64,000 bases of DNA, taken from assembly GCA_003214695.1 (NCBI GenBank), contig QCLI01000004.1, positions 62,001 to 126,000 on the forward strand, written 5' to 3'. This DNA comes from Prochlorococcus sp. AG-412-P08 (lineage in GTDB: Bacteria; Cyanobacteriota; Cyanobacteriia; PCC-6307; Cyanobiaceae). Every line of letters begins with the position of its first letter. Within the stretch, counting starts at the first letter, position 1. A model generated the notes under the pieces. That model was not told where the DNA came from and searched no databases. It was given only the letters and a program-made list of their open reading frames with translations. Positions 1 to 64,000 of this stretch are shown in pieces. Both the position numbers and the translations under genes were made by a program.

Positions 1-86
1 TTCTTATCTAATTTTATGCAGTGATCTAAGTATTTGATTCCTAGTTTTTTGATCTTTATCTGTGGATATAAATTTTTTCCCTTCAT
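1..86 (-). CDS. rimI: Probable ribosomal-protein-alanine acetyltransferase RimI, N-terminal fragment
   Basis: A minus-strand reading frame opens with ATG at 86-84 and stays open to the window edge, giving 28 residues. Its second half (IKIKKLGIKYLDHCIKLDK) has the basic-hydrophobic lead and the L-x-x-C-I-x-L-D pattern that begins cyanobacterial RimI-type GNAT acetyltransferases, which acetylate the N-terminus of ribosomal protein S18. It would be divergent from lysA with about 70 bases between the starts. Only the N-terminus is visible, so the acetyl-CoA-binding motif cannot be checked. The assignment is an inference from a short stretch plus the recalled picocyanobacterial gene order. Confidence 0.45.
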   Translation of the reverse strand, partial: MKGKNLYPQIKIKKLGIKYLDHCIKLDK

Positions 87-158
87 GAAATAAGCTTCAC
101 ATGATTAAATCTATAAGTAAAGGAGAAAAGCCTTAACACCTCTCTGTTTCAAAAAATT

Positions 159-1529
159 ATGGATATTTTTAGCCCTTTTGAGGAAAATCAAGACCAGCTT
201 AGTCCTAACAGAAATATTGCCCCACTCACTGCTGCACTGGACCAAGAGAAAAGGCTAGTTGTTGGTGGATGTAGGCTTAGCAAGCTTGCTGAGGAGTATG
301 GTACTCCTCTTTATGTAATAGATGAACTTACAGTTAGAACCTCATGTAGAGAATATAGAGACTCACTAAGTAAATATTATCCTGGTGATTCACTCCCTTT
401 GTATGCCTCTAAGGCAAATAGTTCTTTAATTCTAAGTAGCTTAGTTGCTTCAGAAGGGATGGGAATAGATGTTGTCTCTGAAGGTGAATTAATTACAGCA
501 TTAAAAGGAGGAATCCCCAATCATAAAATAGTTTTTCATGGTAATAACAAATCAAAGGATGAGTTGTTACTTGCATATAAAAATGATGTCAAAATAGTTT
601 TAGATAATCAATTTGATATTGATCAGTTGAAAGAAATAGTTGAACCAGGTAGTAAGAAAGCAAGGCTAATATTAAGATTCACACCTGGTATAGAATGTCA
701 CACACATGAATATATTAAGACAGGTCATATTGATAGTAAATTTGGTTTCGATCCTGATGCATTAAAGGATATTTTTATACAGTTGAAGGATATTGAATGG
801 GGAGAGCTCGTTGGACTACATGCTCATATTGGCTCTCAAATTTTTGAGGTAGAGCCTCATAGAGATCTCGCTGAAGTTATGGCGAAGGCTCTTCAGAAAG
901 GAAGGGAGCTTGGTCACTCCTTAGATATTCTTAATGTAGGTGGAGGTTTGGGCATTAGATATACATCTTCAGATGATCCCCCTTCAATTGGTAATTGGGT
1001 AGAGGTTATTTCGAATGCTGTTGTAGAAGCATGTAACAAAAGATCATTGCAATTACCCTTCTTAATGTGTGAGCCTGGCAGGTCCATTGTTGGGACTTCT
1101 GGTTTAACGCTTTATAAGATTGGCTCTAGGAAGGAAATCCCTGGAGTGAAAACATATATAGCCATAGATGGAGGAATGAGTGACAACCCTCGACCTATTA
1201 CATATCAGTCTTCATATACAGCTTTTCTTGTTGATAGACCATTGGCCAAAACTAATGAGATTGTCACTATTGCTGGTAAACATTGTGAATCAGGGGATGT
1301 TTTGCTAAATGATTTCCCTCTGCCAATTTGCTCTAGCGGAGATGTGTTAGCTGTATTCTCGACAGGCGCATATAACTCTTCAATGAGTTCGAACTACAAT
1401 CGAATCCCTAAGCCAGCTGCAGTTATTGTGTCAGAAAATACGTCTGAGATGATTCAGCGTAGAGAATTACCTGAAGATCTATTGCGAAATGATATTCTTC
1501 CAGATCGCTTTATGGGAAACGTTCGTTAG
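159..1529 (+). CDS. lysA: Diaminopimelate decarboxylase
   Basis: A PLP-dependent fold-III decarboxylase that converts meso-diaminopimelate to L-lysine, the last step of lysine synthesis; it also draws on the DAP pool used for peptidoglycan. The 456 residues fit the family. The PLP lysine is K85 in YASKAN. HAHIGSQIF follows near residue 225, then the glycine-rich phosphate loop NVGGGLG, and the C-terminal CEPGRS and CESGD motifs supply dimer-interface active-site residues. The start has an AAGGAG-like element about 35 bases upstream, so translation signals are weak, but the ATG gives a normal N-terminus. First gene of a plus-strand run with cdaA and uppS. Confidence 0.96.
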   Translation: MDIFSPFEENQDQLSPNRNIAPLTAALDQEKRLVVGGCRLSKLAEEYGTPLYVIDELTVRTSCREYRDSLSKYYPGDSLPLYASKANSSLILSSLVASEGMGIDVVSEGELITALKGGIPNHKIVFHGNNKSKDELLLAYKNDVKIVLDNQFDIDQLKEIVEPGSKKARLILRFTPGIECHTHEYIKTGHIDSKFGFDPDALKDIFIQLKDIEWGELVGLHAHIGSQIFEVEPHRDLAEVMAKALQKGRELGHSLDILNVGGGLGIRYTSSDDPPSIGNWVEVISNAVVEACNKRSLQLPFLMCEPGRSIVGTSGLTLYKIGSRKEIPGVKTYIAIDGGMSDNPRPITYQSSYTAFLVDRPLAKTNEIVTIAGKHCESGDVLLNDFPLPICSSGDVLAVFSTGAYNSSMSSNYNRIPKPAAVIVSENTSEMIQRRELPEDLLRNDILPDRFMGNVR

Positions 1530-1556
1530 ATTTAATAAGAAGATTGGGCGAAAGGA

Positions 1557-2459
1557 GTGAACTTTTGGTGGATAGTAAATTTGCCTTTTCTGCTGGATGC
1601 ATTATTTGCTTCAGCTCTTGGGGTTTTGCTTTTTTCTAGAGTTAAAGAACCTAGAACTCTTTGGCTACTTCGAGGGTATTTATTTCTTGTATCTCTTGCA
1701 TGGTTTGTTCAAAGATTCGCAACTGTTCCTGTTACTTCAAAATTAATAGATGCCTTGGTGTTGGTATGTTCACTTTCATTGGCAATTTTATGGCAAGGGG
1801 AATTAAGACGGTTAATGGAATTACTTGGAACAGGAAGACTGGCTGTTCTTTTAGGTAATCCTCAAAAGGAATTCCAGGTTAATACAAGCACAGCAACTCA
1901 ATTATCAGAAGCTGCAGGAATGCTTTCTCAAAAAAGAAGAGGGGCTCTCATTGTTCTTGATATGGGTAGTGATTTAAGACCTGAAGACTTTCTTTACTCA
2001 GGTGTCCCTATTGACGCTAAATTTTCTTCAGAATTATTGCTTAATTTATTTGCTTCTGATACTCCTTTACATGATGGTGCAGTTGTAATTAAAGGAAATA
2101 GGATCATTTCTGCAGGTGTAATACTGCCTCTTTCAAGGCAAAGTATTAGTCGTTATGGGACAAGGCATCTAGCAGCGCTTGGTATTACAGAGAGATTCGA
2201 GAGATGTATTTGTGTAGTGGTTTCCGAAGAGACTGGTACATTGTCTTTGGCTAACCTTGGTCGTCTTGAAAGGCCAATTACTAGCAGTAGATTATTGGAG
2301 CTGCTTAAGGAGTTTATGAGTTCATCTCCAGGTGCAGGAATTGGAAAAACATCCCAAACTCTCAAGAGTTCATCTCTTTCATCCAATAAATCTTCGAATC
2401 ATGATCCTAACGAAAAAAGAGCCAATCTTAAAACGGATATATTTCCAGATCAAAAGTAA
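1557..2459 (+). CDS. cdaA: Membrane diadenylate cyclase (CdaA/DacA family)
   Basis: Makes the second messenger cyclic di-AMP from two ATP. Three hydrophobic segments (roughly residues 5-27, 38-52 and 63-80) are followed by the DAC domain. The catalytic D-G-A motif is D173-G174-A175 in LHDGAVVI. The second nucleotide motif reads T202-R203-H204-L205, where DisA has R-H-R. About 45 C-terminal residues are Ser/Lys/Asn-rich and probably disordered. The GTG start directly follows AAAGGA. It lies 27 bases after lysA and 13 before uppS, so co-transcription with two cell-wall precursor genes is likely. In other bacteria c-di-AMP controls potassium and osmotic balance and wall homeostasis; the role here is inferred. 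Confidence 0.92.
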   Translation: MNFWWIVNLPFLLDALFASALGVLLFSRVKEPRTLWLLRGYLFLVSLAWFVQRFATVPVTSKLIDALVLVCSLSLAILWQGELRRLMELLGTGRLAVLLGNPQKEFQVNTSTATQLSEAAGMLSQKRRGALIVLDMGSDLRPEDFLYSGVPIDAKFSSELLLNLFASDTPLHDGAVVIKGNRIISAGVILPLSRQSISRYGTRHLAALGITERFERCICVVVSEETGTLSLANLGRLERPITSSRLLELLKEFMSSSPGAGIGKTSQTLKSSSLSSNKSSNHDPNEKRANLKTDIFPDQK

Positions 2460-2472
2460 GTATATTTTTTAG

Positions 2473-3273
2473 ATGACAAGTTTTTCTTCTGCAGAAATTG
2501 AAGCTCAGTCTTTGGTTGTTCCTTTGCCAAGAACAATTGATCCAGAAAATTTGCCTCAACATATAGCCATAATTATGGATGGTAATGGTAGATGGGCGAA
2601 TGCACAGCAGTTGCCTAGAGCCATGGGACATAGAGCAGGTGTAGATGCACTTAAGAGAACTTTACGTTTGTGTAGTGATTGGAATATAAAGGTTTTGACT
2701 GTTTATGCTTTTTCTACCGAGAATTGGACTAGGCCAAAAGAAGAAGTTAATTTCCTAATGACTCTATTTGAACGTGTGCTTAAAAATGAAATTGAAGCTT
2801 TAAATATGAAAAAAGTTTGTATTAATTTCCTAGGTGATTTAGATCGACTTCCTTCTCGATTAAAAGATTTGATTAATGAGTCAATAGAACTTACCGCTTC
2901 AAATACTGGGATACACTTTAATGTCTGTACTAACTATGGAGGTAGGCATGAGTTGGTTTTGGCAGCTCGGAAACTTGCCCAACTTGCAGTTGACGGAAAA
3001 CTTGATCCTACATTGATTGATGAAAAGATCTTTGCTGGCGAATTATTTACCTCAAGTTATGTTGACCCTGATTTACTTATTCGAACAAGTGGAGAAAGGA
3101 GGATCAGCAATTTCTTGCTTTGGCAATTGGCATATGCTGAGATTCATGTCACAGATACATTATGGCCAGATTTTGATTCAATCTCATTAACAAACGCACT
3201 TATTGATTATCAATCAAGAATGAGACGTTTCGGTGGTGTAGATTCACACTTTGACCAACAATCCAAGGCTTGA
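2473..3273 (+). CDS. uppS: Isoprenyl transferase (undecaprenyl diphosphate synthase)
   Basis: A cis-prenyltransferase that condenses isopentenyl diphosphate onto farnesyl diphosphate to make the C55 lipid carrier for peptidoglycan and other envelope polymers. At 266 residues it matches the family. The catalytic aspartate is D36 in [15 protein letters not shown] is at about 80-85, and the diphosphate-binding RTSGE[10 protein letters not shown] block spans about 204-219. The ATG is 13 bases after cdaA. The 3' end overlaps a TTG-initiated extension of bioB, but not bioB itself if the downstream ATG is used. Confidence 0.96.
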
Positions 3274-3289
3274 TTCTGATTATTTCTTT

Positions 3290-4288
3290 ATGACATTACT
3301 TGACTCAGGAATTCAAAAATCTCAGGGTGTCTCAATACGTTTTGACTGGTCCTTGGATGAGATTCAATATCTGCTCGAAAAGCCTTTAATGAATCTTGTT
3401 TGGGAGGCACAGATTGTGCATCGTTCCTTTAATCCAGAATATAAAGTTCAATTAGCTTCGCTTTTAAGTGTTAAGACAGGTGGTTGTGAAGAAGATTGTT
3501 CTTATTGCTCTCAGTCAATACATAATTCGAGTGACGTTGCAGGACAATCGGATTTTGATGTCAAAGGAGTTCTGGAACAAGCTAAAGCAGCTAAAGATGC
3601 GGGGGCTGATCGATTCTGTATGGGATGGGCTTGGCGTGAGATTCGTGATGGCAAGCCTTTTGAGTCAATGTTAGAAATGGTTAGAGGTGTTAAGAGTTTA
3701 GGGTTAGAGGCATGTGTAACTGGAGGGATGCTTAGCGATCAACAAGCAGCTCGCTTGGCGGATGCTGGCTTAACTGCTTATAACCACAATCTTGATACTA
3801 GTCCTGAATTTTATGCTCAGATTATATCTACTCGTACATTTCAGGAACGCTTAGAGACATTAGATAGAGTTCGCAATGCCGGTATTACTATTTGCTGTGG
3901 AGGCATTATAGGTATGGGTGAGTCGCTAAAAGATAGAGCATCTTTATTGAGGGTCCTTGCGACTATGAACCCTCATCCAGAGAGTGTCCCTATCAATGCA
4001 TTAGTCCCCGTTGAGGGAACACCTTTGGAGGACCTTAATATGGTTGATTCATTAGAGATGGTAAGAATGGTTGCAACTGCAAGAATCCTTATGCCACAAA
4101 GTCGTGTTCGCCTTAGTGCAGGTCGAGAGCAATTAAATAAGGAATCTCAGATTCTCTGCTTATTAGCTGGAGCAGACTCTATATTTTATGGAGAATCTTT
4201 ATTGACTACAAGCAACCCTTCTGTTCAATCAGACAAGGATATGTTGGCTTCTGCAGGCGTTTCAGTGAATTGGGATCTTTATGAATAA
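3290..4288 (+). CDS. bioB: Biotin synthase
   Basis: A radical-SAM enzyme that inserts sulfur into dethiobiotin to form biotin. The radical-SAM cluster motif C-x3-C-x2-C is visible in [13 protein letters not shown]. The frame is open from a TTG at 3251, but I chose the ATG at 3290: it avoids overlap with uppS and leaves an N-terminus of normal length (332 residues). Downstream [20 protein letters not shown] and the C-terminal RLSAGRE segment, which carries the arginine ligand of the auxiliary 2Fe-2S cluster, are present. The 3' end overlaps trhO by 8 bases, so the two are translationally coupled. Confidence 0.95.
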
Positions 4289-5246
4289 GTCTTTAGAACA
4301 AAAAAGTGTCAGCCAGATATTCAAGGTTGCGGCGTTTTATACTTTCTCTCCAGTAGGAGATGAGCTGATATTTTCTTTGATAAATGAATTGACAACACTT
4401 GCGGAAGAAAGAGAAGTCCGAGGAATGATTCTTTTGGCTTTAGAGGGAATTAATGGTACTGTTTGCGGTCCCATTGAAGGTGTCGATGCGATCTTTTTAA
4501 AATTGGAATCTTTGGGGCTTGAGAATCCTTTTGAGGTTAAATTTAGCTTTACCTCTAAGCATGCATTTAGACGTTTTAAAGCTCGCAGAAAGAAGGAGAT
4601 TGTTACGATGGGAGTGCCTGACGTTAAGCCTAACGAAATTGTAGGAAATTACGTAGAAGCTAAAGATTGGAATACTTATGTTGATGACCCTTCGACATTA
4701 GTTGTCGATACTCGCAATGAATATGAAGTTTCTGTTGGTAGCTTTGAAGGGGCTATAAATCCTCACACAAAAACTTTTCGTGAATTCCCTGACTGGGTTC
4801 ACAATAAATTAATTCCTCTTATGAAAGGAGGCAAATACAAGAGAATTGCTATGTTCTGCACGGGGGGTATTCGGTGTGAAAAATCCACTTCTTTTTTAAA
4901 AAGAGAAGGTTTTAACGAGGTCTATCATTTACATGGTGGCATTCTTAAGTACCTTGCTGAAGTGCCTAAGAATGAAAGTCGTTGGGAAGGGGAGTGTTTT
5001 GTTTTTGATCATAGAGTTTCTGTTGACCATAATCTTTTGCCAGGTGTCCATCGACTTTGCTTTGCGTGTGGCATGCCTCTTTCACCAGAAGATATAAGAA
5101 ATCAAAGTTATATTTCTGGTATTCAATGTCACCATTGTATAGATGTTTTCAGCGATGATGATAGAGATCGCTTTATGGAAAGACAGAAACATATCAGGGA
5201 GCTAGCAGAACGTCTTCCTGGAAACACACTTTGGCCTAGTGCATGA
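4281..5246 (+). CDS. trhO: tRNA uridine(34) hydroxylase / rhodanese-domain protein (TrhO, UPF0176)
   Basis: The TrhO/YceA family forms 5-hydroxyuridine at the wobble position of some tRNAs in an oxygen-dependent reaction. An N-terminal ferredoxin-like domain (about 10-110) is followed by a rhodanese domain (about 120-230) whose active-site loop [10 protein letters not shown] puts the catalytic cysteine at C193. A C-terminal pair of CxxC motifs (CFACG and CHHC) probably binds zinc. At 321 residues it is full length. It overlaps bioB at its start by 8 bases and the next unknown gene at its end by 4 bases, indicating a tight operon. Confidence 0.9.
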
Positions 5247-5770
5247 ATAAGAACCTCTTAGCATCCTTAGAAAGCCAGGCTTCTAATGCGGGTCTTTTGT
5301 TAAGGGTTCTGGTAAGACGCCCCTTGAACTTATGGACATTGAGATTAGTTGTAGCTAAGTATGTGGGTCCTGAAAAGATCCAACTCTTAGGTGAGATGAA
5401 GGGATGGGCTTATAACTCATCTTGTGGCTTACAGCTTGACACTATGCAGGTCAGTAGCAATGCTCCTGTAGGGGTTGGACCTTTGGTTTGGGCATCAACA
5501 ATGGCTTGGGCTATTGAGTCAACCCCTTGTAGGAGAGCAAGAATATTAGCGATTAATGATGATGAGAGTCAACACGAAATATTGATCAGATACTTCCAAC
5601 AGAAAGGGTTTAAAATAGTTAGAGAAGTCGGCAGTTCTCCCTTGGACTTACCATTTAGAATGGTCTGGGGTGGTGCTGGCAGCCTAATGGTTTCTAATTG
5701 TTTAGATGTATACAATGCTAGTTGTCATCTCTGGGAGAAATCACAAGGAAAGTTAGACAATTATCATTGA
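5243..5770 (+). CDS. Conserved unknown protein, possibly GNAT-like
   Basis: I do not recognise this 175-residue protein. It starts within an ATGA overlap with trhO. The central part contains a hydrophobic strand, an [17 protein letters not shown] segment and [14 protein letters not shown], a pattern resembling the C-terminal half of GNAT acetyltransferases (helix, then the F/Y-x-K-x-G-F turn). The acetyl-CoA loop Q/R-x-x-G-x-G/A is not clear, so the fold assignment is only a suggestion. There is no signal peptide or membrane span. Its 3' end overlaps the convergent lipA by 7 bases. Position suggests a role linked to the bioB-trhO operon. Confidence 0.75.
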
Positions 5771-6684
5771 GCAGCATGATAACTACTTCTCACTAGTGGA
5801 CCACTATTTACTTTTCTAAAACCTAACTCTAGGCATAGTCTTTTTAAATCATCAAACTCATCTGGATGCCAATATTTCATTACGGGTAAATGTGATAGTG
5901 ATGGCCGTAAATATTGCCCAATTGTTATTTGCTGACAGTTTACTGATCGGAGATCCATTAGAGCTTGAATTACCTCTTCACGCTCCTCGCCAAGACCTAA
6001 CATTAGGCCTGATTTAGTTGGAATACTTTTATCAATTTCTTGAGCAGCACGAAGCAGGTCAAGTGATCTTTTATAAGTAGCACCTCTGCGGACCTCTTTT
6101 TGTAGACGTTTAACGGTTTCAATATTGTGGTTAAAACAAACTGGCCTGGCTTTAAGTACTGATGTTAGTCTTTCTCTTTGCTTTTCAGTTGCTTTAGTTT
6201 TATCAATGATGCCTCCCCAGAAATCAGGAGTGAGTACTTCAATTGATGTTGATGGAGAAAGATTTCTTATTGCGCTAATGGTTTTTGTAAAAAGACTAGC
6301 ACCATGGTCTGAGAGGTCGTCTCTAGCGACCGATGTTAAAACTACATACTGGAGATTCAAATAGGAGACTGCTCTGGCTACTCGTTCAGGCTCCAGTGGA
6401 TCGATATTTGTTGGCGCGGTTCCTTTTTCTACTTGGCAAAACGCACAACTTCTTGTACAGATTGAGCCTCCTAATAGGAAGGTCGCTGTTCCTGATGCAT
6501 AGCATTCCCCTCGGTTTGGACAACGGCCTTCTTCGCATATTGTATGTAGCCTATATTCTTTAACAAGATTTTGAACACGTTCTAATTGAGATGCTTTACC
6601 TATAGAAGGCTTTATCCACTCTGGTAGCCTTTCCTTCGGTTTGAGTGCGCTGTATTTAGTTTGGTTTGTGATTTTCTTTGCCAT
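5764..6684 (-). CDS. lipA: Lipoyl synthase
   Basis: A radical-SAM enzyme that inserts two sulfurs into octanoyl chains on lipoyl domains of 2-oxoacid dehydrogenases and glycine cleavage H protein. Both clusters are visible: the auxiliary one in [12 protein letters not shown] (C-x4-C-x5-C) and the radical-SAM one in CTRSCAFC (C-x3-C-x2-C). The C-terminal [10 protein letters not shown] carries the conserved RSSYHA serine ligand region. At 306 residues it is a normal length. It lies 14 bases downstream of recR on the same strand, so the two are probably co-transcribed. Confidence 0.96.
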
Positions 6685-6698
6685 CCTTTCTTGAATTG

Positions 6699-7298
6699 CT
6701 ATTCAACCTCACGGCGACCTTCTATGGCTCTGCTTAGGGTTACTTCATCAGCATATTCAAGCTCGCTGCCAACAGGTAAACCATATGCAATTCTTGTTAC
6801 TTTCACAAAAACCTTGAGAAGCCTAGATAGATAAAGACTAGTAGTGTCACCTTCAACACTTGGAGTTAAAGCGAGTATCACTTCTGTTGTATTTTCCCTG
6901 TCAACTCTGTTTACTAGATGGGATATGTTGAGTAAATCTGGTCCGATTCCGTCCATCGGAGAAATTAGACCGCCAAGAATATGATATAGCCCTTTGTATT
7001 CACGGGTTCTTTCCAGTGCTATTAAATCTCTAGAGTCTGCAACAACACAAATGACAGATTGGTCCCTTTGTTGATTTAGGCATATTTCACACTCTTCTCC
7101 AGCTGTGAGATGGAAGCATCTTTTACATTGCCCGACTTTGCTTTTAGCATTCAAAAGAGCATTTGAGAAAACTTGGATTTTTTCCTTAGGTTGCCGAAGT
7201 AAATGCAAAGCAAGTCTTTGTGCTGTTCTAGGACCAATCCCAGGGAGTTGTTCGAATTGGTCTATTAGATGAGCAAGTGGCCGAGTAAAGCTGCTCAG
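6699..7298 (-). CDS. recR: Recombination mediator RecR, apparent near-cognate start
   Basis: RecR works with RecO/RecF to load RecA at gaps. The zinc motif CKRCF...CEIC and the Toprim segment [14 protein letters not shown] followed by [12 protein letters not shown] are intact. The only canonical start in frame is a TTG at 7208, which would delete the conserved N-terminal hairpin. Upstream in the same frame reads [19 protein letters not shown], then [10 protein letters not shown], which is classic RecR. Between this and the in-frame TAA at 7337-7335 there is no ATG, GTG or TTG. A CTG at 7298-7296 gives 199 residues, the usual family length; an ATA at 7316 is another candidate. No Shine-Dalgarno element is evident. 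Gene identity is certain, the start is not. Confidence 0.9.
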
Positions 7299-7413
7299 AG
7301 TTTTGTAGGCAGATATATAGGAATTTAAACACTCTTACGTCTTAAAAGGGAATTTACTAATTCTTATGTAAGTAAGTACATTATAAGAAGAGATAGTTTT
7401 TCTACAGAAAGCC

Positions 7414-7971
7414 ATGAGAGCTTTTTTAAGATCTTGGACCAAGTTCATTGCATTACTAATACTTGTTTGCACTCTTGGCTCATGTAGTCCTGCTGGAACC
7501 GCTGGACTCGAACCGTTTCAAAGTAATAATGGGCGTTATGGTTTCTTTTATCCAACAGGGTGGACACGAATATCAGTTCAAGGGGGACCTGAGGTCGTTT
7601 TTCATGACTTGATTAATAGTGATGAGACATTGAGTCTTGTTGTTTCAGATGTTGGAGAGGATGTTGCTTTGGAAAACATGGGTACAGCATTAGAGGTTGG
7701 AGAACGGCTAATGAATGAATTGCTGGCACCTAATGGTGGAGAAAGACAGGCGGAACTCCTTGAAGCCAATTCAAGGGATATTGATGGACATTCGTTTTAT
7801 GACATTGAGTATTTAATTCACCTTCCTGACAAAGATCGCCATGAGATTGCAACTGTTGTTCTTGATCACGGGTCTTTATTTACATTTGCAGCTGGAACAA
7901 ATGAAGTTAGGTGGAATAAAGTGGAAGATTTATTTAGGCGGGTAATAAGCTCATTTAGTTTTTTCGTATAA
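7414..7971 (+). CDS. PsbP-domain lipoprotein (CyanoP-like)
   Basis: A photosystem II-associated PsbP-family protein on the lumenal face of the thylakoid. It has an N-terminal signal sequence with a lipobox at LGSC (about residues 21-24), so it is probably a lipoprotein. The mature domain begins FQSNNGRYGFFYPTGWTRI, the hallmark opening of PsbP, followed by VVFHDLINSDETLSLVVSDV. The 185 residues match cyanobacterial CyanoP. It is a single gene, divergent from recR and convergent with the ABC exporter at 8009. A TATAAG about 33 bases upstream could be a -10 element. Confidence 0.9.
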   Translation: MRAFLRSWTKFIALLILVCTLGSCSPAGTAGLEPFQSNNGRYGFFYPTGWTRISVQGGPEVVFHDLINSDETLSLVVSDVGEDVALENMGTALEVGERLMNELLAPNGGERQAELLEANSRDIDGHSFYDIEYLIHLPDKDRHEIATVVLDHGSLFTFAAGTNEVRWNKVEDLFRRVISSFSFFV

Positions 7972-8008
7972 GAATCAATCTTATATAAATGATTTTTCGT
8001 TATCTTAA

Positions 8009-9814
8009 TTAACTCGTAGGATAAATATTTCTTTCTCCAGCTTGAACGTTCCAAAGGTCTGAATATATACCCTTGCTTTTTAATAATGACAAATGAGTCC
8101 CCGATTCAACTATTGAACCCTTACTTATAACAATAATTCTATCTGCATTTTTTATAGTGCTTAATCTATGTGCAATGACAATGGTGGTTCTGTTTGAGGT
8201 TATTTTTGATAAAGATCTCTGAATAGCTGCTTCTGTCTCATTATCTACAGAAGCAGTTGCTTCATCCAAAATCAGTATCGGTGCATCTTTAAGAATTGCT
8301 CTTGCTAGTGCAATTCGTTGGCATTGGCCCCCAGATAACTTTTGCCCTCGCTCTCCCACAAGGGTGTCATACCCATATGGGAGTCTTTCGATAAACTCAG
8401 AAGCTTCAGCGAGCTTGGCAGCCCACTTGATTTGAGCAGGTGTGGCCTGATTATTACCATATGAAATATTTTCTTTTATTGTTCCATGAAAAAGATAAAA
8501 CTCTTGATTAACAAGTGCTATTGCTCTACGTAGATCAACTAGATCAAACTCTCTTATTGGGACTCCGTCAAGTTCAATTTCTCCTGAATCTAAAGCATAT
8601 AGTCTTAGGAGCAACTTAACTAAGCTGCTTTTCCCAGAGCCTGTTGAGCCAACTATGCCTATTGTGCTCCCTGCCGATATCTCTAAATTAAAATTTTTCA
8701 GCAAATCATTTCTTTCATTATATTTGAAGCAAACACTCCTGAAGTTTATAGCTCCTTTTACTTTTTTGGGATCAAGCCTTAGAGAACCTCCTGAGATTTT
8801 TATTTGTGTATCAATTAAATCTAAGACTCTATTTGTAGATGCCATTGACCTTTGATAATCGTCAAGGATATGTCCAAGTGTTGTTAGGGGCCATAGTAGC
8901 CTTTGCGTGATAAAAACAAGGAAACTATAGATACCAATTTCCAAGTCGCCTTGCCATGCTTGAAGTCCTCCTATAAGAAGTATTGCAAGGAATGCAAATA
9001 AAATAGCAAAACGGATTAATGGAATAAATGCTGCTGAAAGCCTAATGGCTTCTCGATTGCTCAACTGATAGGAACGACTATCTTGATTGAGACGTTCAAG
9101 TTCCCATGATTCAGTCGCGAAACTTTTAATTGTAAATATTCCACCTAGATTATTACTTAAACGAGCAGCCATATCTCCTGCCTTCTCCCTTACATTCCTA
9201 TATTTAGGGGCTAACCTCTTTTGAAAAATTATTGAGCCTAGTAGAATTATCGGAATGGGTATGAAAGCAAATATGGCAACACCAGGAGCCAACCAAGCCA
9301 TGGCCCCGCCAACAATGACTACAGTGACAAATAGTTGGATTAATTGATTGGCACCATGATCTAAAAACCTTTCTAATTGATTGATGTCGTCATTTAGTAT
9401 TGCTAAAAGGCGACCTGAACTGTCATTTTCGAAGAAAGACATTTCAAGTTTCTGCATATGATCATAAGCTTGAATTCTTAAATTGTGTTGGGTCCTTTGT
9501 GCTAGGTCTCTCCATAGAAATGCGTAAAGATATTCGAAAAATGATTCTGCACTCCATATAAGGAAAGAAGCTAAAGCAAGTACTGAAAGTTGAGTTGGAA
9601 CAGAAGCAAATCCATAGCTACTAAGCCATGAGGCTTTTTCCCTTATGACGACATCTATAGACACTCCAATTAGAACAGGAGGCGCAAGGTCAAACAGCTT
9701 ATTTAGTATTGAGCAAACCGTTGCTAATAGAATGAGTTGTTTTTGCTTGGACTGACTCCGAGCAAGTCTTATTATCGGGACACTTTCTAGTTGTCTTATG
9801 GAGTTGATTTTCAT
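8009..9814 (-). CDS. ABC exporter with fused membrane and ATPase domains (MsbA/MDR type)
   Basis: A half-transporter of about 601 residues. The N-terminal six-helix membrane domain (about 30-320) precedes an ATPase domain with Walker A GSTGSGKSS, signature LSGGQCQRIALARA, Walker B ILILDEATASVD and switch histidine in IVIAHRLST. The family exports lipids, lipid-linked sugars or drugs; the substrate here cannot be read from sequence. The frame extends to a TTG at 9868, but the ATG at 9814 (MKINSIRQLE) is preferred because the longer form would overlap the upstream gene at 9832-10119. Confidence 0.93.
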   Translation of the reverse strand: MKINSIRQLESVPIIRLARSQSKQKQLILLATVCSILNKLFDLAPPVLIGVSIDVVIREKASWLSSYGFASVPTQLSVLALASFLIWSAESFFEYLYAFLWRDLAQRTQHNLRIQAYDHMQKLEMSFFENDSSGRLLAILNDDINQLERFLDHGANQLIQLFVTVVIVGGAMAWLAPGVAIFAFIPIPIILLGSIIFQKRLAPKYRNVREKAGDMAARLSNNLGGIFTIKSFATESWELERLNQDSRSYQLSNREAIRLSAAFIPLIRFAILFAFLAILLIGGLQAWQGDLEIGIYSFLVFITQRLLWPLTTLGHILDDYQRSMASTNRVLDLIDTQIKISGGSLRLDPKKVKGAINFRSVCFKYNERNDLLKNFNLEISAGSTIGIVGSTGSGKSSLVKLLLRLYALDSGEIELDGVPIREFDLVDLRRAIALVNQEFYLFHGTIKENISYGNNQATPAQIKWAAKLAEASEFIERLPYGYDTLVGERGQKLSGGQCQRIALARAILKDAPILILDEATASVDNETEAAIQRSLSKITSNRTTIVIAHRLSTIKNADRIIVISKGSIVESGTHLSLLKSKGIYSDLWNVQAGERNIYPTS

Positions 9815-9831
9815 ATTTCTGAAGGATTTAA

Positions 9832-10119
9832 TCAAAGGCTGAATTCTATAGAGGTTTCTTTTTTGCAAATCTCTCTGGTTGTGCTTATTTTCTCACGATT
9901 GCTCATTCTCTGGATAAAGCAATTGCATGTGTGCTCGGCGATTTCATTGGAGATGGGATCTGTAAGAGAAACCATTTCGTTCTTTACACTTTCTAAGCAA
10001 AACCTTTTTATAATTTCGTTTATTTCATCAGCATAAGATTGATAATGAAAAGTAGATAAATTAATCCCTATAGTAAAAACTATCATCTTTAGAAATATTG
10101 ATTTAGAGTAACTCTTCAT
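9832..10119 (-). CDS. Small exported cysteine-containing protein, function unknown
   Basis: A 95-residue protein with a basic N-terminus, a hydrophobic stretch (about 8-26) and a likely signal-peptidase site after SYADE-proximal residues (YQSYA). The mature part of about 65 residues contains four cysteines, including a C-x-C in TCNCF. That suggests disulfides in the periplasm or lumen. It sits 17 bases upstream of the ABC exporter's preferred start on the same strand, so the two may be co-transcribed. I do not recognise a domain. Confidence 0.65.
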   Translation of the reverse strand: MKSYSKSIFLKMIVFTIGINLSTFHYQSYADEINEIIKRFCLESVKNEMVSLTDPISNEIAEHTCNCFIQRMSNREKISTTREICKKETSIEFSL

Positions 10120-10138
10120 TCGGCGTAATTTACTTTAT

Positions 10139-11947
10139 TTACGAGTGATGATTAATGTTTAGCTCTTTGTTCATAACTTTAACTCTTTTTAGATTTTTAA
10201 AAATGTTTGGTGGCATTCCCTTTGGTAAATCAATAAGGCTATAGTTATCAAAAATCTGAATTCTACCAATCATTCTGCCATTCAATCCTGACTCATTTGC
10301 AATTGCACCTACTATGTTGCCAGGCTTGACTCTGTCGCGATGGCCTACTTCAACTCTAAAGCGTTCTTTGTCTTTATCAGTTATTCCATGCTCTCTACGA
10401 TTTCTACCTCTTGAGTCACGTCGATCATTTCCTTTCCTAAATCTTTCAGCTTGATTTATCCAGCCCTCGTCATTATCTATTAGTAAGGAGTTTTCTCCTA
10501 TTGAGAGGTTGATTGCTGCCAGTGCTATTTCTTGTGGTGTCAGTTTCAACTCATATTCAACTTGCTTGATAACTTCTTGAAGCATCGTACTCTCAGTAGT
10601 ATTTTTTGTCTCACTAGAGGCAGTCGCCAATAGATCTTTCTTGATTTTCTCTATTCGATGCTTGTTAATAATTTCATTAGTAGGTATCTCCATTTTTTCA
10701 ATAGGTTGCCCTACTGCTCTTTCTAAGTTACTGAGATAAGATCTTTCTCTTGGACTGATAAATAGAATGGCCTCACCACTTCTACCAGCTCTTCCAGTTC
10801 GTCCGATTCTGTGAATATATGCTTCTGAATCAAAAGGCATATCATAGTTGATCACAAGACCTATACGTTCTACATCTAACCCTCTTGCTGCAACATCAGT
10901 AGCAACTAAAACATCTATCCCACCTTGTCGAAGCCTTTCAACCGTTCTTTCTCTTAGATTCTGGGGAACATCGCCGTTAAGAACAGCTACATTATGCTTT
11001 GCTGCTTCAAGGCTTTCAGCTAGCTTTATTGTGATGGCTTTTGTCCGAGCAAAAATTATGACACCTTCGCCAAAGGAAAGCTCTAGTACGCGTTTAAGGA
11101 CTTCAAGCTTATAGCTATTTTGGATAGTTATATACCTCTGCTTTATTAATTGAGCTTCTTTCTTCTTAGATTTTATAGTGATTTCCGCAGGATCCTTCAG
11201 GAATTTTTTTGACAATCGTCTAATTTCGTTAGGCATTGTTGCAGAAAAGAATACCATCTGACGCTCATCAGGTAGCTGTTCTAGAATCCATTCAATATCA
11301 TCAATAAAACCCATCCGAAGCATTTCATCTGCTTCGTCTAGAACCAAGCACTGCAGAGCTTCTTGAACTAATGTACCTTGACGTATGTGATCCATTACTC
11401 GGCCAGGTGTACCAACTATAATTTCGACTCCTTTTTTAAGAGAATAAAGTTGTGATCGAAAATCTGATCCACCGTATACTGCTAAAATATTGATGTTTGG
11501 ATGCCCTTCTGAATAAGCCTTGAATGATTCTGCAACTTGCATCGCAAGTTCACGAGTAGGCGTAAGAACCAGAACTTGTGGATGACGTTCTTTATCATCT
11601 ATTCTTTCTAATAGGGGCAAGGCAAAAGCAGCTGTTTTACCTGTACCAGTTTGAGCTTGACCAAGTAAATCTCTTCCAAGCATTAATTCAGGTATTGCTG
11701 CTTTTTGTATTGGTGTAGGCTCTTTATAACCTTTTTGGGAAAGAGTATTTATCAAGCCTTCACTAAAGCCAAATCCAGCAAAGCCTTCAAGTTCTTTGTC
11801 TTCATTATTAGTTTGATTTAATAAAGAAGATTTATCGAGCTGGTTTGACTGATCAACTTTTATATTTTTTTCCTTATCTTGAATCTCCATTAATTCATCA
11901 TTAACGGCGGGCATGGGGGACTCATCGGTTGATTTGGCTTTAGTCAT
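10139..11947 (-). CDS. deaD: DEAD-box RNA helicase (DeaD/CsdA type)
   Basis: An ATP-dependent RNA helicase for ribosome assembly and mRNA unwinding, typically important in the cold. A charged leader of about 55 residues precedes the Q motif (FAGFGFSEGLINTL...PTPIQ), AQTGTGKTAAFALPL (motif I), VLDEADEML (II), SAT (III) and HRIGRTGRAGR (VI). A C-terminal DbpA-like RNA-binding domain is seen in VEVGHRDRVKPGNIVGAI through IDLPKGMPPNIF. The linker near 500-530 is Arg/Asp-rich. At 602 residues it matches cyanobacterial DeaD. It has a 154-base upstream gap behind recD, which carries a perfect palindrome described separately. Confidence 0.95.
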   Translation of the reverse strand: MTKAKSTDESPMPAVNDELMEIQDKEKNIKVDQSNQLDKSSLLNQTNNEDKELEGFAGFGFSEGLINTLSQKGYKEPTPIQKAAIPELMLGRDLLGQAQTGTGKTAAFALPLLERIDDKERHPQVLVLTPTRELAMQVAESFKAYSEGHPNINILAVYGGSDFRSQLYSLKKGVEIIVGTPGRVMDHIRQGTLVQEALQCLVLDEADEMLRMGFIDDIEWILEQLPDERQMVFFSATMPNEIRRLSKKFLKDPAEITIKSKKKEAQLIKQRYITIQNSYKLEVLKRVLELSFGEGVIIFARTKAITIKLAESLEAAKHNVAVLNGDVPQNLRERTVERLRQGGIDVLVATDVAARGLDVERIGLVINYDMPFDSEAYIHRIGRTGRAGRSGEAILFISPRERSYLSNLERAVGQPIEKMEIPTNEIINKHRIEKIKKDLLATASSETKNTTESTMLQEVIKQVEYELKLTPQEIALAAINLSIGENSLLIDNDEGWINQAERFRKGNDRRDSRGRNRREHGITDKDKERFRVEVGHRDRVKPGNIVGAIANESGLNGRMIGRIQIFDNYSLIDLPKGMPPNIFKNLKRVKVMNKELNINHHS

Positions 11948-12002
11948 TTAGAAATTGAACACCTGATAATACCCCTTGAAAATCAGGCAGACAACCTCCA
12001 AT

Positions 12003-12014
12003 CGGCAATTGCCG
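12003..12014. repeat. 12-base perfect palindrome upstream of deaD
   Basis: CGGCAATTGCCG lies 56 bases upstream of the deaD ATG, in the gap between recD and deaD. It is GC-richer than its surroundings. It could be an operator or a leader structure for the helicase gene. No functional evidence is available from sequence alone. Confidence 0.35.
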
Positions 12015-12101
12015 TGCTTTGTTGACTCGCCTTTTTTAAAGGATCTTTTTAATCTATCATTTAGTTAGTCCAATTAGATACTTAATTGGCATTTCAGTTC
12101 T

Positions 12102-13802
12102 TTATTTGTCCAAGGTTATTGCCAGATCAAGCTTTGATTTAGCTCTTGTGATAGCTGTATAAATCAACTTTCTTTCATATTCTTTGTTATACAAAGGGTT
12201 GTTATTTGAAGAATGTATTTGATTAATTGGCTCTGGCCAAAGGAAAATAACATGTTCAGCCTCACTCCCTTGGGCCTTGTGTACTGTTGTGGCAAAAGCA
12301 GGACTTAGACTTTTAACTCTGATTGGGTGGATTAAAGTAAAATCACAGCTATTTGTTGTTGATTGTAGGCGAAATAAAAGGTAGTTGTTTACTTCTCCTC
12401 CAATGACTATTCCTATATCGCCATTGGCTAGGTTTAGTTCAGGTTGATTCTCACCGCATATAACAGGAGTGCCTGATGGCCAATTCATGACACCCTTATC
12501 TAAAGTCTTCTCTAGGATAGTTCTATGAATATGCTCTACGCTCCAAGCCCCATATCGCCTAGGAGAAAGAACCATTAGCTCCTCAAGGCAATTTAGCAAA
12601 TCGCTTGCCAACATATGATTAAGTGCTTGAGCAGTTATTACTTCAGCTGAGTTAGTAAGTGAATTTGCTTTGTTTCTTAATTTAACTTGATGCTGTGTCA
12701 ATTTTTTGATGATCTCTACTGGTATTTCTTCTTTGCTTGAAATTATTACTTGTACGCTCGATGACTTCTTTCGATTCTGGACATCTTCGAAAAAATCTCC
12801 TAGTTGGTTTATTCTAAGTTTATTCGCTAAATCAACTAAATCACCTCTGTTACGATAGACTTTATTTAATCGAAATGCACAATTACTAAAGTTTCTTAAA
12901 GTAGGTTCTTCATGTAATTTATGCCATACAGCACCATTCCCAACTGGTGGCAATTGATCTGGATCACCTACTAAGATCAATTGACTTTCTTTTGGTAATG
13001 CTTTTAGAAGCCCTTTCATTAGTGATATGTCCACCATTGACATTTCATCTACTACAAGAATGTCTAGTTGTATCGGGCTTGCTTCATTTTTCCTAAATTC
13101 TATTTCATTTGCTTTTAGCCATTGATGAAGAGTAGTGCATGGAATATTTAATAATCTATTTTTGGAATGCTCATCTAGCTTAATAATTGATTTCTGGATA
13201 GTTTCTTCTAACCGCCTAGATGCCTTACCTGTAGGTGCCCCAAGGCCAATCCTTAAGTCTTGCTTGATTGAGAGAGCTTTAAGCAGCATCTCAACAATTG
13301 TGCTTGTTTTCCCAGTCCCAGGACCACCACTAAGTAGAATTACATTATGGTTAAGTACTGCTTCAACTGCATTAATTTGATTTTTATTAAGTGTTGATTG
13401 CTTACGACTACTAACTTCCTTCTTTAGCCTTTGGCTATGGTTTGGTTCATAAGATAACCTGTCTTTTAAATTGATTATTATGTTTTCCATTTCTTCATGC
13501 CAGCGCCTCCAACTTAGTAGATTTCCTTCTAAAATTATTGGTGAGTCTTTCCCTTCAAGCCATCCACTAGATTTTAAAGCTTTTATATGATCTAATGGCC
13601 ACCCTTGTGCCTTGAGCTCTATGTAAGGGTTGATATTGTTCAGCTCAATATATATTTCCCCTTTGCTTAGTGATTCCATTAGGACATTTATAAGATCCTC
13701 AAGGTGTTCTGAATATGTACTTGGGGGAATTCTTTTTTTCAGTGTCTTATGTATGAGATTTCTAAAATTCGAATCTAGTGTTGTCAGATCATTATCTATC
13801 AT
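12102..13802 (-). CDS. recD: Exodeoxyribonuclease V alpha subunit RecD
   Basis: The fast 5'-3' helicase motor of RecBCD. Walker A is GGPGTGKT at residues 159-166, followed by GAPTGKASRRLEE, the VVDEMSMVD Walker B, LVGDPDQLPPVGNGAV (motif III) and the C-terminal ATTVHKAQGSE and YTAITRAKSKL superfamily-1 motifs. At 566 residues it is slightly shorter than E. coli RecD (608). Its ATG overlaps the recB stop by one base in TGATG, a sign of translational coupling. Confidence 0.94.
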   Translation of the reverse strand: MIDNDLTTLDSNFRNLIHKTLKKRIPPSTYSEHLEDLINVLMESLSKGEIYIELNNINPYIELKAQGWPLDHIKALKSSGWLEGKDSPIILEGNLLSWRRWHEEMENIIINLKDRLSYEPNHSQRLKKEVSSRKQSTLNKNQINAVEAVLNHNVILLSGGPGTGKTSTIVEMLLKALSIKQDLRIGLGAPTGKASRRLEETIQKSIIKLDEHSKNRLLNIPCTTLHQWLKANEIEFRKNEASPIQLDILVVDEMSMVDISLMKGLLKALPKESQLILVGDPDQLPPVGNGAVWHKLHEEPTLRNFSNCAFRLNKVYRNRGDLVDLANKLRINQLGDFFEDVQNRKKSSSVQVIISSKEEIPVEIIKKLTQHQVKLRNKANSLTNSAEVITAQALNHMLASDLLNCLEELMVLSPRRYGAWSVEHIHRTILEKTLDKGVMNWPSGTPVICGENQPELNLANGDIGIVIGGEVNNYLLFRLQSTTNSCDFTLIHPIRVKSLSPAFATTVHKAQGSEAEHVIFLWPEPINQIHSSNNNPLYNKEYERKLIYTAITRAKSKLDLAITLDK

Positions 13803-16800
13803 CAGATACTCCTATTAATTAATTTATCTAATTCCAATATTCTTTCTACCGGTGCTTCTTCTATTAGCAAACCAGGTATGTTTTTGTTTGATTTATTAAC
13901 TTCTAATTCTTGCTTGGATGGTATGCCTCTAAGAAAGAAATATATGTAACCCCCAAGATGTTTAGATGGGTCATAATCTTTTAGCCTCCAATTAAGATAT
14001 CTGTGTAACGCCACTAAGTATAAATGTGCTTGAAGTGGATAGTGATGAATAATCATTTGATTTTCCATTGATTTGTCTGAATAATAAATAGGGCCACACT
14101 CCGAGGGCTCATCATTTTTTAAAGACTTGCCAAGCCAATTGCTTTTCCAATCAGCTACCCACCATCGCCCATTTGAAGGATCTTCCTTATCTGTGAAAAC
14201 AAGATCTATAGAACCACTAAGAATTCCTTTGCTTGAGATATCAAGCTCCTTGAGTAATTCCGGATAGTTTCTTCCGAAACGATTATCTGGATTATGTAGG
14301 AATACTTTATATAAATCTATTGATTTAATAGGATCACCCTTCCTAGCTAATGGCAAATCAAACTGGAGCTCATTTATCCGCTGTTTTCTAGACAGTTGAT
14401 TTAATTTCATGTTGCCTAGTAGTCCTCCTAATGGAATACTTAGTACCCTGTCCAGTCCTTCTTGGACCTTGTTGACAAATTTTAAGTCTATGCCAAATCG
14501 CGATAACTCATTTTTAATTATGTTCTCAGAACTTAATTCTGTTAAGGAAGTTTCGAAATTTACCTTCTCAAGTATTCTGTGAAGGCAATCTCCTGCAATA
14601 GGACCCCGTGGGAAACTTGCTAATGGACTGTTGGTGTATTGATCAAGTAAAGGCACTATTTCATTGAGTCTTTCGGGAACTATATCTTGAGTCAGATTAA
14701 GTTGTTCAGTATCTTTGCCTTCATCTAGAAGCTTTGGATTCCAGTGTGATTCATTCTGATGCCTTATTGTAGAGATCCAATTTGAATAGCTATATCTTCC
14801 CCAACTTTTATCTAGTAGTCGTTTTGGAATAGGACCAAGTTTAAGAGGAAGTTTTATCTTTTGGGGAGCCCAAGAAACCTTGTTAGTAACGGGTGCTTCA
14901 ATTTCATAAATTTTAAAATTATTTTGTTGATTATTTAGCCAAGCTGCGATTTTTTCGTTAGTAAAATCATCTTGAATCTCGCCTCTTACTTTATTGCCGA
15001 ATAATAGATGCTTTAAAGGATTGTTGTGCTGCTTATCAGCAAGGCTCCAAATGACTATTAACTTCTGTTGTGCACGTGTTAATGCCACATAGGCAAGCCT
15101 TTCGGACTCCTCTATGGCTTCCGTGACGGAACTCCTAATGAATTGTCTCGTAATTCCCCAACCTGTAGATAGTGAAATATACCAATTCTTAGATCCTTTG
15201 AATTTCCATAAGGGTCCTTTAGGTGCAGGAGGAGATTGCCAGAGATATGGGCAGATAACAATTTTATATTGAAGTCCTTTGCTACTGTGAATTGTTATTA
15301 TATTTATGGCATCTTCAGTTATGTCACTATTTGGTCGCCTAGTTTCTGGTGTTGGGTCTATTATAAGTTGACGTTGTTGCCGTAACCATTTAGCAGCTCC
15401 TTTTGTACTTAGACCATGTACATGAATTGCCTCTTGAACTATTTCTGTACATTGTTGAATATCTCCAAGTAGCTGACCTTGTTTAGAAAGATTTGCAAGG
15501 TTTTTACTTTCTAAAAGCTCTGATAAACAAGACGCTATACCTCTATTGTGTAGCTTTTCAGATAGATTAAAACATTTTAAGACAAGTAGATCTAACTCAC
15601 CGTTTTGACTGCAATCCTTAATCTTGCCAATATTCCATTGAAGTAAAGGTGAACATGCTAAGAGCTTGATCTTTGCGGAGTCTGTAGGCTTTGCTAAGCA
15701 ATCTAAAAAGATTTGTAGAACATAAGCAGCTTGACTTTGTAGCACATCGCCTTGATTAACGAGCCGGCTTGGAATATTAGCTTTTATAAGATTCCGTCTA
15801 ACTTTTTCTGCTTGATCGTGACGATTAACTAGGACACATATGTCATCAGGTTTAACGTTCGTATCACTATCCTGAATGAGTTGGATAATTGAATTGGTTA
15901 CAAGAGAAGGAATAGATTCTTCCACTTGTGTCATAGTGGGCAATTGTCGCTTGGAAGTCTTGTTAGGGATAGATTGAACTTTGAAATTAATAATTTCAAT
16001 TGGTGCATCGTTGTTGGGTGCTAAATATGTTTCTTTTTTCATGAAAGAGGCTAATTGAGGTATTCCTAGCCCAGAATGTTTTAGTCCTGGTTTCATTAAA
16101 ATATTTAGGGAATTCATTAAGTTAGGAGTTGATCTATAATTTGTTCTTAAGGAGTCGATTCTAGTTACCTGATTCTTGGCTGTTAAGTATGTTTGAAGGT
16201 CTCCTCCACGAAATCTATAAATTGATTGCTTGGGATCCCCTATCATTAAAACAAAATGTCTTGAACTTTTGCTAAAAGTTTCATTTAGAATTCTCCATTG
16301 CATGGGATCTGTATCTTGAAACTCATCAACCATTACGACTTTGTACCGTTCTCGCAATCTCTTAATTACTGTTTTAGATGCCTCTCTAGATAATTCAGTA
16401 TTCTCAGGATCTAAAGCTTTAATTTGATCGCTATAACTAATTAAACCAATCTTAGCTTTTCTTTGTTTTAGTATTGAGAGAGAAGAGCTTATGGCATGTT
16501 GCCACGCTAGTTCTGCGGGAGAATCATAAACTTCTGCTATTGATTTTTGCAGCTTTGGTTGAATGAGTGAAGTTATTTCTAAGTCATTAACATCTTCTAT
16601 ATGTGATATACTTTTGGGATGAAAATAGTTCTTTAGTAAGTCATTTTTTCGTATTAGATAATAACTAGGAATAGTTGCTATTGATCTATCACTATTCAAT
16701 TTACTTTTCAAGCCTTGAATCCATTTGTTTAATTCGTTAACCCTATCTCTTTTGGGTTTTGTTGAAAATGGCTTTATATTGCTTATACCCATTGCATTCC

Positions 16801-17593
16801 AAAAGATTGCTTTTTGTATAAGGCCCTCTTCTAATGCTAGGCATTCATTTTCCCAATTCAAGATGAATGACTCCCAGGAGTCGTTAACCCAATTGTCAAA
16901 TTGTTCTGACAGTGGTTGTGAATTATTTATTTTATCTTGATCAACATTGAATTGTAAGCATGGGTCATTGTCGATTTTTAAAACTGTATTAACAAGACTT
17001 TCAAACGATAAACCAGCAGCTTGAAGACCTTTTAGCTGCAATTCTGGTAGCCCCAGCATTTGCTCCTTCCAGTATTTATGTACAATCTCTTTTATGAGTT
17101 GCTTGTTATCTGCTTCTGTTATTAAATCTGGATTCATATGACTACCCAGCTCTATTGCTTCCCGACGGATAGTCTTGCTACAAAAACCATGAATTGTAGT
17201 TATGTCTGCATGGTCAATCTCCTCTAGAGCTTTTAATAGAAGAGTTGTCCAACGAATTCTAATAGAATCACTTTTAATATTTAACTTCATCCATTCCTGC
17301 AAAACCTGATCAACTAATTCTTTTGATTGGTCGTGTGTTTCCTGTTCAAGCTCTTTAAGTGCTAAGACAATGCGCTCTGATATTTTTGATTGAATTTCAG
17401 AGGAAGTTGCTGTAGTAAAGCTGATAATGAGCATCTCACTGATTGAGATATCTCTCTCTGTAATTAACCTAAGAACTAAATGAGCTAAGGAGAAAGTCTT
17501 TCCAGTCCCAGCACTTGCTTCTATCAGTCTAGTTCCAGGGTCTAGTGGATATTGATTAGGCTCAAAGATAAATTCTGTGTTCTTTATTTCCAT
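13802..17593 (-). CDS. recB: Exodeoxyribonuclease V beta subunit RecB
   Basis: The 3'-5' helicase and nuclease subunit of RecBCD, which resects double-strand breaks and loads RecA. It is a UvrD-type helicase with Walker A EASAGTGKTFS near residues 25-35, ITTIHGFC, MVDEFQDTDPMQW, LIGDPKQSIYRFRGGD, ITIHSSKGLQY and AYVALTRAQQKL. The C-terminal nuclease domain is intact: GSIDLVF, VADWKSN (the D-x-K core) and LQAHLYLVALHRYL. At 1263 residues it is full length. Fourteen bases separate it from the methyltransferase-like gene upstream, and it overlaps recD downstream. Confidence 0.96.
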   Translation of the reverse strand: MEIKNTEFIFEPNQYPLDPGTRLIEASAGTGKTFSLAHLVLRLITERDISISEMLIISFTTATSSEIQSKISERIVLALKELEQETHDQSKELVDQVLQEWMKLNIKSDSIRIRWTTLLLKALEEIDHADITTIHGFCSKTIRREAIELGSHMNPDLITEADNKQLIKEIVHKYWKEQMLGLPELQLKGLQAAGLSFESLVNTVLKIDNDPCLQFNVDQDKINNSQPLSEQFDNWVNDSWESFILNWENECLALEEGLIQKAIFWNAMGISNIKPFSTKPKRDRVNELNKWIQGLKSKLNSDRSIATIPSYYLIRKNDLLKNYFHPKSISHIEDVNDLEITSLIQPKLQKSIAEVYDSPAELAWQHAISSSLSILKQRKAKIGLISYSDQIKALDPENTELSREASKTVIKRLRERYKVVMVDEFQDTDPMQWRILNETFSKSSRHFVLMIGDPKQSIYRFRGGDLQTYLTAKNQVTRIDSLRTNYRSTPNLMNSLNILMKPGLKHSGLGIPQLASFMKKETYLAPNNDAPIEIINFKVQSIPNKTSKRQLPTMTQVEESIPSLVTNSIIQLIQDSDTNVKPDDICVLVNRHDQAEKVRRNLIKANIPSRLVNQGDVLQSQAAYVLQIFLDCLAKPTDSAKIKLLACSPLLQWNIGKIKDCSQNGELDLLVLKCFNLSEKLHNRGIASCLSELLESKNLANLSKQGQLLGDIQQCTEIVQEAIHVHGLSTKGAAKWLRQQRQLIIDPTPETRRPNSDITEDAINIITIHSSKGLQYKIVICPYLWQSPPAPKGPLWKFKGSKNWYISLSTGWGITRQFIRSSVTEAIEESERLAYVALTRAQQKLIVIWSLADKQHNNPLKHLLFGNKVRGEIQDDFTNEKIAAWLNNQQNNFKIYEIEAPVTNKVSWAPQKIKLPLKLGPIPKRLLDKSWGRYSYSNWISTIRHQNESHWNPKLLDEGKDTEQLNLTQDIVPERLNEIVPLLDQYTNSPLASFPRGPIAGDCLHRILEKVNFETSLTELSSENIIKNELSRFGIDLKFVNKVQEGLDRVLSIPLGGLLGNMKLNQLSRKQRINELQFDLPLARKGDPIKSIDLYKVFLHNPDNRFGRNYPELLKELDISSKGILSGSIDLVFTDKEDPSNGRWWVADWKSNWLGKSLKNDEPSECGPIYYSDKSMENQMIIHHYPLQAHLYLVALHRYLNWRLKDYDPSKHLGGYIYFFLRGIPSKQELEVNKSNKNIPGLLIEEAPVERILELDKLINRSI

Positions 17594-17606
17594 TTAAATT
17601 ATATAC

Positions 17607-18158
17607 CTATTTACGCCAGTCGAAGAATTTTATGCCTTTAAATAATGCAGGAGTATTAGACATATAAGCTTTGTAGTTATAATGTTTACTTTTTAACTTT
17701 AATTCCTCTAGCCTTGCTTTTTTAATTAAAATAATACTAAGCAATATTAGTAAGGTTAGGTGAATAAGACTTCCACGAAGACAAGTAAAAGCAAAAGAAA
17801 GGTATAAGAGACTTTGATAAAGGGGGTGCCTGCATGATTTATAAACTCCTCTCATTACTAATACTGCTGATTCTTTAGGCTCCGGAAGGGGAGATAGGTT
17901 ATCACCTAGAGTAATTAAGGATAAATATGATCGATAGAATCCATAAAAAAATATTATTATTGATACTCCCTTAATGATTAAAGGCCAATTTGATAATATT
18001 GGGGATGATGGGAGAAAATGAGCTGATAAGATTATCATTTGTGCAAATAACCACCATTCTCCTCTTCTGTTGTCTTTTAATCCTTCAGTGGTAAATCCCC
18101 ACTCTATAAATATATTTGAGATTAACTTATTCAATGGTTTATTGGATTGGTTTTTCAT
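17607..18158 (-). CDS. Integral-membrane methyltransferase-like protein (ICMT/PEMT type)
   Basis: A 183-residue membrane protein with four or so hydrophobic segments. The C-terminal half has the isoprenylcysteine/phospholipid methyltransferase signature: RGVYKSCRHPLYQSLLY (the R-x-P/H-x-Y SAM-binding turn), then a hydrophobic helix and RLEELKLKSKHYNYKAYM, matching the usual E-E-x-L-x-x-x-x-G-x-x-Y-x-x-Y pattern. The substrate is unknown and could be a lipid or prenyl compound. It sits between recC and recB with gaps of 10 and 13 bases, so it is in the same transcript, though a link to DNA repair is not implied. Confidence 0.78.
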   Translation of the reverse strand: MKNQSNKPLNKLISNIFIEWGFTTEGLKDNRRGEWWLFAQMIILSAHFLPSSPILSNWPLIIKGVSIIIFFYGFYRSYLSLITLGDNLSPLPEPKESAVLVMRGVYKSCRHPLYQSLLYLSFAFTCLRGSLIHLTLLILLSIILIKKARLEELKLKSKHYNYKAYMSNTPALFKGIKFFDWRK

Positions 18159-18168
18159 GTGCTAATCA

Positions 18169-21100
18169 TTATTTTATAAGGTTTGTAAGTAATGGTTCAT
18201 AGAGATCCTTTAAGCATTTTCTAAAAACTTCGCTTTCTAGAAAAATGTTCGTCTCAGCATTATTTCCAAAAGAAATTGCCATTTCAGGTTTACTTCTTTC
18301 TCCTTCTTTTCTATAAGATCCTACCCATGTTCTTTTAAATTCTTCATGCCCTAAGTTCTTCTTAGAAAAAATTGCTTTAGCTATTTCCCATCCACTTTCA
18401 GGTGGAATGGGCCAGCACTGAACTCGTCCTTGATCAACTAGTGAATAAATTGTATCTAGGATTGACAGTGAATTTTCTTTCGGGAGCGATTTAAATTCAA
18501 TTGATAGCTCATATTGGTCTTGCTTTGTATAGGAACTGCTTCTTGATATGAGAATTGTGTTTCTTGGCTGATTTCCATATGCACAAGATTGAAGATGCTG
18601 TAGCCAAGTGTTCATAATAGATTTTCTTTTTAATTTCCCAAGTTCGACTACAACTACCTTCTTCTTACTCATTAGTATATCGATTGTTTCGCCTTTAATT
18701 GCTAATTTCCTCACTTCTAATCTTCCTATACATCTCAATTGTGAGCTCAAGCTTTTCCATCTAGCATCTAAAATGCCACACTCTATATCTCCTGCGGCTT
18801 TCAATGGAAGGATACCTTGCCCTTTGAGTTGTTGGTGCCAATCTGTCTTCTCTGGTAGCTCATTAGGGTTTAATAGCAATTTCTTATTGTCTAAAAACTG
18901 TAGGTTTAATAAAGTAAATCTTTGTAGTTCATCTAACTGTAGTGACTCTATATCTTCAAGATGATTGCTACTCTCCTTTATTCTGACTTGCATTTGTTCA
19001 AGCCAAAAAATTTGTGGTTCCTTAAGCCATGATTGGACCATTTCATTTTTAATCCTATGCTCACTTCTTACAAAACTTCCATTCCATTCTAGTGGAATGG
19101 CTAGAGCTAATGATCTTGATGTTAATTGTGAATTTGATAGCAACCATTTTTTTGCACTAAGCTGCCTTCTGTCACAACTAATTGGATGAAGCTTTTCATG
19201 ACTTAAAAAATTCTTGTTGCTTAAGGGGTTTGCAGGAGCATTTTTGACTAAGCCAACTAATTCTTCTTCGACTAATTTAGATTTAAGATATTCGATCCAT
19301 TGATGAATGATCCCTGGTGATTCAAGTGCTTCACCTGTTTTCTCATTCCTACAATTCCAAGCTATTAGTAATTTCTGTCTACAGGACATTAGGGCTTCCA
19401 GTAGGACATACCTGTCTCTATCTGAGCTTTTGGGATCACCTAATAGGCGTTCCTTGTTTATTAAGTTAAAACTAATCCTTTCTTCGTTCCGAGGAAAAAT
19501 CGAATGATCTAATCCCATTAGGATAATTACCCTATAAGGGATTGCTCTCATCGGCTCTAATGCACTGATTGTAATTTTGCCGCTTCTGTGACCAAACCTC
19601 CCACTTTCAAATGCTAGGAAGCCTTTTACTATTTCACTAACGATCGAAATTTCCATTTCTAAATTGCAATTGCCTGCAATCTGTTCCCACTCATCAAGAT
19701 ACTGATTAAGTAATTCAATCTCCCAGGTCCATGATCCTTCGTTAGGGAACAACGTATTGATATTTTTTTTAAGTATATGAATCCAATCTTTACAAGTTCT
19801 TTTTGACCTAAGTTCTTGTAGGAAACAAGATAGTCTAGAAAGTATTTTAGTCCAGTTGTTAATTTCTTGAATAGAGAATGTCTCTGAGAAAGGAGAGATT
19901 CCTTTGGGAGCTATACCCGGCCTGTTAGGGAGAATTATGCCTAGAGCCCATCGTTCGAGACACCAAGAAAGACTATGGGTTTCATCACCATCTCTGTCTT
20001 TAGCATCTAGCCCCCATCTAAACCCTGTGCGTTGTAGAAAGAGTATCATTGTATCGATACCATCTTGGCTGATATCAAATTGCTCTTGAATTAGCAAGCT
20101 TGAGAGAAGACTCTCAAGCTTGCTTGCTGTGAATCTACTAGAAGCTATATCAATTATCTCTAGTATAAATTGAATGACCCCTGGTTTTTGATGTTGACTA
20201 CGGTCAGTTATTTCCCAAGGTAAGGTGACGCTTGTTGCTGTGATGTCATTAAATATTGATGTAATTAATGGTGCATATGTCTCAACCTGAGGAGTCATTA
20301 TTAAGATATCCTTAGGTTCTAGACTATCGTCCTCAGCTAGCCACTGAATGATCTGATCTCGGATAATCTGAACTTGTCTTTTTTGCCCAGGAGCCGAAAG
20401 GAACGTTATAGATGTGTCATCAATTGCTCTTCTTAATTTTTTCTCTGAAGCATTTGTTAAAAGACTTTCTTGTAATTGCTCCAACAAGTTTGGTGATCTC
20501 TCACAATTCTCAGCAATTTTTGCCGGCATAGCAAATAAATCTTTCTCATGCCATTCCCCGAGTTGATATTCACCACTACCCTCAAGTAGTTGTTGGAACT
20601 CTGCTCCCATCCTACCAAGGCTTGCTTCAAGTCGAGGTGCATTTTGGAGCCAATAATCATCAAGATTTTTGATCCATTGATTACCAAGTTCTTCTCTTCT
20701 ATTTTTGCAACGTTTCCAAAGCTCCTGACATGGAGTTAGTAGATAAATCTTTATATCTACAATCGATGATAAAACTTGTAAAAGTTCTATTTGAATAGCT
20801 GGAAGACTACTTATCCCAAACATGCAAAGTTCCTTTGGGAGAGCCTTCTCAGGGGCTATACCCCTTTTAAGCCTATTCTTTATTTTTTTTATTTGTAGAG
20901 GTAATGGTTCTTGTTTTATTTTATCTTTTAACAGATTTAGTAAAACTGGTTGCCAACGTATTTGAGGTGGAAGCTCCTTGATTGACTCGGCAGTTTTATC
21001 ATTTGACTCCCACCAGCCACAGATTAATTCAGGCCTATATAACATGTACTCATAAAATACAGCAGCTATGCTGTTTGCTAGTTCCCATTTTCTTTTTGTA

Positions 21101-21474
21101 AGATCTTTTGGAGCTGATATCTCTTTATTTATCCAATTTAGAAGATAAATTGATTCTCCTTTTTCAAGTAATTGAGGCAATAGGTCGATAATGCTCCACC
21201 TTAATCTATTTGTTTGCCATGGATCCTCTAATGTGGGTTCTTCCTCCAGAGACAACTGTATAAACTTTCTTAGATGAGTCGTGGGGAAAGGAAACTCAAC
21301 CTGTGCACATATTCCATTTACAGCAGCAATTTGTTCTGAAAGCCATCGACATGTTGGCCATGTGTTTACCATGACCTCGACTGTTTCGAATGGGGGTGGT
21401 GGGTTTAGGCGAAGCTGTTCCGAAAGTAGTTCGGCTAACCATTCGGCCCTGTTGCTTCTGTAGACAATTAACAA
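18169..21474 (-). CDS. recC: Exodeoxyribonuclease V gamma subunit RecC
   Basis: The Chi-recognition and scaffold subunit of RecBCD. The N-terminal VYRSNRAEWLAELL resembles the family start, and ILIMTPQVETYAPLI, LPWEITDRS and ISALEPMRAIPYRVIILMGLDHSIFPR are family landmarks in order. Degenerate helicase and nuclease-like domains follow, as is usual for RecC. At 1101 residues it is close to E. coli RecC (1122). It is the first gene of the minus-strand rec cluster, with recB and recD downstream, so all three subunits are encoded here. Confidence 0.95.
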   Translation of the reverse strand: MLIVYRSNRAEWLAELLSEQLRLNPPPPFETVEVMVNTWPTCRWLSEQIAAVNGICAQVEFPFPTTHLRKFIQLSLEEEPTLEDPWQTNRLRWSIIDLLPQLLEKGESIYLLNWINKEISAPKDLTKRKWELANSIAAVFYEYMLYRPELICGWWESNDKTAESIKELPPQIRWQPVLLNLLKDKIKQEPLPLQIKKIKNRLKRGIAPEKALPKELCMFGISSLPAIQIELLQVLSSIVDIKIYLLTPCQELWKRCKNRREELGNQWIKNLDDYWLQNAPRLEASLGRMGAEFQQLLEGSGEYQLGEWHEKDLFAMPAKIAENCERSPNLLEQLQESLLTNASEKKLRRAIDDTSITFLSAPGQKRQVQIIRDQIIQWLAEDDSLEPKDILIMTPQVETYAPLITSIFNDITATSVTLPWEITDRSQHQKPGVIQFILEIIDIASSRFTASKLESLLSSLLIQEQFDISQDGIDTMILFLQRTGFRWGLDAKDRDGDETHSLSWCLERWALGIILPNRPGIAPKGISPFSETFSIQEINNWTKILSRLSCFLQELRSKRTCKDWIHILKKNINTLFPNEGSWTWEIELLNQYLDEWEQIAGNCNLEMEISIVSEIVKGFLAFESGRFGHRSGKITISALEPMRAIPYRVIILMGLDHSIFPRNEERISFNLINKERLLGDPKSSDRDRYVLLEALMSCRQKLLIAWNCRNEKTGEALESPGIIHQWIEYLKSKLVEEELVGLVKNAPANPLSNKNFLSHEKLHPISCDRRQLSAKKWLLSNSQLTSRSLALAIPLEWNGSFVRSEHRIKNEMVQSWLKEPQIFWLEQMQVRIKESSNHLEDIESLQLDELQRFTLLNLQFLDNKKLLLNPNELPEKTDWHQQLKGQGILPLKAAGDIECGILDARWKSLSSQLRCIGRLEVRKLAIKGETIDILMSKKKVVVVELGKLKRKSIMNTWLQHLQSCAYGNQPRNTILISRSSSYTKQDQYELSIEFKSLPKENSLSILDTIYSLVDQGRVQCWPIPPESGWEIAKAIFSKKNLGHEEFKRTWVGSYRKEGERSKPEMAISFGNNAETNIFLESEVFRKCLKDLYEPLLTNLIK

Positions 21475-21505
21475 GACTTTTAGCTTTTAAAGAATGATAT
21501 TGCTA

Positions 21506-22243
21506 TTAACCAAAGAATGGTTCTTGCCGCGGGTTTCTTATTATCTCCTTCATTTCTTTAACTGCTTCTTGGAGTCCTATTGCTAAAGCTCTCGATATGA
21601 TTGTATGGCCAATGTTGAGTTCTTCGATTCCTTGTATAGAAGCAATCGGTTCTACATTTTGATAAGTAAGCCCATGACCAGCATTGACACGTAGTCCAAG
21701 ATTCCTTGCTTTAATTACACTTTCTTTGATTTTTGAGAATTCAAGAGCTTGATTTTTCCATGAAGACAAAGCATACGTTCCGGTGTGTAGCTCTACCCAA
21801 CGAACTGAAATATCAGAGGAAGCTTCCAATTGTGAAAATATTGGATCTACAAAAAGGCTTATTGGAATTCCCGCAGATTGGATTTTATTAACAAAGACTT
21901 TCAATTTTTCTTTATTTGCGACTATGTCTAACCCACCTTCTGTTGTTATTTCTTCCCTTTTCTCTGGCACAAGTGTAATCATGTCAGGCTTTATTCTAAG
22001 GGCAAGGCCGAGCATTTCTTGGGTTGCTGCCATCTCTAAGTTTAGACGTGTTTTAATGGTCTCCCTTAGAATTAGCAGGTCTCGCTCTTGTATGTGCCTT
22101 CTATCTTCTCGGAGGTGAATAGTGATGCCATCTGCTCCTCCTAGTTCGGCCAGGAAAGCCATTTGTACTGGATCTGGCTCATTAGTCATACGAGCTTGAC
22201 GCACACCTGCGACATGGTCGATATTTACTCCAAGGCTTGTCAT
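21506..22243 (-). CDS. pdxJ: Pyridoxine 5'-phosphate synthase
   Basis: Condenses 1-deoxyxylulose-5-phosphate with 3-amino-2-oxopropyl phosphate to form pyridoxine 5'-phosphate in the DXP-dependent vitamin B6 pathway. The start is [15 protein letters not shown], followed by [34 protein letters not shown] and [11 protein letters not shown], all family landmarks of the TIM barrel. The frame extends to an ATG at 22285, but ATG at 22243 ([13 protein letters not shown]) matches the family N-terminus and gives 245 residues. It lies upstream of recC with 31 bases between. Confidence 0.95.
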
Positions 22244-22398
22244 TCTTAAGTACTTATTTCTATTGATCTTATTCTTATAGATCATTTTTTGTATTCAAAT
22301 GGTATTGGCCGCTGCCTTAACTGCCCAATACATTCTGATAAAAGATTCTTTTCACCGTTAAGTTATTAATAAAGTTTCTGAATTCTTGATTCCCCTTT

Positions 22399-23079
22399 GT
22401 GTTAATTGAACGAGAAAAAAATTTTTGTAAGGGAATTAATCCCTTGTGGGGCAAACTTTCAATGATTGCTACACAGGATATTGTTTTGAAAACTTATTTT
22501 AGGAATAGGATTGTACTAGGACAAGAAAACCTTCCTTGTAAAGGAGCTGTTGTTCTTGCCCCAACTCATAGGTCTCGTTGGGATGCTCTCATGTTGACTA
22601 TGGCAGCAGGGAGAAGAATAACAAAAAGGGACTGTCGGTTTATGGTTACGGTATCTGAAATGCAGGGTTTACAGGGCTGGTTCCTGACTCGATTAGGTTG
22701 TTATCCAATAGATAAAAAGAAACCTTCTCTAATATCATTGAGGTATTCGATTGACTTATTGATTTCAGGACAGCAATTGGTTCTTTTCCCTGAAGGTAGA
22801 ATTAATAGAAGAAGTAAACCAATAAATCTTGAGAAAGGTCTGATTAGACTTTCTCAGTTGGCTTATAGGAATGGTGTTGATGTTAAGGTTGTTCCTGTAG
22901 GAATTGCATATAGTGAAATTCGCCCAAAGCTTTTTGGTTCAGCTTCTATATGTTTTGAGAAACCAATTGAAATCTCTAAAACTGGACGTAAAGCAGCGGA
23001 ACAATTTGACTTAGATCTAATAAATAAAATGCGTTCAGCAGAAGAAGCCGCACAAAAAGCTATTGGACGAATTTCCTAA
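22399..23079 (+). CDS. plsC: 1-acyl-sn-glycerol-3-phosphate acyltransferase-like protein
   Basis: A PlsC-family acyltransferase that would acylate lysophosphatidate to phosphatidate in membrane lipid synthesis. The catalytic H-x4-D motif is in APTHRSRWDAL and the glycerol-phosphate-binding motif is FPEGRINRRS; VKVVPVGIAY is the third block. At 226 residues it fits the soluble or monotopic members. The GTG start at 22399 has no clear ribosome-binding site; a downstream ATG (MIATQDIV at 22459) would also keep all motifs. Divergent from pdxJ. Confidence 0.87.
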   Translation: MLIEREKNFCKGINPLWGKLSMIATQDIVLKTYFRNRIVLGQENLPCKGAVVLAPTHRSRWDALMLTMAAGRRITKRDCRFMVTVSEMQGLQGWFLTRLGCYPIDKKKPSLISLRYSIDLLISGQQLVLFPEGRINRRSKPINLEKGLIRLSQLAYRNGVDVKVVPVGIAYSEIRPKLFGSASICFEKPIEISKTGRKAAEQFDLDLINKMRSAEEAAQKAIGRIS

Positions 23080-23112
23080 TCCATATAAAGTCAATGTAAA
23101 TAACTTTTATCG

Positions 23113-23634
23113 ATGAGCTGGCGCATTCCTTTTACAGTTTTAGCTCTTAGCACTGGGCTAGCTCTGTCGTCTTTCCCAGTAGTTGCTCAACCTTCTACTT
23201 CCGAGGAGTACAGAGTCTTAGCGAAGGCAGATATTGGTCTAAGTCTTTATACCGTAGAGAAATTTTTAAAAGATGGAGATGAGCTTTTTTTGAAAGGAAA
23301 CTATTCTCAGGCTCGAAAGAAATATGACAAAGCAAGGGATATGTCAAAACTTCTATTGGGATTCTATGGGGATTTAAGTAATTCTTTTAAAGGCGTTGAT
23401 GCTCTAATTCCTCGTGAGATGGACTCAAATAGCAGAAAAGTTATTGCTTTAATTTCAAAGGCAAATCTTAAGCTTGCTACCCTGTTTAGGAAGAATAATC
23501 AATCAGCATTAGCTGTTCCTTTGCTTGTTGAGGTTGTGAGGATATCTGGCCCTGCTAACAAAGAAGGTAATCAAGCGTATATGGAACTCGTTGAATTAGG
23601 TTTTGTTAACACCCCTTTTCGTGGTGGTAGGTAA
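23113..23634 (+). CDS. Exported TPR-like protein, function unknown
   Basis: A 173-residue protein with a clear signal peptide (MSWRIPFTVLALSTGLALSS, then VVAQ as the cleavage region). The mature part is helical and has a TPR-like unit GDELFLKGNYSQARKKYDKARDMSK at about 55-80, with a second helical hairpin near 120-145. It probably acts in the periplasm or lumen as a protein-interaction module. Conserved-looking but I cannot name it. It lies 33 bases after the plsC-like gene on the same strand. Confidence 0.75.
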   Translation: MSWRIPFTVLALSTGLALSSFPVVAQPSTSEEYRVLAKADIGLSLYTVEKFLKDGDELFLKGNYSQARKKYDKARDMSKLLLGFYGDLSNSFKGVDALIPREMDSNSRKVIALISKANLKLATLFRKNNQSALAVPLLVEVVRISGPANKEGNQAYMELVELGFVNTPFRGGR

Positions 23635-23693
23635 AGACTTTAAATTAAAAATGAACTAGATAAATTGATTTCTTAATTTCAATTAAATAGTTG

Positions 23694-23942
23694 ATGTTAA
23701 ATTCCCTTCCTATGGTTGATTTTGAAGTATTAATCTTATCTATAAAAAAAGTCCTCCCAGATGCTCAGGTTAAAGTTGAGGATTTGAATGGAGGAGGAGA
23801 TCATTTGCATGTTGATGTTGTTTCATCAGCATTCGCAGGACTCTCTAGAGTTCAACAACATCAAATGATTTATAAAGCTCTTCATCAAGAGCTTGCCAGT
23901 GAAGCTATTCACGCATTGGCCTTGAAAACTTCTACCCCTTAA
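23694..23942 (+). CDS. bolA: BolA family protein
   Basis: A small BolA-domain protein (82 residues) that partners with monothiol glutaredoxins to bind or sense 2Fe-2S clusters. The motif [31 protein letters not shown] has the conserved histidine region and the helix-turn-helix-like segment. TTG at 23691, ATG at 23694 and ATG at 23712 (MVDFEVL) are all possible starts; the third gives the commonest family N-terminus. It is followed 12 bases later by grxD, the expected partner. Confidence 0.92.
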
Positions 23943-23954
23943 TATTCTTTAAGT

Positions 23955-24278
23955 ATGGATTCTGAAACACGATCAAGAATTGATGAATTAATCAACTCTC
24001 ATTCAATAATGGTCTTTATGAAAGGCACTAAACTGATGCCCCAATGCGGCTTCTCAAATAATGTTGTTCAGATATTGAATGCTCTTGGCATGAATTTTGA
24101 CACCTTTGATGTCTTGTCCGATATGGAAGTCAGGCAGGCAATCAAAGAGTATTCAAATTGGCCTACTATCCCGCAGGTTTATTTAAAGGGTGAGTTCTTA
24201 GGAGGATCAGACATATTAGTTGAAATGTACAATTCTGGTGAATTGCGTGAAAAGCTTGAAATTGCCTTGGCTTCCTAG
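23955..24278 (+). CDS. grxD: Monothiol glutaredoxin (Grx4/GrxD type)
   Basis: A CGFS-type glutaredoxin that carries 2Fe-2S clusters bridging two monomers, or one monomer and BolA, with glutathione. The active site is QCGFSNNVVQIL, with KGTKLMPQ before it and WPTIPQVYLKGEFLGGSDI after it for glutathione binding. At 107 residues it is the usual single-domain length. It forms a tight pair with bolA. Its 3' end is only 3 bases from the end of the convergent DUF6761-like gene. Confidence 0.95.
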   Translation: MDSETRSRIDELINSHSIMVFMKGTKLMPQCGFSNNVVQILNALGMNFDTFDVLSDMEVRQAIKEYSNWPTIPQVYLKGEFLGGSDILVEMYNSGELREKLEIALAS

Positions 24279-24281
24279 GAC

Positions 24282-24557
24282 TTATTCCCTCTGCTTTTGG
24301 AAATACAGATTATTGATATCCCCATCAGGACCAATGAAACTGGAGGGATCAAGAATCCATCGCTCTACCAGTTTTTCAAGTGTATCTAAGTCTTTTGGAG
24401 GAAGAGTTCTGCCCTTTCTTAGAGCGTGCAAGTATCCATCAGCATAAATCTTTAATTCTGTTGGTGTATGAAAACTGTTAATAAGTTCCTGACATGCATC
24501 GCAAATTGACTGAAAATGTCTTATAGATGTTGGGTCCTGAAATGATTGGGATGTCAT
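24282..24557 (-). CDS. Small conserved cyanobacterial protein (DUF6761-like)
   Basis: A 91-residue soluble protein without signal peptide or membrane span. It contains FQSICDACQELINSFHTPTELKIYADGYLHALRKGRTLPP and a short helical region ending in a conserved-looking WILDPSSFIGPDGD. I recall this pattern from a cyanobacteria-specific family of unknown function, but cannot confirm the number from sequence alone. Convergent with grxD and divergent from the response regulator. Confidence 0.7.
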   Translation of the reverse strand: MTSQSFQDPTSIRHFQSICDACQELINSFHTPTELKIYADGYLHALRKGRTLPPKDLDTLEKLVERWILDPSSFIGPDGDINNLYFQKQRE

Positions 24558-24630
24558 TTTGCGATAATCCTTAGGTATTTCTAACAGTTGGACACTTGAT
24601 TAGTTATCTTAAAACAACTTGATTTTGCCT

Positions 24631-25392
24631 GTGACATTAACTCCAGATCTACTTTCTGAAGAACAAAGTGCGCAGCCTTCGCTAGCTGGTGGGTCTCTGC
24701 ATCCGACTGCTCAGAGTCCTTCAAAAATACTTGTTGTTGAACCTCATCCAACGTTGAGAACTGTTCTTGTTCAAAGATTAAGACAAGATGGTCACCTCGC
24801 TGCTGCTGTTGGATCTGTAATAGAAGCTATTGATCTGTGTCGCGACCAATCACCAGATCTCTTGGTAAGTGCTGAGCTTCTAGATCAAAGCTCTGCTTTG
24901 AATTTGGGCCAGCAACTTGGATGTCCTGTTATGGTTCTTACTGCTAGAGCTGGAGTTGAAACTATAGTTGGGTTACTTGATGATGGGGCAGATGACGTTT
25001 TGCGCAAACCTTTTGGGTTGGAAGAGTTAGCTGCGCGTTGTAGGACTCTTCTTAAAAGAGGTCGAATAGGGCTCCAAGAGCGAGTCACTGTTGGTCCGCT
25101 AGAGGTCCATCTGCTTCTTCGTCAGGTTACTTTGAGAGAGAAACCAGTTGAACTAAGTCCAAGAGAATTTGCGTTGTTATGTGCATTGCTTATGCCTCCT
25201 GGGATGGTAAGAAGTAGGCACGAACTTTTAAGAATGGCCTGGCCCCCTTTTAGTGGTGGGCCAAGATCAGTTGACACCCAAGTCTTAACACTTAGAAGGA
25301 AGCTTGAACAAGCTGGTTTAGGAGATGGAGGTGGAGTTACAACTGTTAGACAGCAGGGGTATAGATTTAGCCTTGATAGTCTTCCCTCTTAG
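24631..25392 (+). CDS. OmpR-type response regulator with degenerate receiver
   Basis: A two-domain regulator: receiver (about 30-140) and a winged-helix DNA-binding domain (about 150-250) containing LSPREFALLCALL, SRHELLRMAWPP and VDTQVLTLRRKLEQ...VTTVRQQGYRF. The receiver keeps the threonine in VMVLTAR and the lysine in LRKPFG. However, the usual acidic pair reads VEPHP, and the phosphoacceptor position in PDLLVSAELL is alanine (codon at 24871-24873). It therefore cannot be phosphorylated in the usual way. No ATG lies near the start: TTG 24619, TTG 24625 or GTG 24631 are the candidates, and I chose the GTG. The target genes are unknown. Confidence 0.88.
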   Translation: MTLTPDLLSEEQSAQPSLAGGSLHPTAQSPSKILVVEPHPTLRTVLVQRLRQDGHLAAAVGSVIEAIDLCRDQSPDLLVSAELLDQSSALNLGQQLGCPVMVLTARAGVETIVGLLDDGADDVLRKPFGLEELAARCRTLLKRGRIGLQERVTVGPLEVHLLLRQVTLREKPVELSPREFALLCALLMPPGMVRSRHELLRMAWPPFSGGPRSVDTQVLTLRRKLEQAGLGDGGGVTTVRQQGYRFSLDSLPS

Positions 25393-25423
25393 AGTCAGAA
25401 AGTTAGAACAATTCAATGATCCT

Positions 25424-28033
25424 CTAAATAAATTTAACTATTAATTCTTCGTTGTGTATCTCTATCTTTATTCTGTTCTTTTCCTGGAAATCATTCTTTA
25501 AAATCAATTTGGCTAAGGGAGTTTCAATTTCTTGTTGAATAATACGTTTAATTGGCCTTGCTCCATAAGCAGGATCGTAACCTTTTTTACTTATCCATGC
25601 ATTAACTTTATCTCCTATCTCAAGAGAAAACTTATTTTTTTCAAGTCTATTAGATATCCTTTTCATTTGGATTTCTGCAATTTTAGTCATTTCTTTTTCA
25701 CCTAGGCTTTTGAAAATTATTTTACCGTCCAATCTATTAAGAAATTCAGGCTTAAAATATCTTCCTAGTTCAGCAATTACTATCCTTTCAATGTTGTCTA
25801 AATCCTTATAACTTTTATCTGAATTATACATTTCTAGTATTGATTCGCTGCCAACATTACTAGTAAGAATGATTATTGCATTTTTGAAATTAATAGTTTT
25901 CCCTTGCCCATCAGTAACTCTTCCTTCATCCAGTATTTGTAGCAGTATATTTAATACATCACCATGAGCCTTCTCGACTTCATCAAAAAGGATTACTGAA
26001 TAAGGTTGTTTCCTGACTGCTTCTGATAATTGCCCACCACTCTCATAACCAACATATCCTGGGGGTGCCCCTATTAGCCTACTAACAGAATGTTTTTCCA
26101 TATATTCAGACATATCTATTCTGATAATTGCTTTTTTACTATCAAATAGCTCACTTGCTAATGATTTGCATAATTCTGTCTTTCCTACACCTGTAGGTCC
26201 GAGAAACAAAAAGCTTGCAATTGGTTTATCAGGGTCTCCCATATCAGTTCTTGAACGTTGGATCGCGTCAGATACTGCTTTAACAGCATTTTCTTGGCCA
26301 ATTACTTTTAGATTCAAATTTGATTCAAGTTCCAAAAGTTTTTCTATTTCTGACTTGGCAAGTCTAGCTGTTGGTATAGAGGTCCATTTAGAAATTACTT
26401 CAGCAATATCATTCTCAGTAACTTCTTCTCTTAGTAATGATTTTTGATGGTTATTTTTCTTCTTTCCGTGGATTAGTTCTTCTTTTTCTGAAAGTCTACT
26501 TTGCAGTAATGATAAAGTTCCATATTCTAATTCTGCTGCTGTGTTTAGATCGTAATTTCTTTTAGCTTGTTCTATTTGTATCTGAACCTTTTCTATATCT
26601 TCTTTTATTTCAGAGAGCATATTTATAGATTGTTGCTCACCTTTCCATTGATTTGTGAGAACCTCTTGCTTTTTATCCAGTTGCTCTAATTCCTGTTTTA
26701 TCTTATTAATTTTTTCTTTACTAGACATATCATCTTCTCTTTTGAGAGAAAGTTGTTCCATTTGTAATTTAATGATTTTCCTATCTATCTCATCAAGTTC
26801 TTGCGGTTTCGATGTGATTTCCATTTTTAATTTGGAAGCTGATTCATCTATTAGGTCAATTGCTTTGTCAGGAAGAAACCGTTCTGCTATATATCGGTGA
26901 CTAAGAATAGCTGCAGAAATTAAAGCACTGTCAGATATTCTCACCCCGTGATGGACTTCATATCTTTCCTTAAGACCTCTAAGAATTGAGATGGTATCTT
27001 CCACTGAAGGCTCGTTTATGAGAACTTGTTGAAACCTTCTTTCTAGAGCTGGGTCTTTTTCTATATGTTGTCGATGTTCAGAAATTGTTGTTGCCCCAAT
27101 GCATCTTAGTTCTCCTCTAGCAAGCATAGGTTTTAATAGATTACTTGCATCCATAGCTCCTCCAGTTGCACCTGCGCCGACAACTGTATGGATTTCATCG
27201 ATAAATAGAACAATTTGCCCTTGAGAGGATGTCACTTCTTTTAAGACTGCCTTTAGCCGTTCTTCAAATTCACCGCGATACTTAGCGCCGGCTATTAGGG
27301 CCCCCATATCAAGGGAGATAAGTTGTCGATTCTGAAGGGCGGATGGAACATCGTTATTTATTATTCTTTGAGCAAGGGCTTCTACTATTGCTGTTTTGCC
27401 TACTCCAGGCTCCCCAATTAGGACAGGGTTGTTCTTGGTCCTCCTGCTAAGTATTTGTATAGTTCTTCGAATTTCATCATCTCTTCCTATTACTGGGTCT
27501 AGTTTTCCTTCTTTAGCTTCATTGGTTAAATCTCTTCCATACCTTTCAAGAGATTCATATTTCCCTTCAGGATTTTGATCTGTCACTTTTTGTCCCCCTC
27601 TAATTTTATTGATAATTTGAGATAGAACTTCATTATCAATTTTTTCATGCAAAAGTATTCTTTTGATGGCCGCACCTTCTTCTGATAAGGAAAGAAGTAA
27701 GTGTTCCACTGAAATGAAATTGTCTTTAAGAGACTTTTTTATTTGATCTGACCTGTTTATTGTAGCTTCTACTTCTCTGCTAATAAATAACTCAGTTGGC
27801 TTTTCTTTCAATCTTGGTTTTGATTTTAATAACTCGTCAATGCCATCTCTTATTTTTTTGATTGACCCGTTACTCTTTATTATGATTGTTTCTACTAGCT
27901 CGCTCTTGTAGACTAAAGAACTAAAGATATGCTCATTGTCTATATATTGATGGCAATATTTCTTAGCAGTTTCTTGTGCATAGATGATTGACGACCAGGC
28001 TTCTTCTGTAAAGTTTTCTTGTTTGAGTTGCAT
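25424..28033 (-). CDS. clpB2: ClpB-type disaggregase, second paralogue type
   Basis: An AAA+ chaperone of 869 residues. It has an N-terminal Clp_N domain (about 1-145), a first ATPase ([21 protein letters not shown]), a coiled-coil middle domain (about 400-520) and a second ATPase ([18 protein letters not shown]), ending with [13 protein letters not shown]. Both pore loops (KYRGEFEER and GAPPGYVGY) retain tyrosine. Known ClpB works with DnaK to resolve aggregates. Cyanobacteria usually carry two, and the divergent sequence with a Lys/Ile-rich N-terminus suggests the ClpB2 form, which is an inference. It is preceded by the largest gap in the window. Confidence 0.92.
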
Positions 28034-28094
28034 AATAATATTTTTTTCTTAATTATTAGATTATGCAGGATTGCTTTAATTCTGATTAGTGTGG

Positions 28095-28118
28095 TTACCG
28101 CCTTGCTTTTTTCGGTAA
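28095..28118 (-). promoter_or_regulatory. Inverted repeat upstream of clpB2, possible operator
   Basis: TTACCG (28095-28100) and CGGTAA (28113-28118) form a six-base dyad with a 12-base spacer, 62 bases upstream of the clpB2 ATG. It is not the CIRCE element of HrcA. It could bind a regulator, or be coincidence in AT-rich DNA; the half-sites contain the few GC pairs in the area. Confidence 0.3.
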
Positions 28119-28311
28119 GCCCTATTTTGTTCGGTTATTTCTATAATCTGAACTATAATTAAGCCAAATTAAATTAACTGAAGATAATTGAAGCAGATTC
28201 AAAGTCTAATTATTAGTGGCCTTACTAATATTATTAAACAGAGTTATGGCTATTAAATCAATTTAACATTTATGATTGAGATATCTTTTATAATCTCAAA
28301 TAGATAAAATA

Positions 28312-28344
28312 ATCTCCCATGTTAGAAGACCTAACATGGGAGAT
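28312..28344 (-). terminator. Strong hairpin downstream of petE
   Basis: ATCTCCCATGTTAG (28312-28325) pairs perfectly with CTAACATGGGAGAT (28331-28344) across a 5-base loop. It begins 56 bases past the petE stop on the minus strand, and the transcript would continue UAUUUUAUC, a moderately U-rich tail. It probably terminates or stabilises the abundant plastocyanin mRNA. Confidence 0.7.
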
Positions 28345-28399
28345 ATAACCTGAATGGTAATTAAACAATCAGATTTTTATAATTCAAGAAAATTAAGTT

Positions 28400-28759
28400 C
28401 TAATTAACAACAACCTTTCCTACCATGCCAGCGCCTCTATGGGGTTCACAGTAGTAATCATAGGTACCTGCTGCAGAGAAGGTCTCTTCCCATGACTCGC
28501 CTGGTGCAAAAGCAAGATCGGGATGACTTAATTCGTCATGTCCTTCAAAGACTGCATTGTGTGGTGCCAATTTGTTATTAACAAACTTGACTGTGTCTCC
28601 AGTGGAAATGCTGACTGAGCTGGGCTCAAAAGCAAGCATTCCAGCATCTGTGCCGAGTTTTACCTCAACTGTTTTAGCTTGTACTGTGCTTACTCCAAAG
28701 ACAAGGACTAGAAGCAGGGCAAAGCTTGCTGTAACTACTGATCGAAGCATTGAAACCAT
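28400..28759 (-). CDS. petE: Plastocyanin
   Basis: A soluble lumenal copper protein that carries electrons from cytochrome b6f to photosystem I. A signal peptide covers about residues 1-28 (ending TVQA). The mature domain has the four copper ligands: the first histidine in [12 protein letters not shown], and the C-terminal [15 protein letters not shown], which supplies cysteine, histidine and methionine. At 119 residues it is the normal precursor length. A possible -10 box (TATAAT) lies at 28785-28780. It has its own terminator-like hairpin. Confidence 0.97.
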
Positions 28760-28779
28760 TTGTTTCTTTATTTCTTTAA

Positions 28780-28785
28780 TTATAT
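28780..28785 (-). promoter_or_regulatory. Putative -10 element of petE
   Basis: A perfect TATAAT on the minus strand ends 20 bases before the petE ATG, in the 32-base gap behind the epimerase gene. It would give a leader of about 13 bases. A correctly spaced -35 element was not evident; the TTGACT next to it is too close. Confidence 0.4.
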
Positions 28786-28791
28786 TACCTT

Positions 28792-29790
28792 CTAAGTCAA
28801 CTTTTTAACTTTTGGTAACCCCGATCGATTAAGAATTTCATTTAATGACTTCGCATAACTATTTCCACCAAAGTCTTCAGGGCTTGTGGCTGGTTCATGT
28901 GTGAAATGACGTTGCTTAATACTGAGCCTGTCCCAACTGCTAATTTTGATTGGGAGAATTTTCACTAGAGCATCTATTAGCCAGCCCCATAAAGGTATTT
29001 GAGGAACCTTTCTCATTCCATTCCATTGCAATAATGCGTTAATTGCTTGGTCTATCGATATATAAGCTTGGCCGAGTACTAACTTCAGAATTTTCCCATC
29101 ACTTGGTTTTTGGGAAACTGGATATTGATTTAATATTAGTTTCCCACATATGAATGCAATGTCTTGAGCATGAATGAAATGAAATCTCGAATAACCTTTA
29201 AAAAATCTGGCAAGCCAAAGCCATCTGGTGGCTTCTTGAAGGCCTTGAGTTAAATAACTAGCTGGGAATAGTCCAGATTGGTTGTATCTCCCCCCAAATA
29301 CTAATGTTGGGAAAACAGCTACTATCTTTGGAGCTAAAAAATGTTTTTCAAGTTCTTGAAGGCATTTAGCCTTAGTTTGAATATATTCAGTTCCCAGATA
29401 CTCTGCTTGGGGTAATTGATTCAGTTTTTTATCTAAAATACTTGCAGTTGAAAAGTAAATGAATTTTTCCAGATAATCAGGATTTAAATAGGAAAGTAGT
29501 TTTTTTACTGCAATTATATTCACTTGTTTTGTCCTTTCTATATCTCCCCAAGCAGTTGCTGTATGAATTACATGCGTCACTTGGGCCAAATCTTCAGAAA
29601 AGATTTCTGGTTCTCTTAGGTCACCAATTAATAACTTGATTCTTGGATTATTTGGATTTATAGCAGTTAACTTTTTAGGCTCTCTTATCCATAGAAGCAA
29701 ATTAGTGTCAGTATTTTTTAATAACCAGTTACTGGTGTATTGACCAACACAGCCACTTGCTCCTGTAACGAGTATTCGAGCTTTTCTCAA
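28792..29790 (-). CDS. NAD-dependent epimerase/dehydratase (extended SDR)
   Basis: An extended short-chain dehydrogenase of 332 residues. The Rossmann motif is GASGCVGQY near residues 10-18, the acidic GDLREP segment follows near 57, and the catalytic Y-x-x-x-K is in [10 protein letters not shown]. The C-terminal half contains [18 protein letters not shown], typical of substrate-domain helices. The substrate is not determinable; nucleotide sugars or sterol-like and chlorin-like compounds are all possible. Its ATG overlaps the hemE stop by 4 bases, so it is probably co-translated with hemE. Confidence 0.87.
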
Positions 29791-30842
29791 AGGTTTGATA
29801 TTAATTCATTTACGTTTTTGCCAGCCTCAAAGAAAACCCTTGCATTTTCTTCTGGAGTTCCTGGAAGAATTCCATGACCAAGATTTAAGATGTGTTTTCT
29901 ACCTTTTGCTTTGATCACAGTGTCAACAATTCTATTTTGAATCATTTCGGGGGTTCCAAAAAGTAGACCTGGATCGACATTGCCTTGAATGCCAATTCCT
30001 TCAGGGAGGCGAGAACAACCTTCGGCCATGTCTACTGTCCAATCTAATGAAACTATATCTACACCAGTCGAGGCCATTCTTTCTAAAACTCCTGCGCTAC
30101 CAGAAATGTATAGGATCATTGGGGTGTCAGGATGTGTTTGCTTTACTAACTCAACAACTTTTCTTTGATATGGGGCTGCAAAGTTGTCATAATCAATAGG
30201 GCTTAATTGGCCAGCCCAGGAGTCGAACATCTGAACTACTTGAGCTCCTGAGTCAATTTGATATCTTAAATATTTTGCAATTGATTCAGCAAAATGATCA
30301 AGTAATTTATGTAATAACTCAGGCTGCTGGAAAGCCATTGCTTTTATAACGGCATAATTTTTACTGCTTTTCCCTTCAACTACATATGCCGCAAGAGTCC
30401 AAGGGGCTCCAACAAAACCTAATACTGCAGCTTCGTTTCCTACACTTTCTCGAAGTCTTCCTAGGACTTCACCAACGAAAGGAAGACTTTTTTGAGGTTC
30501 GAGATTTATTAGATTCTTAATTTGTTCTTTGGTACGAATTGGTTCGTTTATGAGCGGGCCTTTGCTTTCGACAATGTCGAAGTCAATTCCCATCCCAGGT
30601 AGTGGAGTCAAGATATCAGAAAAAAGAATTACTCCGTCAGGTTTAAATTTTCTAAATGGCTGCATTGATATTTCATATGAAAGATCTGGGTTCTCTGACC
30701 TCTCTCGAAAGCTTGGATGATTATCTCTTAGATCCCTATATACCTTCATATACCTTCCGGCTTGTCTCATCATCCAAACAGGAGGTCTGCTTACTGATTC
30801 ACCACGAGCAGCACGGAGTAATAATGGAATAGTTTCGGTCAT
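29787..30842 (-). CDS. hemE: Uroporphyrinogen decarboxylase
   Basis: Decarboxylates the four acetates of uroporphyrinogen III to give coproporphyrinogen III on the heme and chlorophyll pathway. The N-terminal signature [14 protein letters not shown] carries the conserved substrate-binding arginines, followed by [14 protein letters not shown] (catalytic aspartate), [16 protein letters not shown], and C-terminal [16 protein letters not shown]. At 351 residues it is full length. It precedes the epimerase gene in a two-gene unit. Confidence 0.97.
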
Positions 30843-30970
30843 TTTCTATCGGGTTAAGTCAAAAATTTACTGGAGAGGGAACTCTAAATGATCAAGAAAG
30901 CTATTTAGAAAGGATTTTCTTTACACCTTTTTGGACTTTCCTTTGAATTTGAAATCTAAGACATTTGTAT

Positions 30971-33250
30971 TTAGATTCTTTTAGAGCCTTCATTTTTTTT
31001 GTGTTTTAAGACAATGACGCTTAATGGCGGTAATGAAAGCTCAAGCGCATTTTCGTACCCATGAATTTCCCATTTATCAGAAATTTTGCCACCTAGGTTT
31101 CCTACGTTAGATCCACCATATTTTTCAGAATCAGTATTAAATATCTCTTTGTAAAATCCTTCCACAGGAACGCCAACTCTATAATCTGAATGAACTTCTG
31201 GTGTGAAGTTTGCTACAACAATTAGCCATTGGCCTGTTTGACTTTCTCTTCTCATAAAACTAATAACAGAATTTGAATTATCTTTGCAATCTATCCACTG
31301 AAATCCATATTCGTTAAAATCATCTCTCCATAATGCTGGTTGGGATTTATAAAGTGAATTAAGATCGTCAATTAATCTATTAATCCCTTTGTGAGGCTCA
31401 TGTTCTAAAAGTTCCCACTGAAGATCATCCCATACATTCCATTCTTGTCTTTGTCCAAACTCCATGCCCATAAATATTGTTTTTTTACCTGGATGTGTCC
31501 ACATATAAGCAAGCAAAGCCCTGGTATTTGCATATTTTTTCCAATCATCTCCTGGCATCTTATGCAAAAGATGACTCTTGCCATGAACAACTTCGTCATG
31601 GCTCAGAGAGAGCATGAAATTCTCAGTGTAGTTATAACAAATTGAAAAGGTAACATTATTTTGGTGGAACTGTCTAAACCAAGGATCTATTTCAAAATAA
31701 TCAAGCATATCGTGCATCCAACCCATGTTCCATTTTAGGTTGAACCCAAGTCCGCCTGCATCTGTTGGTTTAGTCACCCCAGGCCAGGTTGTTGATTCTT
31801 CTGCAATAGATAGAGCTCCTGGAAAATGTTGAAATAGAACATGATTGGCTTGTTGAAGGAAATTAACTGCTTCATAATTTTCATTGCCTCCATCTTTGTT
31901 AGGAATCCACTCCCCTTCTGGTCTCAAATAGTCTCTGTAAAGCATAGAAGCAACTGCGTCTACTCTTATCCCATCTATATGAAACTGTTCGAACCAATAA
32001 ACAAGATTAGCTACAAGAAAATTCCTCACTTCATTGCGACTGTAATTGAAGATTAATGTGCCCCATTCTTTGTGTTCACCTATTCGGGGATCTGAATGCT
32101 CATAAAGATGAGAACCATCAAAGAAAGCTAGGCCATGCTCATCTTTAGGAAAATGCCCTGGGACCCAATCAAGAATTACCCCTATTCCTTCCTCATGACA
32201 CCTGTCAACGAAAACTCGAAATTCATCTGGGTTGCCATATCTACTCGTTGGTGCGTACCAGCCTGTAACTTGATATCCCCATGAACCATCAAATGGATGC
32301 TCTGAGATTGGCATCAATTCTATATGCGTAAAACCTCTGGCTTTTACATAAGGTATTAACTTTTCAGTTAATTCAGAGTATGTAAGCAATCTTGTATCTG
32401 GCTTAAGGTCTGCAGCTGGGACAGGCTCCCTTTTATGACCATCTTTTTCTATAAAAGGATCGTTTGTAGAAGCATGCATCCAGCTTCCTAGGTGCATTTC
32501 ATATACAGATATTGGTTTGTTTAATTGATCCGTTTTATCTCTTCTAGTCATCCATTCTGCGTCTTTCCAGTTGTATTGATCAAGAGCATTAATTATCGAA
32601 CTTTGTGCAGGTCTTATTTCATGTTGGAAGCCATAGGGGTCTGCCTTTTTATAACAGTGGCCCTCCTGAGAACGGACTTCATATTTATACAGATCACCCT
32701 TTTTAAGTTCAGGTATAAAAAGTTCCCAAATTCCCCCAAGTCTTTTTTGCATGGGATGGTGTCTCCCATCCCATGCATTCATTTCTCCAATGACGGAAAC
32801 ACTCAGTGCGTGAGGTGCCCAAAGGCAAAACATTACACCGTCAATTCCTTCTATAGTTGTTAGATGAGCTCCCATCCTTCGCCAAATATGGTGATGGTTA
32901 CCCTCAGCAAATAGGTGTCTATCAATTTCCCCCATCCATTCATTTCTAAATGCCCATGGATCAAATTGAGTATGATTAATGCCTCCTCTTAAAACGTTTA
33001 CTTGGTATTTACTGCCTGGGTTCTCATCTAGAAGTGTTTCGAAGATCCAAGGGTGGTTTTGATTCGTTAATGATATTTGTTGTTCATTTAATAGCAAAGT
33101 AACTTGATCTGCTTCTGGCATCCAAACCCTTACTGCCCATTTATCTTCAAAAGCTTGTGGGCCAAGAACTCCTAGGGGATTATCATTTCGACAATCTGAA
33201 AGTCTCTTCCCTTCTTCTGCCATCCAGTCCATAACAATACTGGGTGACAT
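30971..33250 (-). CDS. glgB: 1,4-alpha-glucan branching enzyme
   Basis: A GH13 enzyme that forms alpha-1,6 branches in glycogen. It has a double N-terminal carbohydrate/early-set module (about 1-220), a catalytic barrel with [30 protein letters not shown] (nucleophile D), [10 protein letters not shown] (acid/base E) and LSLSHDEV (transition-state D), then a C-terminal beta domain. At 759 residues it matches cyanobacterial GlgB. The partner synthase GlgA is at 61348. The 128-base gap to hemE shows no obvious terminator. Confidence 0.96.
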
Positions 33251-33305
33251 AACTAAACAGCAGATAGAAAGTCGAGTTTATCTGATTGAAGGTAGTCTTG
33301 GGAAT

Positions 33306-34877
33306 CTATCTTTGAAAAAGTGGACTGATTCTTAAATTCGAGTTTATAAGGTCAAGTGAAATAGTTGTTATTAAGGAATAAGGGCTTGGAGCGGCACAGG
33401 GCTTGTCAGTTCTACCTGGGTTTATTGCTATCGCTGGCCAGGATGAACCAGAAATAGAAATTCGTAATTTGGACCCCTTGGGGAAGAGTGCAAGGAATGG
33501 TTGGAGTTTTATGACTCTGTCTTGGATGATTTTACAACTTTTACCTCTCACTCTAGTCACTCCTGTGGAAAGTTGATTGACTTCTGAATGGTTTAAATAA
33601 AGGATTGATAAAGCAATAAAAAGGTCAAAACCTTCTGTATCGGAACTTGCTCTAACATTTAGGACAGGTGTGCCTTCAATAAGGTTATCTAGTTCAAATT
33701 GATCACTGGTAAATGTTGCTACATCGCCTCTTTGATCGAGTTCAGTTCTAAGTGCTTTCCCTGGAGAATCACTTAAATGTCCACCAATTGATGGTACGGG
33801 TCTCCAAGGGTCGTGAACTATATTTAAAAAACCTTTGCCGTCTGGGAAGTTCACAAGCTGTCCATCTTTAGAGCTTGCGCAAGCTAATCCAGAACTTGTA
33901 AGAGACCAGGAAGTAAAATGGCTTTGATTTCTTATGTCTTCTCTAGATTCCCATTTTTCACTTGTTATATTCCATAGCTTTTTGTAAGGCACATGTTTAT
34001 TTAAATTATCTCCTTTTAAGTATCTGTTGAAGAAATCTAGTTGAATTTTGTTTGCCTCGTCCCACCATTGAAGATGCGATGCTGGACCAATGCAAAGATA
34101 TGGCTCCCCTCCCTTTTGTATTGACTTTTGATAAATGTCTATTATGCCTCTTAAATGAGGATCCCACCAACCTCCAATTAATAGCATAGGTTGCTTTATC
34201 CAACTGTCTAATGGTTTATGTACCTCCCATTCTGAAGACAATCCCTCAGAAGCTGTGAGCCATTTGCTTGCTAATCCACATGGGTCATATTTCTTTAGAA
34301 TTTGAGGTCCGTCTCTTAGGTACTTCCCATTTTCAAGACTTTCCCTAACTTCATACCACCCTTTCCAATCCTTTGATCTGCGAAGCTTCTGCGCTGCCAA
34401 TTGTAGTCCCCATGAGAGGCCAATTTGCCACCAGAAAGCTTCTCCTTCGCAGCTCCAATGAATGTCTTCATGCAGTCCAGTCATGGCTGGTGCGAGACAT
34501 TCTGGCGGAGGACTACCTTGTTCACCTAATAGCTGGGTAAGACCTTGATATGAGAATCCATAGGTACCTAGTAGACCATTGCATTCAGGCAAAGATCTTA
34601 CCCACGCGTGTGTTTGGGTTGTATCAGACGCCTCTTGTTGAAACCCCAGGAACTCTCCTTGCGAGTCTCCTTGGCCCCGAACGTCCTGGACTATTACAAG
34701 ATAACCATTGCTTGCCCACCATGATGGATGTGCATATGTCACTGTTGAGGCAATTTGTCTTCCATATGGTTGTCTCATTAGTAGGGCTGGCCACGGACCT
34801 CTGCCTTCTGGTTTCCATAGTCTGGATTTAAGCTTTATCCCATCACTAAGTGTTAATGTTCTATCAAAGTAGCCCAC
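33306..34877 (-). CDS. CocE/NonD-type serine hydrolase (X-Pro dipeptidyl-peptidase family)
   Basis: An alpha/beta hydrolase of 523 residues. The N-terminal ALLMRQPYGRQ segment, VIVQDVRGQGDSQGEF and the nucleophile elbow GTYGFSYQGLTQ place the serine near residue 105. LIGGWWDPHLRG and LCIGPASHLQWWD include the expected aspartate and histidine. The C-terminal beta-sandwich domain (about 340-520) has GRTD and a lectin-like fold, as in CocE. It acts on an ester or peptide; the substrate is unknown. No signal peptide is seen. Confidence 0.88.
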   Translation of the reverse strand: MGYFDRTLTLSDGIKLKSRLWKPEGRGPWPALLMRQPYGRQIASTVTYAHPSWWASNGYLVIVQDVRGQGDSQGEFLGFQQEASDTTQTHAWVRSLPECNGLLGTYGFSYQGLTQLLGEQGSPPPECLAPAMTGLHEDIHWSCEGEAFWWQIGLSWGLQLAAQKLRRSKDWKGWYEVRESLENGKYLRDGPQILKKYDPCGLASKWLTASEGLSSEWEVHKPLDSWIKQPMLLIGGWWDPHLRGIIDIYQKSIQKGGEPYLCIGPASHLQWWDEANKIQLDFFNRYLKGDNLNKHVPYKKLWNITSEKWESREDIRNQSHFTSWSLTSSGLACASSKDGQLVNFPDGKGFLNIVHDPWRPVPSIGGHLSDSPGKALRTELDQRGDVATFTSDQFELDNLIEGTPVLNVRASSDTEGFDLFIALSILYLNHSEVNQLSTGVTRVRGKSCKIIQDRVIKLQPFLALFPKGSKLRISISGSSWPAIAINPGRTDKPCAAPSPYSLITTISLDLINSNLRISPLFQR

Positions 34878-34898
34878 TGATTTGTATATCTCCTTTTT

Positions 34899-35168
34899 TT
34901 ATTTTATTTGTGGACAATACATTGCAATTACATAAATACTAAGAATCTCAGCGTTGAGTGGAGTTAAATTCTTATTTCGACTAATTTCTTCGATTACTTC
35001 TTCCGAGCTTGTTTTTACTCCCTGAGCATTATAGGCTTCGAATTTCTTGCATAAAGCTTTTGCTTCTTCTGGCTTGGCTTTTACAATTTCTAATAGTTTA
35101 GATTGTCCATATACCTCTGTAGCAGATGTGATTGAAGAGATTACAATTAATGCTGTTAAAAGCCTCAT
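34899..35168 (-). CDS. Small exported protein with two cysteines
   Basis: An 89-residue protein with a signal peptide (MRLLTALIVISSITSATEVYGQ, cleavage probably after YGQ or nearby). The mature part is helical and contains two cysteines, one in ALCKKFEAY and one in IAMYCPQIK near the C-terminus, which could form one disulfide. The pattern of an early Cys and a terminal yCP is reminiscent of DUF732-type small exported proteins, but this is only a resemblance. It lies 21 bases upstream of the hydrolase gene. Confidence 0.65.
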   Translation of the reverse strand: MRLLTALIVISSITSATEVYGQSKLLEIVKAKPEEAKALCKKFEAYNAQGVKTSSEEVIEEISRNKNLTPLNAEILSIYVIAMYCPQIK

Positions 35169-35229
35169 CTTAGACTAGGTTATTTTTCTCTGATTAAATT
35201 TCAGATTAACTCATTTAGTCAAGTATTAC

Positions 35230-35625
35230 TTAAGCTTTTTCCTTGGCCTTATTAATCCATTGAATTATCTTCTTAAAACTTGTCTTTGGTGTTTCGGAAG
35301 TTCCAAGGATTGTTTCTAATCGAGTTACCTTGGTATGTATCGCTTCAGGATAGGAATTTGCTAATGCTTTAACTGATGGGATGCCAGAGTGCATTAGTAG
35401 GGCTGCTTCATCTTGTTGAAGATCTAAATCACAAATAAAAGTGGCGATGCATCTAAGGCATCGAAAATTTCTAATGGTTCCAAAGCCTTTCCCTACAAGT
35501 TCAAATAAATCTCTATCTGTAAGAACCTTGATTTGATTCCAGGTATTAATTCCTTTATTTCTGAGGAGAGTCTCTTCCTTTTTAAAAGATGCCGTGAGCT
35601 TATTGAACTCTTTGATATTGTCCAC
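35230..35625 (-). CDS. DUF4332-like protein (helix-hairpin-helix-like)
   Basis: A 131-residue soluble protein. It has two similar helical units: LLRNKGINTWNQIKVLTDRDLFELVGKG and ALLMHSGIPSVKALANSYPEAIHTKV, each with a turn-helix of the kind seen in helix-hairpin-helix folds. This architecture resembles DUF4332 proteins common in cyanobacteria. The function is unknown; the fold could bind nucleic acid. It follows the Ycf51-like gene by 7 bases, suggesting co-transcription. Confidence 0.75.
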   Translation of the reverse strand: MDNIKEFNKLTASFKKEETLLRNKGINTWNQIKVLTDRDLFELVGKGFGTIRNFRCLRCIATFICDLDLQQDEAALLMHSGIPSVKALANSYPEAIHTKVTRLETILGTSETPKTSFKKIIQWINKAKEKA

Positions 35626-35632
35626 AATTTAG

Positions 35633-36265
35633 TTAAGTGATTTTTAGAAGTTCAGGTGATTCTGGCGAGTCTTCATTTGTCTCATTAGGAAAGATCTCTG
35701 GACTTTGGTCTGATAGTTCCTGTGAACTGACGATATCTTCTTTTTCATCTGCCGTATAAGTGTTCCCTATTTTATTGACTCTGTTTATTTCAGAGATCTT
35801 TCCTTTTGGTTGAATAGTTGTTGTATTTGTCGAGGAATCTCTAATTGCTTCGCCAAGAATTATTGGCGTGCTTATCCCGGGACTGCGATCCTCTATTTTT
35901 CGAATACGTACAGTGATTTCTGTTCCATTACGCCCGCCTCCTTTTAAGTTCTCTGATAACTGCTGAAGTGATGGTTCAATCGCTTCAGATGGAAAATCTT
36001 CGTTCACTTGAGCTACAACAAGGTCCCCACCATTGTCAAATACGATAGGTGTGTACATTGCACCTTCAAACGTTCTTGGGGGTGTGTAACTTTCATTAAA
36101 AGCCCAACAACTGCCAGAAAGTAACAATGTGAATATAGCTGTTCCTACTAATCTAAATTTGACTCCCCAATTAAATAAAAAGGCAACTATAGTCATAAAT
36201 CCGAGGCCTAGTCCTGACCAGGCTAGCCAAATGGTTGCTTCTTGTAAGAGCTGAGAAATTGACAT
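35633..36265 (-). CDS. ycf51: Ycf51-like membrane protein (DUF2518)
   Basis: A 210-residue protein with two hydrophobic segments in the N-terminal region (about residues 8-31 and 37-52), followed by SYTPPRTFEGAMYTPIVFDNGGDLVVAQV, a soluble domain and a Ser/Glu/Pro-rich tail from about 150. The N-terminal TIWLAWSGLGLGF and the region after the second span resemble Ycf51, a conserved plastid and cyanobacterial protein of unknown function. It is divergent from tamB. Confidence 0.75.
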   Translation of the reverse strand: MSISQLLQEATIWLAWSGLGLGFMTIVAFLFNWGVKFRLVGTAIFTLLLSGSCWAFNESYTPPRTFEGAMYTPIVFDNGGDLVVAQVNEDFPSEAIEPSLQQLSENLKGGGRNGTEITVRIRKIEDRSPGISTPIILGEAIRDSSTNTTTIQPKGKISEINRVNKIGNTYTADEKEDIVSSQELSDQSPEIFPNETNEDSPESPELLKIT

Positions 36266-36334
36266 TTACTGGTTAAGACTTCATTCACTCCTTATAGTTC
36301 GTCTGCTCCCTAAAAGACACAAAGATCTATAGGA

Positions 36335-39300
36335 GTGAAATTTAATCCAAGAAAAATTAAAAGATTGGGTCTCATAGGAGCCCTGACATTTCTTGGTGGA
36401 TTTTGCATTTATGTTGCCACTGATAGGTACGTTTCTCAATTCATTGAAAATTCAAGACCTCAACTTCAAGATCAATTATCAAAGCAATTAGGTCACCCGC
36501 TTGTGATTGGGCCTTATAAAGGCCTTAGGGCCTGGGGGCTATCACTTGGTCCTTCTAAAATCCTAAAAGGTTATGAGGATCCTTCAACTGTTTCAGTCTC
36601 AAGTTTAAAAGTTCAATTTGCACCAATTGCTAGTTTCTTAAATTGGAGACCAGTTCTCATTTTCAGTCCAAAGCAAGCAAGACTTCATTTAGACCCAAAT
36701 GTTAACGGTCAATATTGGGTTCTTGGAACAGGGGAAAATAGCGGCTCTAAAAATCTTGACCTGAGGATTAGATTGGATAATTCTTCGAAGGTTTTTCTTG
36801 ACTCTTCTAAAGAAGCAATAAGGGCTAAGGTAAATGCATCTTTTGTTGTTCCTCAAAAAAGAATTAGAGGAGCAATATCATTTGTTTTTCCTGATAATGG
36901 ATCTTTGCATTTCGAAGGCAATGGTTACTGGGATCGTTTGAGCTTCCTTGGTAAAATAAGATTCTCAGATTTTAACCTTGATAACCTTCAATCATCAACT
37001 TTTAGTAGATATAACTATATTGCTGATGGCCGTGTTAATGCAAATATGCAACTTGGAGTTCAAAAATCAAGATTCATTTGTAAAGGACGACTAAATTTAG
37101 ACAATTTTTACTTAAGTTCTCTAGATTCATCTAAGTCAACACTTCTTTCAAAAGAGACAGCTATAAATTGTAGAAACAGGTCACTTGAGATCCTGCCTGC
37201 TCAGTTCAAATATGGGCTGTGGAATATAGACTTAAAAGGTAAAATGCCTATTAGGAGTAGGTCTTTCTCCAAGCTAAATTTACTTGCTTCGGTTTGGCTA
37301 AATAACAATAGTGATTCAGCACTGAATATTGATACGTCTTTACCTCTCCTATTAGAAGAGCAAGGTTTATCTTTCGGAGACTTGCTCGCTGAACTTAGTT
37401 TGAATGCTTTTCCGTTGTCTTCTATAGAGCCGATCATTGGTACAGCTATCTCGGGCACTATTAATGCAGCAGGTTCTCTTAAGGGATCATTCCCTTCATT
37501 GACTACTAATCTTTCTGTGGAATTAAACAACCCACAGATAGCTGGCTTGGTTAGGTTACAGGAAAAATGGACTGGTAATTTCATTGGATTTCCTGATGGA
37601 GGTGGTGAATTAACTATGTCTTCTGATGTTGGAGCAGTACCCGGAAAACTTAAGGCTAGCCTCAATAACAATTGGTCTTTAAATCGACTACTTATAAACA
37701 GACTCGGAGGAAGTGTTGCTGTTGAGCAAGTTGAAAGTGGGTACTCCTGGAAAGCAAATGATTTTCGCTTAGATCGTATTGAGGTTGCTTTACCTCCTAA
37801 ACGGAGCTTCGAGCGTGTCTTTGGAAAGTTAATCGGTCAAGGGACATTGTTGACTGACCCTTTCCTAGTTGAAGGTCAAATTTCTTATCGATTCCCAAGA
37901 ATTTTTGGTGTTAATTTAAGAGAAGCTAAATTAAATGGTACTTATTCCAATAATAACTATTCATTGACTGGGGTTATAACCCCACCCGACAAGGGCAAAA
38001 TATTAGTTAAGGCAGAAGGTGTCGTTGGAGGCCCTATAAAAGCTAATGCTCTTGCTAAAGGTATTAGCCCTAGTTGGTTGACTGACAGTAGTTTGAAAAT
38101 ATCTGAATTTAATGTGGCGCCTAAGGTTGCTATTGGTACAGCCAAGACACTTGAAGGACTCTCACTTATCTCTTTAAAAGACTCACTAGATAACCAACTG
38201 GGGAATTGGGATCTTTCTCGTGTATTTGTAGAAACTTACAAGAGGCAAAATACTACTAGGAAGATTATTAACCCAACTCAACTAGCAGGATCACTTGATG
38301 CAGAAGCTGACTTTGAAGGTTCTAGTGTGTCGGATCTAAAGGTTGAGGTTAAGGCCTCAGGCAGAATATGGATTAAGGGAGATGACATTGATGCTATTGA
38401 AATAAAACCTTTCTCAGCTTCGTTTAAGTCTTTCTCATTTAAGGACAGTGGAGAGTTCTCTGTCTTAAACCTCCCAATCTCTGTGTTGTCGCTATTTTTC
38501 TCATCCCCTCCTTCTATTACAGGAATGTTTGGAGTGACTGGAAACTATAATTACAAGAAGAAATTATCGGGATTAAGTGCTGAACTTATTCTAAGCGATG
38601 CGAGACTTGCCGAGAAAGAGATTTTCTTAAGAAGAGGAAAAATATTTATATCTAGATCATTACTTGAAGTAGATATTTCTCTAAAAGAAGCCTCTGCTAA
38701 GGAGACTATTGATATTTCTGGACAACTACCTTTGACTTTGGGGACACCAATGGATATTAAAGTAGAGAGTCATGGCGATGGGCTTTCATTTTTAGATGGT
38801 CTTACTGATGACTTAATTACTTGGAAATCTGGAGACTCGGATCTTAGATTATTTATAAGAGGTAATTTAAACAAACCCATAGCTAATGGCTATCTGGTGG
38901 TAAGTAAAGGTAGCTTTCTTTTTAAAGAGAAATTGGTTGAGAATTTTGAGAGTAAAATAGTTTTTGATTTTGACCGACTTTTTGTTGAACAACTCACAGC
39001 GAATGTTGGAGAGAATGGAATTGTTAATTCATATGGGGGACTCCCTTTACTTGCTAGTGATTCAATTGAAGATGAGTCTCTTAATATCAATTTACAAAGG
39101 ATATTTTTCAAGCAGAGAGCCTCCACTTTTAAAGTTACTTCCGATCTTGACGTGAAAGGAGCCGTAGTTAAACCCTTGATTGGTGGAGTTATGACAATTG
39201 AGGAAGGAGTAATCTCAACAAAACGTTCGGGTTCTTCTGAAAAAAAATCAGATCAGAATGATAGGTCTTTGTCTAAAATTAATCTAGATTCATCAGAGGT

Positions 39301-40318
39301 TTTTCCCGAACAAGGTTGGGATTATGAAGACCCGCTAATCCTTTTCATTCAGGATAAGAAATCCCCAGCAAGTAAAATACTTGAAACAGGATTACCCAAA
39401 GGTCTTTCTTTTATAGCGTTTGATGCTTTTAAACTTAACTTAGGAGCAGATCTCAAACTATCCTCACCACCAATTGCAAACTTTGTAGTTAACGGCAGCC
39501 TGATACTTAATGGACCCTTAAGTGATGATCTTGAGCTAACAGGTGTCCTTCGTCTCGAAAAAGGAAGGGTTAATCTCTTCACGACAACTTTTGATCTTGA
39601 CAAGAGCCAACCAAATATCGCCTTGTTTGCTCCTTCAATGGGCTTGATCCCTTATTTAGATGTAGCTTTAATCACTCGTGTCCCAGATGTCATACAGGAT
39701 CCTAGCCTATTGTCAGAATCTAATGATTTTGTATTGAATAGTTCTGGGGTCGCTGGTATTGGAGGCTCTAGGTTCGTAAAAGTTAAGCTTACAGCTTCTG
39801 GACCTGCAGACAGAGTATCGGAAAATTTTCAGTTACGTAGCACACCTCCTTTGCCCAGTAGTCAGCTCTTAGATTTAATTGGTGGGAACTCATTATCTAT
39901 GCTTATGAGTGGTAGTGAGAAACAAGTTCTAGTGGATATGTTAAACAGATCCTTTCTTTCTCCTGTTTTAGGTGACCTGACTTCTGGTTTTAATGACAAG
40001 ATTCAGGTTTCCTTATATCCAGCTTTTGTTTCAGCTAATTATTCTTCTAATGAAGAAAGTGATGGTAGTGATCAAGATCAGTCGGACAGTTCAGAAGTTG
40101 ACTCAACTAATTTATATTCAAAGCAAGCTTGGGTTGCAGAACTAGGCCTTGATTTATCAGAAAAAATAAATTTGTCAGTTCAAGCAACTCCAAATCGTAA
40201 GGACATTCCACCTCAGGGTATCGTCACATATCAACTTAATTCTAATATAGGAGTCTTAGGCGCATTAGATAAGGAATTTAATTGGCAGGGTGAATTACAG
40301 CTGTTTATTAGGTATTAA
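36335..40318 (+). CDS. tamB: TamB/DUF490-family envelope protein
   Basis: A 1327-residue protein with one N-terminal membrane anchor (about residues 12-30) and a long beta-rich body, ending in a DUF490 domain (about 1000-1327) with DKSQPNIALFAPSMGLIPYLDVA and LLDLIGGNSLSMLMSG. TamB links inner and outer membranes in outer-membrane protein or lipid transport. The cyanobacterial form is the relative of plastid TIC236. The GTG start at 36335 is directly preceded by AGGA, and an earlier alternative is not needed. Confidence 0.92.
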   Translation: MKFNPRKIKRLGLIGALTFLGGFCIYVATDRYVSQFIENSRPQLQDQLSKQLGHPLVIGPYKGLRAWGLSLGPSKILKGYEDPSTVSVSSLKVQFAPIASFLNWRPVLIFSPKQARLHLDPNVNGQYWVLGTGENSGSKNLDLRIRLDNSSKVFLDSSKEAIRAKVNASFVVPQKRIRGAISFVFPDNGSLHFEGNGYWDRLSFLGKIRFSDFNLDNLQSSTFSRYNYIADGRVNANMQLGVQKSRFICKGRLNLDNFYLSSLDSSKSTLLSKETAINCRNRSLEILPAQFKYGLWNIDLKGKMPIRSRSFSKLNLLASVWLNNNSDSALNIDTSLPLLLEEQGLSFGDLLAELSLNAFPLSSIEPIIGTAISGTINAAGSLKGSFPSLTTNLSVELNNPQIAGLVRLQEKWTGNFIGFPDGGGELTMSSDVGAVPGKLKASLNNNWSLNRLLINRLGGSVAVEQVESGYSWKANDFRLDRIEVALPPKRSFERVFGKLIGQGTLLTDPFLVEGQISYRFPRIFGVNLREAKLNGTYSNNNYSLTGVITPPDKGKILVKAEGVVGGPIKANALAKGISPSWLTDSSLKISEFNVAPKVAIGTAKTLEGLSLISLKDSLDNQLGNWDLSRVFVETYKRQNTTRKIINPTQLAGSLDAEADFEGSSVSDLKVEVKASGRIWIKGDDIDAIEIKPFSASFKSFSFKDSGEFSVLNLPISVLSLFFSSPPSITGMFGVTGNYNYKKKLSGLSAELILSDARLAEKEIFLRRGKIFISRSLLEVDISLKEASAKETIDISGQLPLTLGTPMDIKVESHGDGLSFLDGLTDDLITWKSGDSDLRLFIRGNLNKPIANGYLVVSKGSFLFKEKLVENFESKIVFDFDRLFVEQLTANVGENGIVNSYGGLPLLASDSIEDESLNINLQRIFFKQRASTFKVTSDLDVKGAVVKPLIGGVMTIEEGVISTKRSGSSEKKSDQNDRSLSKINLDSSEVFPEQGWDYEDPLILFIQDKKSPASKILETGLPKGLSFIAFDAFKLNLGADLKLSSPPIANFVVNGSLILNGPLSDDLELTGVLRLEKGRVNLFTTTFDLDKSQPNIALFAPSMGLIPYLDVALITRVPDVIQDPSLLSESNDFVLNSSGVAGIGGSRFVKVKLTASGPADRVSENFQLRSTPPLPSSQLLDLIGGNSLSMLMSGSEKQVLVDMLNRSFLSPVLGDLTSGFNDKIQVSLYPAFVSANYSSNEESDGSDQDQSDSSEVDSTNLYSKQAWVAELGLDLSEKINLSVQATPNRKDIPPQGIVTYQLNSNIGVLGALDKEFNWQGELQLFIRY

Positions 40319-40351
40319 AATTGATTGAACATTTATTATTCTCCGTTGAAA

Positions 40352-40373
40352 ATAGCAAGTGTTTTATTGCTAT
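40352..40373. repeat. Short hairpin downstream of tamB
   Basis: ATAGCAA (40352-40358) and TTGCTAT (40367-40373) form a 7-base stem with an 8-base loop, 34 bases past the tamB stop. There is no following T run, so it is at best a weak terminator or an mRNA end structure. It sits in the 175-base gap before proA. Confidence 0.35.
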
Positions 40374-40493
40374 AGCGGATCTGTTGAATGCTCGTTAATA
40401 ACACTTTTTCTATGAATCAGTTTTTTGATTTGCATAGTTTTTATAGTTTGAATACTAATTTTGAGGCAGGATAGAGCTTAGATTTACTGACAA

Positions 40494-41804
40494 ATGAAAA
40501 AAAGCACTCCAGTTCCATACCCCTCTGATGACTTGTTATTGAGTTCTTCTAGAGTTCGTGAAGCTTCTGTGTCGTTAGGACAATGCTCAAATGAGCAACG
40601 ACAGCAGGCATTAACTGCTATGGCTGATGCCTTAACTTCACATGCAAAAAGCATCATCGAAGCAAATCTAGAGGATCTTGCTAGATCTGAATTAACCGGT
40701 CTTAACAAGTCATTGTTAGCAAGATTAAGACTTGATGATGAGAAGTTGACGCTTGCAATCGAAGGAGTTAGGCAGGTAGCGGCATTGCCTGATCCTATTG
40801 GTTTACGTCAATTACATCGTGAATTGGCAGATAATCTTTATTTGCAACGAATTACAGTTCCATTGGGTGTTCTTGGGGTGATCTTTGAATCAAGACCAGA
40901 TGCAGTAATTCAGATAGCATCACTCGCTATCCGCTCTGGCAATGGAGCCATACTAAAAGGTGGCAGTGAAGCTAAGCTTACTAACGAGGCAATTGTTATA
41001 GCTCTAAAAGAAGGATTAAGTACAACAGATGTAAAACCAGAGTCGATATCATTGTTGACTACTCGAGAAGAAAGCTTGAGCCTGCTCCGATTAGATGGAA
41101 TTGTAGATCTTATTATTCCTCGAGGGAGCAATGAGCTCGTTAGATATATCCAGGACAATACAAGAATACCAGTCCTAGGTCATGCTGATGGTATTTGTCA
41201 TCTTTACATAGATTCTGAGGTCGATTTGTCACAAGCATTAGCTATTTCTATAGATTCAAAATGCCAGTATCCAGCAGCTTGCAATTCAGTTGAGACATTG
41301 CTTTTGCATAAAGATATAGCTGCTTCCTTCCTTGAAATTGCTATACCAGCATATCGGAAATTAAATGTTGTTCTTTTGGGAGATGATCTATCGAGATCTT
41401 ATGGAATTTCTACTAAGGCAGAAGAAGAAGATTGGTCTACAGAATATCTTGACTTGAAACTTTCAGTAAAAGTTGTCTCTAATCTAGATGAAGCTTTAGC
41501 CCATATACGTAGATATGGTTCTAGGCATACTGATGCTATTGCCTCAAGGAATAAGCAGACGGCTCAGAAGTTTCTTCGCTCAGTAGATAGTTCAGGTGTT
41601 TACCACAACTGTTCGACGAGGTTCGCAGATGGATTTCGTTATGGGTTTGGAGCAGAGGTTGGTATTAGCACCCAGACCTTGCCACCAAGAGGTCCTGTTG
41701 GTCTTGATGGGTTAGTGACCTATCGATATTATTTAGAAGGCGATGGACATCTTGCAGCTGATTTTGCTTCTGGCTTAAGTTCTTTTTCGCATAAAGACTT
41801 TTAA
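40494..41804 (+). CDS. proA: Gamma-glutamyl phosphate reductase
   Basis: Reduces gamma-glutamyl phosphate to glutamate-5-semialdehyde with NADPH, the second step of proline synthesis. The catalytic cysteine is in [15 protein letters not shown], and [29 protein letters not shown] and [11 protein letters not shown] are family landmarks. At 436 residues it is full length. The last codons precede folB by a single base, so the two are a tight pair. ProB is not in this window. Confidence 0.96.
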
Positions 41805-41805
41805 A

Positions 41806-42189
41806 GTGACCAAGAAAGATAAGCTTAGCTCTATTCATATTGAGAGCCTTAACCTCTGGTCACATGTAGGAGTATTGGATCATGAACGTTTGTTAGGACA
41901 ATCTTTCCTTTTAGATTTCACTATTTGGATTGATCTAGAAACCGCCGCATTGAATGATGACCTCTCGAAAACGGCTGACTATAGCCTTGCTATTAAAAGC
42001 ATTCAACAACTATCATTGGAAATTAACTGCTTGACAATTGAACATTTCAGTGAGCGTATTCTGGAAAAGATTGAAGCCTTATATGGTGATGTCCCTATTC
42101 AAATTACATTACAAAAATCTAGCCCACCGATAGATGGCTTTAATGGCAGTGTCTCGATAACAAGAAGTAGGAATTTACATTTAATATAA
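41806..42189 (+). CDS. folB: Dihydroneopterin aldolase
   Basis: Converts dihydroneopterin to 6-hydroxymethyl-dihydropterin in folate synthesis. At 127 residues it is full length. The conserved features are HVGVLDHERLLGQSF near the N-terminus, YSLAIKSIQ, and IEHFSERILEKIEALYGD, followed by ITLQKSSPPI with the usual K-x-x-x-P. The start is GTG at 41806, one base after the proA stop. It shares an operon with proA. Confidence 0.93.
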   Translation: MTKKDKLSSIHIESLNLWSHVGVLDHERLLGQSFLLDFTIWIDLETAALNDDLSKTADYSLAIKSIQQLSLEINCLTIEHFSERILEKIEALYGDVPIQITLQKSSPPIDGFNGSVSITRSRNLHLI

Positions 42190-42200
42190 TTTCTTTGGGT

Positions 42201-42803
42201 ATGCTAACTAGACCATTAATTTTAGTGCATGGATTATGGAATACTCCGAATGTTTTTAGGCGTCTCGAATTATGCTTAGAACAACCCTCTTCAATGGTGT
42301 TTGCACCTTTCTTACCTCATGGTTGTGGTAGAAAAGACATCAGATCATTAGCTAAGAGCTTAGGTAAACATATTGACGCTCGTTTTGGATCTGCTGGCTC
42401 CATAGATTTGCTAGGGTTTTCTATGGGTGGGTTGATTTCGAGAGTTTGGTTGCAGGAGATGAAGGGTTATGAAAGAACTATTCGTTTTTTTAGTATTGGG
42501 AGTCCTCATCAAGGAACATATACGGCACAGCTAGTTCCAGATCATTTATTTGCTGGCATAGCAGAGATGAAGCATGGTAGTGATTTCCTAAAGTCTTTAA
42601 ATGTTTCTTCAAATTACCTACAAGGGATTGAGTGTAGAAGTTATTTTACTCATTGGGATTTGATGGCCTTCCCTGGTTATCGCTCAGTTTTGCCTTTTGG
42701 CTCTATCATCCCAATACCAGTGCTTACTCATAAGGGCCTGATTAAGAATTTTAATGCTATCAATTTGATTGCGAGTGACATCCTAGGAAGATCGATGGTT
42801 TAA
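42201..42803 (+). CDS. Alpha/beta-fold lipase-like hydrolase
   Basis: A short alpha/beta hydrolase of 200 residues from ATG 42201; a TTG two codons earlier is less likely. ILVHGLWNTPNVF is the oxyanion H-G turn and LLGFSMGGLISRVWL is the nucleophile elbow G-x-S-x-G. GSPHQGTYTAQLV matches the lid/oxyanion region of triacylglycerol-lipase-like proteins. The catalytic histidine is probably in VLTHKGLIKNF. No signal peptide is seen, so it may act in the cytosol. The 3' end overlaps the convergent prlC by 21 bases. Confidence 0.82.
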   Translation: MLTRPLILVHGLWNTPNVFRRLELCLEQPSSMVFAPFLPHGCGRKDIRSLAKSLGKHIDARFGSAGSIDLLGFSMGGLISRVWLQEMKGYERTIRFFSIGSPHQGTYTAQLVPDHLFAGIAEMKHGSDFLKSLNVSSNYLQGIECRSYFTHWDLMAFPGYRSVLPFGSIIPIPVLTHKGLIKNFNAINLIASDILGRSMV

Positions 42804-44915
42804 TCCAGAGTGTCGTATTAATGCTTCAGTTGTTGCCTGCCTGCCCCTAAATAATTCATATATTTCGGCTGGATGTCTACTCCCACCTAGACTAAGGATT
42901 GTTTCCCTGAAATGATTCCCTATTTCCTTAACTTTTTCTTCATTTTCTAATCCGGCTTCCTCAAATGAAGAAAAGGCATCTGCACTTAAAACTTCTGCCC
43001 ACTTATATGAGTAGTAGCCGGCAGAATACCCCCCAGCAAAAATATGGCTAAAGCTACAGAGAAATTTATCTTCGGGAATAGGAGTCATTACACACGTATA
43101 TTTGGCTACCTCTCTTCGCAATTCATCAGGGCTTACCCCTATCTCCTTATCCCAGATGCTATGAAGTTTTAGATCAGTTAACGCAAAATGAATTTGTCTA
43201 AGTGTGCTAAGACCTGAATTAAATTTTTGATTCTGAAGTAATTTTAAAAAATCATCATCTGGCAATGATTCACTTGTTATCCAGTGGTTAGCAATATCCT
43301 TCATGGTTTGTTTGTCTAAGCACCAATTCTCCATAAATTGACTTGGTAACTCAACGGCGTCCCATTCAATATTGTTTATACCAGCAGCTTGAGGATACTC
43401 AACAGTAGTAAGCATATGTTGTAGACCATGACCAAATTCGTGGAAGAGTGTTCTAACTTCTTCAAAGCTCATTAGGCTAGGTGTATCAGCAGTTGGCGGT
43501 GTCTGATTGCAAATCAAATATGCTACGGGTAAGACAATTTCACCATTTTCTTTGGTGGTTTTTGTTAAGCATTCGTCCATCCATGCCCCACTTCTCTTGG
43601 AAGAAGGTCTTGAATATGGGTCTAGATAGAACGATGCTATGTGAGAACCGTCAGTATCATGAACATCGAATAGTTGAACATCTTCATGCCAGACAGGATA
43701 ATTTTTTTTGCTTGGATTTATAGTTATATCAAACAACCTTTCGCATACTTTAAATAGGCCTGCTAACACTTGTGGAAGAGGAAACCATTCCCTAAGGGTT
43801 TCTTGGTTAAGATCAAATAGATTTTCTCTGAACTTCTCTTCCCAGTAGCTTATATCCCATTGAGCGAGTTTAAGGTTATTGTTTCCAGTGGTTTTTTTTG
43901 CGAAATCTTGTAGTCTCTCTAACTCTCTAGTGGCTGCAATGATTGCTGGTTCTCTAATTTCTTCAAGTAGTTTTTCAACTTGTTGAACATCTTTCGCCAT
44001 TTTATTAGCAAGACTTACTTGTGCCCAGTTATCAAAGCCAAGTAACCTCGATTGTTCTTTTTTAAGTATAAGTATTTCATTGATCACTTTTTCATTGCTT
44101 AGATTGCCGCTACTAGCTCGACTTATAAATGCTTTATATAAAGTCTCACGTAAAGAGCGATTTTTTGCATATGTCATAAAGGGTATATATGTTGGAATGT
44201 CTAATCCAAGTAGCCATGGACCATCCTCGTGAGCCCTTTCATTCTCATCTTCTAAGGCTGAGGAACTAGATTCTTTGGCAGCTTGAGACATAGCTATGAG
44301 ATTCCGTTTTGGGAGCCCCTCAACTTCTTCAACGTCAGTAAGAAGAATGTTCCATTGATTTGTGGCATCCAATAGGTTATTGCTAAACAAGGTAGATAAT
44401 TCAGCTAATCGCTCGCTATTCTTATTAAAGTCTTTTTGTTCTTTCCCTTCTAATCCAACTCCTCTCGTTTTCATTGAGAGAAGCTGTGACTGAAGTATTC
44501 TCTCTTGTGTTTTATCCAATGTGTCTTTACTTTTCTCTGCAATGGATGATAAGGATTTAAAGAGTATGTTGCTTTGACCTAATCGATTCGAGAAACGAAT
44601 TATTTGCGACTGTTGAGAAGCATATGCTTTTCGTAATTCAGATGTGTTTGACACCCCATTTAAATGAGATACAGTCCCCCAACTCCAACGAAGCCGCTCT
44701 TCGATTTTATTTAAAGGCTTTAAAACATCATCCCATTTTAGAATCTGCTTGGCTCTTAATTTGTTCTCTAGGTCAGCCTCTAATAGAGAAAATTCGTTAT
44801 TTAGTTGATTTAACAAAACCGGAATCGAACTTTCTACTTCCTGGAATGTAATGTTCTTGAAGTCAGGTAGCCCTTCTCCTGCTAATAAAGGTGATATAGT
44901 TGATTGATTTTTCAT
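42783..44915 (-). CDS. prlC: M3 family oligopeptidase (PrlC/oligopeptidase A-like)
   Basis: A zinc metallopeptidase of 710 residues that degrades oligopeptides in the cytosol. The active site is LFHEFGHGLQHML (H-E-x-x-H) with the third ligand in the downstream EWDAVELPSQFMENW. The substrate-loop region PAGYYSYKWAEVL-like sequence GYSAGYYSYKWAEVLSADAF is present near the C-terminus. It starts directly after ndhD on the same strand (spacing of one base), implying one transcript with ndhD. Confidence 0.94.
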   Translation of the reverse strand: MKNQSTISPLLAGEGLPDFKNITFQEVESSIPVLLNQLNNEFSLLEADLENKLRAKQILKWDDVLKPLNKIEERLRWSWGTVSHLNGVSNTSELRKAYASQQSQIIRFSNRLGQSNILFKSLSSIAEKSKDTLDKTQERILQSQLLSMKTRGVGLEGKEQKDFNKNSERLAELSTLFSNNLLDATNQWNILLTDVEEVEGLPKRNLIAMSQAAKESSSSALEDENERAHEDGPWLLGLDIPTYIPFMTYAKNRSLRETLYKAFISRASSGNLSNEKVINEILILKKEQSRLLGFDNWAQVSLANKMAKDVQQVEKLLEEIREPAIIAATRELERLQDFAKKTTGNNNLKLAQWDISYWEEKFRENLFDLNQETLREWFPLPQVLAGLFKVCERLFDITINPSKKNYPVWHEDVQLFDVHDTDGSHIASFYLDPYSRPSSKRSGAWMDECLTKTTKENGEIVLPVAYLICNQTPPTADTPSLMSFEEVRTLFHEFGHGLQHMLTTVEYPQAAGINNIEWDAVELPSQFMENWCLDKQTMKDIANHWITSESLPDDDFLKLLQNQKFNSGLSTLRQIHFALTDLKLHSIWDKEIGVSPDELRREVAKYTCVMTPIPEDKFLCSFSHIFAGGYSAGYYSYKWAEVLSADAFSSFEEAGLENEEKVKEIGNHFRETILSLGGSRHPAEIYELFRGRQATTEALIRHSGLNHRSS

Positions 44916-46487
44916 TTAATTCAACGGAATTATATGTACAAATGCAATAAGTTTATGAACAGCTAAATTGTTAGCTATTGCATTGCTAGAATTTTCAAAT
45001 ATATCAGTTGCAATTCTAGGCCAAAAGCCTATTAATAACGTTGGCGTCAAAAGACTTAGTGCGATAAAAAGCTCCCTTGAATTCATTTCGTCTACCATTG
45101 CTAGTGCTGGTATCCTTGGGCCGAAGAACACTCTTCGACACATGGAAAGGAGGTATATTGGTGTTAGTACTAGGCCAATTGCAGCAATTAAGATTGAGAT
45201 AGATCTAAATGACGATGAGAACATGTCTTGACTTGTTATTCCAAGAAAGATTGTTATTTCGCTTACAAAACCACTCATACCTGGAAGGGCTAGAGATGCG
45301 AGTGAACTTGTTAGGAACAGTGCAAAAGTTATAGGTAGAGCTTTTGCAAGTCCACCCATGTTGGGAATTGATAGCGTGTTCGTTCTTTCATAAAAAGAGC
45401 CAGTTACAAAGAACATGGCAGCAGCAATTAACCCATGACTGATCATTTGAAGCATCGCCCCATTTATTCCAAGTGTATTTATTGCACCTATCCCAACTAA
45501 AACAAATCCCATATGACTTACAGAACTACAGGCAATTCTGCGTTTAACATTATCTTGTGCAAAGGCATTTAGTGCTCCATAAATGATATTTACTATTCCT
45601 ATTATTATTAAGGCTGGTGCTAATTGTAGATGAATTTCAGGGAACATTTGAATATTAAATCTTATTAGAGCATATCCACCCATTTTTAACAGTATTCCAG
45701 CTAGAAGCATTGAGACAGGAGCATTAGCCTCTCCATGGGCATCAGGAAGCCAAGTATGAAGTGGAAAAATAGGTAACTTTACTCCAAAGCCAATTAAGAA
45801 TCCTAAATAACACAATAAGCCAAAGGTTCCTGAGGGAGACCTTGTTGCTAACTCTGTAAGATTCAATGAGAAATCATTTCCTGATAAAGCTAAAGCAAGT
45901 CCACTTATAAGTATTAAAAGAGATGCTAGTGCTGTATAAAGTATAAATTTGGTTGCAGCATATAATCTCCTTTTTCCTCCCCATATTGCAATTAATAGGT
46001 ATACAGGTACAAGTTCTAATTCCCATGCAAGGAAGAAAAGTAGGAAATCTTGAGAGAGAAATACTAAACATTGAGCCGAAGCTTGAATTAGTAAGAGAGA
46101 AAAATACAGCTTTGGTTTATTAGTAATTTTCCAACTTGCTGTAGCAGCTAGAAGAGTTATTAATCCACTTAATGCAACTAGAGGAGCAGATATACCGTCA
46201 ATTCCAAGTGACCATTCAAGGCCAATAGCTGGAAGCCAATCAACTCGTTCTATTAACTGAAGACCACTTTCTTTGTTGTCAAAGAGTTTACTCAGAACGA
46301 GTAAAATTATTAAAAAATCTGCTGAAAGAAAAATTATTGCACAGTTTCGGAAATTAACTAAATTATTTTCAGATTCATTTGGAAGAAACTGAAGCGTTAG
46401 AGCGCCAATAGCTGGAAGAAGAATTATTAACGAAAGCCAAGGAAAGTTTTCGATGGACGCAGATGAAGTAAGGAGAATTGCGTCCAT
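44916..46487 (-). CDS. ndhD: NAD(P)H dehydrogenase-like complex subunit 4 (NdhD)
   Basis: A proton-pumping antiporter-like subunit of the thylakoid NDH-1 complex, which drives cyclic electron flow and respiration. The 523 residues form about 14 membrane spans. Typical signatures are [38 protein letters not shown] (with the functional glutamate), [32 protein letters not shown], and [14 protein letters not shown]. Whether it is NdhD1 or D2 cannot be decided here, though picocyanobacteria usually keep the D1 type. It precedes prlC. Confidence 0.95.
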
Positions 46488-46549
46488 AATCTAGAAGAGA
46501 ATGAAAATAAACTTTATCAGCTCTTGTGCGGTTTTGTAAGTAGAATTAC

Positions 46550-47494
46550 TTACTGTTTGTCAGGGGACCAGGACGACCCCATTGTTTGAAGGCTTAGCAA
46601 AGGAGCTCGACTTGCGACACCTTCGCTTTCCCAAGCTCTAACCATAGCCTGGCTAATGGCCTTCCCCTTGTCTTCTTTGCATAAGGCAAGAATACTTGGA
46701 CCTGCGCCACTTATGGCGCACCCAAATGCGCCTGCTTCAATAGCAGCTTGGCAGACAGTAGGCCCTCCTTTTATTAATTTCCATCTGTAAGGTTCATGCA
46801 GTCGATCATGCATTCCATCTGTGATTAGGTCTGATCTTCCTGTTCTGAGACCATGAAGTAACATGGTTAGAGCTCCAAGATTCATTACTGCATCTGATAC
46901 AGGCACTGTCTTAGGCATTACGCGTCTTGCTTCGCTAGTGCTCAACCTTAAGGAAGGGATAGCAACTACAGCTTTTATAGATTTGTCCCAGTCACACTTG
47001 ACAACTCTCCACCTTTGGGAAGCTGCTTTTGCGGTAAAACATAAACCTCCAAGTAGAGAAGGAACAACATTGTCTGGGTGCCCTTCTATGTCAATTGCAA
47101 GTTCTAGAAGTTTTTCTTTGCTTAAGGGATCATTTAGAAGCGCATTTGCTCCTACTAAACCTGCAACAATTGCTGTTGCACTGCTGCCTAAACCTCGAGC
47201 AGGAGGAACGGCTAATTTAACTCTTGCTTCTAATGCAAAGGGTTCTATTGCAGCTGTTTGCCATACTCTTTGTGCAGCTCGGTAAAACAGATTTTCTGGC
47301 CCCCCTCTTAAATGATTTCCTTCTGTACTCTCCATAATTAATTCAAATCTTTCGCTAGCCCCTTCTATTCTCATTATCGAAAAGTGGTTTTTCAATCCTA
47401 AGGCTGCTCCTAGACAGTCAAAACCAGGTCCTAGGTTTGCGGTGGTCGAGGGAACTTCCACTAAAACTTTCTTGCCTATGGGCGGCTGGGTCAT
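46550..47494 (-). CDS. thrB: Homoserine kinase
   Basis: A GHMP-family kinase that phosphorylates homoserine on the threonine pathway. The GHMP ATP loop is PPARGLGSSATAIVAGLVGAN, with VPSTTANLGPGFDCLG at the N-terminus and GCAISGAGPSILAL at the C-terminus. At 314 residues it is full length. It lies 5 bases after glk on the same strand, so the two are likely one transcript. Confidence 0.96.
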   Translation of the reverse strand: MTQPPIGKKVLVEVPSTTANLGPGFDCLGAALGLKNHFSIMRIEGASERFELIMESTEGNHLRGGPENLFYRAAQRVWQTAAIEPFALEARVKLAVPPARGLGSSATAIVAGLVGANALLNDPLSKEKLLELAIDIEGHPDNVVPSLLGGLCFTAKAASQRWRVVKCDWDKSIKAVVAIPSLRLSTSEARRVMPKTVPVSDAVMNLGALTMLLHGLRTGRSDLITDGMHDRLHEPYRWKLIKGGPTVCQAAIEAGAFGCAISGAGPSILALCKEDKGKAISQAMVRAWESEGVASRAPLLSLQTMGSSWSPDKQ

Positions 47495-47499
47495 TATTT

Positions 47500-48549
47500 T
47501 TACTTATTTAAATTAAGTGTGGAATTGGAATCGACCATTAAATGTGCTTTGCAAGCAGCTCCAAATAATCCTGATTCTGGGTCTGTAAGGACCATTATTG
47601 GTAATTTCTCAAGATAATCTGAGAAACGCCCTTTGTTTTTGAATGCACTGAGGAATATTTCTGAACGGAAATTTGCCAAATGTTTCACGGCTGTGCCTCC
47701 CCCAATCCATAGGCCAGCAGAACAAAGATCATGAAGTGCCAAATCACCAGCGGCCGATCCATATGCACTAAGCCAAATTCTTATTACTTGTTTCATTAAA
47801 TGATCACCTGCTTTTGCAGCATCGCATATTATCTGTGAATCATTGTTTTCTAAGTTTATATTTAAATTTCTTGAATTGATATATTCGATTAAATCTTTGT
47901 GTTCAGAATCTTCTTTTGAGAGTCGCCAGTTGGCTATATTTACAAGACCTTTGCCACTAATGACTCTTTCAATTGATACTCTTTTTAAATTCATATTATT
48001 CTTTAACCATTGAGATAGTTCCCATTCACTTTGAGTTCTTGGCGCAAATTCCTGATGTCCACCTTCACTCGCAAGGGCTTTTATTTCACCTTTAGAAATT
48101 ATACCCTTAGCTACCCCAAGACCAGTTCCAGCTCCAATTATAGCTACAACGTTATTTTGATTGGTTTGCTCTCCTTTAGGTGATTGAATTACTTTAAACT
48201 GATGTTTCTCAAGGAAAGGAATTGCATAAATAAGGCATGAGAAATCATTGGTAATTGATAGGTCATTGATTTTTGTACTTCTTACAAGGTTGCTTTTAGT
48301 TAATTCCCATTTAAGATTAGTTAATCTTACTTTTTCATTGACAATATTTCCTGCTACTCCTATGCATGCTCGTTTAGGATAGTCGATATTAGAAGGTAAT
48401 TTCATAAAAAAATCATCTAGGATTAAATCAAAACTTTCCCAGGCAGATGATAAATAACGGACTTTGTGCAATTGTCGAATTTTCCCATCAAAAGTATAAA
48501 TACCAAGAAGTATTTTTGTTCCTCCAATATCAACAGCTAAGAGATTCAT
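47500..48549 (-). CDS. glk: Glucokinase
   Basis: An ATP-dependent glucose kinase (ROK-distant glucokinase family). The phosphate motif is AVDIGGTKILLGIY at the N-terminus, a second glycine-rich block is IIGAGTGLGVAKG, and the acidic EGGHQEFAPR segment carries the glucose-binding residues of bacterial glucokinases. IGGGTAVKHL lies near the C-terminus. At 349 residues it is slightly longer than E. coli Glk (321). It probably channels glucose from glycogen or uptake into glycolysis. Confidence 0.92.
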   Translation of the reverse strand: MNLLAVDIGGTKILLGIYTFDGKIRQLHKVRYLSSAWESFDLILDDFFMKLPSNIDYPKRACIGVAGNIVNEKVRLTNLKWELTKSNLVRSTKINDLSITNDFSCLIYAIPFLEKHQFKVIQSPKGEQTNQNNVVAIIGAGTGLGVAKGIISKGEIKALASEGGHQEFAPRTQSEWELSQWLKNNMNLKRVSIERVISGKGLVNIANWRLSKEDSEHKDLIEYINSRNLNINLENNDSQIICDAAKAGDHLMKQVIRIWLSAYGSAAGDLALHDLCSAGLWIGGGTAVKHLANFRSEIFLSAFKNKGRFSDYLEKLPIMVLTDPESGLFGAACKAHLMVDSNSTLNLNK

Positions 48550-48605
48550 TATAACTTATGTATAAATAGTTAAATCAAATTAGTTTTTTATAGATTGAAA
48601 TCATT

Positions 48606-50528
48606 TTATGCAAACCTTTTCGTAGCCTTTTGAAGAATTGATGCTTTAAGCACTTCTTCAAAATCATCTAGTGTCATTATTCCAAGATCCTTACTATCCA
48701 TTGTCCTTACCGAAACCTTTTTAGATTCTTGTTCTTTGTCACCAATTATTAATAGATAGGGAATACGTTGTAGAGTATGTTCTCTAATCTTAAATCCTAC
48801 CTTCTCATTTCTTGTATCTGAAATTGATCTAAATCCTTTTGCAACTAAAGAACTTGAAAGATTAATACAGGCTTCTGAGTTCCTATCGGTTATTCCTATA
48901 ATTACTACCTGAATAGGTGCAAGCCAGGGAGGTAGTTTTCCTTCATACTCTTCAATTAAAATACCAATAAATCTTTCAAATGAGCCAAGTATTGCTCTAT
49001 GAAGCATTACAGGTTCCTTCCTTTGGCTTTTATCATCTATATAGCTAGCGCCAAGTCTTGCTGGCATTGAGAAATCAACCTGAATAGTTCCACATTGCCA
49101 CACTCTTTCTAGGCAGTCTTTTAAGGAAAATTCAATCTTTGGACCATAAAAGGCTCCTTCTCCAGGAAGGAAATCCCAGTCTAAATTCTTCATGTTTAAT
49201 GCGTCTTCTAGAGCTTTTTCAGACTTGTCCCATATATCATCACTTCCTACGCGTTTGTCTGGCCTTGTTGATAATTTTATTATGATTGAATTAAAGCCAA
49301 ATGATTTGTAAACCTCAAAAATAAGATCAATAAATATTGAAACTTCTTCTTGGATTTGTTCCTCAGTACAAAATATATGAGCATCATCTTGAACAAAGTT
49401 TCTAACTCTCATTAGACCATGTAGTGCACCAGAAGGTTCGTTTCTATGGCATGAACCAAATTCAGAAAGTCTTATGGGTAAGTCTCTATAGCTTTTTAAT
49501 CCTTGGTTAAAGACTTGTACATGGCAGGGACAATTCATAGGTTTGATTGCATATTCTCTATTTTCTGAGGTTGTAGTAAACATATCTTCCTTAAACTTTT
49601 CCCAATGTCCTGATTTCTCCCACAGAGACCTGTCTACTGCTTGAGGAGTTTTTATCTCTTGATAGTCATTTACTAAAAGTATTCCACGAATATATTGTTC
49701 AAGAACTTGATAAATTGACCATCCTTTTGGATGCCAAAAAATCATACCTGGGGCCTCTTCTTGGGTATGAAATAGATCAAGCTTTTTGCCTATTTTCCGG
49801 TGATCTCTTTTCTCAGCTTCTTCTAATTTGTTTATATATTTTTTCAGTTCTTTAGAGTTACTCCAGGCTGTTCCATATATCCTCTGCAGCATTTCATTCT
49901 CTGAATTACCTCTCCAATAGGCACCGGAAACTTTCATAAGTGAGAAGGCTCTAAGATGCCTTGTATTTGGAACATGAGGGCCTCTACACATATCAACATA
50001 CTCTTGGTGTCTATATAATTTTATTGTTTCATTTTCTGGTATCTCATCTATTATCTGTAATTTATACGTCTCTTCTCTTTCTTCAAAGGTTTTTCGTGCT
50101 ATTTCTTTAGAGACAACTTCTACTCTTACTTCATAATTTTGTTTAATAAGCTCTTTGATTCTAGTTTCAATTTTACTTAAATCATCAGGCAAAAGACTTT
50201 TTTCATAGGCTATATCATAATAGAAACCATTCTCTATTACGGGACCTATTGCCATCTTTGCAGTTGGATATAATTGTTTAACAGCATGTCCAACTAGATG
50301 TGCAAATGAATGGCGAATAATATGAATGCCTTCGCTATCTTTAGCTGTAATGATCTTTATATCTGCATCAAAATCAATTGGTAGAGCTGTGTCTATTAAA
50401 TTGCCATTGACTTCACCTGCAATGGCAGCATCTGCCAAGCCTGGACCTATTGAAGCAGCTATATCTGCAACTGTTACTGGATTCTTGAAGCATTTCTGAC
50501 TTCCATCAGGGAGTGTAATTATTGGCAT
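48606..50528 (-). CDS. thrS: Threonyl-tRNA synthetase
   Basis: A class II aminoacyl-tRNA synthetase. It has an N-terminal TGS domain (LPDGSQ...), an editing domain (about 70-210) with [16 protein letters not shown], then the class II core with zinc ligands in [12 protein letters not shown] and [27 protein letters not shown], and a C-terminal anticodon-binding domain. At 640 residues it is full length. Its ATG shares the trpS stop by one base. Confidence 0.97.
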
Positions 50529-51550
50529 TAGAAATCTATGCTCTCAAGAAATCCAAGAGCTTGCTTTACTCGTTTTAATGTATGTCTTGAAAGTTCTTTT
50601 GCATTTTCAGTTCCCTCTTTTAATATTTTATTTAACTCTGAGCTGTCTTGTATAAGAGCTTTATATTTTTGCTGAATGGGTTGAAGAGAAGCAATAAGAG
50701 CCTCAGTTAGCTGTGGTTTAAATTTTCCCCAGCCCATATCTGAAAATTCTTTGGCAACTATTTCTCTTGATTGGTTGCTAACCATTGAGTAAATCTCTAA
50801 AAGGTTATCTGCTTCTGGTCTATATGGATTTCCAAATTCTAGACCAAAATATTGATCTGTTTTGGCTTTTTTGATTTTCTTTTTGATTTTTTCTGGATTG
50901 TCTAAGAGCCCAATCCTGCTATTTTCGTTTGGGTCGCTTTTGCTCATTTTTTTTGTACCATCACAAAGGCTCATGATTTTCGCCCCTTCCTTCATGATTA
51001 ATGGCCGAGGTACTTTAAGGATTTGATTTTCTTTATCTTTACTAAATTGAGAATTAATTCTTTGTTGAGCAATATCTCTAGCTAATTCAAGATGTTGTTT
51101 CTGGTCTTCTCCTACGGGGACAAGATCTGCATCGTATAGAAGGATATCTGCTGCCATTAATACTGGGTAGTCAAGTAAGCCTAAAGATACATTGTCTCCT
51201 TGTTTTAGTGCTTTCTCTTTAAATTGGATCATCCTTTCCATCCAGTTTAGAGGTGTTACGCAATTCAATAACCAGCAAAGCTCACTATGAGCAGGAACAT
51301 GACTTTGGACGAATATTGAACTCTTTTTAGGATCCATTCCGCATGCAAGATATAAAGCAGCTGTTGATAATGTGTCGGACCTGAGCTTCTCTGGGTCATG
51401 GGGAACGGTAATCGCATGGAGATCAACTACACATACATAGGTATCATATTCATTTTGTAGCTCTACCCAGTTACGTATGGCGCCTAGCCAATTACCTATA
51501 TGAAGATCGCCTGTGGGTTGTACACCAGATAAGATTCTTTTCTTGTTCAC
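50528..51550 (-). CDS. trpS: Tryptophanyl-tRNA synthetase
   Basis: A class I synthetase of 340 residues. The nucleotide motifs are [11 protein letters not shown] (HIGH type) near residue 14 and KKMSKSDPN (KMSKS) near 202. [15 protein letters not shown] supplies tryptophan-binding residues. It overlaps thrS by one base, so translation of the two synthetases is coupled. It follows the RGG-rich protein gene with a 51-base gap. Confidence 0.97.
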
Positions 51551-51601
51551 TGATTCAGGAAGGTGAAATGATTTGATTTCTTTTTATTAATTAAAAACCA
51601 T

Positions 51602-52117
51602 TCAATTAGATTCGTTTGTTGAATTATCTTGTTTTTCTTCCTTAGTTATATTCTCAACGGTAATTGGATCATTGACCTCATCAGAATTTATAACTTCATT
51701 ATCTTCTTTCTCTATGTTATCTTCTGGTTGAATATTCTCTGGCTTTGCAGGCCTAGCAAATGGATCAGGCTTAATAGTTGCTTTGTTTATATTATCTGAT
51801 CTTTTGCTCCTAGATTTGTAATTACCTCTATCAGTATTTGAATGAGGATTTTGAGTTTTGTATTCAGAGATTAATGAGTCAAGTTTTCCTTCCTCAAGCA
51901 TTTGACCTAATGTTCGAAGAGCGAATCCTAAGACTGCAACAGTGGATCTAAGGTTAAAGGCTTCTTGAATTGCTCGTGATGCTCTCATTTCATTATCACT
52001 AAGCCGTATACGAAAACCTCCTCCTTCACGATTGCTGGGGCCTCTACCTCCCCTGGAAGCTCCTCTGGCCCCACTAAAGTTCTTGCCTTTTTGTGGATCT
52101 CCATAAGATTCACTCAT
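51602..52117 (-). CDS. RGG-rich protein with possible ribbon-helix-helix segment
   Basis: I do not recognise this 171-residue protein. Three parts are visible: a Gly/Arg/Ser-rich N-terminus (about 10-35, with GARGASRGGRG and REGGGF), a compact conserved-looking core of about 50 residues (RIRLSDNEMRASRAIQ through LGQMLEEGKLDSL), and an Asn/Glu/Asp-rich acidic tail from about 85. The core has a strand followed by two helices, as in ribbon-helix-helix DNA-binding proteins, and RGG tracts often bind RNA. It may bind nucleic acid, by inference only. Confidence 0.75.
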   Translation of the reverse strand: MSESYGDPQKGKNFSGARGASRGGRGPSNREGGGFRIRLSDNEMRASRAIQEAFNLRSTVAVLGFALRTLGQMLEEGKLDSLISEYKTQNPHSNTDRGNYKSRSKRSDNINKATIKPDPFARPAKPENIQPEDNIEKEDNEVINSDEVNDPITVENITKEEKQDNSTNESN

Positions 52118-52361
52118 GACAACTAAATATGCATCAGATTTTAATTTTGGCGCATGATTGGCATTATTGAGAAGGTTTATTTGAAGACGTTGATCAGATT
52201 CACACTTTTTTGTTTTGTCTTTTATTCAACTAAATGAAAAAATGGAATTTATCTTTATGTGAATTTCGTCCTAAAAAGCAAGATTTCCAATGGATTTAAG
52301 GTGATTTGATTTGCTTTAATAATTTAGGTAGGTTATGTAAAAAAGAGGACAAACCAAAATC

Positions 52362-53720
52362 ATGAAGAATCTAATGCCTTCTATTTCAATTCCTAATTTA
52401 CCGGCGGGTAAGATTGGTGTTGTGCTTGGTTCGTTAATAGCGGGTCAGTGGGTTTTTAATGATCTTGTTCATGTTCCATCAGGGGGCATTGCAGTCATGG
52501 CTGCTGGAGCAGGTTTATGGTTCTTATCAAAACCAGCAGTTGGATCGTTTGTCCCTCCTTCAACAGTAAAAGGTTGGGTTAAGAGGTGTAATGATGTCCT
52601 TGCTCAATTTGAGTCTTTAGAGGATCCTGCTAATCATCATTTAAAGGCATCATCTAGAAATTTGGAACTTCAGAATATTCTGTCTAGGAAGGAGCCTCAG
52701 TCTCTTGCTCTTATTAGTACAAATGGTGTTGATTTGCCTGAAGTTGGTTTGTTTGAAGAATCGATAGCGAATTCTCAATCTTTGGATCTTATTTGTTCCT
52801 CAACTTTGCCGATTAAAAATAAATCATGGAAATTTCCTGAAAAGTTTTTTCAACAGGATTTAATTATTTATTATTTGCCCTTGCCCTTGAGAGCAGTCGA
52901 TTTACTTTGGCTAAAAGCAATTCCTGAAGATTTGAGATCGTGGATTATGGTTTCTTCTAATGATTCAGTTGATTGGTCTAATGAGTTGAATGAACTTAAT
53001 TCTCAATTGCCTGAAAGATGGAAAAATCGAATCCTAAGAATTGAGGGTTCAGTGGAACAAATGAAAAATGTTTTATCACCAGTTAGGCGCTGCTTAGAAC
53101 AATCTAAGCGAAACATTGATCAAACACGTCAGAGATTGCTTTCTAGACTTCATACCTCTTGGCAATCAGATTTAGAGGGACTTAGAAGAGACAAGTTTAG
53201 AGCTATTCAAAACCGTTCACAGTGGTTGGTTGCAGGAGCAGTGTTTGCCTCTCCAGTTCCTTCTACGGATTTACTATCTTTGGCAGTTGTAAATGGGCTT
53301 ATGATTCAAGAAATGGGTACCATTTGGGCTTGTGATGTTAAGCCCGACTTGTTAAATAAAGTAGCTCGCCAACTAGCTATAGCAGCGCTGGCTCAGGGGG
53401 TAGTTGAATGGAGTGGGCAGACTTTACTTGGAGTCGCGAAGCTTCATGGAGGAACTTGGCTAGCAGCTGGAGCAATGCAAGCAGTAAGTGCGGCTTATTT
53501 AACAAGAGTAGTAGGCCGATCTATGGCTGATTGGATGGCACTAAATAATGGTGTTTCTCAACCTGATTTGGAATTGTTAAAGCTTCAAGCTCCTGAATTA
53601 ATAGCTAAAGCAGCAGCAGCAGAAAAGGTTGATTGGTCTAACTTCCTAAAGCAGTCTAAAGATTGGGTGAATGAACAGATAGCACAAAAATCTAATGGTC
53701 CTAAACCTCAGCTTGGTTAA
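52362..53720 (+). CDS. DUF697-type membrane protein with degenerate N-terminal domain
   Basis: A 452-residue protein. Two hydrophobic segments lie near residues 15-35 and 42-55. A middle domain (about 100-240) sits where DUF697 relatives have a GTPase, but it lacks a P-loop (LALISTNGVDLPEVG is in its place) and an N-K-x-D motif. The C-terminal part (about 285-400) is the DUF697-like region, with ASPVPSTDLLSLAVVNGLMIQEMG and ARQLAIAALAQGVVEWSGQTLLGVAK. The role is unknown. Divergent from the RGG-rich gene across 244 bases. Confidence 0.82.
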   Translation: MKNLMPSISIPNLPAGKIGVVLGSLIAGQWVFNDLVHVPSGGIAVMAAGAGLWFLSKPAVGSFVPPSTVKGWVKRCNDVLAQFESLEDPANHHLKASSRNLELQNILSRKEPQSLALISTNGVDLPEVGLFEESIANSQSLDLICSSTLPIKNKSWKFPEKFFQQDLIIYYLPLPLRAVDLLWLKAIPEDLRSWIMVSSNDSVDWSNELNELNSQLPERWKNRILRIEGSVEQMKNVLSPVRRCLEQSKRNIDQTRQRLLSRLHTSWQSDLEGLRRDKFRAIQNRSQWLVAGAVFASPVPSTDLLSLAVVNGLMIQEMGTIWACDVKPDLLNKVARQLAIAALAQGVVEWSGQTLLGVAKLHGGTWLAAGAMQAVSAAYLTRVVGRSMADWMALNNGVSQPDLELLKLQAPELIAKAAAAEKVDWSNFLKQSKDWVNEQIAQKSNGPKPQLG

Positions 53721-53732
53721 ACCATATATTAT

Positions 53733-53751
53733 TTGAACTTATTAAGTTTAA
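53733..53751. promoter_or_regulatory. Dyad upstream of the metal transporter operon
   Basis: TTGAACTTATTAAGTTTAA is a near-perfect palindrome centred at about 53742, 30 bases upstream of the mntC-like ATG. It is placed where a metal-responsive repressor would bind. It does not match classical Fur or MntR consensus closely, and AT-rich DNA makes chance dyads common. Confidence 0.3.
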
Positions 53752-53771
53752 TATTTAAAATTGTTGTATAA

Positions 53772-54710
53772 ATGAAAAGATTTAAGCTAATTAGCTACTT
53801 CCTTTTTGCGTTTATCCCACTATCTTTAATAGCTTGTAAATCATTTGAAGAGGAAAAATCCCTAAAAAAACATGGACCTCAACCTATAGTTCTAACAACT
53901 TTTACTGTACTTGCAGATATAGCAAGGAACATCTCAGGAGATCGTTTAATAGTTCAATCTATTACCAAACCAGGGGCAGAGATACATGGATATAAGCCGA
54001 CTCCAAGTGACTTGGTAAGGGCTTCCCAGGCTGATCTAATTCTCGAAAATGGATTAGGTCTTGAGTTATGGGCTAAAAACTTTCTAAAATCAGCTGAAAA
54101 TGTTCCAAGAGTTGTGTTAACTAATGGTATGAAGCCGTTGCTTATTGAGGGAGATGTTTATAGCGGTAAACCAAATCCTCATGCCTGGATGTCTCCTAAA
54201 AGAGCAATACATTACTTGGATAACATATCTAAAGCTTTTATAGATCTAGATCCTAAAGGGGAAAAAATATATTTAGAAAATGCAAGACGTTATAAAAAGG
54301 AGATAATCAAACTAGATCTTGAGCTTAAGAGGGCTTTGAGCCAGATACCTGAAAAAAAACGAATTCTCGTTAGTTGCGAGGGAGCTTTGAGTTATTTGGC
54401 CGATGACTATGGCTTCATGGAAGCTTATCTCTGGCCAGTAAATGCTGAGAGCCAGGTCACTCCAAGACGAATGGAAAAACTTATTAAAATTGTATCTACG
54501 AATAATGTTCCAGTTGTTTTTTGTGAATCAACTGTGAGCGAAAAAGCTCAATTGGAGGTAGCTCGAATAACAAAGAGTACTTTTGGTGGTAAATTTTTTG
54601 TTGACTCTCTGTCAGATAAAGATGGACCTGCTTCAACTTTCTTGGACCTGCAAAGACACAACGTCAAATTAATTCTTAAGGGTTTTTCTATTTCTGAAAA
54701 AACAAAATAA
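53772..54710 (+). CDS. mntC: Metal ABC transporter substrate-binding lipoprotein, manganese type
   Basis: A cluster A-I binding protein of 312 residues. The signal sequence ends in a lipobox (LIAC, lipidated C22). The predicted metal ligands are H72 (EIHGYKPTPSD), H137 (NPHAWMSP), E203 (SCEGALSYLADDYG) and D278 or D282. The third ligand is glutamate, as in manganese-binding PsaA and MntC, where zinc-type ZnuA has histidine. There is no His-rich loop. Its stop overlaps the ATPase start by one base. Manganese is inferred from ligands and could in principle be iron. Confidence 0.88.
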   Translation: MKRFKLISYFLFAFIPLSLIACKSFEEEKSLKKHGPQPIVLTTFTVLADIARNISGDRLIVQSITKPGAEIHGYKPTPSDLVRASQADLILENGLGLELWAKNFLKSAENVPRVVLTNGMKPLLIEGDVYSGKPNPHAWMSPKRAIHYLDNISKAFIDLDPKGEKIYLENARRYKKEIIKLDLELKRALSQIPEKKRILVSCEGALSYLADDYGFMEAYLWPVNAESQVTPRRMEKLIKIVSTNNVPVVFCESTVSEKAQLEVARITKSTFGGKFFVDSLSDKDGPASTFLDLQRHNVKLILKGFSISEKTK

Positions 54711-55495
54711 TGGACTTATACCGTAAGAATCGTGAATTAGATTTTTTAAGGATTGAGGCTGAAGAACTTTGCGTGGATTACAACGGTACGGTTGCGTTGT
54801 ATGACGCAAGCTTAAAGCTCAAAGAAGGTTGTATATGTGGCCTTGTTGGGATGAATGGAGCTGGGAAAACAACTTTTTTTAAGGCTTTAATGGGATTTGT
54901 TCGTCCTTCAATGGGCAAAATACTTATTAACGGCAGATCAGTTGCCGACGCCCAGAGAGACCAAGCAGTTGCTTATGTTCCACAGAATGAAGGGATTGAT
55001 TGCTCCTTTCCTGTAAGTGTTTGGGATGTTGTGATGATGGGACGATATGGAGCAATGAATTTCCTGAGGGTTCCTAGAGAATCAGATAAGAGAGCCGTTG
55101 TAGATGCTCTGGAAAGGGTTGAGTTGCTTGATTTGAGGAAAAGACCAATTGGAGCGCTATCTGGTGGGCAAAGAAAGAGGGCATTTCTGGCACGTGCTAT
55201 TGCTCAGAGAGCATCTGTCTTGCTACTTGATGAACCCTTCTCTGGTGTCGACATTAGAACTGAGAAATTAATGTCAGAATTGTTCTTACAGTTGCGCCGG
55301 GACGGTAGGTCAATACTCATCTCAACTCATGACCTAAGTCATGTTCGCGAATTTTGCGATGTTGTCGTTCTCATTAACAAGACTGTTCTAGCTTATGGAA
55401 ATACTTCAGAGGTCTTTACTTCTGAGAACCTTTCTATGACTTTTGGAGGTATGACTCCAGACCCTATCTCTGGATCAATTTCTTCAGAAGATTAA
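54710..55495 (+). CDS. mntA: Metal ABC transporter ATPase
   Basis: The cytosolic ATPase of the metal importer, 261 residues. Walker A is GMNGAGKTTFF near residues 48-58, the Q loop is VPQNEG, the signature is LSGGQRKRAFLARA, Walker B is VLLLDEPFSGVD and the switch histidine is in ISTHD. The start overlaps the mntC-like stop by one base and the stop is one base from the permease start. The gene order, binding protein then ATPase then permease, is that of cyanobacterial mntCAB. Confidence 0.9.
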   Translation: MDLYRKNRELDFLRIEAEELCVDYNGTVALYDASLKLKEGCICGLVGMNGAGKTTFFKALMGFVRPSMGKILINGRSVADAQRDQAVAYVPQNEGIDCSFPVSVWDVVMMGRYGAMNFLRVPRESDKRAVVDALERVELLDLRKRPIGALSGGQRKRAFLARAIAQRASVLLLDEPFSGVDIRTEKLMSELFLQLRRDGRSILISTHDLSHVREFCDVVVLINKTVLAYGNTSEVFTSENLSMTFGGMTPDPISGSISSED

Positions 55496-55496
55496 T

Positions 55497-56366
55497 ATGT
55501 TAAGTTCCTTTATTTCGTTTGACCCACTTTCATTGTTAATTGATCCTTTGTCTCATGACTTTATGAGAAGAGCCTTGATGATAAGTTCTTGCGTTGGAGC
55601 TATTTGTGGATTGCTTTCATGTTATATGACACTTAAAGGTTGGGCTTTAATGGGAGATGCTGTTTCACATGCAGTTATGCCTGGGGTAGTTGTTGCTTAT
55701 GCCTTAGGACTTCCTTTTTCTTTAGGAGCATTTGTTTTTGGAGTTGGCTCTGTTGCCTTAATTGGTTATGTAAAGCAGAAATCTAGAATTAAGGAAGATA
55801 CAGTAATAGGATTAGTTTTTACAGGTTTTTTTGCACTTGGTTTAGTTCTTGTCTCAAAGATTAAAAGTAATATTGATTTGATGCATATACTATTTGGAAG
55901 TCCTTTAGGAATTTCAGACTCTGATGTCAGACAGACATTATTAATTTGTTTAATTGTAGTCGCAGTATTGATTACTTTTAGAAGAGATTTTATGTTGTAT
56001 TGCTTTGATCCTACTCACGCAAGATCTATTGGTATCAATACTGGAGTTCTTCATTATTTATTGCTCTCTATTCTCTCATTAGCAGCTGTGGCTGGTCTCC
56101 AGACTGTTGGTATCATATTAGTAGTAGCTATGTTAATTACTCCTGGAGCGACAGCTTATCTTCTTACAGATAGGTTTGATCGTATGACTATTCTGGCTGT
56201 TATTAGTAGTGTCATATCTAGTTTGTTAGGTGTCTATATAAGTTACTGGTTAGACATAGAAACAGGAGGATCAATTGTTTTAGTTCAGACCACTTTGTTT
56301 TTACTAGCTTTTCTTTTTGCACCAAGATATGGAATATTAAAAATTAACAATTCAGCTATCACTTAA
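55497..56366 (+). CDS. mntB: Metal ABC transporter permease
   Basis: An ABC-3 family permease of 289 residues with about eight membrane spans. The N-terminal MRRALMISSCVGAICGLLSCYMTLKG followed by GDAVSHAVMPGVVVAYALG is the hallmark of the family (the D/S/H region). LQTVGIILVVAMLITPGATAYLL is the ABC-interacting region near the C-terminus. It completes the mntCAB-type operon; the DUF4336 gene follows after 2 bases. Confidence 0.92.
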   Translation: MLSSFISFDPLSLLIDPLSHDFMRRALMISSCVGAICGLLSCYMTLKGWALMGDAVSHAVMPGVVVAYALGLPFSLGAFVFGVGSVALIGYVKQKSRIKEDTVIGLVFTGFFALGLVLVSKIKSNIDLMHILFGSPLGISDSDVRQTLLICLIVVAVLITFRRDFMLYCFDPTHARSIGINTGVLHYLLLSILSLAAVAGLQTVGIILVVAMLITPGATAYLLTDRFDRMTILAVISSVISSLLGVYISYWLDIETGGSIVLVQTTLFLLAFLFAPRYGILKINNSAIT

Positions 56367-56368
56367 CT

Positions 56369-57565
56369 ATGCTATCTGGAGCAAAACAACATTTTTTAAA
56401 GGGAAACAATAATTGGTTTTGGTGGCCTTTATTTCCTCTTTATCCGTATGGGTCAAAAAACACAACCTTTTCTGAATTAGTACCTGATCTTGTCTGGAGC
56501 TTTGAGCAGTTGCAAGGTCTTTATTATGTTGCTGTTCCTATAAGAATGACGGTAGTTAAGGTTCCAAACGGATTGATGATTGTTAATCCTTTGCCTCCCA
56601 CAAAAGACTTAGTTGACCAGCTTAGAATTCTTGAAAGAAAACACGGACCTGTGCGTACAATTGTTCTTCCAACTGCTTCTGGTTTAGAACACAAGATATC
56701 AATGCCTGCGATGGCAAGGTCATTCCAGAAGGCGATTCTTTGGGTTTGTCCAGGTCAATGGAGTTTTCCTTTTACTTTGCCTTTGTCTTGGCTTGGGTTC
56801 CCTTCTCATCGAACACGTATCCTTTTTGCAGATGGAATTCCTCATCGAGCTACATGTAAATGGATCTCGTTGGGACCTATTGATATAGGCCTTGGCAGGT
56901 TTCAGGAAGTTGCTTGTTTCCATAAACCATCTCATGCGTTACTCGTTACAGATGCCTTGGTTGGTATTCGTTCTCAGCCCCCTAAACTATTCGATTTAGA
57001 CCCAACGCCACTTTTGTTTCACGCAAGAGATGAAGGTTCTCAACCATTGAAAGATTCCCCTGAAATAAGGCGGAAAGGTTGGAAAAGGCTTGTATTATTT
57101 GCTTCTTTCTTAAAGCCATCTCCATTACAGATTCCCTCTATTAATAAAGTTTTAGAAAATTCATTCAAACCTGGTCTCCGTAATTGGAAATCTCATTTTG
57201 GTATTTACCCTTTTGAATGGCAGAAGGGATGGGATTTGTCAATTGATCAGATTATGGGGCGTACGAAACCTCTACTTCAAGTAGCCCCAGTTATTGAAAA
57301 ACTTGTTTTTCCAAGGGCAAAAAAGGAGTTTCTACGATGGCTTGATGAAATTAAGGAGTTAGAAGGCATGAAGCTTCTTGTTCCTGCCCATTTTTCAGCG
57401 CCAATTATTTTTACAAAAAGGGAATGTGTTTCCTTGAGACAGAAAATCAATTTCTCTAGATGGGGCACTTACTCAGATGAGGCTTCTTTCTTGGGATCCC
57501 TTGATAAGTCTCTTTTAAAGTTAGGTGTTGTTCCTAATGACCCTTTAAACAGATTTAAAGATTGA
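56369..57565 (+). CDS. DUF4336 domain protein
   Basis: A 398-residue soluble protein of a family found in cyanobacteria and plant plastids. It looks like a divergent metallo-beta-lactamase-type fold: VPIRMTVVKVPNGLMIVNPLPPT near the N-terminus, LPTASGLEHKISMPAMARSFQKAILWVCPGQWSFP in the middle and ACFHKPSHALLVTDALVGI later. The H-x-H-x-D-H zinc motif is absent. The function is unknown. It lies 2 bases after the permease, so it is transcribed with the metal transporter and may relate to metal use. Its 3' end overlaps DUF760 by 11 bases. Confidence 0.85.
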   Translation: MLSGAKQHFLKGNNNWFWWPLFPLYPYGSKNTTFSELVPDLVWSFEQLQGLYYVAVPIRMTVVKVPNGLMIVNPLPPTKDLVDQLRILERKHGPVRTIVLPTASGLEHKISMPAMARSFQKAILWVCPGQWSFPFTLPLSWLGFPSHRTRILFADGIPHRATCKWISLGPIDIGLGRFQEVACFHKPSHALLVTDALVGIRSQPPKLFDLDPTPLLFHARDEGSQPLKDSPEIRRKGWKRLVLFASFLKPSPLQIPSINKVLENSFKPGLRNWKSHFGIYPFEWQKGWDLSIDQIMGRTKPLLQVAPVIEKLVFPRAKKEFLRWLDEIKELEGMKLLVPAHFSAPIIFTKRECVSLRQKINFSRWGTYSDEASFLGSLDKSLLKLGVVPNDPLNRFKD

Positions 57566-57905
57566 GCTCATCTGGCTTTATTGACATCTCTTCATCTGTT
57601 AATAATGACTCTTCAAGTTCTTTCCTTTGCTCCATTTGCCTTAAAAAATATCCAGTCATCATTGCTGAGGCTAAAAGATTTGCAAAGTGATCTCTTGATG
57701 AAGTTATTTTTACTTCGAATTGTTCCCCAGGGAGCATGCCAAGCAAACCTTGAACATTGTGCCTAATTATGTCTTGTATATCCGTGCTGGCAGATTTAGC
57801 TACTCGTTGAAGGACATCAGGTGACTGTTCTTGTAAATATTGAATAAGGTCATTACCTTCCCCACCATCATGGTTATCGGTAGCTAGAAACTCTGGGTTA
57901 AACAT
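57555..57905 (-). CDS. DUF760 family protein
   Basis: A 116-residue soluble protein. The core LIQYLQEQSPDVLQRVAKSASTDIQDIIRHNVQGLLGMLP, then FEVKITSSRDHFANLLASAMMTGYFLRQMEQR, is typical of DUF760, a family of cyanobacteria and plastids. In plants some members act as chloroplast protease substrates or regulators, but no function is assigned in bacteria. It ends within the convergent DUF4336 gene and lies 55 bases upstream of lepB on the same strand. Confidence 0.88.
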   Translation of the reverse strand: MFNPEFLATDNHDGGEGNDLIQYLQEQSPDVLQRVAKSASTDIQDIIRHNVQGLLGMLPGEQFEVKITSSRDHFANLLASAMMTGYFLRQMEQRKELEESLLTDEEMSIKPDELNL

Positions 57906-57960
57906 CCAAATGAGACCAACATTTGTTTAAACCTTATCGCAATACGGGCTAATAGGTTAA

Positions 57961-58539
57961 TTAACTTGAGGCGGGGAACCGTATAGGACCTAACTTATTC
58001 AGGGGCCAATACCTGAAAGTTGCTGTCCCAACAAGGTTCTGTTCCGTTAGAGGGCCCCAGAGATGTGAATCTAAACTGTTATTTCGATTGTCACCTAGTA
58101 CCCAAAGTGAATTAGAAGGAACGATGATTTGGTCCATATCATATTTTATTTTCTCAACAACCCATGGTTCATCTATTAAAGTTTCATTCCTAATTAGATG
58201 GCCATTCTTAACTTCTATCTTGTCACCTGGAATACCGATTACTCTTTTTATTAAAGCCTGGTTAGATTCATATCCTGAGTCAATAAGAATTTGTGGAGGT
58301 AAGAAAACTACTATAGTACCGCGATTGGGATGTTTCCTAAGGAATTTATTTAACTTTGGACTTATTTTCTCAATTAAAAGTCTATCTTTGACTTGCAATG
58401 TAGGTAACATTGAACCAGAAGGAATCCATCTAGGCTCTACTACTTGCCATCTCAGTAATAATGCAAAAAGAATCCAGATTAAAAGCCCTTTCCATCCTGA
58501 GTTCTTTTTTTTAATTTCTTTTTGACTAGAAGATGACAT
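57961..58539 (-). CDS. lepB: Signal peptidase I
   Basis: Cleaves signal peptides of exported and thylakoid proteins. One N-terminal membrane anchor (about 18-34) precedes the catalytic serine in PSGSMLPTL and the catalytic lysine in ALIKRVIGIPGD, followed by GDNRNNSLDSHLWGPL. At 192 residues it is the short cyanobacterial form. It is divergent from menD, with only 84 bases between its ATG and the proposed menD start. Confidence 0.96.
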   Translation of the reverse strand: MSSSSQKEIKKKNSGWKGLLIWILFALLLRWQVVEPRWIPSGSMLPTLQVKDRLLIEKISPKLNKFLRKHPNRGTIVVFLPPQILIDSGYESNQALIKRVIGIPGDKIEVKNGHLIRNETLIDEPWVVEKIKYDMDQIIVPSNSLWVLGDNRNNSLDSHLWGPLTEQNLVGTATFRYWPLNKLGPIRFPASS

Positions 58540-58623
58540 TTAATAATTTGCTGAAAGCCCCAAAAGATTCTCATCTCTGAGAAGATTACATTAGTTACTT
58601 TTTGGGCACTGTCACTATCTCGC

Positions 58624-60375
58624 ATTAATCTTTCTCTTTGCATTCACCTGTTAAGAGCATTCCAGGATAAAGGCCTAGATCATATAGTCCTTTGTCCTGG
58701 GAGTCGATCATCGCCACTTGCTTTGGCAGCTGGTGGCCTAGAGGAAGAATTTGGATTAAATCTATACAACGCTATCGATGAAAGGTCAGCCGCATTTTTG
58801 GCTTTAGGTATAGCTACAGGTTCTGGGAAAGCAGCAATTGTCATAACCACCTCTGGAACTGCTGTAGCAAATCTTTTGCCTGCAGCTGTGGAAGCTGACA
58901 GGTCTTGTCATTCAATTATTTTTGTCACTGCTGATAGACCTTATAGATTAAAAGGATGCGGAGCTAATCAAACAGTTAACCAAGAAGAATTTCTAAGATC
59001 AGTATGTAGAGATGTTTTTCAAGGGCCATCTGAGGGGATTCATGTGCTTTCCATTGATGAAGCAATTTCTCTTGGCGGAGAAGTCTGGGATAAGACTCAT
59101 TCTTGCCCTGGCCCTGTACATTTTAATATTCCAATCGAAGAGCCTTTGTTCCCAACGCATTCAGAACAAAAGAAGGTTTGGAATGGAATAGATAGTCAGG
59201 TTTTGAAAGATAACAGTTTTAGAAAAAATCCTATTGAGATGTCTAAAGAGAATGAAGTTGTTTCATTTCCTGATTTAGATCCATTTAGTTTTGGGATAAT
59301 TCACGTAGGTCCTTGGAGAGGAAAGCCTAGTGATTTAGAGAAATTTAGAAACTCTCTTCGTGTTTTTCATTCTTTATCTAATTGGCCAATATTCGCCGAT
59401 CCATTGTCTGGATTATCATCAGATCAGCCAGGATTAGTCAATTATTGGGAATTACTAATATCATCCCAAAAACTAGGCTTTGGAAATGATTTGCAGGTTT
59501 TAAGGCTAGGTCCTATTTCTTCTAGTAGAGCTTTAGAAGAATTCTTAACAAAATTCTCAACAAATCAAGTTTTAATAACAGAAGGGGAGCATCGTCCTTT
59601 AGATCCACTTCGCATAGCTAAACAATATTCCTATGGCTTCTCTTCTTGGGTGGAAAATTTCTTGGATAAGCATCCTAATATAACTAAAATTGACAATAGC
59701 ATCAATGCTCAAATGTTATCTAATCTTTCTCTTAAGAGTCGACAAGTTGATATTCTATTAGATGATAAACTTGCTTTTACAGATAAGCTTAATCAACCAT
59801 TAATAATTCAGTTTTTAGATAACTTAGTACCTTCAGATTTACCTATAATGGTATCATCAAGCTCTTTAGTTAGAGACTTGCTGACTTACTCTAAATCAGC
59901 TTTGTTGTCGAGACGGATTTTTAGTTTTAGAGGTGCTTCTGGTATTGATGGAAATATTTCTTTAGCAATAGGTCTATCAAGTGTTCTCGGCCCTATGATT
60001 TGTCTTTGTGGAGACCTTGCATTTATTTACGATAGTAATGCATTATTACTTTCTCAATATTTAAGACACCCTTTAATACTTTTGCTGATAGATAATAATG
60101 GTGGTGGGATTTTTAGAAATCTAAATCTTGATAAATTATATAAAGGAACATTAGAAGACCTATTCATAATGCCACAGAAAATAAATATTTCAGAATTAGC
60201 TTCAGCTTATGGTGTCGCATATAAGGAAATAAAATACCTTGATGATTTGGGAGATGCTATTGAGTGGGGGCTTCGGGTAATTGGTCTAGTAGTGATCAGA
60301 GTTCGTACTGATTCAGAAGAGGATACTTTTCTAAGAAAAAATATTGCTGAATCTCTACAGGAATATATTAATTAA
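58624..60375 (+). CDS. menD: 2-succinyl-5-enolpyruvyl-6-hydroxy-3-cyclohexene-1-carboxylate synthase MenD, near-cognate start
   Basis: A thiamine-diphosphate enzyme of phylloquinone synthesis. The catalytic glutamate is in NAIDERSAAFLALG, and the ThDP site is GDLAFIYDSN followed by LLIDNNGGGIF. The first canonical start in frame is TTG at 58723, but the family-conserved VLCPGSRSSPLALAAGG begins before it. The open frame extends upstream through LLRAFQDKGLDHIVLCPGSR with no ATG, GTG or TTG. An ATT at 58624, reading I-N-L-S-L, gives 583 residues and the expected N-terminus. A CTG at 58609 and ATT at 58585 are less likely. Identity is sure, the start is inference. Confidence 0.9.
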   Translation: MNLSLCIHLLRAFQDKGLDHIVLCPGSRSSPLALAAGGLEEEFGLNLYNAIDERSAAFLALGIATGSGKAAIVITTSGTAVANLLPAAVEADRSCHSIIFVTADRPYRLKGCGANQTVNQEEFLRSVCRDVFQGPSEGIHVLSIDEAISLGGEVWDKTHSCPGPVHFNIPIEEPLFPTHSEQKKVWNGIDSQVLKDNSFRKNPIEMSKENEVVSFPDLDPFSFGIIHVGPWRGKPSDLEKFRNSLRVFHSLSNWPIFADPLSGLSSDQPGLVNYWELLISSQKLGFGNDLQVLRLGPISSSRALEEFLTKFSTNQVLITEGEHRPLDPLRIAKQYSYGFSSWVENFLDKHPNITKIDNSINAQMLSNLSLKSRQVDILLDDKLAFTDKLNQPLIIQFLDNLVPSDLPIMVSSSSLVRDLLTYSKSALLSRRIFSFRGASGIDGNISLAIGLSSVLGPMICLCGDLAFIYDSNALLLSQYLRHPLILLLIDNNGGGIFRNLNLDKLYKGTLEDLFIMPQKINISELASAYGVAYKEIKYLDDLGDAIEWGLRVIGLVVIRVRTDSEEDTFLRKNIAESLQEYIN

Positions 60376-60407
60376 TGGTATAAAGCATGTTTAAATAATT
60401 TAAAAGC

Positions 60408-61298
60408 ATGAAGAATAAATTGGGACCTAGAAATTCATCAAGAAGAGTTTTACCAGGAAATATCGGAGCTTCTTGGCAAGCTTGGGGCGAATATGAGGAT
60501 ATTTTGTTGGATAAGTCTGAGGAAGGTATAGCACGATTGGCAATTAATCGTCCTGATAAGAGAAACGCATTTAGACCACAAACCGTTAATGAACTATGTG
60601 ATGCTTTTGTAAGAATTCGCGATGATAAGAACATTGGGGTGATTTTGTTTACCGGAGTTTCACCTGCTAGTGATGGAGGTTTCTCTTTTTGCGCTGGTGG
60701 TGATCAAAGTGTTAGAGGAGACGGTGGTTATTTAGATGAAGAGGGTTTGCCTAGGTTAAATGTTCTTGATTTGCAGAGACTTATCAGAACTATTCCAAAG
60801 GTCGTAATTGCACTTGTCTCTGGTTACGCGATTGGTGGTGGTCAGGTACTTCATCTCTTATGTGACTTAAGTCTTGCTGCAGAAAATGCTGTATTTGGCC
60901 AAACAGGACCAAAGGTAGGGAGTTTCGATGCTGGTTTTGGCTCAGGTTATTTAGCAAAAGTAGTAGGCCAGAGAAAGGCACGGGAAATATGGTTTTTATG
61001 CAGGCAGTATGGGGCTAAGGAGGCACTTCAAATGGGACTTGTGAATGCAATTACATCCATTGAAGATTTAGAGACGGAAGGTGTTAAATGGGCAAAAGAA
61101 ATTCTTCAACATAGTCCTACTGCTATACGTTGCTTGAAATCTTCATTTAATGCTGAGTCTGATGGACTTTCAGGTATTCAGGAGCTTGCCGGAAATGCAA
61201 CGCATCTTTTTTATAAGACAAACGAAGCTCAAGAGGGTAAAGATGCATTTTTACAAAAAAGGAAGCCTAACTTTTCAAAATTCGATTGGTTGCCATGA
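60408..61298 (+). CDS. menB: 1,4-dihydroxy-2-naphthoyl-CoA synthase
   Basis: A crotonase-fold enzyme closing the naphthoquinone ring of phylloquinone, the photosystem I quinone. [29 protein letters not shown] (oxyanion hole), [17 protein letters not shown] and [30 protein letters not shown] are all MenB signatures; the GSFDAGFGS loop is diagnostic. At 296 residues it is full length. It follows menD by 32 bases in the same direction, consistent with one pathway unit. Confidence 0.96.
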
Positions 61299-61347
61299 AC
61301 CATTAGGATTCCTGAATTATTAGTATTTAAATCAAAAAGTGACAGGA

Positions 61348-62805
61348 ATGCGCGTTCTTTTCGCGGCTACTGAATGCGCACCGATGATTAAGGTCGGTGG
61401 AATGGGTGATGTTCTAGGCTCTTTGCCCCCAGCATTGGCAAAGCTTGGCCACGATGTTCGTTTAATTCTTCCAGGGTATGGCAAACTTTGGTCGATTCTT
61501 GATATTCCAAAAGAACCGATTTTCAAAGCCCAAACAATGGGCTCAGAATTCTCTGTTTACGAAACAAAGCATCCTGTTAATAATCTTCCTCTTTATTTAG
61601 TTGGGCACCCAGTATTTGATCCTGAGAGAATCTATGGAGGAGAAGATGAAGATTGGCGTTTTACTTTTTTTGCAAGTGCAACTGCGGAATTCGCATGGAA
61701 TTCATGGAAGCCTCAGGTTCTTCATTGCCATGATTGGCATACAGGAATGATTCCTGTATGGATGCATCAAGATCCAGAGATAAGTACTGTTTTTACAATT
61801 CACAACCTTAAATATCAAGGACCATGGCGCTGGAAACTAGATCGAATGACCTGGTGTCCTTGGTATATGAGTGGTGACCACACAATGGCTGCAGCTATGC
61901 TTTATGCCGATAGAGTTAATGCTGTATCTCCTACTTATGCGAAGGAGATACGCACTTCTGAATATGGGGAAGGCTTAGAAGGTCTTTTAAATTATATTTC
62001 TGGAAAATTGCGTGGGATACTCAATGGTATTGATTTGGTAGATTGGGATCCCTCAACTGATTCATTAATTCCATCCAATTTCAATAGTGAAGATATATCA
62101 GGTCGCTCAAAAAACAAAGAGGTCCTTCAGAATCAAATGGGTCTCGAAGTTAACTCAGAGAAATACTTGCTTGCTATGGTAGGAAGATTAGTTGATCAGA
62201 AAGGAGTAGATTTACTTCTTCAAGTTTCTAGAAGACTCCTTTCGTATACCGATTCTCAAATAGTTGTTTTAGGTACAGGCGATCAGTCCCTAGAGTCAGC
62301 TCTTTGGCAACTTGCTATCGACTATCCAGGGAGGTTCGCCGTATATCTTACCTACGATGACTCTCTATCTCGTCTAATTTATGCAGGTAGTGATGCTTTC
62401 TTAATGCCTAGCCGCTTTGAACCATGCGGCATCAGCCAATTATTGGCAATGCGATATGGCTCAATACCTATTGTTAGGAATGTTGGTGGACTTGTGGATA
62501 CAGTTCAACCACATGACCCGTTGCAAGACACTGGAACAGGATTTTGTTTTGATCGATTCGAGCCAATTGATTTCTATACTGCGTTAGTTAGATCATGGGA
62601 AGCATTCCGTCATAAATCCACTTGGAGTGATCTTCAAAGACGTGCCATGTCTAAATCATATTCTTGGATAAAGTCAGCAAAGGAATATGAAAGAATGTAT
62701 TTGGAAGTAAGTGGAATAAAAGAACCTTCCCCTGATGTAAATGAGGTTGAGAAATTTTCTGTAGGGCAAGATGCTGATCCATCTTTAAGAATAAAAAAGA
62801 ATTAA
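61348..62805 (+). CDS. glgA: Glycogen synthase (ADP-glucose type)
   Basis: A GT5 enzyme that extends alpha-1,4-glucan from ADP-glucose. The N-terminal ADP-glucose motif is [14 protein letters not shown], with [11 protein letters not shown] and a C-terminal [19 protein letters not shown], the catalytic E-x7-E region. The frame also opens at GTG 61339, but ATG 61348 ([12 protein letters not shown]) matches the usual start and gives 485 residues. It complements glgB at 30971. The C-terminal 30 residues are a charged tail. Confidence 0.95.
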
Positions 62806-62853
62806 AATTATCCTCTCATTTTTTTCTCTGGAAAATATAGTCAATTGAATATA

Positions 62854-64000
62854 ATGCCTATTACATTGAGACAATTAAGTTCTATTTGGGGCGAAGCTTA
62901 CAATAGCAATCATTCTAATCTAAATGTACCTATCGGTACAATAACTACAGATAGCAGAAAGTGTACGAAGGGATCCTTCTTTGTTCCATTATTAGGTGAA
63001 AACTATGATGGACACTTTTATATAAACGAGGCTTATAAAAGAGGAGCTCAAGCAACAATTGTTTCTGAAAAGTGTACCTTTCCAATTCCTGACAACTTAA
63101 CTTATTGGCGAGTTAAAGATACTCTTATGGCTTTTCAAGAGTTAGCTTTACTCCATCGAAGATCTCTCATAAGTCCAGTTATTGCAATAACTGGATCGGT
63201 TGGTAAGACGACAACAAGAGAATTAGTTCATTCTGCCCTACGTTCCTTGGGACCAATATTGTCTACCTCAGGGAATAACAATAACGATATCGGGGTTCCA
63301 CTTACTTTATTAAAGGCAGATTCTAATCACGTTGCAATTGTTGTTGAGATGGGAATGCGTGGACTAGGAGAAATTGAAAGGTTGTCAAAATGTGCTTCTC
63401 CCGACATAGCAATTATTACAAATATCGGGAGCTCTCATATGTCTCGCCTAGGAACTCGAGAGAAGATAGCTCAAGCGAAATCTGAGATCACATCATTCTT
63501 GAATCCAGATGGTGTACTCATTATTCCAGCTGGTGACTCGGTACTTGAGAATGCGGTAGGATTACGTTGGAAAGGTCGAATAATTCGAGTAGACCTTCAC
63601 ATCAATACCGAAGAGAGACAAGTAAATAAAGATAAGAACACAGATTTTCTTGGTTCGTTAAATCTGAATGACTGGTCTATTAGTTTTCAGGACAATAAAT
63701 TCAAACTACCCCTTGAAGGGGTACATAATGCTAGGAATTTCATGTTTAGTTTGGCAGTTGCCTCTGAAGTGAAGGTTCCTCTTGAGAGTATTGGTGACTT
63801 TCCCTTGGAATTACCAGCGGGACGCGGCCAAATGTTCAAAATAGGTGCAATTAATGTGATTGATCAGACTTATAATTCATCACCTGAATCTGTTATGGCA
63901 GCATTTGATTTGCTTGCCACAAAGCCAGGACGAAGATTTGCTGTGCTTGGGAACATGCTTGAATTAGGAGTAAAAAGTGTTGATCTTCATAGAGAAGTTA
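62854..64000 (+). CDS. murF: UDP-N-acetylmuramoyl-tripeptide--D-alanyl-D-alanine ligase, partial
   Basis: Adds D-Ala-D-Ala to UDP-MurNAc-tripeptide in peptidoglycan precursor synthesis. The gene starts at ATG 62854 and runs off the window, so about 382 residues are visible. The N-terminal substrate domain has GTITTDSRKCTKGSFFVPLLGENYDGH. The ATP loop ITGSVGKTTTRELV lies near residue 112, followed by NNNNDIGVPLTLL and VVEMGMRGLGEIERL. NIGSSHMSRLGTREKIAQAKSEI is present, and the C-terminal ligase domain begins near residue 310 (DQTYNSSPESV). The final part of the gene is outside the window. Confidence 0.93.
   Translation, partial: MPITLRQLSSIWGEAYNSNHSNLNVPIGTITTDSRKCTKGSFFVPLLGENYDGHFYINEAYKRGAQATIVSEKCTFPIPDNLTYWRVKDTLMAFQELALLHRRSLISPVIAITGSVGKTTTRELVHSALRSLGPILSTSGNNNNDIGVPLTLLKADSNHVAIVVEMGMRGLGEIERLSKCASPDIAIITNIGSSHMSRLGTREKIAQAKSEITSFLNPDGVLIIPAGDSVLENAVGLRWKGRIIRVDLHINTEERQVNKDKNTDFLGSLNLNDWSISFQDNKFKLPLEGVHNARNFMFSLAVASEVKVPLESIGDFPLELPAGRGQMFKIGAINVIDQTYNSSPESVMAAFDLLATKPGRRFAVLGNMLELGVKSVDLHREV

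Follow-up and report, generated by a model that had tools for sequence, protein, structure and literature searches.

Where does translation of menD begin in Prochlorococcus sp. AG-412-P08? In the window analysed here, a stretch of 64,000 nucleotides, the frame of this vitamin K pathway gene is uninterrupted on the plus strand from 58555, directly after a stop, to 60375, and its first ATG, GTG or TTG is the TTG at 58723, 10 codons beyond the cysteine of the CPGSRS motif. This TTG falls within the TPP-enzyme N-terminal domain, in the conserved core of MenD. Our frame scan agrees in this with an earlier, sequence-only reading, which had described menD as having no canonical start before a TTG that itself lies inside a conserved block.

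The N-terminus of MenD

Read from a CTG at 58609, the coding sequence (58609–60375, plus strand) encodes 588 amino acids and matches the menD profile TIGR00173 with E=1.1e-98. The alignment begins at residue 13 of the CTG-started ORF, corresponding to profile position 5, and scores 331.3 bits, above the equivalog cut-off of 244.2 bits, which places the protein in the MenD family. A start at TTG 58723 costs 31 profile positions and 40 bits (290.7 bits), and we rejected this codon because the conserved domain would be lost. Moreover, the N-terminal motif LSLSRxNLxxCLxLLxAF is conserved among MenD homologues. Given the profile match and these conserved residues, we regard the predicted N-terminal stretch as real protein.

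A CTG codon at the predicted start of menD

We took menD homologues from a genome collection and from 400 sampled genomes of the family, and examined the DNA encoding their N-termini directly. Codons were numbered by counting back from the cysteine of CPGSRS, which places codon −28 at window position 58609. CTG occupies this codon in 70 of 126 distinct Cyanobiaceae loci, 66 of which lack a canonical start between −33 and −29; in each of the remaining 56 loci a canonical start is present at codon −28 or close to it. Of the loci without any canonical start from the upstream stop down to codon −28, 53 of 53 have CTG at that codon. This count was made without selecting for CTG, whereas the 70/70 invariance describes a set selected for it. 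In-frame stops occur at most four codons upstream of the CTG in 13 of the CTG loci, so the start is not far upstream, and an extended MenD N-terminus was rejected on this ground.

The loci without CTG are equally informative about the position. ATG stands at −30 in 30 loci of HL Prochlorococcus, and TTG at −30 in 13 loci of the genus group g56 and its relatives; in g56 menD with this TTG, codon −28 has decayed to ATT, CTT, CTC or TTT. Two further loci (L133 and L147) have TTG at −29 and CTT at −28. Codon −28 is itself GTG in one marine Synechococcus menD (L139) and TTG in another (L146), and freshwater-type menD has a more distal GTG, TTG or ATG. One locus with two extra codons (L003), in which CTG lies two codons upstream beside a TTG, was scored as non-CTG in these counts and as CTG in the tree. 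Such decay of the CTG beside a canonical start is the pattern that would be expected once a codon no longer has to serve as the start. As in a CUG-initiated gene, the CTG at the inferred start is exchanged for ATG, GTG or TTG among homologues, and no canonical start precedes the conserved coding region.

All other N-terminal codons vary among the CTG loci, the next best reaching 87% and most staying below 60%. The leucines at −15 and −14, though conserved, are written with eight and nine different codons, respectively, and CTG makes up 16% of the Leu codons. On this comparison the CTG (58609–58611, plus strand) marks the predicted start of menD and is conserved as a codon, beyond mere leucine.

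Alternative readings of the locus

The alternative that survives best, improbable as we consider it, is that the CTG is kept as DNA or RNA, for example as part of a lepB promoter, and that menD starts elsewhere or has no fixed start. The signal peptidase I gene lepB (S26; 57961–58539, minus strand; PF10502, E=4.2e-40) is the divergent neighbour of menD, an adjacency kept in most loci, and 69 bp separate its ATG (complement of 58539) from the CTG. Within this interval, 13–34 nt upstream of the CTG, lies an element with the consensus TTGtCCGAaGATcgcATtAGtT (58575–58596, plus strand), which is conserved in AT- and GC-rich genomes at a fixed distance from the CTG across the family and is degenerate in this genome. 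Since its complement resembles an extended −10 box, the element may function as the promoter of lepB; it may also act in the menD leader. A consensus promoter scan of the lepB–menD interval gave no match. In six genomes the element was close to unique to the menD locus, and for this reason we rejected it as a regulon element. The codons flanking the CTG, however, vary freely, with 11 variants after it and 23–25 before it, and the CTG decays near a new canonical start and is replaced by GTG or TTG at the same codon, all of which speaks against retention as DNA or RNA.

It is less probable still that translation begins, in the manner of infC, at the ATT proposed in the sequence-only reading (58624–58626, plus strand). 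The position of this ATT, the resulting 583 amino acids and the 84 bp to the lepB ATG had all been given correctly, ATT is a known rare initiator, and the protein length is plausible in an open frame. Nevertheless, the codon is unconserved even in close relatives, and 16 variants including ATT, ATA, ACT, AAA, ACC, CAA and AAC occupy the position among the homologues; conserved LSLSR lies upstream, and the better conserved CTG stands five codons before. We take this ATT to be an internal codon. ATG, TTG and GTG do occur in sibling genomes, but at or beside codon −28, which backs the CTG against the ATT. A non-canonical initiator in menD and recR thus stands, with the invariant CTG at 58609 in place of the ATT as the menD codon.

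An entry into the frame by frameshifting, or by initiation upstream in a different frame, is suggested by the lack of a canonical in-frame start and has a marginally smaller chance of being correct: the lepB–CTG interval holds no ATG or GTG in any frame, its only TTGs (58547 and 58602) are both soon followed by stops, and no shared slippery site was seen in the menD relatives. Loss of a canonical start through sequencing or assembly error, conceivable for a draft of 52 contigs that is 82.8% complete, is refuted by the sibling genomes: 53 of 126 distinct homologous loci, drawn from many independent assemblies, likewise lack a canonical start, and dozens of independent genomes have CTG at this codon, among them the single-contig G001, G002, G051 and G089.

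A second predicted CTG start, in recR

The sequence-only reading had named recR, a DNA-repair gene, as a second gene without a canonical start, and the family comparison bears this out. In the recR frame (complement of 6699–7334), the predicted gene (6699–7298, minus strand; 199 amino acids; TIGR00615, E=6.6e-78) starts with CTG at 7298–7296, and CTG is found at the equivalent codon in 68 of 68 distinct family loci, the HL strains having been read afterwards. No canonical start lies upstream of it in 59 of the 68, and a stop lies at most four codons upstream in 19. The HL strains carry TTG at exactly the CTG codon. A blind scan of 149 ortholog groups, spanning 240 kb in each of five genomes and seeking all-CTG columns at or before a conserved block, returned exactly menD and recR and no further invariant-CTG start.

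In HL Prochlorococcus (L342, L349, L368 and L369) both CTG starts are replaced, by ATG in menD and TTG in recR. The g56 genomes have lost the CTG start in menD only.

Outside the Cyanobiaceae (L330–L367), many recR loci have no ATG, GTG or TTG before the conserved YTRPLARLIEQ. Counted from LPGIG, codon −15 is GTT, ATC or ATT in these loci, with ACG at −16 in several, and the odd codons often lie 6 nt past AGGAGG (L335, L345, L347); other loci have ATG, GTG or TTG at exactly −15. The recR initiator in other cyanobacterial families may be odder than CUG.

Evolutionary history of the menD CTG

In other cyanobacteria menD mostly has ATG at −30. On a menD tree rooted with these sequences, a quick FastTree reconstruction with many inner forks open from which we used the change count, CTG requires three changes: a single gain, placed at the root of the marine Synechococcus/Prochlorococcus clade, and two later losses. 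A few marine Synechococcus fragments, which the tree does not include, show further switches, to GTG and to TTG. In the tree, the menD of L092, which has both CTG and a TTG at −31, is sister to the TTG-30 group. Along the summed branch length CTG has been retained over about 26 amino acid substitutions per site. The HL and low-light labels of the relatives were assigned partly from what is generally known of Prochlorococcus. Together, these comparisons identify the proposed CTG start of menD as a lineage-wide trait of single origin, shared by this genome and most of its marine relatives. The local tendency that had been suspected in the sequence-only reading is not local, as menD and recR carry CTG starts across the clade, and sequencing error does not account for the trait.

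Proposed mechanism of initiation

The initiator tRNA is standard, with a CAU anticodon, three G-C pairs in the anticodon stem and a 1:72 mismatch. Among the tRNAs recovered from the 82.8%-complete genome, no tRNA-Leu with a CAG or GAG anticodon was seen, and we rejected the idea that the CUG start depends on a changed initiator tRNA or on a tRNA with the CAG anticodon. Because the initiator is standard and no tRNA-Leu(CAG) was found, the simplest account is that fMet-tRNA initiates as a near-cognate, much as it does on GUG and UUG. To assist a weak start there is no Shine-Dalgarno sequence at normal spacing before the menD CTG, and the RNA fold at the start is nothing special (z=0.26 for menD, −0.27 for recR). 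This genome also encodes a tRNA-Leu with the anticodon AAG (L278), which is unusual in bacteria.

We are confident, on the sequence comparisons described above, in the joint reading that menD starts at CTG 58609 (588 amino acids) with fMet-tRNA on CUG, and that this start had one origin, was kept by purifying selection and was later replaced in some lineages. The 30S subunit and the ordinary initiator fMet-tRNA(CAU) would most likely initiate on the menD CUG as a weak start despite the first-position mismatch, yielding an fMet-started and inefficiently initiated MenD. The CTG would have arisen a single time at the root of marine Synechococcus/Prochlorococcus, been maintained by purifying selection, and later given way to ATG in HL strains and to TTG in the g56 group. 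In E. coli, the output from CUG is 0.86% of that from AUG (PMC11497404). We infer low MenD output, and low or tunable expression as the reason for retention; the persistence of so weak a codon points to selection for MenD and RecR levels that are low or adjustable.

Initiation at CUG has been described before but is very rare, and on present comparisons menD and recR represent new, unusually well conserved candidate cases; our literature search found no paper on CTG starts of either gene in picocyanobacteria. The poorest NUG start persists in two housekeeping genes of dominant ocean phototrophs, where a single mutation would yield a better codon, and this persistence speaks for selection in favour of weak initiation. 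A change of start codon from AUG to CUG is reported at a frequency of about 3 in 100,000 (PMC5622118). More tentatively, and with rather less than even confidence, we propose that marine picocyanobacteria keep a small gene set, at least menD and recR, on CUG as a regulatory class, possibly with the menD cis-element helping or gating initiation. recR would perhaps be selected for very low translation, because class-wide it would tolerate GTT, ATC, ATT or ACG as starts after a strong Shine-Dalgarno sequence. The matched relatives with ATG, TTG or GTG provide a natural test of weak initiation. Gene finders limited to ATG, GTG and TTG mis-set the N-termini of MenD and RecR.

Comparison with known non-AUG starts

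In enterobacteria, infC and pcnB start with AUU and are controlled by IF3. Like these, menD is a housekeeping gene kept on a discriminated start, whereas its codon is CUG and not AUU. Within the family, nearly all of the sampled infC genes begin with ATG, and one with TTG, so an infC-like IF3 loop is unsupported, and we rejected the analogy to infC that the sequence-only reading had drawn.

The GUG start of psbC is conserved in cyanobacteria and chloroplasts (PMC9845219). menD resembles psbC in having a non-AUG start conserved over a photosynthetic lineage. However, GUG is canonical and efficient, and the menD CUG is neither.

Bacterial CUG initiation codons are rare, at about 0.024% of annotated starts (PMC11497404, PMC9845219). 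Like them, the menD CTG would be a weak start with a first-position mismatch, read by fMet-tRNA as proposed here. Unlike them, it is conserved at one codon over many species and genera of a family, and it has been naturally replaced by AUG, GUG or UUG.
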